NCBI GenBank assembly: GCA_015062825.1
Contig: SUTR01000025.1
Coordinates: 1 to 36,432, forward strand
Length of the DNA stretch: 36,432 bases
Source: Methanosphaera stadtmanae
GTDB taxonomy: Archaea > Methanobacteriota > Methanobacteria > Methanobacteriales > Methanobacteriaceae
Direction of reading: 5' to 3'
The notes under the pieces are model-generated. The model saw nothing but the letters and a program-made list of their open reading frames with translations, ran no database searches and was not told the origin of the DNA. Shown here piece by piece: positions 1 through 36,432 of the stretch. Position 1 is the first letter of the stretch. The number at the start of each line of letters is the position of its first letter. The position numbers and the translations under genes are program-made.

Positions 1-2097
1 ACCTATCCTGCTAATGATACGTATAATCCAAGTAATACTACTGTGGATATGAATATTTTACCACGTCCAAGCGAAATAACTGGTGAAGTATCAAACAACA
101 TTGTTGACAATGTCACCATTGTAGCAACAGTAACAGATGCAGAAACTGGTGAACTCGTACCAAACGGAACTGTAATTGCTAAAGTTAACGGTACCGAAGT
201 AGGTCGTGGAACAGTAACAGATGGAAAAGCAAACATACCTACAAACATTGATACTAAAGGATTAGTTGACGTTGATTTAGAATACACTGGAAATGAAGTA
301 TACACACCAAGTAACACAACAGTAGATGTTGAAGTAGTTGGACGTGTAGCAAACATTACAGAAGTACCTGATAACACAACATTAGGTAATACAACAGTAA
401 ACGTAACCTTAGTAGATAATGAGACAGGAAAACCAATTCCAAATGCTCCTGTTGACATAATAGTTAACGGTACAGTAGTTGGAAAAGGAACAACTGATGA
501 TGAAGGTAAAGCAACTATTCCAGTAGACTTACCAGTAGGAGATTATAACGTCACAGCAGTATTTGATGGAAACGACAAATACAACGCAACCAATACAACC
601 GTACCAATGACCGTTGAACCACGTCCAAGCCAAATTGATGCAGAAGTAATTAACAACACAGCTGGAAATGTAACAATCACAGTTAACATTACCGATGCAG
701 AAACTGGTGAAGTCGTACCAAACGGACATGTAACAGTATATGTTAACGGAACTCCAGTTGGAACTGGTGAAGTAATTGATGGTAAAGCAATCATACCTAC
801 AAACATCACAACAGAAGGCAACTACACATTCGATGTAAAATATCATGGTAATGAAAATTACACTGAAAGTGAAGATAACCTACCTGTAGAAGTAATTTCA
901 AAACCAACAGAAATAGAACCAAAAGTAATTGATCCAATTATTGGTGAAACAGAAATCGAAATTGAATTAATAGATCCAAAAACTGGAGATAAATTAATCA
1001 ATAAACCGGTTATCATAAAATTACCTAACGGTACAGAAATCACTTCAAAAACAGATGAAAATGGTATATTAGACTTACCTGTAGATTTACCAGCTGGACT
1101 CAATAACTTAAAAGTTATTTTCCCTGGTGATGATGAATATGATGCATCAACTACAGACTTCCCAGTAAATGTTGTAAAACGTAATGCAATATTAACTCCA
1201 ATGGTTCAAAACAAAACAACCAATAATGCAGTTGTTGTAATTGAAGCAAGAGATGCTAGAAACGGTAGTTTAATAACTAATGGAACAATCGAACTCACAT
1301 TACCTGATGGTACTGTAGTAAGAGCACCATTAAACGAAAACGGTGTTGCAGTATTCGAAAATGTTCCACTTCCAGACAACGTAACAGAACTAAATGCAAC
1401 TCTCCTAGAAAATCCAATTTACAATGAAGCAGATACAGATGTATCCATTGTAAAACCTAGAGTAATCGTAATTGGTGACTGGAAATTAGTACAAATTATC
1501 CCACCAGAAGATGAAACACCGGAAACTCCGGGAGATAACAATAACAACAGACCTGTTTCCGAAGTTAGAAAACAATTTACTCCTAGAGTAAAATATAACA
1601 ATAACTATCAAAACAGATATTCCAGATATAATGGTTATAGTAACTATAATAGGTACAACAGGTACAATAAACGTCCAACATGGAACAGACCAAGAGGACA
1701 TTATGTGCCTATACCTAGAATGACTAAAGCACAATATCTCTTATTCATCACATTATATTCTGATTTATTAGAAGGAGACATGAGCTTTGCTGACTTTGTT
1801 GCAATACTCAAATTAAATGGTATTGAAATTGCAAGTTCTAGTGCATGGGATTCAAACGGAGTATTAATCTTTGAATATGATGATATAAGTGAAGTTCCAG
1901 ATTCAATAGAAATCCATGACAACTCAGGACATGTTCAAGATTACAGTAGTAATATTGAGAAAAACAATGCCCCAAGTAGTTCAGGACAAATTGACAGTGG
2001 AAACATTGAAGTAGAATCATCTTCAAGTGCACCATCTTCAAGTGCATCAGCTAAAGCACCAGCACAATCTGCTTCTGCTGCAGCTGCTGAAGAATAA
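1..2097 (+). CDS. Adhesin-like surface protein, Ig-like repeats, 5'-truncated by window edge
   Basis: The reading frame is open from base 1, so the N-terminus and any signal peptide lie outside the window. What remains is five consecutive Ig-like repeats of about 93 residues each. Every repeat has an 'ETG..(I/V)PN' strand, an 'NGT.VG.G' turn and a closing 'GN..Y..(S/A)(N/T)T' strand, as in the bacterial Ig-like domains of archaeal adhesin-like proteins. N-glycosylation sequons (N-x-T/S) are very frequent. After the repeats comes a short proline/acidic linker, then a strongly basic Asn/Arg/Tyr-rich stretch with repeated YNRYN units (about bases 1560-1700). A compact domain follows (YLLFITLYSDLLEGDMSFAD), and a Ser/Ala-rich tail ends in EE. 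No C-terminal membrane helix is visible, so the basic stretch may hold the protein to the pseudomurein wall (inference). It is more GC-rich than its neighbours, which may reflect high expression. Adhesion is inferred from family style only. Confidence 0.85.
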   Translation, partial: TYPANDTYNPSNTTVDMNILPRPSEITGEVSNNIVDNVTIVATVTDAETGELVPNGTVIAKVNGTEVGRGTVTDGKANIPTNIDTKGLVDVDLEYTGNEVYTPSNTTVDVEVVGRVANITEVPDNTTLGNTTVNVTLVDNETGKPIPNAPVDIIVNGTVVGKGTTDDEGKATIPVDLPVGDYNVTAVFDGNDKYNATNTTVPMTVEPRPSQIDAEVINNTAGNVTITVNITDAETGEVVPNGHVTVYVNGTPVGTGEVIDGKAIIPTNITTEGNYTFDVKYHGNENYTESEDNLPVEVISKPTEIEPKVIDPIIGETEIEIELIDPKTGDKLINKPVIIKLPNGTEITSKTDENGILDLPVDLPAGLNNLKVIFPGDDEYDASTTDFPVNVVKRNAILTPMVQNKTTNNAVVVIEARDARNGSLITNGTIELTLPDGTVVRAPLNENGVAVFENVPLPDNVTELNATLLENPIYNEADTDVSIVKPRVIVIGDWKLVQIIPPEDETPETPGDNNNNRPVSEVRKQFTPRVKYNNNYQNRYSRYNGYSNYNRYNRYNKRPTWNRPRGHYVPIPRMTKAQYLLFITLYSDLLEGDMSFADFVAILKLNGIEIASSSAWDSNGVLIFEYDDISEVPDSIEIHDNSGHVQDYSSNIEKNNAPSSSGQIDSGNIEVESSSSAPSSSASAKAPAQSASAAAAEE

Positions 2098-2705
2098 TTT
2101 AAATTATTCTTATTTACTTATATATCATAAAAGGTTTCAACTAAGTTATATTAGTCTTAATAAACTTCAAAATAAAATTACTCTTTTTCTTTTTTTTCTT
2201 TTTTTTTATCGTAATTTTTCATAATTAAGTAATTTTACTAGTTCATTCTACTATTTGATTATTTATATGAATGATGGTTCATTTCTAGTTTTATAAAATT
2301 TTAATTCTTAAATCTATTTTTTCCAATTATCTATCAATTGTATTCGATAGATTATGTATATTAAATGTTTAGGCTTTAGATATTTTGTCCTTCATAAATT
2401 CTTTCTAGGTATGTTTTTGTTTTGTATCATTGAATAATGATGCAAAATGCTAATAATACAGTTAATATTTATCATTAGGATGTAAGAGATGACATTGATT
2501 CTCTGAGCATACCTTACTAAAAATTAATATAGGAATTCCTGAAGAATTATATGATAATGGGGGATATTGTTGGAAAAATAATATTTTAATCAAATTTTTG
2601 CTTTAAAAGGAGTTGAGTATAGAATTACAAATTCAATCTGAATCTGTAATTTATATTAGGTCGTTTAATTTAAAATATAGGCGAATTTTTCTTGAAATTT
2701 AATAA
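2098..2705. other. 608-base intergenic region between convergent genes, with two strong hairpins
   Basis: I find no convincing gene here. The left end has a T-rich tract (2181-2207) suited to terminating the adhesin gene. A perfect 12-bp stem (one G-U pair) with a GAAT loop lies at 2420-2447. A 13-bp stem with one mismatch and a 3-base loop lies at 2623-2651. The stretch between them (2450-2580) is less AT-only than ordinary spacers here and may be a decayed gene or a small RNA. Confidence 0.6.
2181..2207 (+). terminator. Poly-T terminator of the adhesin gene
   Basis: Three consecutive T runs, broken by single C or A bases, lie about 85 bases after the adhesin stop. Archaeal RNA polymerase terminates at such U-rich tracts without needing a hairpin. 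Confidence 0.6.
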
Positions 2706-3992
2706 TTATTGTATTTTATCTAATGCTTGATCTATATCATACAGGATGTCTTCTAAGTCTTCAATTCCTACGGATAAACGTATAAGATCTGGTGTTACTC
2801 CAGTAGCTTCCTGTTGTTCAGTTGTAAGTTGTGAATGTGTAGTACTTGCTGGATGTATAACGAGGGATTTTGCATCTCCGATATTTGCAAGTAATGATAA
2901 TAATTGTGTATTATTTATAAAGTCGATAGCTCCATCATATCCTGTTTTAAGTCCAAAGGATACTACTCCACCATAACCTTTTTCAGCATATTTTTTTGCT
3001 ACTTCATGGTTAGGACTGCTTTCTAATCCGGAGTAGGTTACCCAAGCTACTTTTGGATGTTCTTCCAAGTGTTTTGCAACTGCAAGTGCATTTTCTGCAT
3101 GTTTTTCTATTCTTAAGGATAATGTTTCAAGTCCTTGCAATAGTAAAAATGATGCAAATGCATCTGGTCTTGCTCCAGTGTCACGTCCTAATACTGCTCT
3201 TATTCTTGTAGTAAATGCAGCAGGACCTAATGCTTCATAGAATTTTAATCCATTATATGTTTCATCAGGTTCAGTAAGTCCTGGATATTTACCATTATCC
3301 CAGTTGAATTCTCCATTTTCAATTATTACTCCACCAATGGTTGTTCCATGTCCTCCAATGTATTTGGTTGCACTGGCAACTATAATGTCTGCTCCATGAT
3401 CAAATGGCCTTACAGATCCAACTCCTACTGTATTGTCTGCGATAAGAGGTATGCCGTTGTCATGTGCTATTTTTGATATTACATCAAAGTCAGGTATATC
3501 TAATTTAGGGTTTCCTATGGATTCTACATATATTGCCTTGGTATTTTCATCTATCGCTTCTTCAAATTCACTTGGTGTTTGTGAATCTACAAATTTAACT
3601 GTTCGGCCTAAATCTTTTAATGTATTTTCAAATAATTCAAATGTTCCTCCATATAAATTATCTGCTGATACTATATTGTCTCCTACTTGTGTTAGGTTAA
3701 TTATTGTATAGAATATTGCAGCCATTCCTGATGATGTTGCATATGCAGATGTTCCTCCTTCAATTGCAGCAATTCTTTTTTCAAATACTTCTGTTGTAGG
3801 GTTAGTAAGTCTTGAATATATATTTCCTGCTTCAGTTAATGCAAATCTATTTGCTGCTTGGTTTGTGTCTTCAAATACATATGATGTTGTCTGATATATT
3901 GGTACTGCACGTGAACCTGTACTGTCTGTTTCTTCTTGTCCTACATGCAATCCCAATGTTGCAATGTTCTTCTTATTATATTCAAATGTCAT
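2706..3992 (-). CDS. metY: O-acetylhomoserine sulfhydrylase (PLP enzyme, Cys/Met metabolism family)
   Basis: A 428-residue fold-type I PLP enzyme of the Cys/Met metabolism family. Its length and motifs fit O-acetylhomoserine aminocarboxypropyltransferase, which makes homocysteine from O-acetylhomoserine and sulfide in the cytoplasm. Visible motifs are SRAVPIYQTTSYVF near residue 28, YSRLTNPT near 59, the cofactor-stacking Tyr in DNLYGGT near 114, and the Schiff-base lysine K210 in SATKYIGGHGT. The C-terminal substrate-binding segment with LVIHPASTTHSQL is intact. The start has a strong SD (AGGAGG) a few bases upstream. It is the last gene of the nifS-nifU-unknown-cysK-metY operon, 22 bases after cysK. 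The operon therefore assimilates sulfide into both cysteine and homocysteine. A cystathionine gamma-synthase is less likely given the length and the long central insertion. Confidence 0.93.
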   Translation of the reverse strand: MTFEYNKKNIATLGLHVGQEETDSTGSRAVPIYQTTSYVFEDTNQAANRFALTEAGNIYSRLTNPTTEVFEKRIAAIEGGTSAYATSSGMAAIFYTIINLTQVGDNIVSADNLYGGTFELFENTLKDLGRTVKFVDSQTPSEFEEAIDENTKAIYVESIGNPKLDIPDFDVISKIAHDNGIPLIADNTVGVGSVRPFDHGADIIVASATKYIGGHGTTIGGVIIENGEFNWDNGKYPGLTEPDETYNGLKFYEALGPAAFTTRIRAVLGRDTGARPDAFASFLLLQGLETLSLRIEKHAENALAVAKHLEEHPKVAWVTYSGLESSPNHEVAKKYAEKGYGGVVSFGLKTGYDGAIDFINNTQLLSLLANIGDAKSLVIHPASTTHSQLTTEQQEATGVTPDLIRLSVGIEDLEDILYDIDQALDKIQ

Positions 3993-4014
3993 TTATTTCA
4001 TTCCTCCTGTATTT

Positions 4015-4977
4015 TTATTGGTATAATTGGCTTAACCAGTCTACACTAAGATATCTTTCTCCAGTATCAGCTAATATTGCTACTATTGTTTTATTCTTAT
4101 TTTCTTCTCTTTTTGCTACTTCTAATGCTGCATGTATTGCAGCTCCTGATGATATTCCTGCAAGTATTCCTTCTTTTTGTGCAAGTGCTATTGTGGCTTT
4201 TCTTGCATCATCATCTTCTACTTTTATTACTTCATCTATTATGTCAAGATCTGTTGTTTTTGGTATAAATCCAGGACTTATTCCTTGAATTTTATGTGCA
4301 CCTTTTTCTTCACCGGATAATACTGCGGATTCTGCTGCTTCAACTGCTATTACTTGGAAATCCTCTTTCAATGGTTTTATTGCTCTTGCAATACCTGTTG
4401 CTGTTCCTCCAGTTCCTGCGGCTGATACTACAATATCTACTTTTCCATCAGTATCTTCATATATTTCAGGTCCTGTTAGTTTTTCATGGATATATGGATT
4501 TGCTGGATTTTCAAATTGTTGCATAATTATTGAATTTTCTATTTCTTCATTTTGTCTTTGAGCTTCTTTTATTGCTCCAGGTATTCCTTCTGATGCTGGG
4601 GTAAGTACTAGTTCTGCTCCAAATATCTTAACTAGTTTTCTTCGTTCTTCAGAAAATGATTCTGGTAGGAATATTTTTAGTTTATATCCTTTTGCTGCTG
4701 CTGCAAATGCTAGTGCTACTCCTGTATTTCCACTTGTTGGTTCAAGTATTGTAGTGTCCTTATTTATTTTACCAGATTTTTCTGCATCTTCTATCATTGA
4801 TACTGCAACCCTATCTTTTACACTGCTTACAGGGTTGAATGATTCAACTTTTACAAGTACTTCTGCATCAATATCTTCTGTTAATTTATTTATTCTTACT
4901 AGGGGGGTATTACCTATAGTTTCGGTTATATCATTTGCTATAGGTTTTTTAAGTATTTTAATGTTTTCTATAGTCAT
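4015..4977 (-). CDS. cysK: Cysteine synthase (O-acetylserine sulfhydrylase)
   Basis: A 320-residue fold-type II PLP enzyme that makes cysteine from O-acetylserine and sulfide. The N-terminal IGNTPLVRI motif, the PLP lysine K54 in SSVKDRVA, the substrate loop EPTSGNTGV (79-87), the phosphate-binding GTGGTATG loop and the C-terminal ISSGAA segment are all present. The SD (GAGGATTGAT) lies inside the end of the preceding gene, only 4 bases upstream, which indicates translational coupling. Many methanogens instead make cysteine on tRNA through SepRS/SepCysS, so a CysK here is a bacterial-style route, probably acquired (inference). Followed at 22 bases by metY. CysM or cystathionine beta-synthase are alternatives within the family. 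Confidence 0.93.
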   Translation of the reverse strand: MTIENIKILKKPIANDITETIGNTPLVRINKLTEDIDAEVLVKVESFNPVSSVKDRVAVSMIEDAEKSGKINKDTTILEPTSGNTGVALAFAAAAKGYKLKIFLPESFSEERRKLVKIFGAELVLTPASEGIPGAIKEAQRQNEEIENSIIMQQFENPANPYIHEKLTGPEIYEDTDGKVDIVVSAAGTGGTATGIARAIKPLKEDFQVIAVEAAESAVLSGEEKGAHKIQGISPGFIPKTTDLDIIDEVIKVEDDDARKATIALAQKEGILAGISSGAAIHAALEVAKREENKNKTIVAILADTGERYLSVDWLSQLYQ

Positions 4978-4981
4978 GTTA

Positions 4982-5386
4982 TCAATCCTCTTTTTCTTTT
5001 ATTATATCTTTATATTGTGGAAATTCTTCGATAAAATCAAATATTTCCTTGTCTAGGAATTTTTCATATTTTTCTTTAGGATCTTTTCTTGTATCCATAT
5101 ATTTGTATTGGTTTTCGTTTCTTTTTGCGTATGCTTTTTCTAATCGTTTTTTTATTTCAGGATCAAAATTTTGGAATTTTGTAGGTCTGTCATGATCGTG
5201 TCCACGATATGCTAGGCCTATGGTATTAAATCTATATGGCATTATAGTTCCTGCATTCATAGCTACTTCATACATTTCAAAATAATGTTCGGTGATAAAT
5301 TCATAATTCAATTCAACCTTTGACTCTTTAATATGTTTGTCAACTTCTTTAAGGTTGTTTATATATTCTTCATCCCAATCATTCAT
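4982..5386 (-). CDS. Uncharacterised small protein inside the sulfur operon
   Basis: I do not recognise this 134-residue protein. It is soluble, highly charged and probably all-helical. It has an N-terminal MNDWDEEYI motif, a central YRGHDHDRPTKFQNF segment rich in His and Asp that could bind metal, and a C-terminal acidic/aromatic helix (FDFIEEFPQYKD). The SD (GAGGACGAT) supports the start. It lies 26 bases after nifU and 4 bases before cysK, so it is firmly inside the Fe-S/cysteine operon. The protein at 26838-27221 appears to be a paralogue (same DWD..YI..L start, same E(F)(I/L)..(F/Y)P.. end). A role linked to sulfur transfer or to regulating these enzymes is inferred only from position. 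Confidence 0.85.
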   Translation of the reverse strand: MNDWDEEYINNLKEVDKHIKESKVELNYEFITEHYFEMYEVAMNAGTIMPYRFNTIGLAYRGHDHDRPTKFQNFDPEIKKRLEKAYAKRNENQYKYMDTRKDPKEKYEKFLDKEIFDFIEEFPQYKDIIKEKED

Positions 5387-5412
5387 TTTAATCGTCCTCT
5401 TGAAGTTATTAT

Positions 5413-5802
5413 TTAAGGTTTGTCTATATTGTTTTTCTGCCAGTAGTTTTCTATTGCAGCCTGAAGTGCATCAGCTGCTAGGTTTGAACAGTGTAATTTT
5501 ATTGGTGGAAGTCCGTCCAATTCTTCTGCAACATCATTTCTTGTGATTTTATATGCTTCATCTACATTCATGCCTGTTGCCATTTCAGTTATCATACTGC
5601 TTGTAGCAATTGCTGCTCCACAACCAAATGTTGAGAATTTAACATCTGTTAATGTTTCATTTTCGTCAACATCAATATATATAGTCATAATATCTCCACA
5701 TACTGGATTTCCAACGGTTCCTTCTCCGCTAGGATTTTCTATTACTCCTGTATTACGTGGATGTTTATAATAATCTTTTACTTTATCGCTGTATTCTTCC
5801 AT
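5413..5802 (-). CDS. nifU: Fe-S cluster scaffold protein, NifU/IscU type
   Basis: A 129-residue IscU-fold scaffold on which [2Fe-2S]/[4Fe-4S] clusters are built from sulfur delivered by NifS. The three conserved cysteines are all present: C35 in GNPVCGD (followed by the conserved Asp37), C61 in STFGCGAAIATSS and C105 in LHCSNLAADAL. It has only the IscU-like domain and lacks the central ferredoxin-like and C-terminal Nfu domains of full-length nitrogenase NifU. A GTG at 5811 is in frame but forms part of the AGGTGAT SD, so I place the start at the ATG at 5802. It lies 27 bases after nifS in the same operon. Confidence 0.95.
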   Translation of the reverse strand: MEEYSDKVKDYYKHPRNTGVIENPSGEGTVGNPVCGDIMTIYIDVDENETLTDVKFSTFGCGAAIATSSMITEMATGMNVDEAYKITRNDVAEELDGLPPIKLHCSNLAADALQAAIENYWQKNNIDKP

Positions 5803-5829
5803 CTTAATCACCTATTTGATTCATCTTTT

Positions 5830-7080
5830 TTAGTACCTGTCTAAGTCTTCTTCATCAACATCTTTTTCAAACATGTCACCTATATATTTATCTTCCTTAT
5901 TGTCCCATAATGGTGATATTTTTCTAAGATATGCTACTACTTCTTTTAATGATTCTACAATATAGTCTACATCTTCTATGTCATTTTCTGGTCCAATTGA
6001 TAATCTTAATGATCCATGTGATAATGCTGGTTTTATTCCTATTGCTGCAAGTACATGTGAACCTTTAAGGTCATGTGTTGAACAAGCTGAACCTGTTGCT
6101 CCATTTATTCCTTTATCATCTAAACGGAGTATTAATGATTCTCCTTCTATTCCTGAAAATCTGAAATGCACGTTATTTGGTAATCTTTTATCTAGACTTC
6201 CATTTACATAGGAATCCTTGATTTCTGTTGTTACTTTTTCTATCAATGCATCTCTAATTTCTTGGTTGTGTTTCATACGTTCTTCTAATTCATTATTTGC
6301 AATTTCTGCTGCTTTTCCTAAACCTACTATTCCGGCAACATTTTCTGTACCTGATCTTAATCCTTTTTCTTGTCCTCCTCCATGTATAAGTACTTCAAAG
6401 CTTATACCTTTTTTAATGTATATTGCTCCAACTCCTTTTGGTCCATTAATTTTATGTGCAGATAATGAAAGTACATCTATGTTTTGTTCCTTTACATCTA
6501 CTGGTATTTTACCAGCACTTTGAACTGCATCTGAGTGGAATATAATATTGTGTTTTCTTGCAATTTCACCTATTTCTTTTGTAGGCTGTATTGTACCTAT
6601 TTCATTATTGGAATGCATAATAGATATTAAAATAGTACTATCCTTTATGCTATCTTCTAATTGTTCAAGGCTTATTAATCCATCTTCATCCACTGGTAGA
6701 TATGTTACTTCAAATCCAAATCTTTCTAGGAATTTACAACTTTCCAGTACTGCTGGATGTTCTATTGTTGTTGTAATAATATGATTTCTAGGATTATCTT
6801 CTGTTGCTTTTTGTTTTTCTTTTAATGCTACTCCTTTTAAAACCATATTGTCTGATTCGGAACCTCCACTGGTAAATGTTATTTCATCAACATCTGCATT
6901 AATTAGATCAGCTACTTGTTTACGTGCTTTATCTACTGCTTTTTTAGCTTCTACTCCTAATCTGTATAATGTAGATGCATTTCCATATTCTTGGTTGAAG
7001 TATGGTAACATTTCTTCTAGTACTCTATCATCTACCGGGCTGGTTGCTGAATTATCCATATAAATTAATTTTTCGCTCAT
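5830..7080 (-). CDS. nifS: Cysteine desulfurase, NifS/IscS type
   Basis: A 416-residue PLP enzyme that removes sulfur from cysteine as a persulfide for Fe-S assembly. Visible motifs are the N-terminal YMDNSATSPVD, the HPAVLE histidine region, DAVQSAGK, the PLP lysine K210 in SLSAHKINGPKG and the catalytic cysteine C333 in GSACSTHD. The C-terminus carries an acidic extension (DKYIGDMFEKDVDEEDLDRY) beyond the usual end, perhaps the NifU docking tail. The GTG at 7089 overlaps a GAGTGA SD, so the ATG at 7080 is taken as the start. It is first in the five-gene operon. Its promoter has a TATA box at 7144-7151 and a palindromic operator at the predicted transcription start. Confidence 0.95.
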   Translation of the reverse strand: MSEKLIYMDNSATSPVDDRVLEEMLPYFNQEYGNASTLYRLGVEAKKAVDKARKQVADLINADVDEITFTSGGSESDNMVLKGVALKEKQKATEDNPRNHIITTTIEHPAVLESCKFLERFGFEVTYLPVDEDGLISLEQLEDSIKDSTILISIMHSNNEIGTIQPTKEIGEIARKHNIIFHSDAVQSAGKIPVDVKEQNIDVLSLSAHKINGPKGVGAIYIKKGISFEVLIHGGGQEKGLRSGTENVAGIVGLGKAAEIANNELEERMKHNQEIRDALIEKVTTEIKDSYVNGSLDKRLPNNVHFRFSGIEGESLILRLDDKGINGATGSACSTHDLKGSHVLAAIGIKPALSHGSLRLSIGPENDIEDVDYIVESLKEVVAYLRKISPLWDNKEDKYIGDMFEKDVDEEDLDRY

Positions 7081-7107
7081 TTTATTCACTCATATTTTTT
7101 TATTAAC

Positions 7108-7132
7108 ATTGTTATATAACAATTGTTATATA
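7108..7132 (-). promoter_or_regulatory. Palindromic operator candidate at the nifS operon start site
   Basis: Two overlapping perfect palindromes share half-sites: ATTGTTATATAACAAT (7108-7123) and TATATAACAATTGTTATATA (7113-7132). The centre of the second lies about 25 bases downstream of the TATA box, where transcription should begin. A bound dimer would therefore block initiation. The repressor is unknown. An Fe-S, iron or sulfur sensor would fit the operon content (inference). Confidence 0.6.
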
Positions 7133-7143
7133 TGTTTTTGTAG

Positions 7144-7151
7144 TATATAAA
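7144..7151 (-). promoter_or_regulatory. TATA box of the nifS operon
   Basis: TTTATATA on the minus strand, 64-71 bases upstream of the chosen nifS ATG. The predicted start near 7122 gives a leader of about 40 bases. Confidence 0.6.
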
Positions 7152-7308
7152 CTTTTAGATATTAAACACATACAATAAAGATAAATAAAAAAATATACAT
7201 AATAAAAACATCAAATAAAAATCAGAAATCCAAAAATACATTCAAAACAATATTAACGATTGAAGAAGACTAATAATAATATACCAATGAAAAAAATAAG
7301 TGATAAAT

Positions 7309-7719
7309 ATGAGAACCAAGGAAATAACAATCATCTGCATAACTATATTAATAGTAACTATATTAATATGCGCAACATTAATATATTTAAATTCATCAGG
7401 CACTTCAAACGATAAACAAAAAATAGATCAAATGATGAATAGTACAAACAATAATGTATCACAAAAGAACGATTTTGTCGATAATCAAAAGACTACAACA
7501 ACAGTAGATGATGATACTGATGGATATATTGATGGAAAAAAAATAACATATCGTAATAAGAATTTTCTAGGACCTGAAAGTGGACTTGAAGAATTCAGTA
7601 CCAACGAACAAAAATATATTAAACAAAAATCAACAGGAAAAATAGCAAAAAGACATTTGGACAGTGATGGTGCATATAGATACTATGATATGCAAACAGG
7701 AGAATATGTATTAGGATAA
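7309..7719 (+). CDS. Small membrane-anchored extracytoplasmic protein
   Basis: I do not recognise a named family. The 136-residue product has one N-terminal hydrophobic segment (about residues 6-28, ITIICITILIVTILICATLI). A polar Asn/Gln/Asp-rich linker follows, then a charged C-terminal region ending in RHLDSDGAYRYYDMQTGEYV. Topology is probably a signal anchor with the rest outside the cell. A GTG at 7300 belongs to the SD (AAGTGATAA), so the ATG at 7309 is the likely start. The C-terminus resembles that of the convergent neighbour (H(L/M).S..G.Y......TG.Y), so the two look like members of one small surface-protein family. Both feed into a shared hairpin terminator. Confidence 0.75.
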   Translation: MRTKEITIICITILIVTILICATLIYLNSSGTSNDKQKIDQMMNSTNNNVSQKNDFVDNQKTTTTVDDDTDGYIDGKKITYRNKNFLGPESGLEEFSTNEQKYIKQKSTGKIAKRHLDSDGAYRYYDMQTGEYVLG

Positions 7720-7725
7720 AAAATT

Positions 7726-7762
7726 GATGAAAAAAAAAAGATTTTTCATCTTCATTTTTTTT
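7726..7762. terminator. Bidirectional terminator between the two small surface proteins
   Basis: A 9-bp stem, GATGAAAAA / TTTTTCATC (7726-7734 and 7742-7750), is followed by TTCATTTTTTTT on the plus strand. The complementary T run serves the minus-strand gene, so it can stop both convergent transcripts. Confidence 0.65.
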
Positions 7763-7785
7763 AATTATCTTATATTATTTGATGT

Positions 7786-8217
7786 CTAACCAGAATATGG
7801 GTTTTTTTCTCGATATGATCCTGTTTTTTCATTATAATGAACTTCATATTTTCCATCCCTACTTTTCATATGTGATCCGCTGCTGTCTGTCCATTCTTTG
7901 ATGTATGTTCCATACTGTTCACTATAATGATAACCATCATTACTACTGCTACTACTACTACTCTTTTTTGATGATGATTTTTTAGTTGACTGGCTTTTAG
8001 TATTGGTTTGAGTATTACTTGTTGTGTTTGTCTGATTGCTTTCATTTAATGTGGTGTTATTGGTAGTATTATTTGCTGTATCATTTGTGGTGTTGTTGGT
8101 AGTATTATTAGTAGTATTATTAGAATTGTTGTTTAATTGGGCAAATAGTATGGCTCCACTTACAACTACAAGACAAAAAATTACTGCAATCAAAATAATT
8201 TTTGAGTTTTCTCGCAT
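7786..8217 (-). CDS. Small secreted protein with Asn/Thr stalk
   Basis: The 143-residue product has an N-terminal hydrophobic anchor (about residues 6-27, KIILIAVIFCLVVVSGAILF). Next come a stalk of NNTT repeats, dense in N-x-T glycosylation sequons, and a Lys/Ser block with seven consecutive serines. The C-terminal domain of about 50 residues is aromatic and charged (DGYHYSEQYGTYIKEW, then HMKSRDGKYEVHYNEKTGSY). It is probably anchored in the membrane with the domain displayed beyond the cell wall on a glycosylated stalk (inference). The in-frame GTG at 8226 is part of the GGATGTGA SD, so the start is the ATG at 8217. The C-terminal motif is shared with the convergent protein at 7309-7719. 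No enzymatic motif is seen. Confidence 0.8.
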   Translation of the reverse strand: MRENSKIILIAVIFCLVVVSGAILFAQLNNNSNNTTNNTTNNTTNDTANNTTNNTTLNESNQTNTTSNTQTNTKSQSTKKSSSKKSSSSSSSNDGYHYSEQYGTYIKEWTDSSGSHMKSRDGKYEVHYNEKTGSYREKNPYSG

Positions 8218-8515
8218 TTTTTTCACATCCTTATTTTTACTATTTGTTTATCTTTAGTATAATGTTATTGTTATTTTTTTTAGAATTAGTTTTTTTTGTA
8301 TGTTTTTTTAGATGAAATAAATGGTTTTATTTTTAAAATATTTTTTAAATAAAATCACTAATTTACTTTAATATAACTAAAAGAAATTATTATATATCTT
8401 ATATTTTTTAATTTAGTAAAAGTATATTTTATTAATTAATAAGTAGATAAATAATATTAGTTATTTACAAAATCAATTTGATTAAAATAGCAAATTTAAT
8501 TGGAGGTATTAATCT

Positions 8516-10936
8516 ATGAATTATAATCATATGAAAATATTATTGTTTTCATTATTTGTAATACTATTTATAGGAATAGCATCAGCTACGGATACATCTA
8601 ATATGACGACTAATGGAACTATTCATCAAGAAACTACTTTTAATGAAAAGAATAATAAAGTCATAGAAGAATATAATCAAATAGAAAATAACGGAAAAAC
8701 GATAAAAGAATCAAATAATAAAATAGATACAAAAACTTCTATAATAAATTCTAAAAGTACAATTGATGAACAATTACAACTCAAAGCAACCGTTACAGAT
8801 AATAGAAACAGTAAAGTAACTGGAGGATATGTGATTTTTAAATTGAATGGCATAACAATCAAAGATAATAAGAAATTAACTGGAAGTACTAATAGTTTAA
8901 AGGTATATCTTAAAGATGGAGTAGCATTTACAAGCGTAACTGCTGATTTGAACATGCGAAATGCAAAAAATATAACTGCTATATATTCCGGTTCATCAAC
9001 ATATAATCCCTCAAGATCAAATACTGCTGAGGTAAAAATAGCATTGAGAAACGCATCAATAGTTGTATCAAGTAATGTTAAAAAAATTAAGCAAGGACAA
9101 TACTTAACATTAAATGCTAAAGTATATGATATCACAAATAAACAAAGAACGACTACATTAACACCGTACTCTGATGAGTATGTGTATTTTAAAGTAAATG
9201 GAATAACATTAAAAAACTCAACAGGAAGCACGCTTAAGGTAAAAGTAGTAAATGGTACGGCTATAACTAAATATTATGTTCCATTAGGACTTTCAGGAAT
9301 AACTGATGGAAAAACATTCACTGTTAAGAATCATACAATACTTGCAGGATATTCAAATAAAAACTATTATCCTACTGCAACAAATACAAGTACATTCCAA
9401 ACAGAAAGATCAGACATCACCATTAATTTCCAAAAAGTCACTATACATCCCTTAACACATAAAGCAAATATAACAGCAAATATTAAAGATTATTTAGGAA
9501 ATAATGTGATTGGACCAAATAAATTAGCAGTAAAAGTAAATGGATTCACACTAAAAAATGCAAATACAACAAGGTACTTCACAGTACAAAATGGAAATAT
9601 AAACCTACAAAATATACAAATCCCATCATATCCAACTTATAAAAATGTGGAAATTGTTACACAAGACAGATTAGCATATAAAAGTCAAAGAAATACAACT
9701 ACAAGAATAAATCTCATAGAAGAATATGCCGAAGTATACCTACATTCATCACAAACAGTCAAATATAAAGAACAAGCACAATTTGATCTGGAAGTATGTG
9801 ATATAAACAATAATTATATTAAAGATGGTAAAATAAACTGGTATATTGACAACAAACTATCTAAAGTCACAAATTTAGTTAATGGTAAAAGTAACATTAC
9901 CATAAATAATCAAACAGCAGGACAACATACAATAAAAGCAGAATTTATAAAAGAAGGATATAAAAAAGGTACTGATTATACAACATTAACAGTAGAAAAA
10001 ATTAAAACAATATTATATACTCCAAATGGTGCATACAAAGGAAGTAAAATATACCTAAGGGCTTATGTGGAATCAGCGAATTATGATAATGATGAAATAA
10101 ATGAGGGTAGTGTAACATTTTATATGGATGGAAATAACATTGGACGAGCAAATGTAAAAGAAAGCCGGGCAAAGCTACCTTATACAATCACACAAAGTGC
10201 AGGAACACATACAGTATATGCCCAATATACTGGAACAAACTATGAAAGTACTACAAGTGATGTTGAAACATTTGAAGTGGTAACAACTAAAGAAGAAATA
10301 CAAATTAACTCATATTATCAAGTCTCCACTCCAAATGAATATATAAAGCAGGTCTTTGTATTTGAAGATTTCTACCGAAATATTTTAAATGAAGGAACAG
10401 TAACAGCAAAATTAAATGGAAAAACTATAGGAACATACACCTTAAATGAAGGATTAGTCACAGTAAATATAGGTAAAAAAAGTATTGGAACATATACATT
10501 AACTGTTGAATACACATCCAGTCACTTTAAAACAACAAAATATTCAACAAAGTTAAATGTAATTAATAAAGTAAGAACAGAAATATGGCTAACTGTATAT
10601 GGAGAAGAATTCCTACAGGAAGGACCTATTAAACAAGGGGAATACATTACTGATGATGTGTCAGTGATACAATATAATACCATTAATTCTGTTTCATCAG
10701 GTAAAATACAAGTATCCCTTGATAACAAAGTAATAGGAATATTTGATTTGAAGCCATTAGGTCGGGCAGCTGATGCAAGTGGAACAGTAAGGGCAAAAAT
10801 AGAATTCAATGCGCCACAAGAAGTAGGAGAACATACAATAAAATATACATATATTCCACAAAATAATGCTTATTCAACATCTTATCGTCAAATAAAAATA
10901 AATGTATTGATGAATATGAATATGATAATAGATTGA
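8516..10936 (+). CDS. Secreted adhesin-like protein with about seven Ig-like repeats
   Basis: An 806-residue surface protein. A GGAGGT SD precedes the ATG. The N-terminus is a signal peptide (KILLFSLFVILFIGIASA, cleavage near residue 25). After a polar linker come about seven Ig-like domains of 90-120 residues, beginning roughly at residues 80, 181, 299, 406, 498, 595 and 691. They show recurring 'G.(V/I).(F/W)(K/Y)(L/V)(N/D)(G/N)' and 'G.(H/Y)T(I/V/L).(A/V)(E/Q/K)(F/Y)' strands. The repeats are much more diverged than in the first adhesin. No C-terminal membrane helix or wall-binding domain is visible. The protein ends abruptly in MNMNMIID, and an Asp/Tyr-rich tail reads in another frame just beyond, so the C-terminus may be frameshifted. 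Adhesion is inferred from architecture. Confidence 0.88.
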   Translation: MNYNHMKILLFSLFVILFIGIASATDTSNMTTNGTIHQETTFNEKNNKVIEEYNQIENNGKTIKESNNKIDTKTSIINSKSTIDEQLQLKATVTDNRNSKVTGGYVIFKLNGITIKDNKKLTGSTNSLKVYLKDGVAFTSVTADLNMRNAKNITAIYSGSSTYNPSRSNTAEVKIALRNASIVVSSNVKKIKQGQYLTLNAKVYDITNKQRTTTLTPYSDEYVYFKVNGITLKNSTGSTLKVKVVNGTAITKYYVPLGLSGITDGKTFTVKNHTILAGYSNKNYYPTATNTSTFQTERSDITINFQKVTIHPLTHKANITANIKDYLGNNVIGPNKLAVKVNGFTLKNANTTRYFTVQNGNINLQNIQIPSYPTYKNVEIVTQDRLAYKSQRNTTTRINLIEEYAEVYLHSSQTVKYKEQAQFDLEVCDINNNYIKDGKINWYIDNKLSKVTNLVNGKSNITINNQTAGQHTIKAEFIKEGYKKGTDYTTLTVEKIKTILYTPNGAYKGSKIYLRAYVESANYDNDEINEGSVTFYMDGNNIGRANVKESRAKLPYTITQSAGTHTVYAQYTGTNYESTTSDVETFEVVTTKEEIQINSYYQVSTPNEYIKQVFVFEDFYRNILNEGTVTAKLNGKTIGTYTLNEGLVTVNIGKKSIGTYTLTVEYTSSHFKTTKYSTKLNVINKVRTEIWLTVYGEEFLQEGPIKQGEYITDDVSVIQYNTINSVSSGKIQVSLDNKVIGIFDLKPLGRAADASGTVRAKIEFNAPQEVGEHTIKYTYIPQNNAYSTSYRQIKINVLMNMNMIID

Positions 10937-11026
10937 ATAATGATGATTATTAGGGGGAAGATCTTTATTATGATGATGGTTATTATTAAAAAAAATTAAT
11001 AATGATAAATTAACCTTCTTTTTAAC

Positions 11027-11034
11027 TTTTTTTT
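11027..11034 (+). terminator. Poly-T terminator after the second adhesin
   Basis: An uninterrupted run of eight T, preceded by CTTCTTTTTAAC, about 90 bases after the stop codon. Confidence 0.5.
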
Positions 11035-11138
11035 AGAACAAATTATCTGCTTAAATTTTAATGATATTTTGTTTTTTGTAAATTAATTTATTTAATAATG
11101 TATTTAAAAAAATAAAAGTTGTGGTGGTGTGGATTTAA

Positions 11139-12182
11139 TTAGTATTTCATTCCAGTAAATCTCTTGAGTATTGGTATTTTATTCATTATGTTTAATAGTA
11201 TATAAGTTAATATTATAATTATTATCAAGCATATTGGTATGTTTATAAATGGACTTGTATGTATGTTAAATATGTCCTGTATTGGTATAATTACATGTAT
11301 GAGGTATAATCCGAATGTAATATCTGCAAATTTTAACATGAAATTATTGATTGTTTCTGTTTTTGAACCAAATAACTTATTATAGCTTATATTCTTAAGT
11401 ATTAAGAACATTCCTATGGCTTTAAATACTGAGCTTGGGGCAAGATGCAGATATCCTACAAATTCCAAGTTTACCTGTCCTGTCATCCATGTTGGTATGA
11501 GTATACTGAATAATACCATTAATGTTCCAAGAATATATAGGAACACTCCCAATAAAAAACTATTGGTGTATTTATTGTCTTTTTTATTTAAATAATAACC
11601 TAGTATGAAATATCCTAAGTATCCAGTAAATAAATTTACATAATTAAGTATCATTATATGAGTGTTGAAGTAATTTAGTAGTAATATTGCAAACCATAAT
11701 ATTAGGAAGTATTTAATTTCTCGTTCATCAGTTTTACTTATCCATTTTTGGATTATTGGTAACATTAAGTACAATCCTATTATCATATAAATATACCAAA
11801 ATTCTATTGAAATCATGTCTGGATTAATTATACAATAAATAAATTGGGTGATGAATTCATATGTTGATGTTGCATTTAATGTATGATCAAAGTACACTAC
11901 CTTAACATAGAATATGAACAACCAGAATATAAATGGTACCATTACACGTTCTATACGATGGGGTATGTTATCTATTGATTGGGGTCTGTCAAGGAGTAAT
12001 AATCCAGATACAAGTATAAATAATAATACACCTGAACGGGTTAGTGAATAAAATATTGTACCTTGATACCATAGATTTGAGAACAATGGTGTTTGTGATA
12101 TGTAATTTCCACATAAGTGTACACTTATTACACAAAGAATTCCTATTACTCTCATATAATCTGCATATACAATTCTTTTCAT
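11139..12182 (-). CDS. Acyltransferase family 3 (OafA/YiaH-like) membrane protein
   Basis: A 347-residue polytopic membrane protein with about ten hydrophobic helices. Characteristic features are the N-terminal YADYMRVIGILCVISVHLC, which carries the conserved early Arg and His, the FILVSGLLLL motif after helix 2, the EFWYIYMIIGLYLMLPII segment and a C-terminal FGLYLIHVIIP helix. Family members O-acetylate or otherwise acylate cell-surface polysaccharides or lipids, taking the acyl group across the membrane. The target here is unknown, with pseudomurein, surface glycans or glycoproteins as candidates. The SD is weak (GATAAT). It is monocistronic, with the gene downstream in the opposite orientation. 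Confidence 0.85.
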   Translation of the reverse strand: MKRIVYADYMRVIGILCVISVHLCGNYISQTPLFSNLWYQGTIFYSLTRSGVLLFILVSGLLLLDRPQSIDNIPHRIERVMVPFIFWLFIFYVKVVYFDHTLNATSTYEFITQFIYCIINPDMISIEFWYIYMIIGLYLMLPIIQKWISKTDEREIKYFLILWFAILLLNYFNTHIMILNYVNLFTGYLGYFILGYYLNKKDNKYTNSFLLGVFLYILGTLMVLFSILIPTWMTGQVNLEFVGYLHLAPSSVFKAIGMFLILKNISYNKLFGSKTETINNFMLKFADITFGLYLIHVIIPIQDIFNIHTSPFINIPICLIIIIILTYILLNIMNKIPILKRFTGMKY

Positions 12183-12419
12183 ATTATCATTTAATATTTT
12201 ATTATTTTAAACATATAAAAAAAAGTTTGTTAAAAATTAAATTATTTCTTAATATTATTTAAAATATAAAATTAAATCTATTTTTTTAAATATATAATTT
12301 TTAGGACAATGAAGATAATTTGAAGTTTAATGTGTGTTGTGTTTTTCATAAAATATTATATAAAATAAGAAGAAAGTAAATAAGGAAATAAGAAAGTAAT
12401 ATTATATTAAATTCTTAAT

Positions 12420-13586
12420 TTATTGTTTAAAACTACAGTATTTTATTAATTTATCTTGTATTTCCTCTTTATTGAATTGTTTAATGTTATTTATTAATGC
12501 TTGTTCTTTTTCATCTGCAAGTTCTGGATTTTCTTTTAATTGAAGTAATTCCATAAATCCGGTTGTTCCACCACAATCATCTAATAAGTTATATTCTCCC
12601 AGATATTCAGCTATTGTTGGATAGTTTTTATCATAATCTATGCAATTATTAATTTCTATTGTTAGGTATATTGTATTTTCAAAGTCATATTCATATACTA
12701 TATATTGACTTTTTGAAAGATATTTCTCTACAAGGGTGTTTTCTGCATCAACTTCTTCATAATCATTATTTTCATCAATATTGGATGTTATGCATATGTT
12801 TTCTTCCAGATTAATAAATCGATATTCATGATGATTATCCAATCCTACTAATATTTGTATAATATCATGTAGTTGATTGAATGTTATTCCGGAGGGTATC
12901 TGGATATTACGCATTGTAAATGGTATAACCTCATTAAATGTAATGTATAAGTCAAATCCCTTTTTTTCAAATGATTCTTCAAATATTTTAACTTCTTCTT
13001 TTGGGGTTGCTTCATTGTTAAATGTACATGATTCCATGAGTTCTTTATTTTTTTCGTCTAGGTCAAATTTTTTTAGTTTTTCAGATAAACTTTTAATGTA
13101 ATCTGTTGCATCAAAATTAGGATTTGTTTTATATTCTACCATATCTGATAATATGAATACACCACCACAATTTTCTACAGGTCCGTAATCTCCTTTATAT
13201 TCTTTAATTTCTGGATAGTTTTCTTCATAATCTAGTTTTTTCTTAATTTCAAGGGTAAATCTCCAAGAATCACCAAAATCATATGTATAATAAATTTCAT
13301 CAGTTAAATCAAACACTTCTTTAATATATTCACTTTTTGCATCTTTTTCATTAAAATCTGGTAAGTATATTCCTTCCATTGAATGATTGTCAAAGTCTAT
13401 GTATCTTCTCTTGTAGTCTGTGGTATTAAATTCATATAAGTGTTTATTGGAGAAATTCCATAATTCCTGCATTATAAGATGTAATTGGTAAAATGTAATG
13501 TTTTCAGGTATTATTATGTCCCTGTAGGTGTGTGGTTTGAAATCATCTAGTCTTACTTTAATATCATATCCTTTCATGTATGTCAT
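12420..13586 (-). CDS. Tandem plasmid pRiA4b ORF-3-like domain protein
   Basis: A 388-residue protein made of two copies of the pRiA4b ORF-3-like domain (PF07929 type). Copy 1 (residues 6-190) has I.IPENITFYQLH, the diagnostic YTYDFGDSWRFTLE and ENYPEIKEYKGDYGPVENCGG. Copy 2 (about 205-388) has IQIPSGITFNQLH, YEYDFENTIYLTIE and KNYPTIAEYLGEYNLLDDCGG. Copy 2 has lost the GDSW core, so it may be structural only. The biochemical role of the family is unknown. Some relatives travel with IS1096-type transposons, but no transposase or inverted repeats are seen here. The start could also be the second ATG at 13577. The gene stands alone. Confidence 0.85.
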   Translation of the reverse strand: MTYMKGYDIKVRLDDFKPHTYRDIIIPENITFYQLHLIMQELWNFSNKHLYEFNTTDYKRRYIDFDNHSMEGIYLPDFNEKDAKSEYIKEVFDLTDEIYYTYDFGDSWRFTLEIKKKLDYEENYPEIKEYKGDYGPVENCGGVFILSDMVEYKTNPNFDATDYIKSLSEKLKKFDLDEKNKELMESCTFNNEATPKEEVKIFEESFEKKGFDLYITFNEVIPFTMRNIQIPSGITFNQLHDIIQILVGLDNHHEYRFINLEENICITSNIDENNDYEEVDAENTLVEKYLSKSQYIVYEYDFENTIYLTIEINNCIDYDKNYPTIAEYLGEYNLLDDCGGTTGFMELLQLKENPELADEKEQALINNIKQFNKEEIQDKLIKYCSFKQ

Positions 13587-14141
13587 ATCCTCTTTTCTTT
13601 ATTGTCTAATATTATATTTTGTTCTTATCTCTATTTTATTTATCTTTATAGGTGTGATTTGTTTTATATTCTTTTTAGATTATGTTTTTATTAAGTAATA
13701 CTTGATGTGATTTATGGAGGAAATTTACAGGGTATAATCACTGTAAATTAAAATGATTCTGTAAATTAAAATAGAAATTCATTTAATTAAATAAAATGTT
13801 TTTTCTATCAATATGTATATTTTAATAAGATTTCATATTTTAAGAAACTAGTATTATTTTCTATACTTTTAACAATATAATATGTATATGTTAAATATTA
13901 TTTTGTTTATTTTCTTTTTTTTTAACTATTACTACTTAATGATGCATTATTTTCAAGTATTACACTATAATATAGAAAATATTTAAATATAATGATAAAC
14001 AATAAATATTTAAGGACATACACTATAAGATATACTCTTTTAAAGGTAATTAAATGCACGAATTTCAATTAGTAATTCAATAATTACATTTTTTTTCTAT
14101 TGAAAATCATTGATAAAATAATATACAAGTGAGGCGATGAA
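13587..14141. other. 555-base intergenic region with a repeated hairpin arm
   Basis: No gene is visible in this AT-rich spacer between divergent genes. AATTTACAG (13722-13730) can pair perfectly with either of two copies of CTGTAAATT (13741-13749 and 13759-13767). The copies sit in a 14-base direct repeat CTGTAAATTAAAAT. The remainder holds the two promoters. Confidence 0.5.
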
Positions 14142-14666
14142 ATGTTAACAATTAGACAAGCAAATATTAAAGATAAGGATTCAGTTTTAAAATTCTATGA
14201 AGAATTAATAGACCAAATAAAAGACAATAAATACACGCCTCAATGGGAAAATGGAGTCTATCCAAAAAAAGAAAATATTATTAAATCAATAAAATCTAAT
14301 GAGATGTATATTGGTGAAAAAGACTCTAAACTAGTATGTGCAATGGTTCTTGATCATAATGCTAATAAGGGCTATGAAAATATTCAATGGTTAACTGATG
14401 TGGACTTTAATGATGTGTATGTAATTCATTTACTTGCAGTAAAACCAGAATATAATCATCAAGGATTTGCAAAACAATTATTGAACTTTGCATTTGACAA
14501 GGCCAAAAATGAAGGTATGAAAAGTATCAGATTAAGTATTCTGAAGGATAACGTACCTGCAGAAAGGCTCTATCAAAAGAAAGGATTTGAATATGTAGGT
14601 TCAATGGAAGTATATGATGAAGATCGTGGATTGAAATGTTTCAATGTTGGTGAAAAGATTATATAA
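14142..14666 (+). CDS. GNAT family N-acetyltransferase
   Basis: A 174-residue acetyl-CoA-dependent acetyltransferase. The N-terminal LTIRQANIKDKDSVLKFYEE is the usual first strand and helix. Motif A is VIHLLAVKPEYNHQGFAKQLL (about residues 103-123), with the acetyl-CoA pyrophosphate loop in the form NHQGFA rather than the usual Q/RxxGxG/A. The end shows NVPAERLYQKKGFEYVGSMEVY, typical of motif B. Substrate unknown; Rim-type protein or small-amine acetylation are possible. The SD GAGGCGAT supports the ATG. A poly-T terminator follows. Confidence 0.88.
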   Translation: MLTIRQANIKDKDSVLKFYEELIDQIKDNKYTPQWENGVYPKKENIIKSIKSNEMYIGEKDSKLVCAMVLDHNANKGYENIQWLTDVDFNDVYVIHLLAVKPEYNHQGFAKQLLNFAFDKAKNEGMKSIRLSILKDNVPAERLYQKKGFEYVGSMEVYDEDRGLKCFNVGEKII

Positions 14667-14692
14667 ACATCAGCATCCCATTAAAGCAATAC

Positions 14693-14701
14693 TTTTTTTT
14701 T
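14693..14701 (+). terminator. Poly-T terminator after the GNAT gene
   Basis: Nine consecutive T begin 26 bases after the stop codon. Confidence 0.5.
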
Positions 14702-14926
14702 AAACATTTTTAACATATTCTTAGCATTGAGTTAATACATTTTTTTCATGATTAAATTTGATAAGTACACTTATTATAAATAACTTATTAAAACAAAATA
14801 TTCTAATCAAATAATTAAAAGAATTTTTATTCTAAAATGTTACATAATTAACTTATATTTCAAAAAATAAAATATATTATAGTAATTTGTTTTTTTTCTT
14901 AATTCAATGTTAAATGAGTTTCCATC

Positions 14927-17011
14927 ATGATAAATAGTTACACATATAATCACACAGATAAGTCCTGGACTAATAATGAGGGTCTTGTAGATATCCAAAA
15001 TTTATTATATGCAAGATATGGTGGTATTCATGATTCCTATGATGAAGATATATTTCTTCAAAAAGATGTATGTGATATATTCTATGAATTAACATTCAAT
15101 GATACAATAGTTGGATTTGCTGCATATGATATAATTGATGACAAACATTATATCCTAACGGCTTTTTATGTCAAGTCAGATGAATTATTATCTTCTATTT
15201 TTATTAGTCATTTAAAAACGCACTATCGGCAAGGTCATATATTATCAATATTGGAGCCTACAAGAAAAATAATAGAACTTTTAATTAAATGTGATTTTGC
15301 AGTAAAACTCAACAAATCCTTAGTAATAAGTGCTATTAACTTCCAATTAAATAATAGTTCCTTAAAATCAACAGATAACAGTAATATAAAACAAGACAAA
15401 AATGTCTATTTTACAAATCTTTATGATTTGGACATGTGCATGTTAATATCACTGAATATATACAACAGAAACAATTATTCTTGCAAGTATACACTATTAC
15501 AAGATGCTGATAAAATACACTATGAATCCATAAATGCAAGAAAACAATTAAACAATTCCTACTTTGACAATATTGTCTCATACATCATAGATAATGATGA
15601 AATAATAGAAAAACGTTTATTCTTCCTCAGAAACAACATTCACAATACATTAAATGATAAAGATATGACCAATGCTCTAATAAGAATAACACAATCCCTG
15701 GATGAGCTGATAGAAAAACATCAAATAACACATGACAAATACAGTAGAATACAAGAGCAGTTGATAAATGAATTAGATGATAATGAGATATATCAGGAAT
15801 CAATAGACCTGCGGATAGAATACCTGACAAGTCATATTGATGAGGAAACAACAAAAGAAAACAATGGAATAAACATATGTCCATATTGTAGGGAAGAATT
15901 AGATCCAACAGAAATATACTGTACAACGTGTGGTTATGTATATATTGAGGTAGGTGATGTTGATAGTGACAAATTAGATGATATGATTTATTTTAATGTA
16001 TTCATGGAAAAAATGTCATACAAATATTCATTATATAATAAAAAAGAGAAAAAAGGAGAATTTGATGAGGAATACCTTATTAATCTAGCAGTATATGCAG
16101 TATTAAATTCATTGAAGATAGACGAATTCAGTGAACAATTATATGATTTGATAAAGTATGAATATGATATTGAAAACTTTAACCTAAAAGAATACATAGA
16201 AAAGAATGAATATGTATCATATACATTAGATAAACAATCATGGAAAAAAATTGCATACACCTATAAAGTACAAGAGCTAAAGGAAATATTAAAAACATTT
16301 AAACAGAAAACCTCAGGTAGAAAATCAGAACTGATAGATAGAATAGCAGATAACATACCACTTGGATACATTAAAACATGTAATCCTAATTTAACATCCA
16401 AGGGAATAAAATATCTCGAGGATAATGTAGATTTAATAACATATTCCACCTATCTTGAAGACTACATATATGATGAATATATACAATACTCTATTGAAAA
16501 TCCTGGTGAATATATCCAACAGCCAATAGACTTTCTAGATGAACACATAGACTACGCAATATATACAAAAAATCATTATCATCTAACACATACCCTGGCA
16601 ATACAAGCAAGATTATACTCCGAAAAGGAAGACTATGAAAGAACATTACAATTAACATTACAAAGATTTATCATAGATTTGAACATGATCTACATTAAAG
16701 AGGAGTTTATACCATACAATATACCAATTCAACAATCAACAGCTCATAATATTTACTCATTAAATCAGCTGTTGGGACATCAAAACTTTAAAAATACATT
16801 CAATCAAATATATAAAACATTCAAAGAAGACAATCTAAGATTGACCTATGATGAAACATATGAGATAATATCTCAACTACTAATAAATACAAATCTAAAC
16901 AGATTAAATACTATAATCATAAATACATATTACATGGATAAAAAGGTTCAAGGGCCGCCAACACCTAAAGATGACAATACAAGAAAAACTACGCTAGATG
17001 ATTTTTTTTAA
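14927..17011 (+). CDS. Zinc-ribbon and SAP-domain protein with C-terminal PIP-box-like peptide
   Basis: A 694-residue protein of unknown function. Residues 1-150 look like a degenerate GNAT fold: a strand pair FNDTIVGFAAYDII..YILTAFYV, then HILSILEPTRKIIELLIKCDF, matching the LE...A..hh...GF pattern. A helical, probably coiled region runs to about 310. A four-cysteine zinc ribbon has C318/C321 (CPYC) and C332/C335 (CTTC). A SAP DNA-binding motif lies at about 443-477 (KVQELKEILK...TSGRKSELIDRI), followed by an LTSKGIKYLEDN helix. A long helical part leads to the last residues KTTLDDFF, which match the PCNA-interacting peptide consensus (Qxxhxxaa) except for Lys at position 1. Together these suggest a DNA maintenance factor tethered to the sliding clamp (inference). 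No nuclease or ATPase motif is seen. No SD is visible before the ATG. Confidence 0.85.
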   Translation: MINSYTYNHTDKSWTNNEGLVDIQNLLYARYGGIHDSYDEDIFLQKDVCDIFYELTFNDTIVGFAAYDIIDDKHYILTAFYVKSDELLSSIFISHLKTHYRQGHILSILEPTRKIIELLIKCDFAVKLNKSLVISAINFQLNNSSLKSTDNSNIKQDKNVYFTNLYDLDMCMLISLNIYNRNNYSCKYTLLQDADKIHYESINARKQLNNSYFDNIVSYIIDNDEIIEKRLFFLRNNIHNTLNDKDMTNALIRITQSLDELIEKHQITHDKYSRIQEQLINELDDNEIYQESIDLRIEYLTSHIDEETTKENNGINICPYCREELDPTEIYCTTCGYVYIEVGDVDSDKLDDMIYFNVFMEKMSYKYSLYNKKEKKGEFDEEYLINLAVYAVLNSLKIDEFSEQLYDLIKYEYDIENFNLKEYIEKNEYVSYTLDKQSWKKIAYTYKVQELKEILKTFKQKTSGRKSELIDRIADNIPLGYIKTCNPNLTSKGIKYLEDNVDLITYSTYLEDYIYDEYIQYSIENPGEYIQQPIDFLDEHIDYAIYTKNHYHLTHTLAIQARLYSEKEDYERTLQLTLQRFIIDLNMIYIKEEFIPYNIPIQQSTAHNIYSLNQLLGHQNFKNTFNQIYKTFKEDNLRLTYDETYEIISQLLINTNLNRLNTIIINTYYMDKKVQGPPTPKDDNTRKTTLDDFF

Positions 17012-17146
17012 AAACAAATATGGCAATGAAAAAAAAATAATCTATGTAGAATTATTTAATGATATTTAAAAGTATATGATTATTGGTTGATAATTATAAA
17101 ATTGGATTTTTACACATAAAAATAAAATAGTTTAGGGAGTAATGAA

Positions 17147-17851
17147 ATGAGTCATGCAGAAAGAGTAAAAGATAATATAATGAAAATTGGAAATTCCTAT
17201 GGTGCACAAATGCAAATAATAGACGATGAAGAAATACATGAAGTCATATTGCATAGGGGATGTACAAGCAGATTTAGGGAAGAACAACTTATAAAGTCAG
17301 TAACAAAATGTCTGGAAAAGAAAGATATAAACTTTGATTTTTTATCAGATGAAAGTTGTTGTGGAGTCATGTTATTTTTAATGGGCTATGAAGAATTAGG
17401 AAAAAAGATTGTAGATGCAAATGTGAAAAAGTTCAATAAGCATAATGTTAAAAAGATTATAACAATATGCCCTGGATGTTTTGAATCATTTAGAGACTAT
17501 TATTCTAAACATCCTGATTTTAACTGTGAATTAATATTTGCAATGGACTTATTTAATGATGAACAGATAGATGGAACAGGACATATTATCCATGACCCCT
17601 GTCATGGACTAGAACGAGCAGAACAAGTACGTTCTATAATAAAAAATGTACCCAAAGAACGTGCTAATAGTTGTTGTGGATTTGGTGCGGGTATGAATGC
17701 AGGCAGTAAAGAGTTAACAAGAAAAATAGCAGAAAAGACGTTAAGTGGTGATAAAGTAATAACATATTGTCCATCATGCTATCATACCTTAAACAGAGTT
17801 AATTCTGATAAAACAATAGATTTCTTCACATTGATGAATGAACAATTATGA
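17147..17851 (+). CDS. Fe-S binding protein with two CCG motifs (HdrB/LutA-like)
   Basis: A 234-residue cytoplasmic protein with two cysteine-rich CCG domains. Motif 1 is C39-x31-C71C72-x35-C108-x2-C111, and motif 2 is C152-x23-C176C177-x30-C208-x2-C211. In HdrB these motifs bind noncubane [4Fe-4S] clusters that reduce heterodisulfide. LutA/GlpC-type subunits use them in lactate or glycerol-3-phosphate oxidation. This protein has the length of a LutA-type stand-alone domain pair, and no HdrA or HdrC partner lies beside it. It could be a ferredoxin- or thiol-linked reductase subunit, but the substrate cannot be read from sequence. The SD GGGAG supports the ATG. Confidence 0.85.
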   Translation: MSHAERVKDNIMKIGNSYGAQMQIIDDEEIHEVILHRGCTSRFREEQLIKSVTKCLEKKDINFDFLSDESCCGVMLFLMGYEELGKKIVDANVKKFNKHNVKKIITICPGCFESFRDYYSKHPDFNCELIFAMDLFNDEQIDGTGHIIHDPCHGLERAEQVRSIIKNVPKERANSCCGFGAGMNAGSKELTRKIAEKTLSGDKVITYCPSCYHTLNRVNSDKTIDFFTLMNEQL

Positions 17852-17970
17852 TGATTTTTTGCTTAAAAAAATATAGGATAGGATTATTTTAATAATTCAA
17901 TGATATTTGTCGTATATACTAAAACGATTATTATTAAACTTAAATATGATTAGACTTCAAATATAAACAT

Positions 17971-18582
17971 ATGAAGAAATTATATATATTTGACTTTGAT
18001 GGAACGTTAGTAAATACATTGTATGATTCTGTAATAGCATATAATAAGGCATTAAGGAAACATAATCTGCCAGAATATGAATATGATTCATTAGAAGAGA
18101 TAGACTTTAAAGACTTTAAAAACAGCATAACGCATGATGAAGATGTATTACTTACATATTATGATGAATATGAGAAAGGTGAGAAGAAATATACACAAGC
18201 ATATCCTGGTGTAGTAGAAGTCTTGGAACAGATAGTAAATAACGGATGTGAAGTTGCAATATGTTCAAATAGAGCTGAATTTCAACTAGAGGATTATGCA
18301 AGAAAATTGTTTCCAAACATATCATTCAATTCAATAGTAGGATATGTGCCAAATGGTCCTTTCAAGCCAGATCCAGCATTGATAAATCAAATTCTAGATA
18401 ATGTTGAATATGATAAAAATGAAATATTATACATTGGAGATAAAACTACTGATATTCGAACTGCAGAAAATGTAAACATTGATGCAGTTGTAGTAACATG
18501 GGGACAGGGAGATCAAGAAGCATACAATGATGAATATCCAATTAAAGTGATAGATAAAATGGAGCAATTACTGGAGTTATGA
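17971..18582 (+). CDS. HAD-superfamily hydrolase, phosphoglycolate phosphatase-like
   Basis: A 203-residue HAD phosphatase. Motif I is IFDFDGTLVNT with nucleophile D8 and general acid D10. Motif II is the Ser in CSNR. Motif III is the Lys in KPDP. Motif IV is IGDKTTDI. A helical cap lies between motifs I and II (subclass I). Substrate not predictable. There is no SD. TTAAATAT (17939-17946) lies about 28 bases before the ATG, so the mRNA is probably leaderless. The stop codon overlaps the ATG of the next, frameshifted small gene (ATGA). A paralogue lies at 23385-24035. Confidence 0.88.
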   Translation: MKKLYIFDFDGTLVNTLYDSVIAYNKALRKHNLPEYEYDSLEEIDFKDFKNSITHDEDVLLTYYDEYEKGEKKYTQAYPGVVEVLEQIVNNGCEVAICSNRAEFQLEDYARKLFPNISFNSIVGYVPNGPFKPDPALINQILDNVEYDKNEILYIGDKTTDIRTAENVNIDAVVVTWGQGDQEAYNDEYPIKVIDKMEQLLEL

Positions 18583-18792
18583 ATAATTTATACGAATTAA
18601 TAAAAGGTATAACCTGGAAAAGATTTATATAAACAAAATATAGATACATATGCTGAAGTATTTGAACAAATCTTACAATTTAAATTTATAGCAAGTGAAG
18701 TATTAACCGAGAATAATGTTCCTGGTGCTATAAAAGAAAAAGATGAACAAATAGAAGAAGCATTAAATCTTTGTAAGAAATTAATCCAGTAG
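18579..18792 (+). pseudogene. Small helical protein gene with a one-base frameshift
   Basis: An ATG overlaps the HAD stop codon (ATGA) with GGAG just upstream. The frame reads MNNLYELIKGITWK and then stops after four more codons. After the AAAA at 18618-18621 the adjacent frame continues as DLYKQNIDTYAEVFEQILQ and on to a TAG at 18790-18792, a coherent amphipathic, charged sequence ending in ALNLCKKLIQ. Removing one A joins both parts into a 70-residue protein. It may be a real frameshift mutation, a sequencing error in a homopolymer, or slippage. Function unknown. Confidence 0.65.
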
Positions 18793-18822
18793 GATTAAAT
18801 CCTTAAACTTTTTTTATCTTTT
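18791..18822 (+). terminator. Hairpin plus T-run after the HAD/small-gene unit
   Basis: A short inverted repeat AGGATT/AATCCT is followed by two runs of T (TTTTTTT, then TTTTTT). Confidence 0.5.
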
Positions 18823-19028
18823 TTAATAAATTAACACTCACTGAAATATTATATATTAAATAAAGTTGATAATAATATTAAGAGTTAATTTGATATCTTG
18901 TAATATTGTAACTATTAAAATATACTCCTTACTTCGAATGAAGTATTTATAAAGACTATCATTACAATAATTCAAGGTCTGCTTAAATACATAAGAAGAA
19001 TAATATAATAAAACTTATGGTGATACTT

Positions 19029-19703
19029 GTGTTATATAGAAAATTAGACAATTCATGGGATGATTTTTTTGAAAAAGAAACTAAAAAATTATATTATCAA
19101 AAAATAGAAGTTTTTGTAGAAAAGGAATATGAATCAAAAACAATATATCCTCCTAAAGAAGAAATATTTAATGCATTTAGATTAACACCTCTTGATAAGA
19201 TTAAGGTAGTTATTTTAGGACAAGATCCTTATCATGAAAAGGGACAAGCACATGGACTGGCATTTTCCACACCTGAAGGTAACCCAATTCCTCGTTCATT
19301 AATGAACATATTTAAAGAAATACGTGATGAATATCAAATAGCATTACCTAATAATGGATGTCTGGAGTCATGGGCAAAACAAGGAGTATTTCTATTGAAT
19401 ACAGTCTTAACTGTAGAAGAGGCTAATGCAAATTCACATAGTAAATGTGGATGGCAAAGATTTACAGATGATGTGATAATTGAGATAAATAAGCAACAAC
19501 AACCAATAGTATTCTTGTTATGGGGAAAACAGGCTCAAAAGAAAAAAGAATTATTAAATAATCCAAAACATTTGGTATTGGAAACATCACATCCTAGTCC
19601 CTTTTCTGCAAGACGTGGATTTATGGGATGTAATCATTTTAAAGAAGCAAACAATTTCCTTGAGGAAAATTCTATAGATGAAATTGACTGGAAAATTTAT
19701 TAG
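19029..19703 (+). CDS. ung: Uracil-DNA glycosylase, family 1
   Basis: This family-1 UDG of about 224 residues removes uracil from DNA as the first step of base excision repair. The N-terminus has LDNSWDDFF. The water-activating loop is GQDPYH (residues 64-69, catalytic Asp66). The minor-groove Ser-Pro loop is IPRSLMNIFKE. The Leu-intercalation loop is HPSPFSARRGFMGCNHF with His189; family 1 usually has HPSPLS. ATG 19017 is in frame, but GGTGAT (19019-19024) is a good SD for the GTG at 19029, which I prefer. Archaea usually rely on family 4/5 UDGs, so this gene is probably of bacterial origin (inference). It stands alone. Confidence 0.95.
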   Translation: MLYRKLDNSWDDFFEKETKKLYYQKIEVFVEKEYESKTIYPPKEEIFNAFRLTPLDKIKVVILGQDPYHEKGQAHGLAFSTPEGNPIPRSLMNIFKEIRDEYQIALPNNGCLESWAKQGVFLLNTVLTVEEANANSHSKCGWQRFTDDVIIEINKQQQPIVFLLWGKQAQKKKELLNNPKHLVLETSHPSPFSARRGFMGCNHFKEANNFLEENSIDEIDWKIY

Positions 19704-19740
19704 AATAACTTTGAATTTAAGCTAATGACGGGAATTAATT

Positions 19741-19748
19741 AAAAAAAA
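19741..19748 (-). terminator. Poly-T terminator of the Ig-domain membrane protein
   Basis: Eight A on the plus strand, read as TTTTTTTT on the minus strand, begin 15 bases after the minus-strand stop codon. Confidence 0.5.
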
Positions 19749-19763
19749 GAAGAATATTAGCAG

Positions 19764-20462
19764 TTAAAGAAAGTTAGCTGCTATAAAGCATAAAATACTT
19801 AGCACAACTAGTAATGCCATGAGTATTTTAGCATAATGGTACATTACAAAATGATTTCTTACATTCTTATTTATTATGTTCTGGTAATTGGAATTATGTG
19901 TAGAAGCATAAACACCACCAATTACAAGAGATATTATAACTATCCATGTTAATATCCTTGTGAAGTAGAAAAACAACATATTCGTTTTAAATACATTGTA
20001 TTCTCCTATATGTGAGAAGTATGGAACTATCATCTGTAATGTGGTTGTAATTTCTGATTGTGGATAGTAACTGGTTAAAATTGATGTCAGAATAATCAGA
20101 TAAAATACAATTATTACAAATCCCAATATTCCTAGCCAAAGATATGCTAATGATTTGAAGAATAAATATTGTTTCTGGAAGTTAATTTTCACAGTTTGAC
20201 CATAATATTCATCATTTTCATTAAATGTAACTGATAATTTATAATCCTTTCTAGTAATATCAGATTCTATTCGTGTCTGACCATTATCTGATAAGATACC
20301 ACTGCCTTTTTCACCCTTCTTTGAGGTAATGACTACTTCACCATCAGTAACAGGTTCTTTTGTTTTTTTATCAAAAACATGTACTAAAGTAGTATATGTA
20401 TCAGCAGTAGATCTAACAATGTCTGCTTCAATTTCACAGTCTTTTTTGTTTATATTAGTCAT
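19764..20462 (-). CDS. Membrane protein with N-terminal Ig-like domain and three helices
   Basis: Not a family I can name. The 232-residue product begins with a soluble domain (residues 1-95). It resembles one Ig-like repeat of the adhesins, with VHVFDKKTKEPVTDGEVVI, a GKGSGILSDNGQT-type turn and KLSVTFNENDEYYGQT. Three membrane helices follow: about 103-128 (LAYLWLGILGFVIIVFYLII), 163-188 (FFYFTRILTWIVIISLVIGG) and 212-232 (ILMALLVVLSILCFIAANFL). There is no signal peptide, so the Ig-like domain could be cytoplasmic or translocated. The GATGAT just upstream serves as SD for the third in-frame ATG (20462), preferred over the ATG at 20474. Monocistronic. The adhesin-like domain suggests a surface-protein anchoring or secretion role, but that is speculative. 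Confidence 0.75.
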   Translation of the reverse strand: MTNINKKDCEIEADIVRSTADTYTTLVHVFDKKTKEPVTDGEVVITSKKGEKGSGILSDNGQTRIESDITRKDYKLSVTFNENDEYYGQTVKINFQKQYLFFKSLAYLWLGILGFVIIVFYLIILTSILTSYYPQSEITTTLQMIVPYFSHIGEYNVFKTNMLFFYFTRILTWIVIISLVIGGVYASTHNSNYQNIINKNVRNHFVMYHYAKILMALLVVLSILCFIAANFL

Positions 20463-20907
20463 ATAAATCATCATTTTATTATTTATTTTTGTAAATTAGA
20501 ATGGATGGATTCTTAATAATTGAAATACAAAATCACATTCTTTTAATGTTAATATATATAAAGTTAATTATATATATAAATTGTTTTTTTTTAGGTGATA
20601 AATACTTCTTTTAAAATGTTTACATTAGTAAAAATCTTAAATATTGATTATCAGTATTTTATTGATTAATTTATTATGTTTCTTTATTAAATCCTATAAT
20701 TTTGTATATATAATCTTTAAATATCTATTATTAAATTATTCTTAATAATAAGGATATTATTTTATACTATTGTCATTCTATGTTTGTTTGAATATTTTTA
20801 AAAATATGTGTTAAATTAAAATAAGTGTATAGATAAATAATTAAATATAGATTAGATTTTCTACTCTATTTAGACACAATTAATTTAAAAATTTTCGGTG
20901 TTTTATA
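20463..20907. other. 445-base divergent promoter region
   Basis: Very AT-rich, with no gene visible. It holds the promoters of the Ig-domain membrane protein (minus) and the amino acid ABC operon (plus). A perfect palindrome ATATTTTTAAAAATAT lies at 20792-20807, but composition alone could explain it. Confidence 0.4.
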
Positions 20908-21714
20908 ATGAATAAAAAGTTTTTATTAGTAGGAGTGGCAGTATTAGTTCTAGCTTTAGTAGCTGGAGCAAGTGCTGATAATTCTTCCGCTAATGATGAT
21001 ACAAAACTTATTGTAGGTTTTGATGCGGAATTCCCTCCTTATGGATACAAAGAAGATAACGGTGAATATACCGGTTTTGATTTAGAATTAGCAGAAGAAG
21101 TATGTAAAAGAAATGGCTGGACTTTACAAAAACAACCAATTGACTGGGATGCAAAAGACAGTGAATTAACTTCTGGTTCAATTGATTGTATTTGGAATGG
21201 ATTCAGTATAACTCCTGACAGAAAAGACAAATACACTTGGTCTGAACCATATGTAAACAATGATCAAGTAATTGTTGTTAAAAAAGATTCAGGAATCAGC
21301 AAGTTAGATGACTTAAAAGGTAAACAAGTAGAAACTCAGAAAGATTCATCTGCATTAAGTGCACTTCAAGGTGACAACAAAACTATTGCAGATAACTTCA
21401 AAGAATTAGTTCAAATAGCTGACTATAACACAGCATTCAATGATTTAGAATCTGGTGCATGTGACGCTATAGCAATGGACTATAACACTGCTAAGTTTCA
21501 AGTAAGTAAACATGGTGCTGATAAATACACTATTTTAGATGAAATAATTACTACTGAACAATATGGTATTGGTTTCAAATTAGGTAATACAGAATTAAAA
21601 GACAAAGTTCAATCTACCTTAGATGAAATGCAAAAAGACGGTACAGTAGCTAAAATAGCAGAAAAATACTCTGAATATGGAGTTCCAGACTCCTTAATTA
21701 ACTCAACAAAATAA
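20908..21714 (+). CDS. Polar amino acid ABC transporter, substrate-binding protein
   Basis: A 268-residue extracytoplasmic solute-binding protein of family 3 (GlnH/HisJ/ArtJ type). Signal peptide residues 1-23 (FLLVGVAVLVLALVAGASA) have no lipobox cysteine, so the mature protein is either free or held by an uncleaved signal. Domain signatures are LIVGFDAEFPPYGY, YTGFDLELAEEVCKR, DCIWNGFSITPDRK and the ligand Asp region AMDYNTAKF. Exact ligand unclear; the set fits glutamine, cystine or another polar amino acid. It is the first gene of a binding protein-permease-ATPase operon. The SD is weak (GGTG, 8 bases before the ATG). Confidence 0.92.
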   Translation: MNKKFLLVGVAVLVLALVAGASADNSSANDDTKLIVGFDAEFPPYGYKEDNGEYTGFDLELAEEVCKRNGWTLQKQPIDWDAKDSELTSGSIDCIWNGFSITPDRKDKYTWSEPYVNNDQVIVVKKDSGISKLDDLKGKQVETQKDSSALSALQGDNKTIADNFKELVQIADYNTAFNDLESGACDAIAMDYNTAKFQVSKHGADKYTILDEIITTEQYGIGFKLGNTELKDKVQSTLDEMQKDGTVAKIAEKYSEYGVPDSLINSTK

Positions 21715-21736
21715 TTTTTTAATAGGCGAATAATAC

Positions 21737-22387
21737 ATGTTATTAAGTACAATAATATCTGAATTGTCTGAAGGAATGATTACTTCAATTGAGATATTCG
21801 TACTTACCCTATTATTCTCTATTCCTCTAGGATTACTTATTGCTGGAGGAAGAATGAGTAATTTTAAACCTCTTCAATGGTTAATGAAAGTATATATTTC
21901 AATCATGAGAGGAACTCCTTTAATGCTACAGTTAATAGTAGTATTTTTTGGACCTTACTATCTTTTTGGAATGACACTGTCACCTGATTATAGGATGATT
22001 GCAGTTGTCATAGCATTTTCTATTAACTATGCAGCATATTTTGCTGAAATATTTAGGGGTGGAATTGAATCAATTCCTAAGGGACAGTATGAAGCAGCTC
22101 AAGTATTAGGATATAATAAATTTGAAACATTTTTTATAATAGTTTTACCTCAAGTAATTAAGATTGTTTTACCTTCCATTACTAATGAAGTAATTACCTT
22201 AGTTAAAGATACATCATTATCATTCGTATTAGCAATTCCAGAAATGTTTACAGTTGCAAAACAAATTGCAGCTGCAGAAGCATCAATAAGTGCATTACTT
22301 ATTGCAGGAGTATTCTATTATGTATTTAATGTAGTTGTAGCATTCTTAATGGAACGTCTTGAGAATAGATTGGATTATTATGATTAG
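21737..22387 (+). CDS. Polar amino acid ABC transporter, permease
   Basis: A 216-residue inner-membrane permease of the HisM/GlnP family with about five helices. It has an N-terminal ISELSEGMITSIEIFVLTLL, the family motif YISIMRGTPLMLQL, and the EAA loop ESIPKGQYEAAQVLGYN that contacts the ATPase. Only one permease gene is present, so it should form a homodimer. SD AGGCGA supports the ATG. It lies 22 bases after the binding protein gene and ends 9 bases before the chosen ATPase start. Confidence 0.93.
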   Translation: MLLSTIISELSEGMITSIEIFVLTLLFSIPLGLLIAGGRMSNFKPLQWLMKVYISIMRGTPLMLQLIVVFFGPYYLFGMTLSPDYRMIAVVIAFSINYAAYFAEIFRGGIESIPKGQYEAAQVLGYNKFETFFIIVLPQVIKIVLPSITNEVITLVKDTSLSFVLAIPEMFTVAKQIAAAEASISALLIAGVFYYVFNVVVAFLMERLENRLDYYD

Positions 22388-22396
22388 GTGGATATC

Positions 22397-23080
22397 ATGA
22401 GTTTATTAGAAGTTAAAAACCTTAAGAAAAGTTTTGATGAAAATGTAGTTTTAAAGGATATTTCTCTAGAGGTTAATAAAGGAGAAGTATTATGTATAAT
22501 TGGACCTTCTGGTTCAGGTAAATCTACATTACTTCGATGTTTAACTAATTTAGAAACTTATGATAGTGGAAAAATTAAATTTGATGGAACATTTGGTTTA
22601 GTTTTCCAGAATTTTAACTTATTCCCACATCATTCCGTAATTAAAAATGTTACAAATGCACCTATCAGAACTCAGAAAAGAGATAAAGATGAAGTATATA
22701 AAGAAGGACGGGAACTTCTTAAAAAAATGGGTTTAGAAGATAAAGAGGATGCATATCCTTGTGAATTATCTGGTGGACAACAACAGAGAGTTTCTATAGC
22801 AAGAGCATTAGCTATGAATCCTGATATATTATACTTTGATGAACCTACATCTGCATTAGATCCCGAATTGACTGGTGAAATTCTTACAGTTATTAAGGAA
22901 TTAGCAGCAGAACATATGACTATGGTTATTGTTACACACGAGATGTCATTTGCAAAAAATGTTGCTGATACTATTATATTCATGGATGATGGATATGTTG
23001 TAGAAAATGGAACACCTGAAGAAGTATTTTCATCAGAGAATGCTAGAATGAGGGAATTCTTAGGAAAATTCTATGATTAG
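22397..23080 (+). CDS. Polar amino acid ABC transporter, ATP-binding protein
   Basis: A 227-residue ABC ATPase that powers the importer. It has Walker A GPSGSGKST, Q-loop VFQNFNLFPH, signature LSGGQQQR, Walker B ILYFDEPTSALDPE and the H-loop VTHEM. The stretch between Walker A and the Q-loop is short: SGKIKFDG runs almost straight into GLVFQ, lacking about 17 residues present in GlnQ/HisP relatives. All catalytic motifs remain. A GTG at 22388 overlaps the SD AGGTGGAT, so the start is the ATG at 22397. Last gene of the operon, followed by a hairpin terminator. Confidence 0.93.
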   Translation: MSLLEVKNLKKSFDENVVLKDISLEVNKGEVLCIIGPSGSGKSTLLRCLTNLETYDSGKIKFDGTFGLVFQNFNLFPHHSVIKNVTNAPIRTQKRDKDEVYKEGRELLKKMGLEDKEDAYPCELSGGQQQRVSIARALAMNPDILYFDEPTSALDPELTGEILTVIKELAAEHMTMVIVTHEMSFAKNVADTIIFMDDGYVVENGTPEEVFSSENARMREFLGKFYD

Positions 23081-23098
23081 TTAAAACTATTTTTTTTA

Positions 23099-23129
23099 TG
23101 AGGAAAAACCTCAATTATTACTTTTTTTT
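23099..23129 (+). terminator. Hairpin terminator of the amino acid ABC operon
   Basis: A TGAGG/CCTCA stem with an AAAAA loop (23099-23113) is followed by eight T (23122-23129). The 304-base gap up to 23384 holds this and nothing else I can support. Confidence 0.7.
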
Positions 23130-23384
23130 ATTAGATTTTATCATTACTTTTAAATTATTATTGTATTTCATATTCAAAAGCTTTTTTTTATTTAATATTA
23201 ATTTCTATTAATAAACAATAAATTTCAGCTTAATTTTTTACTTTTTAATGATATGATATATTCCATTTTTATTTACATTATTTACATATAAATGTTTACA
23301 GCTACTTTTTAATATCTTATCTTTTTAAGTTATTAATTACATAAATAATTAATAGATTATATATTATGGGGAGATTGGTGACTT

Positions 23385-24035
23385 ATGAAAAAAATATGTA
23401 TTTTTGACTTTGATGGAACATTATTCAATACAATAGAAGACGTAGCAGAATGTCTTAATAAAACATTAAAATTCTATGGTTTGAATACATTTACATTGGA
23501 ACAGTATCAACAGAAGGTTGGTGGAAATCTGTATGAAATTCTTGAAAATCTCATTGGAGAAGAAAACAGTAATCCAGAGACTCTTGAAAAGTTTAAAGAT
23601 ACATATTTGGAAATTGCACAAAAACATGACTATACAAAAACACATCCCTATGAAGGAATGCACCAATTATTGGAAAAATTACAGGACAATGACATTAAAC
23701 TTGCAGTAAATTCCAACAGGATTCCTCAATCAATTAATCATTATCTAAAAGAGTATATGGATAATATAGAATTCATTGACATTCAGGGACATGTACTGAC
23801 AAATCCATCAAAACCAGATCCATATGGTGTCAATCATATATTGAAAACAGCAAACTTGGATGTTGAAGAAGCAATATACATTGGAGATTCAAGTACTGAT
23901 GTTCTTACTGCAAAAAATGCTGGTATTGATGTAGTTCTTGTAAGTTGGGGATATTCTAAACCGGAAGATTTGAAAAATCAATATATCACCGCCGTTGCAG
24001 ATACTCCTGATGAATTATATGAAATAATTAATTAA
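23385..24035 (+). CDS. HAD-superfamily hydrolase, phosphoglycolate phosphatase-like
   Basis: A 216-residue HAD phosphatase with motif I IFDFDGTLFNT (D8, D10), motif II in NSNR, Lys in KPDP and motif IV IGDSSTDV. The cap between motifs I and II is helical and different from the paralogue at 17971-18582. The N-terminus (MKK-x2-IFDFDGTL-x-NT) and C-terminal half (SKPDP..., YIGDSSTD, VVLVSWGY) are shared with that paralogue. Substrate unknown. The SD GGTGA sits 5 bases before the ATG. Confidence 0.88.
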   Translation: MKKICIFDFDGTLFNTIEDVAECLNKTLKFYGLNTFTLEQYQQKVGGNLYEILENLIGEENSNPETLEKFKDTYLEIAQKHDYTKTHPYEGMHQLLEKLQDNDIKLAVNSNRIPQSINHYLKEYMDNIEFIDIQGHVLTNPSKPDPYGVNHILKTANLDVEEAIYIGDSSTDVLTAKNAGIDVVLVSWGYSKPEDLKNQYITAVADTPDELYEIIN

Positions 24036-24071
24036 TCAATTATATACAGTTTAACTTACTAATATAATACT

Positions 24072-24278
24072 ATGAATCAAGTAAATAATTTAGTTAATAA
24101 GATTAAAGATGATAAAATAGCAGAATCTAAAAATGAAAATATTGATAATGATGAAGTTAATGATTCCATTTCACATTTAACAGAAGATAATTTAGATGAA
24201 TACTTAGAAACAGTAGAATTGGATGAGCATTCTAAAGTTTTAATAGACAGGTATTTGGCTAAAAAGAGTAAAAAATAA
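24072..24278 (+). CDS. Small acidic protein of unknown function
   Basis: Sixty-eight residues, highly charged and likely helical, with an acidic centre (DEVNDSISHLTEDNLDEYLE) and a basic end (KKSKK). No family recognised. No SD precedes the ATG. A TATATA element (24041-24046) lies about 28 bases upstream, so a leaderless transcript is plausible. The gap to the next gene (a zinc-ribbon protein) is 12 bases, so they are probably cotranscribed. Confidence 0.65.
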   Translation: MNQVNNLVNKIKDDKIAESKNENIDNDEVNDSISHLTEDNLDEYLETVELDEHSKVLIDRYLAKKSKK

Positions 24279-24290
24279 GAAGTTGATATC

Positions 24291-24497
24291 ATGATAATAA
24301 AATGTGATATATGTGGATATGAATTTGATTATAAAGATGCGTTAATTGAAGACTGTATTTCTTGTGGAGAACCAAGACCTAAATGTCCTGAATGTAAAAT
24401 TGACATAGATTTGCCAGAAGAATTAGAAATTGAATTTAATAAAAAACAAAAAGAAGACTCAATATTTACTAAAATGGAAGAAGAATTAGGATTATAA
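24291..24497 (+). CDS. Small zinc-ribbon protein
   Basis: Sixty-eight residues with three CxxC pairs: C5/C8 (CDIC), C22/C25 (CISC) and C32/C35 (CPEC). These fit a rubredoxin-like or zinc-ribbon fold with one extra pair, probably binding zinc. The C-terminal part is an acidic helix. A GTTGATATC leader gives a modest SD. Its stop codon directly abuts the stop codon of the convergent methyltransferase gene, with no base between them. Function unknown. Confidence 0.75.
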   Translation: MIIKCDICGYEFDYKDALIEDCISCGEPRPKCPECKIDIDLPEELEIEFNKKQKEDSIFTKMEEELGL

Positions 24498-25232
24498 CTA
24501 ATATTTCCTTCCAACTATAATATATTCCATATTTTTTATAAACATATAATTTGAGTTTTCTATCTCATTTTCCATATTTTCTTTTAACAATTCCAAATTA
24601 TAATCATCATCAATTATTTTCTGTTTTTTCAATTGACTACTAATACTATCAAAATACCATAGAAGACTACTTTCAGTCTCTTGTGCTTCCAATGATAATT
24701 GTGAATTTAGATATTCAATTTTTAATTCATTATCCTTAAATATTTTATATAACTGTGAACCCATAGATGTATTTATTGACTCTTTTTTCATACTTTCTAT
24801 GTGGTAATTTAGAAATTCAAGATGACTTGGATAATCCCTTTGATTTTGTGGAATGTTATAATCATATTCTTGAAAAGCAATTTTTCCCTTCTTGTTAAGT
24901 ATTGATTTTAACTTTGCTATAATGGACATATCTTTCTGATACATTAAGATTCTTCTTCCAATAATTATATCAAATTCACCAATATCAGAGGGTAGGTTAT
25001 TTATATCTGCATTTATGAATTCTATATTCTGTTGGTTAATATTTTTCTTTGCAGCTTCAATAACCTTTCTATCATTATCTACTCCTATAATTTCACCATT
25101 ATTGCCTATGTAATTATGAAGCATTATTGAGATTCCACCAGTTCCACAACCAATATCTAAAACTCTCATATTCTTTTTAATATTTAGTTTTTCAAGTAAT
25201 TGTCCTGTTAAGTCATTTGAATTAGTTTTCAT
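24498..25232 (-). CDS. Class I SAM-dependent methyltransferase
   Basis: A 244-residue methyltransferase. Motif I is VLDIGCGTGGISI (residues 24-36). Motif II is the acidic end of EIIGVDNDRK, motif III is EFINADINNLP, and motif IV is EFDIIIGRRILMY. The C-terminal half is Glu/Lys/Asn-rich and idiosyncratic, giving no clue to the substrate. It resembles UbiE/Methyltransf_25-type small-molecule enzymes. The SD GGATGA supports the start. Confidence 0.85.
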   Translation of the reverse strand: MKTNSNDLTGQLLEKLNIKKNMRVLDIGCGTGGISIMLHNYIGNNGEIIGVDNDRKVIEAAKKNINQQNIEFINADINNLPSDIGEFDIIIGRRILMYQKDMSIIAKLKSILNKKGKIAFQEYDYNIPQNQRDYPSHLEFLNYHIESMKKESINTSMGSQLYKIFKDNELKIEYLNSQLSLEAQETESSLLWYFDSISSQLKKQKIIDDDYNLELLKENMENEIENSNYMFIKNMEYIIVGRKY

Positions 25233-25280
25233 GGTCTTTCATCCACATTATTGTTTTAAATCAAATATTTTGTAACATGA

Positions 25281-25739
25281 TTATTTAATTTCATTCAATG
25301 TTAATTCTTTGATGTTTTTAGTTGAAGCTGCAAATGAAAATGATTTAATAATATTACCTCCATTAGCTTTAACAAGTTCATTCATTTTACCAGTAGTTTT
25401 TGGTCCACCATTTGCCATAAATGTTGCAAATGTTATAATATTTTTACCTGTAAAATCATTATTTTTAATAAACTCAATTATAGCAGGACTTGGTCCATTA
25501 GTCCATACAGGTGAGCCAATATATATTGTATCATAATTGTTTAAATCAATACTGTCATATTTAATTTTGGTTGATCTATTAAAAAGCATTGACAATGCAC
25601 TGGTAACAAATTGAACAGCACCCTCTCTTTTTGCTTCATCTTTAACTTCTAACAATTCACCATCCGTTGCCTCTTTAATGATTTCAGCTACATTTCTTGT
25701 ATTGTTTGTTCTTGAATAAAATACTATTAAATCTGTCAT
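25281..25739 (-). CDS. Flavodoxin
   Basis: About 152 residues. The FMN phosphate loop is FYSRTNNTRNVAE (flavodoxin-type T/S-x-T-x-N-T). A second flavin loop is YIGSPVWTNGPSPA with the stacking Trp, and a third segment is TFATFMANGGPKTTGKM. It carries electrons using FMN and is likely an iron-sparing partner in redox pathways. The in-frame ATG at 25748 overlaps a GAATGAT SD, so the ATG at 25739 is preferred. Its upstream region carries the 20-bp AT palindrome at 25824-25843. Confidence 0.85.
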   Translation of the reverse strand: MTDLIVFYSRTNNTRNVAEIIKEATDGELLEVKDEAKREGAVQFVTSALSMLFNRSTKIKYDSIDLNNYDTIYIGSPVWTNGPSPAIIEFIKNNDFTGKNIITFATFMANGGPKTTGKMNELVKANGGNIIKSFSFAASTKNIKELTLNEIK

Positions 25740-25823
25740 TAATATCATTCTCTATTTTTTCATATTTTAATAAAATTTTCTATATGATAATTATTATTAT
25801 TTACATATTTTAACATATATATT

Positions 25824-25843
25824 TTAATAATAATTATTATTAA
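25824..25843. promoter_or_regulatory. 20-bp perfect AT palindrome upstream of flavodoxin and ribB
   Basis: TTAATAATAATTATTATTAA lies between the divergent flavodoxin and ribB genes, next to the TATA-like ATATATAT (25816-25823) of the flavodoxin side. It shares the core AATAATTATT with the site upstream of the metal permease gene. Low-complexity AT sequence makes chance palindromes easier here. Confidence 0.4.
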
Positions 25844-25944
25844 TAAAACGAGTATTATTTTAATTATTCTTTACTGAAAATAATAATTATCCAATTAAAT
25901 AAAAGTAACTATTTATTACTTAAAAAATATATAATATAATAGTA

Positions 25945-26062
25945 ATTCTCAGGGCGAGGTGAAAGTCCTCACCGGTGGTGAATGTAATAGTCCACGAGCA
26001 TATAGAAATGTTGATTTGGTGAAAGTCCAAAACCGACGGTTAAAGTCCGGATGAGAGAGAAT
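25945..26062 (+). ncRNA. FMN riboswitch (RFN element)
   Basis: The conserved RFN blocks appear in order: AGGGCGAGGTGAAAGTCCTC (25951-25970), ACCGGTGGT (25971-25979), CCACGAGC (25992-25999), GGTGAAAGTCC (26018-26028), AACCGACGGTTAAAGTCCGG (26031-26050) and ATGAGAGAGA (26051-26060). Helix P1 is ATTCTC (25945-25950) with GAGAAT (26057-26062). It senses FMN and controls ribB, which starts 62 bases further on. FMN riboswitches are a bacterial hallmark, and finding one in an archaeon is unusual. A TATA-like box near 25927-25934 would start transcription at about the first base of P1. Confidence 0.93.
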
Positions 26063-26104
26063 ATTCAATTATATTATCTTTTTGCCCTGTTTTTTTTGAA
26101 TATT
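26060..26104 (+). promoter_or_regulatory. Expression platform of the FMN riboswitch
   Basis: A 9-bp perfect stem AATATTCAA/TTGAATATT (26060-26068 with 26096-26104) overlaps the 3' strand of P1, so it competes with the ligand-bound fold. Its loop holds GCCCTG (26084-26089), complementary to CAGGGC (25950-25955) in the aptamer core, followed by eight T (26090-26097). The T run could terminate transcription, and the stem ends 7 bases before the SD at 26111. Confidence 0.6.
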
Positions 26105-26123
26105 AATTATAAGGATGATAATA

Positions 26124-26762
26124 ATGAATCATGAAGAAATGTTAGAAGGAACATATCAACAACGCGTTGATACAGCTGTAGATGCTATAAAAAACGGTAA
26201 AGGAGTTATTGTAACCGATGATGAATCACGTGAAAATGAAGGAGACATGTTTTTTTCAGCTGAAACAATTACCGAAGAACAAATGGCATTACTCATAAGA
26301 GAAGGTAGTGGAATTGTATGTTTATGCATGACTGAAGATAGGGCTGATGAATTGGATTTACCATTAATGGTTGAAGACAATACAAGTACATATGGTACAG
26401 GTTTTACAATAACCATTGAAGCAGCAGAAGGGGTAACAACTGGCGTATCAGCAGCAGATCGTGTAAAAACAATTAAGACAGCAGCTGCAGATGATGCTAA
26501 AGCTGAAGATTTACATCATCCAGGTCATGTATTTCCACTAAGAGCTAAAAATGGTGGGGTATTAGAACGTGATGGACATACAGAAGCTAATATTGAATTA
26601 ATGAAACTTGCAGGTCTTAAGCCTATGGGTGTATTATGTGAAATCACAAATCCTGATGGTACAATGGCTAGAATGCCTGAAATTATCAAGTTTTCACAAG
26701 AACATGACATGCCTGTTGTAACAATAAATGATATAATTGAATATTTAAAGGAAAATAACTAA
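26124..26762 (+). CDS. ribB: 3,4-dihydroxy-2-butanone 4-phosphate synthase, bacterial type
   Basis: A 212-residue enzyme converting ribulose 5-phosphate to formate and the four-carbon riboflavin precursor. Signatures are [15 protein letters not shown] (metal/substrate acidic loop), [52 protein letters not shown]-like [13 protein letters not shown] and [15 protein letters not shown]. As I recall it, the match to E. coli RibB runs through nearly the whole length, much closer than to archaeal RibB such as the Methanocaldococcus enzyme. It is a stand-alone protein without the GTP cyclohydrolase II domain of RibBA fusions. An in-frame ATG at 26115 lies in the SD (AAGGATGAT), so 26124 is the start. 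Controlled by the FMN riboswitch immediately upstream. Probably acquired from a bacterium together with its leader (inference). Confidence 0.96.
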
Positions 26763-26777
26763 ATATTTATTAACAAC

Positions 26778-26818
26778 TATTTTTTAACTTTTTTTATTCT
26801 ATTTTTTTATCTCTTTTT
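26778..26818 (+). terminator. T-rich terminator after ribB
   Basis: Four T runs of five to seven bases, separated by one to seven other bases, start about 15 bases after the stop. Confidence 0.5.
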
Positions 26819-26837
26819 GATGTGGAGCATTATTTCT

Positions 26838-27221
26838 ATGATTGACTGGGATATAAGTTATATTCAAGAATTAGAAGATCATTATAATGAAATTTTTGAA
26901 GAACATTTGAATCTAGTTTATTTTACTAATAATTTTGAGAATATTTACAGATTAACTATACGAGATAAATTTCTTCTTCCTGATTTGTTTCATGATGTAA
27001 TGTTATATACTTTCAACGGTATTAATGCAAGAGATAAAATGATGTACTCTGAAAAAGAATTAGAAATTCTTGAAGAAGTTTTAGAAGAAGAAAGAATTAA
27101 TCAAAGAAAAAAAAGACATGATGCAATTGACAAAAACTTGGAAGCATATTATGAATTTTTACAGGAGGAGCTTAGGGAATTTATTAAGAAATATCCTTTT
27201 TGGGAAAATGTTTTTAGATAA
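26838..27221 (+). CDS. Uncharacterised small protein, paralogue of the sulfur-operon protein
   Basis: A 127-residue soluble, charged, probably helical protein with no named family. The start at ATG 26838 is chosen because MIDWDISYIQEL then lines up with MNDWDEEYINNL of the protein at 4982-5386. The upstream in-frame codons have no SD, while GGAG lies 10 bases before this ATG. The C-terminal YYEFLQEELREFIKKYPFWEN also parallels the FLDKEIFDFIEEFPQYKD of that protein. The central His/Asp-rich segment of the paralogue is not conserved here. It lies between ribB and a convergent small gene. Function unknown. Confidence 0.75.
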   Translation: MIDWDISYIQELEDHYNEIFEEHLNLVYFTNNFENIYRLTIRDKFLLPDLFHDVMLYTFNGINARDKMMYSEKELEILEEVLEEERINQRKKRHDAIDKNLEAYYEFLQEELREFIKKYPFWENVFR

Positions 27222-27255
27222 AAAAGGGAATTTGGTTTAGATTATTTTTATCTGA

Positions 27256-27438
27256 TTATGCATCCATAAATAATCTAAACATTTCTTCATCACTAAGTTT
27301 TTTTACTTCATCAAGTGTCATATTTTCTTTTAGATTTTCAACACAACGTACTAACTTTTCAATATCTTCAAATTCATATAATATTTTAATAAATTCAGAT
27401 AATGATAATTCGTTTCTTGGTGTAAATTCACATGCCAT
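27256..27438 (-). CDS. Small acidic helical protein
   Basis: Sixty residues, with an ideal SD (AAGGAGATG) before the ATG, which makes this short ORF credible. It looks like a two- to three-helix protein (SLSEFIKILYEFEDIEKLVR, then TLDEVKKLSDEEMFRLFMDA) with two cysteines. No family recognised. Divergent from bioB across a 118-base promoter region. It could be an adaptor or regulator, but nothing in the sequence says so. Confidence 0.7.
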   Translation of the reverse strand: MACEFTPRNELSLSEFIKILYEFEDIEKLVRCVENLKENMTLDEVKKLSDEEMFRLFMDA

Positions 27439-27556
27439 ATTAACATCTCCTTATAATTATATTTACCCTTATTTTATAATATTTTTTCTAAATAAGTAAT
27501 AATAATACGAAAAATTTAATAATAAATTTTTAAATATTACTTATTGGTGCTGGATT

Positions 27557-28531
27557 ATGTCATTTGTATTAAATCTTAAAAAGAAAATTATTAATGGTGA
27601 ATCTATTACTAAAGATGAAGCAATGAAATTAATAGATGTGCCTCTTGATGAATTAACCAAACAAGCGGATAATATAAGAAAATTTTATTGTCAAAATAAA
27701 TTTGATGTATGTACTATTTTAAATGTAAAGAATGGTTGCTGTAGTGAAGATTGTTCATTTTGTGCACAGTCTATTCATAATCAAACTTCTATCAAGACTT
27801 ATCCTATGTTATCTGAAGATATAATTGTCAGTCAAAGTAAACAAATTTTAGATGGGGGATTTAAAAGGATATCCTTTGTCTCATCAGGAAGAAAGATTGA
27901 TGATGATGAATTTGACATAATATTGAAGGCTATTTGGAAATTACAACAAGAATATGATGATATCCATATATGTGTATCTTTGGGATTACTTACAAATAAG
28001 CAAATGAAATTGTTAAAGAAGTGCAATGTCAGTCGTATACATAATAATCTTGAAAGTTCTAGTAATTATTTTAAACATATTTGTACTACTCATAGTTATA
28101 ATGACAAGCTTGATACACTTAAGACAATAAATGATGAAAATCTCATTATATGTAGTGGTGGGATATTTGGACTTGGTGAAACATTTGAAGATAGGATTGA
28201 TCTTGCAATGCAATTAAGGAATTTAAATATTAAATCAATACCTATCAATATATTAAATCCGATAAAGGGAACACCAGTGGAAGATAATCAGATATTGTCC
28301 AACGATGAGGTTTGTAGGATAGTTGCAATATTTCGTTTTATAAATCCTCGAAGCTTTATTAGAATGGCTGGTGGTAGAACATTACTGTCTGATAATGGAT
28401 TAAAGGCATTTCAATCAGGAGCTAATGCTTGTATATTAGGCAATATGCTTACCACGATGGGTGGGTCTATAGAAGATGATTTGGATATGATAAATCAGTT
28501 GGGTTATGTTATTACTTACTCATTAAAATAA
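27557..28531 (+). CDS. bioB: Biotin synthase (radical SAM)
   Basis: A 324-residue radical SAM enzyme that inserts sulfur into dethiobiotin. The [4Fe-4S]/SAM motif is C62-SED-C66-SF-C69 (NGCCSEDCSFCAQS). Other BioB signatures are RISFVSSGR, ICVSLGLLT, HNNLESS (usually HNLDTS or HNIET), IICSGGIFGLGE, PINILNPIKGTP and FIRMAGGR, the Arg ligand of the second cluster. No bioA, bioD, bioF or bioW is nearby, so the organism may scavenge dethiobiotin or encode the rest elsewhere. The sulfur it consumes links it to the nifS/nifU/cysK operon functionally. GGTG about 9 bases upstream is the SD. Confidence 0.93.
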   Translation: MSFVLNLKKKIINGESITKDEAMKLIDVPLDELTKQADNIRKFYCQNKFDVCTILNVKNGCCSEDCSFCAQSIHNQTSIKTYPMLSEDIIVSQSKQILDGGFKRISFVSSGRKIDDDEFDIILKAIWKLQQEYDDIHICVSLGLLTNKQMKLLKKCNVSRIHNNLESSSNYFKHICTTHSYNDKLDTLKTINDENLIICSGGIFGLGETFEDRIDLAMQLRNLNIKSIPINILNPIKGTPVEDNQILSNDEVCRIVAIFRFINPRSFIRMAGGRTLLSDNGLKAFQSGANACILGNMLTTMGGSIEDDLDMINQLGYVITYSLK

Positions 28532-28696
28532 GTTTCTTACTATTTTTTTCAAAATATTTTTTTTGTGAAATTTTTATTTAATTATGATTGTATATTTTTT
28601 CATATTAACATATGAACGAATCTTCATTAAAAATTGCTTAAATACTTTTAAATATAATTTAAAGAATTAATCAATCTTATTTTGATGTATAAAAAG

Positions 28697-28730
28697 TTTA
28701 TATACTGTTAATAATATAATAATTATTATA
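28697..28730 (+). promoter_or_regulatory. TATA box and palindromic operator candidate of the metal permease operon
   Basis: TTTATATA (28697-28704) is followed 10 bases later by a perfect 16-bp palindrome TATAATAATTATTATA (28715-28730). Its centre is about 22 bases downstream of the TATA box, at the expected transcription start. This is the same geometry as at nifS. A metal-dependent repressor such as a NikR-type protein would fit (inference). Confidence 0.5.
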
Positions 28731-28817
28731 ACATTAAGTATAAATTAAATTAGAAAAAAATTTAATCAAAGTATAAAGTTGAAATATATTAATTAAATTT
28801 ACAAGGGGGAAAACATT

Positions 28818-29435
28818 ATGCATGTACCTGATGGATTAATATCAGATCCTATTCAACTGGGAGTATACGCAGTAGTTTATATTATTCTGATGGCAATAAT
28901 ACTAAATAAATACAGAAAAAATCACACAGAAAAAAATATTCCAATAATAGCATTATTTGCAGCAGCAATATTGATAGTACAACTTGTTGAAATTCCATTA
29001 CCAGTTCCTGCATGTGTACACGTATCTTTAATAACTGTCATGGCATTATATGATCTAGAATCGTCCACATTAGTTTATACCTTTGTCACAATTGCACAGG
29101 CATTTATGGGTGAAGGTGGAATTAGTACAATGGGAATAAATCTGTTGAATCTGGCAATATTTGCACCAATTATAGCATACTATTCATACCAATTCATACA
29201 GAGATATGATAAAAATCTTGCACTATTTGTATCAGGATTTATAACGATTACCTTACTTGGAGTAATAGTAAGTATTGAATATGCAATAGCTGGAACATAT
29301 CCAATAACATTTGGATTAACTGTAATTACTCCAATTGAAATGATAATAGGTGTAATTGAAGGGGTGGTAACAATAGTTGTTATGAATGCACTATTAAAAG
29401 TAAAACCCGAATTGGCACCAGCATTAACACAGTAG
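28818..29435 (+). CDS. Energy-coupling-factor nickel/cobalt permease subunit (CbiM/NikM)
   Basis: A 205-residue membrane protein with six or more helices. This is the substrate-binding (S) component of Ni/Co ECF transporters. The N-terminus MHVPDGLIS is diagnostic: the Met1 amino group and His2 coordinate the metal, together with a later histidine. H68 in VPACVHVSL matches His67 of characterised NikM, so the site is intact. A GGGGG SD stands 8 bases before the ATG. The next gene encodes a His-rich secreted protein in the place where cbiN or nikN often stands. The CbiQ/CbiO energising subunits are not in the window. A palindromic operator lies at the promoter. Nickel is likely important for a methanogen (F430, hydrogenases) and cobalt for corrinoids; which one is carried is not decided. 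Confidence 0.9.
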   Translation: MHVPDGLISDPIQLGVYAVVYIILMAIILNKYRKNHTEKNIPIIALFAAAILIVQLVEIPLPVPACVHVSLITVMALYDLESSTLVYTFVTIAQAFMGEGGISTMGINLLNLAIFAPIIAYYSYQFIQRYDKNLALFVSGFITITLLGVIVSIEYAIAGTYPITFGLTVITPIEMIIGVIEGVVTIVVMNALLKVKPELAPALTQ

Positions 29436-29443
29436 GTGTAAAA

Positions 29444-29674
29444 ATGAATCATAAGTCGATAATAATTATTGTATTTATAGTATTGGTGTCATTAGTAGCT
29501 GTTTCCAATGCATTGCATGTCTACGAAAATGGTAACATTACATTAGAAGAACATCATGATTATGATGGGCAGGGGCATGATTCTAATCATAATGAAAGTG
29601 AAGATCATAATCATACTCAGGAACATAATGAAAGTCAAGAACATACTCAGGAACATGCAGAAAGTCAGCATTAG
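29444..29674 (+). CDS. Secreted or membrane-anchored His-rich metal-binding protein
   Basis: A 76-residue protein starting 8 bases after the CbiM/NikM-type gene. Residues 5-24 form a signal or anchor helix (SIIIIVFIVLVSLVAVSNAL). Residues 36-76 contain ten histidines among Glu, Asp, Asn and Gln, with a repeated (Q/E)(E/D)H-type unit (HTQEHNESQEHTQEH). It most likely binds Ni or Co ions outside the membrane and hands them to the permease, taking the role of CbiN/NikN. It is not a CbiN homologue, having one helix rather than two. No hit is claimed; function follows from position and composition. Confidence 0.8.
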   Translation: MNHKSIIIIVFIVLVSLVAVSNALHVYENGNITLEEHHDYDGQGHDSNHNESEDHNHTQEHNESQEHTQEHAESQH

Positions 29675-29887
29675 CAATTTTATTGAATAAACTCATAAAT
29701 GGTGTTTCTTCTAAAGTAGAATAATTATACTTGTTAACCTTAATTAAAACTCTTTTTTTTATTCTTTTTAATCTTTTTAAAAACATTTTCAGTCACATTT
29801 TTTTTGATTAAAATCATATGAAATAATCTTAAATATTGTTAAATGTTATAGTTATATTATAAATTAATATTTTAGAGGAAATACATT

Positions 29888-31045
29888 ATGATATATAATT
29901 TCGATAAAGTAATTAATCGAAGAAATACAAACTCATTAAAATGGGATACGGGACGGGACGAATTGCCAATGTGGGTTGCAGATATGGATTTTCCTGTTGC
30001 AAAGCCAATTAGTGATGCAGTAGAAAAACGAGCTAAACATGGAATATATGCCTATACAACAATTCCTGACAAATGGTATGATGCATATATAGGCTGGTGG
30101 GATTCAAGACATAATTTACCTCTCAAAAAAGAGAATTTATTATTCTCAAATGGTGTTATGCCTACTATTTCAAGTATTATAAGGGCATTTAGTGATGTTG
30201 ATGATAAAATATTGATACAAACTCCTGTTTATCATGTTTTCTTTTTTGTAATTGAAAATAACAATAGGCAAGTTGTTGAAAATGAGTTAATATACGAAGA
30301 TGACACTTACTATATTGACTATGATGATTTGGATGAAAAGCTTAAGGATGTTAAAATCATGTTATTGTGTAATCCACATAATCCAGTAGGTAGATTATGG
30401 ACTAAGGATGAATTGGAAATGATTGGACAGTTATGTAAAAAACATGATGTCCTATTGGTTAGTGATGAAATACATTGTGACTTGGTAAATCCAGGATTAG
30501 AATATGTTCCTTACTTTTCATTGGATCAATCTCTAACGGATAATGCTTTTATGTGTATGTCTCCAACTAAAACATTCAATATTGCAGGATTACAATCATC
30601 AGCAGCATATGCTACTAACATTTCTTTATTTGAAGGATTAAAAAAACAATTACTAAATGATCAATATATTATGCCAAATGTCTTTGCAATTGATTCTGTT
30701 ATTGCAGCATTTAATGAATGTGCCGGTTGGCTTGATAATCTAAATGAATACATCTATGAAAATAAGATGATAGTTTCAAAGTTCATTAATGAAGAACTTT
30801 CCATGCTTAGGTATGTAACTTCTGAGGCCACTTACCTATTATGGATTGATTGTAATGACATTGATTGTGACTATGATGAATTTTATGAAAAGTTGCGTTA
30901 CCAGTATGGGTTATATATATCACCCGGTATACAATTTGGAAAATGTGGTGATGGATTTATTAGAATAAATATTGCTTGTCCTAAATCACTAGTAATTGAA
31001 GGATTGAATATTTTAAAAGAAGCTATAAATGATATAAATAAATGA
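29888..31045 (+). CDS. MalY/PatB-type cystathionine beta-lyase/aminotransferase
   Basis: A 385-residue fold-type I PLP enzyme of the aminotransferase class I/II, MalY/PatB subgroup. Visible features are the early LPMWVADMDFP motif (residues 26-36, typical of MalY), YGIYAYT-like GIYAYTTIP, TPVYHVFF with the cofactor-stacking Tyr, LLCNPHNPVGR, VSDEIHCDLV and the Schiff-base lysine K228 in SPTKTFNIAGLQ. MalY-type enzymes split C-S bonds (cystathionine to homocysteine, or cysteine to sulfide). Here it could link to metY and cysK, though it is not in that operon. GAGGAA 8 bases before the ATG is the SD. Exact substrate unknown. Confidence 0.9.
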   Translation: MIYNFDKVINRRNTNSLKWDTGRDELPMWVADMDFPVAKPISDAVEKRAKHGIYAYTTIPDKWYDAYIGWWDSRHNLPLKKENLLFSNGVMPTISSIIRAFSDVDDKILIQTPVYHVFFFVIENNNRQVVENELIYEDDTYYIDYDDLDEKLKDVKIMLLCNPHNPVGRLWTKDELEMIGQLCKKHDVLLVSDEIHCDLVNPGLEYVPYFSLDQSLTDNAFMCMSPTKTFNIAGLQSSAAYATNISLFEGLKKQLLNDQYIMPNVFAIDSVIAAFNECAGWLDNLNEYIYENKMIVSKFINEELSMLRYVTSEATYLLWIDCNDIDCDYDEFYEKLRYQYGLYISPGIQFGKCGDGFIRINIACPKSLVIEGLNILKEAINDINK

Positions 31046-31131
31046 TATTTTTGTTGTTAAAAATGTGTTATTATTTATGGATATAATAATATTAATAAGA
31101 TTATTGTTAAATTATTAATATAGGTGATTTA

Positions 31132-31737
31132 ATGAAAGTATTATTGATTAATGGAAGTCCACATGAAAATGGATGTACATATACAGCATTGAAGGAAGTA
31201 AGTAAAACATTAGAACAAGAAGATATAGAAACAGAAATACATTGGATTACAAATAAACCTGCTTATGGATGTACTGCATGTGGGGGATGCCAGAAACTAG
31301 GAAAATGTGTCTATGATGATCAGTCAAATATCATAGCTCAAAAAATGAAAGAAGCAGATGGAATAATAATAGGAAGTCCAGTATATTATGCAGGAATAAA
31401 TGGGGCATTATCAGCAATTCTTGATAAGGCATTTTATCAAGATTCTGCAAGCTATGAAAATAAAATAGCAGCAGCAGTAGTTAGTTGTCGACGTGGGGGA
31501 GCAGGTTCTGCATTTGACAGAATTAACAAATACTTCACAATATGTCGTATGCCAATAGCATCCGGCCAATACTGGAATGCAGTTCATGGTAACACACCTG
31601 ATGAGGTAAAACAGGATATTGAAGGAATGCAACAAATGAGAGATTTAGGACGTAGTATGGCATGGCTAATTAAAAATACATATGAAAGTAAAACTCCAGA
31701 ACGCGAAGAAAAAACATTTTATAATTTCATAAGATGA
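31132..31737 (+). CDS. Iron-sulfur flavoprotein (Isf-like NADPH-dependent FMN reductase family)
   Basis: A 201-residue flavodoxin-fold protein. The N-terminal LLINGSPHENGCTYTAL binds FMN phosphate. The compact cysteine motif C47-x2-C50-x2-C53-x5-C59 (GCTACGGCQKLGKC) is the Isf-type [4Fe-4S] ligand set. The second flavin loop is GSPVYYAGINGALSAILDK. Isf proteins pass electrons between ferredoxin and FMN and are linked in methanogens to oxygen or peroxide defence. SD AGGTGAT supports the ATG. Confidence 0.88.
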   Translation: MKVLLINGSPHENGCTYTALKEVSKTLEQEDIETEIHWITNKPAYGCTACGGCQKLGKCVYDDQSNIIAQKMKEADGIIIGSPVYYAGINGALSAILDKAFYQDSASYENKIAAAVVSCRRGGAGSAFDRINKYFTICRMPIASGQYWNAVHGNTPDEVKQDIEGMQQMRDLGRSMAWLIKNTYESKTPEREEKTFYNFIR

Positions 31738-31803
31738 TAATTCATCAGTTAAATATCTCATTTATCTTTTTTTTTTATTTTATTCAGTTTGGAGGATTAA
31801 TTA

Positions 31804-32229
31804 ATGTGGCAATGGATAATACCAATTCTAATAATAGTTGCATCAAATTCTTTCTATCATATATGTAGTAAATCAACACCTCAAGGAATAAATGCCTTTG
31901 GAACATTATTTGTCACGTATACCACAGCTGCAATAGTTACATTGCTCTTATCAATATACTTTATAAGGCCGGAAAATATGCTATCAGAATTAACCAAGAT
32001 TAACTGGTCTTCAATAGTATTAGGTATCGCAATAGTCGGACTTGAAGCAGGATATATCTATGCATACAGGATAGGATGGCAAGTCAACACTGCTCCTCTT
32101 GTTGCAAACACAACATTGGCAGTAGTTTTAGTAATTATTGGAGCAATACTCTATGGTGAAACTATGACATTTAAACAAATAGTTGGAGTTGTAGTTTGTA
32201 TCATAGGAATGTTACTGATAAATCTCTAA
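31804..32229 (+). CDS. Half-size DMT/EamA family transporter
   Basis: A 141-residue membrane protein with about five helices and one EamA-type domain, half the length of common EamA transporters. A start of WQWIIPILIIVASNSFYHICSK and an end of IGAILYGETMTFKQIVGVVVCIIGMLLINL carry the conserved YGE..T..Q..G motif between the last two helices. It probably works as a homodimer in the manner of small multidrug transporters. Substrate unknown. A GGAGGATTAATT leader is a strong SD. It lies 66 bases after the Isf-like gene. Confidence 0.85.
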   Translation: MWQWIIPILIIVASNSFYHICSKSTPQGINAFGTLFVTYTTAAIVTLLLSIYFIRPENMLSELTKINWSSIVLGIAIVGLEAGYIYAYRIGWQVNTAPLVANTTLAVVLVIIGAILYGETMTFKQIVGVVVCIIGMLLINL

Positions 32230-32484
32230 ATGGACTAATATCTGATTTATATCATCAAAAAAATAGATTTATCCTAAAATATATGATGAAAATTATTTTT
32301 TATACTTTTTTATTAATTTTACTAACTAATTATTAGATATTAATCATATAATATAATTCCCACTACTTGTTTTTATTTTTCAAGTTTTTGTTTGAACTTT
32401 TCAATAAATAATATAAAAACTATTTTAATTAATTTATATATATTCAATATTAAGTATTAAAAAACAAATGTAGGCGTATCCATT

Positions 32485-34035
32485 ATGTATGTAGAAGATA
32501 AAATTTTAGTAGGATGCAATGATGAATCAAGTGTATATTTACTACCAAAATTAGCAAATAGGCATGGATTGATAGCAGGAGCAACAGGAACTGGAAAAAC
32601 AATAACTATTAAGGCATTAGCAGAATCATTTAGTGACATGGGAGTACCAGTATTTCTGGCTGATATGAAAGGGGATATTTCAGGACTAGCAAAACAAGGT
32701 GAAGCAAATCCCAATATAGAAGAAAGAGTGGAAAAATACTCATTAGCTGACAAAGGTTTTAATTATAAATCATATCCCGTAGAATTCTGGGATCTCTTTG
32801 GACAAAAGGGACTGCCCGTACGAGTTACAATATCTGAAATAGGACCAACATTGCTATCACGAATACTAAACCTAACAGATGCACAAGAAGGTGTATTAAA
32901 CATAGTCTTCAGAGTTGCAGATGATGAATCATTATTATTGATTGATATAAAGGACTTAAAGTCAATGATAAATCATGTAACTGAAAATAAGGATAAATAT
33001 GAATCAACTTATGGTGCAGTATCAACAAGATCTTCAAATTCAATAATAAGAGCATTACTCGCATTGGAAGATCAAGGAGGAAATGAATTCTTTGGTGAAC
33101 CTGCCTTAGAATTGGATGACTTTATGCAATGTGATGATGAAGGAAATGGAATAATAAATATATTGGATTCTGTAAAATTATCATTATCACCAGCATTATA
33201 TTCAACATTTCTCTTGTGGATGTTGTCAAAGTTATATGAAACATTGCCTGAAGTAGGTGACTTAGATAAACCAAAATTCGTATTTTTCTTTGATGAAGCT
33301 CATTTATTATTTAATAATATGTCACCTGTATTTTTACAGAAAATAGAACAAATCATAAGATTAATCCGTTCAAAAGGAGTGGGATTATACTTTATATCAC
33401 AAAGTCCTTCAGACATACCTGACAGTATCCTTTCTCAATTGGGAAATAGAATACAGCATGCAATAAGAGCATATACTCCTAAAGATCAAAAAGCCGTCAA
33501 GGCAGCTGCAGAATCATTCAGACCAAATCCAAACTTTGATACATCCGATGAAATATCAAATCTTGCAATAGGAGAAGCATTAGTATCATTACTTGATCAA
33601 ACAGGAGTACCGTCAATAGTAGAAAAGGTAAGTATAATACCGCCTCAAAGTTATACTGGTTCAATAGATGATAGTTATAGAAATGAATTAATAGATATAT
33701 CCGTATATAAAAATAAATATCAGGAATCATTTGATCGTGAATCTGCATATGAATGTTTATTGGAAAAAATTGAAACAAATACAGAACCAATTCAAGAATC
33801 AAACAATCAAGCACAGACACAACAAGTGAATAATAATATGGACTTTAATCCACTATCAAATAATCAGACAATAACTGAGCAAAAATCTCAAACAAATAAT
33901 AGAACAGATAATCAAAAGCAATCAAAACAACAAAAAAGTGAATTTGAAAAGATTGCAACTTCAGCTGCAAATACAGTTGCAAGAGAATTAACAAGACAAA
34001 TAACTAGAGGTTTATTTGGAAATTTAAAGTTCTAA
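32485..34035 (+). CDS. HerA-like/DUF853 (YjgR-type) ATPase
   Basis: A 516-residue P-loop ATPase. Walker A is GATGTGKT at residues 32-39. Family motifs are FLADMKGDISGLAKQG and PVEFWDLFGQKGLPVRVTISEIGP. Walker B is FVFFFDEAHLLF with D270/E271. A sensor segment SKGVGLYFISQSPSDIPDSIL and an arginine-finger-like QLGNRIQHAIRAYTPKDQKA are also seen. It belongs to the HerA/FtsK branch near YjgR of bacteria. HerA itself resects DNA with NurA, but no nurA is next to this gene, and the role of the YjgR group is unknown. The C-terminal 90 residues are a Gln/Asn-rich linker ending in ELTRQITRGLFG. Confidence 0.9.
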   Translation: MYVEDKILVGCNDESSVYLLPKLANRHGLIAGATGTGKTITIKALAESFSDMGVPVFLADMKGDISGLAKQGEANPNIEERVEKYSLADKGFNYKSYPVEFWDLFGQKGLPVRVTISEIGPTLLSRILNLTDAQEGVLNIVFRVADDESLLLIDIKDLKSMINHVTENKDKYESTYGAVSTRSSNSIIRALLALEDQGGNEFFGEPALELDDFMQCDDEGNGIINILDSVKLSLSPALYSTFLLWMLSKLYETLPEVGDLDKPKFVFFFDEAHLLFNNMSPVFLQKIEQIIRLIRSKGVGLYFISQSPSDIPDSILSQLGNRIQHAIRAYTPKDQKAVKAAAESFRPNPNFDTSDEISNLAIGEALVSLLDQTGVPSIVEKVSIIPPQSYTGSIDDSYRNELIDISVYKNKYQESFDRESAYECLLEKIETNTEPIQESNNQAQTQQVNNNMDFNPLSNNQTITEQKSQTNNRTDNQKQSKQQKSEFEKIATSAANTVARELTRQITRGLFGNLKF

Positions 34036-34276
34036 CCTTCTTCTTTCTTTTTCATTTTAATCTTTTTTTAGATACTTTCTGATTCTTTTGACTTAATTTT
34101 TTGGATAGGGATGTGCTGTTTGTATTTGAATAATCGATTGTTATTTAAAAGATTTATCATCTGTTTTTATTCATTAATTAAATTTCATGAACTTTTTAGC
34201 ACATTTTTTCAGAAAAGATATATTAATACCTTAGTCATATATCTTCAAATTAAGTAAGCAATAGGTGAAGAAAATA

Positions 34277-34801
34277 ATGAGTACTATTAATGATATATAT
34301 TTACAAATATTCGGTAAAGTAACAAATAATGTCAATTCAATTCTTGAAAAATTACTTGAAAAAATAGAACAAGGCGATATAAACTTAGAAACATTTTTTA
34401 AGATATCCCGTGCAATTGAAGATTTAATTTCATTTACTGAAAAATATGCTTTTCCAACTGTGATGAAATACATTGATAATAATGAGTTGCTTAAAGATAA
34501 GTTATGGGATGACTTCATAGATTTTAAAAGCACGGTCCTAAAATTATTTGGCGATATTGAAAAATCTTTGATTAATCTTGAAAACAATCTAAAAAATGAT
34601 CAGGGGAAATATGATTTAAACTCATTAAAAAACTATCTGGAATTTTTGGGTGTCCTGTTTAATAATTTTGGACATATTTTAATAGCCACTATTAATTATG
34701 CCAATAATAAAATTGATGAAGATGAATATAATAAGGAATATGACTTATTTAAATCAAATTTCAATGAAAATAAGAAGATATTTGAGAAAAAAATCGAATA
34801 A
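34277..34801 (+). CDS. Uncharacterised helical protein, relative of the one at 35832
   Basis: A 174-residue soluble, predicted all-helical protein with no recognised domain and no cysteine. The in-frame GTG at 34265 is part of the AGGTGA SD, so the start is ATG 34277. The end, NYANNKIDEDEYNKEYDLF, aligns with KVSLIEGKISQEVYDDEMESI of the protein at 35832-36368. In both, an aromatic-rich middle helix pair (e.g. EKYAFPTVMKYI / KNRIFPVFSAFL) precedes it. They are probably paralogues. Confidence 0.7.
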   Translation: MSTINDIYLQIFGKVTNNVNSILEKLLEKIEQGDINLETFFKISRAIEDLISFTEKYAFPTVMKYIDNNELLKDKLWDDFIDFKSTVLKLFGDIEKSLINLENNLKNDQGKYDLNSLKNYLEFLGVLFNNFGHILIATINYANNKIDEDEYNKEYDLFKSNFNENKKIFEKKIE

Positions 34802-34925
34802 AAATTTATATAAAAGTTAGAAAAAAATTATTATAATTATTATCTTTCGATTAATTAAAAAAAGTCGTATCTTTGATAATATTCATAATAAATAATATTT
34901 TAACTATTTTTTTTAATATATTAAA

Positions 34926-35204
34926 TTATAATCCAATCCAATGGGATAATATTGGTATTACAGTTTGCATACCTAATATGAATATGATTAATCCACCCAT
35001 AAAATCTATTACCCTAGCATATTTAATTGCTACTTGTGTTCCAATCGTTCCTACAACAAACCAGAAAATAACAGCTATTAAACTTAATGAGCCTAAAATA
35101 ATAGGATCAACATGTGCAACTGTTCCCTGGCATGCTATAACTAAGTTTTCAATGTTACCAAATGCAAGCAATCCTAGGAATTCTTTATAATCTTTTAATG
35201 CCAT
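34926..35204 (-). CDS. Small three-helix membrane protein, second of a tandem pair
   Basis: Ninety-two residues with three hydrophobic helices (about 8-28, 34-56 and 66-88). An N-terminal motif FGNIENLVIACQG and a C-terminal VIDFMGGLIIFILGMQT are shared almost residue for residue with the gene just upstream. The ATG follows the upstream stop codon immediately, and the SD AGGTG lies inside the end of that gene, so the two are coupled. Each looks like half of a six-helix transporter of the LysE/MntP/CadD style, together probably forming a heterodimer (inference). Family not named with confidence. Confidence 0.8.
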   Translation of the reverse strand: MALKDYKEFLGLLAFGNIENLVIACQGTVAHVDPIILGSLSLIAVIFWFVVGTIGTQVAIKYARVIDFMGGLIIFILGMQTVIPILSHWIGL

Positions 35205-35486
35205 CTAAACACCTGTACTTTTGAATCTGATAGTTTCAAGCATGGATTGTAATCCTAATATAATAATTGCTAATCCACCTATAAAGTCAATCACTTCTGA
35301 ATAGTCCATAAGTAATGTTGTTCCAGCAGTACCAATAAATAACCAGAATATAACAAACATAATACTTAATAGACCTAATTTTATTGGATTAACACCTTTA
35401 ACTACACCTTGGGATGCAAGAATTAAGTTTTCTATATTCCCAAATATTATTAACCAAATAAATGGTAAATATGCTTCTAAAAACAT
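35205..35486 (-). CDS. Small three-helix membrane protein, first of a tandem pair
   Basis: Ninety-three residues with three predicted helices, paralogous to the downstream gene: FGNIENLILASQGVV near the start, LSIMFVIFWLFIGTAGTTLL in the middle and VIDFIGGLAIIILGLQSM near the end. The Glu and Asn in the GNIEN motif lie in the first helix region and could form an ion-binding site with those of the partner. A strong SD (AAGGTGATTGA) precedes the ATG. The substrate cannot be read from the sequence. Confidence 0.8.
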   Translation of the reverse strand: MFLEAYLPFIWLIIFGNIENLILASQGVVKGVNPIKLGLLSIMFVIFWLFIGTAGTTLLMDYSEVIDFIGGLAIIILGLQSMLETIRFKSTGV

Positions 35487-35831
35487 TCAATCACCTTGAT
35501 TTCTATTAATCATTTAAGATTTTTTTTATAATTATTATTGAAATTATGAAATATTTTATTGGAATAGCCCATTTAGGTTAATCTTATGATTAATATAATC
35601 ATATAATAAATTATAATTTAATAATAAAGTATGTAAATAATTAAAATCCCTTATAGTCATAAAATTATTACATTTAATATATTGTTCTATGTTATATATA
35701 ATGTTTATATTTTTTTTTTCAAAATATTCAGATGGATTTGATTAGTAATTATTGATTTTTATTTAAATAATGGATTAATTTATTAATTATAAAAAATATA
35801 TTTATTATAACAGAATAAGGTGGGATATTTT
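35487..35831. other. 345-base divergent promoter region
   Basis: AT-rich with no gene. It carries TATA-like stretches on both sides (e.g. TTATATATAAT near 35693-35703) and a ten-base T run near 35710. No strong hairpin or operator is recognised. Confidence 0.4.
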
Positions 35832-36368
35832 ATGGTCAATCATTTTGTAAGAGATGAATTTCCATCAGCAGATGATGGTGATAATTATTTTGATTTTTTA
35901 GAGAAGTTACAGGATGAGATTGTATACCTTCAGCTTGTTATTGATGAAATATTAAGTGATAATCTATTTAACAATAATATTTACATTCAATTAACTGGAA
36001 TGATGAGGTATGCTAAGAATAGGATATTTCCAGTATTTTCGGCATTTTTAGCTGAGGATCCTAATTTCAATCAGGATATATATTATGAATTTATGGATAT
36101 TCATTTAATGGTTAATTATTTATTTGATAAGTTACAGTATGAAATTGACGAAGTTGTTATCAAATGGGATTTTAATAATGCTGAGATTAAGGAAGATATC
36201 GATAATTTAGAAACAGTTAACTATTATTTAAATCTTATACAATTCCAAATTTCATTATTTGCAGGAATTTATGATTCGAAGGTTTCTTTAATTGAAGGTA
36301 AAATTAGTCAAGAAGTTTATGATGATGAGATGGAAAGCATTCATAAAATATTGGATGATGAATTTTAA
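35832..36368 (+). CDS. Uncharacterised helical protein, relative of the one at 34277
   Basis: A 178-residue soluble, acidic, predicted all-helical protein without a known domain. The in-frame GTG at 35820 lies in the SD (AAGGTGGGAT), so the ATG at 35832 is the start. The C-terminal region LNLIQFQISLFAGIYDSKVS..GKISQEVYDDE parallels that of the protein at 34277-34801. The two flank the tandem three-helix membrane gene pair, which is suggestive of a shared function but no more than that. Confidence 0.75.
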   Translation: MVNHFVRDEFPSADDGDNYFDFLEKLQDEIVYLQLVIDEILSDNLFNNNIYIQLTGMMRYAKNRIFPVFSAFLAEDPNFNQDIYYEFMDIHLMVNYLFDKLQYEIDEVVIKWDFNNAEIKEDIDNLETVNYYLNLIQFQISLFAGIYDSKVSLIEGKISQEVYDDEMESIHKILDDEF

Positions 36369-36404
36369 TTTCACTCATCATCTCATTAAAAAGTAGGAAA
36401 TGGG

Positions 36405-36432
36405 ATGAATCAATATTCAACTGTAGCAATTA
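36405..36432 (+). CDS. Possible start of a further gene, cut by window edge
   Basis: An ATG follows TAGGAAATGGG, a reasonable SD context. It reads MNQYSTVAI to the end of the window without a stop. Only 28 bases are visible, so this is tentative. Confidence 0.35.

Follow-up and report, generated by a model that had tools for sequence, protein, structure and literature searches.

A predicted FMN riboswitch before ribB in Methanosphaera stadtmanae, probably acquired from proteobacteria and shared in its family by two ribB genes of different origin

The ribB locus and its FMN aptamer

The stretch of DNA analyzed here (the window, 36,432 nucleotides) is one whole contig (G000:C130) of a 99.9% complete, 2.61-Mb genome of the gut methanogen Methanosphaera stadtmanae. 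A cmscan search of the window with all 4227 families of Rfam 15 gave a single match above the gathering cut-off, to the FMN family RF00050, at 110.9 bits (cut-off 66.2, E = 3.3e-25); it covers model positions 1-138 of 138 without truncation and is the only FMN riboswitch in the genome. Every helix and the conserved multihelix junction closed by P1 are present in the RF00050 alignment, and P1 itself is made of six standard pairs plus two outer mismatches. The first open reading frame 3′ of the aptamer, at a distance of 57 nt, encodes RibB (TIGR00506, 258.9 bits, cut-off 177.45). The positions of these and the other features are collected in Table 1.

A preliminary description, made from the letters of the sequence, had read this locus as a complete FMN riboswitch with all RFN blocks and a pairing P1, and the full-length match bears this reading out. 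The extent it gave, 25945-26062, leaves out the unpaired or mismatched ends and otherwise covers the same element, and the Infernal search with RF00050 that it had proposed scores far over threshold, so that refutation by a low score fails. Its claim of an archaeal host also holds. Among the genes of this genome is one for the archaeal, CTP-dependent type of riboflavin kinase (PF01982), and the contig itself codes for a HerA-like ATPase whose counterparts in 10 other genomes of the genus share 69-78% identity with it. We read the aptamer as a complete one of the FMN class, in a host that is truly archaeal. Genes for the biotin synthase BioB and for a CbiM-like transporter component lie close to the ribB locus, one of two small acidic proteins is encoded directly 3′ of ribB, with a similar protein at the same place in locus L007, and two large, adhesin-like repeat proteins are encoded elsewhere on the contig.

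Table 1. Features of the window discussed in the text
Feature	Position	Strand	Basis or remark
FMN riboswitch aptamer (RF00050), complete	25941-26066	+	110.9 bits; double changes at 10/28 pairs in 92 archaeal relatives
P1 5′ strand AUUCUC, partner GAGAAU at 26057-26062	25945-25950	+	cmscan alignment; inner UCUC/GAGA invariant in 91 distinct sequences
CAGGGC, aptamer segment able to pair with downstream GCCCUG in the FMN-free fold	25950-25955	+	Leader comparison
U5 tract, end of a U-rich stretch that is a possible FMN-free partner of the P1 3′ strand	26079-26083	+	Constrained folding; T-run of at least 5 in most leaders
GCCCTG anti-aptamer element	26084-26089	+	In 93/93 intact leaders; chance 0.0023 per leader
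T8 run replacing the 5′ arm of the start-codon hairpin of other species; degenerate arm	26090-26097	+	Leader comparison
Shine-Dalgarno-like AAGG, 9 nt 5′ of the start codon	26111-26114	+	Sequence reading
ribB, 3,4-dihydroxy-2-butanone-4-phosphate synthase, proteobacterial type; alternative ATG at 26115	26124-26762	+	TIGR00506; RibB tree
Small acidic protein, directly 3′ of ribB	26817-27221		No Pfam family
Biotin synthase BioB	27557-28531		TIGR00433, 377 bits
CbiM-like transporter component	28818-29435
Small acidic protein	35820-36368		No Pfam family
Large repeat protein	43-2097		Bacterial Ig-like domains (Big_3_5)
Large repeat protein	8516-10936		Bacterial Ig-like domains (Big_3_5)

Conservation of the aptamer

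Aptamers from 92 archaeal loci were aligned (alignment A1) and scored against the Rfam-derived structure, the loci being anchored on ACCGG.GGT since the GGTGAAA motif varies. In this alignment 92.3% of the cells are paired and 10 of the 28 pairs show changes on both sides, compared with 28-55% of cells and 0-5 double-change pairs when the structures are slid by 1-3 columns. Because the shuffle control for A1 does not correct for relatedness, it is the slid control and the double changes that carry the argument for selection. One P2 pair, for example, is A-U in 49 sequences and G-C in 42, and the inner P1 pairs do not vary at all.

Distribution in archaea

One FMN match each is found in 94 of the 139 genomes of Methanobacteriaceae (93 of them above the cut-off), closed genomes included, and the riboswitch is present in about two thirds of the species of the family. 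Six of its 17 genera bear the riboswitch. In the window genus it occurs in 12 of 20 genomes, and two genera are mostly riboswitch-bearing, namely the M. ruminantium group (with G019, which we take to be M. ruminantium M1) and the M. smithii group (with G042, presumably M. smithii ATCC 35061). All 94 stand directly upstream of a ribB. Beyond the family, neither the phylum (152 genomes) nor, in a wider search, 396 relatives in 204 genera gave any further FMN match. The earlier remark that archaeal examples are rare is right for archaea as a whole and needs correcting for the family itself: the FMN riboswitch is rare among archaea and normal in Methanobacteriaceae.

The match in G019 lies at 193837-193975. 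The Infernal user guide reportedly takes the M. ruminantium M1 genome as its example and is said to list an FMN match there, and for this reason archaeal FMN aptamers have probably been seen earlier, without comment. One leader about 100 nt 5′ of ribB (L126, in G078) keeps P1, P2 and the anti-aptamer described below but lacks the middle of the aptamer (33.6 bits); it is a natural mutant blind to FMN or else the product of faulty assembly. No ribB was found in three genomes that are each more than 90% complete (G117, G065, and G005), which are possible riboflavin auxotrophs.

Expression platform

A hexamer complementary to CAGGGC on the 5′ side of the aptamer is present in all 93 intact leaders, as [AG]CCCTG in 92 and as GCCCGG in L101, and the chance of such a hexamer in shuffled leaders is 0.0023. 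Within the aptamer the second base of CAGGGC has no partner; with the downstream element it forms an A-U pair in 83 leaders, a G-U pair in nine and, with both bases changed, a G-C pair in one. Eight leaders have lost the sixth pair. An FMN-free model obtained by constrained folding joins the 3′ strand of P1 to the U-rich stretch immediately 5′ of GCCCUG. Direct pairing of the Shine-Dalgarno sequence with GCCCUG was considered and rejected, with a pairing probability of 0.0-0.2 in every group.

In M. smithii, M. ruminantium, and related groups the sequence UGRUUCUAGUA, which follows GCCC, pairs with UACUAUGAAUCA, which contains the start codon, to form a hairpin with the Shine-Dalgarno sequence in its loop. 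Eleven of its pairs are kept in 90-100% of 80 leaders, one of them being A-U in archaea and G-C in gammaproteobacteria. Most Methanosphaera leaders have a start pairing of the type GGUUCAU with AUGAAUC. In the M. smithii group the hairpin region becomes more stable on release of GCCCUGN, moving from -3.2 to -8.4 kcal/mol, and in the M. ruminantium group the change is from -5.3 to -10.3 kcal/mol; the clamp of M. smithii itself is weak (-3.0). These values compare the local stability of the start-codon hairpin, and the two states cannot be told apart in full-leader ensembles of the M. smithii group: accessibility of the Shine-Dalgarno sequence and AUG is equal in both, since the hairpin forms in both and its stability alone changes.

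A start-codon hairpin clamped by the released anti-aptamer, found in most relatives, was not found in the window, where the canonical arm is missing (duplex of -1.0 kcal/mol) and a T8 run stands in its place. For an upstream stretch of the window, pairing with the region of the Shine-Dalgarno sequence and the start comes to -11.0 kcal/mol, a value that is not significant (equaled by 45 of 500 shuffles). As a general feature such an upstream start-pairing arm was rejected (mean z of about 0.2), and it may exist in the window only. The unpaired fraction predicted for the Shine-Dalgarno sequence of the window species rises from 0.26 when the aptamer is formed to 0.75 when the anti-aptamer is, in the expected direction although not decisive.

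Aptamer, covariation, anti-aptamer, and hairpin are properties of the sequences themselves; FMN binding, an OFF direction, and translation as the controlled step are what we infer on this basis. At low FMN, GCCCUG would capture CAGGGC of the aptamer, and the U-rich stretch just ahead of GCCCUG would capture the 3′ strand of P1, so that the aptamer is undone and ribB is translated. With FMN bound, P1 would form and GCCCUG would be freed; in most of the family the freed bases (UG) would then clamp the hairpin UGRUUCUAGUA:UACUAUGAAUCA, burying the AUG of ribB with the Shine-Dalgarno sequence in the loop, and translation would stop. That FMN turns ribB translation off appears to be the best reading, and control at the level of translation has good support across the family, whereas in the window species it is no more than plausible.

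Origin of ribB and change of partner gene

The RibB of the window is 68-69% identical to enterobacterial RibB. RibBs of this proteobacterial type occur in the window genus, in the M. ruminantium group, and in two further genera (22 rows), and in a RibB tree with limited donor sampling these rows nest in a 28-row clade with E. coli, Proteus, Aeromonas, Photobacterium, Acinetobacter, and a Rhodospirillales MAG (SH-aLRT 96); the branch that joins the archaeal clade, genus g16 included, has an SH-aLRT of 88. The RibBs of the M. smithii group and of genus g2 are only about 30% identical to that of the window and group with the RibBs of archaea that have no riboswitch (SH-aLRT 99). The aptamers standing before the two types of ribB are nevertheless 76-91% identical to each other, as against 58-72% to bacterial aptamers, with the aptamer of g16 (L002) intermediate at 72-77% and 78-81% identity.

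In the M. smithii group the riboswitch lies between the riboflavin kinase gene and ribB, two genes that adjoin in riboswitch-less relatives too. Many of the native RibBs that follow a riboswitch start with MNQE, while those without a riboswitch start with MIQEALK or similar; exceptions to the MNQE start are M. smithii itself (MSKNDLE) and L072. Three Methanosphaera genomes (G109, G110, and G111) have both types of ribB, one of proteobacterial length at the riboswitch and one of archaeal length elsewhere, and possibly represent an intermediate state. The Rhodospirillales MAG (L039, 2029-2330) has an FMN riboswitch of 104.3 bits and a leader with GCCCTGGTTCA...ATGAATCAG. Its riboswitch is unusual, and its monofunctional ribB is close to the archaeal type.

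Taken with the distribution and the tree, which are observed, these comparisons suggest that the riboswitch was probably acquired together with ribB from proteobacteria. The order of events is a matter of inference, for which the simplest account would be one transfer of riboswitch and ribB, after which the leader, with the first codons, was joined to the native ribB in one branch. That later joining, in the M. smithii group, would have left one riboswitch lineage in control of two ribB genes, and two ribB genes of different origin do appear to have this riboswitch in common. Because the expression platform would be inherited from a proteobacterial ribB leader, the cross-domain transfer and the use of one riboswitch for two ribB genes are more remarkable than the archaeal presence itself. 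Overall, we consider it likely that the Methanosphaera riboswitch represses ribB, that riboswitch, translational platform, and ribB came from a proteobacterium, and that the element was later joined to a native ribB.

Alternative explanations

The proteobacterial type of the window RibB could also mean that the assembly is contaminated by bacterial DNA, as the preliminary description had allowed. The same element is, however, found in 93 other genomes of the family, single-contig ones included, riboswitch and gene recur in many independent genomes of genus and family, and another gene of the contig, that of the HerA-like ATPase, has its homologs in the same genus; contamination, already refuted for the family, is rejected for the window as having next to no chance of being right. 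It is improbable that the aptamer is a relic, handed down in the window species but without any remaining control over ribB: the start-codon arm is degenerate there, some relatives have no riboswitch and the G078 leader has lost most of its aptamer, but the window aptamer is intact, its GCCCTG is kept, and the family-wide pattern speaks of constraint. Two or more independent acquisitions, with the M. smithii group separate from the Methanosphaera and M. ruminantium groups and a different ribB in each, would fit the patchy occurrence in the family and the different origin of the two ribB types in the tree. Against this, the aptamers of both gene types are far nearer to each other than to bacterial ones, and their leaders share the wording GCCCTGRTTCTAGTA ... 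TACTATGAATCA, unlike the bacterial leaders at the compensated pair. On this similarity of leader and aptamer we disfavor separate acquisitions and hold them to be improbable.

The main rival to translational control is termination at the U-tract. The imported riboswitch would in that case have been rewired in archaeal style, with FMN freeing the U-rich tract beside GCCCUG and the archaeal RNA polymerase, with the termination factor aCPSF1/FttA, stopping at the exposed tract before ribB, in addition to or in place of the masking of the start codon. U-rich tracts act as archaeal terminators, and a T-run of at least five stands beside the anti-aptamer in nearly all leaders of the M. smithii group, the M. 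ruminantium group, and g6; the FMN-free fold has this tract base-paired to the 3′ strand of P1, and the window, with U5 and U8 and no start-codon arm, would be the clearest case if rewiring were true. On the other hand, four of 12 Methanosphaera leaders have a run of just 2-4 and still keep GCCCTG, in AT-rich genomes a stretch that pairs with a purine-rich P1 strand can be expected to be U-rich in any case, and the start-codon hairpin, conserved and compensated, would be unneeded for termination. A search 3′ of the aptamer found no intrinsic terminator of the bacterial type. We give termination, and the rewiring it implies, a small chance, and retain repression at the level of translation as the preferred reading. 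As to the transcript itself, a TTTATATA-like box begins 32-34 nt 5′ of the CTC of P1 in 50 of 60 M. smithii-group leaders and would put the transcript start at or just 5′ of P1, a position in keeping with archaeal promoters. In the window itself no one box stood out clearly enough to be assigned.

Significance and comparison with known systems

Vitamin-cofactor riboswitches are usually taken as a bacterial trait, and tested archaeal cases are few. Here one riboswitch class is fixed across a large group of gut methanogens, in whose cells compensatory changes have preserved its bacterial expression platform. The passage of a regulatory RNA between domains, and its survival when the gene it serves is exchanged, can be studied on this example. 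Flavin analogues are suggested as possible probes of gut and rumen methanogens, and the element is a candidate natural control element for their genetics. We found no account of FMN riboswitches in these archaea in a literature search that covered mainly freely available papers, and no published account of a ribB-riboswitch transfer and partner switch.

RbkR, an archaeal riboflavin kinase-regulator protein, regulates archaeal riboflavin genes. By comparison, the kinase open reading frames of the window genus (113-152 aa) have the size of the kinase domain alone, and no DNA-binding, RbkR-like version was seen among them. A 2007 survey named TPP riboswitches as the only metabolite class outside bacteria (PMC2258182), and in 2021 the fluoride riboswitch of Thermococcus kodakarensis was described as the only natural archaeal riboswitch that had been tested (PMC8241225). 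Like the element here, the latter occurs naturally in an archaeon and has been proposed to work at the level of translation (PMC8241225); it differs in class and ligand and is known from experiment, the FMN element from sequence.

The closest counterpart is the E. coli ribB leader (NC_000913, L157), whose aptamer scores 120.9 bits and in which release of GCCCUGN changes the hairpin stability from -6.8 to -16.7. It likewise precedes a monofunctional ribB and has the GCCCTG anti-aptamer, a start-codon hairpin (CUGAUUCUGGUA:UACCAUGAAUCAG), and an MNQ start. The archaeal leaders differ from it in the U-rich sequence that takes the place of the anti-P1 stretch and in the change from G-C to A-U in the start-codon hairpin, and the window differs further in having no canonical start-codon arm. 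Archaea are not known to have Rho, and a Rho-dependent part of the control should for that reason not apply here. Such a part is included in the control by the E. coli ribB riboswitch (PMC10085680). With respect to RF00050 as a whole, the window element agrees with the class in its full-length match, in all helices and the conserved core, and in its place before a riboflavin gene; it is set apart by its archaeal host and by relatives' matches that all fall in one archaeal family. The riboswitch class, together with its proteobacterial ribB platform, is thus one already known, and what appears unusual is its evolutionary history.
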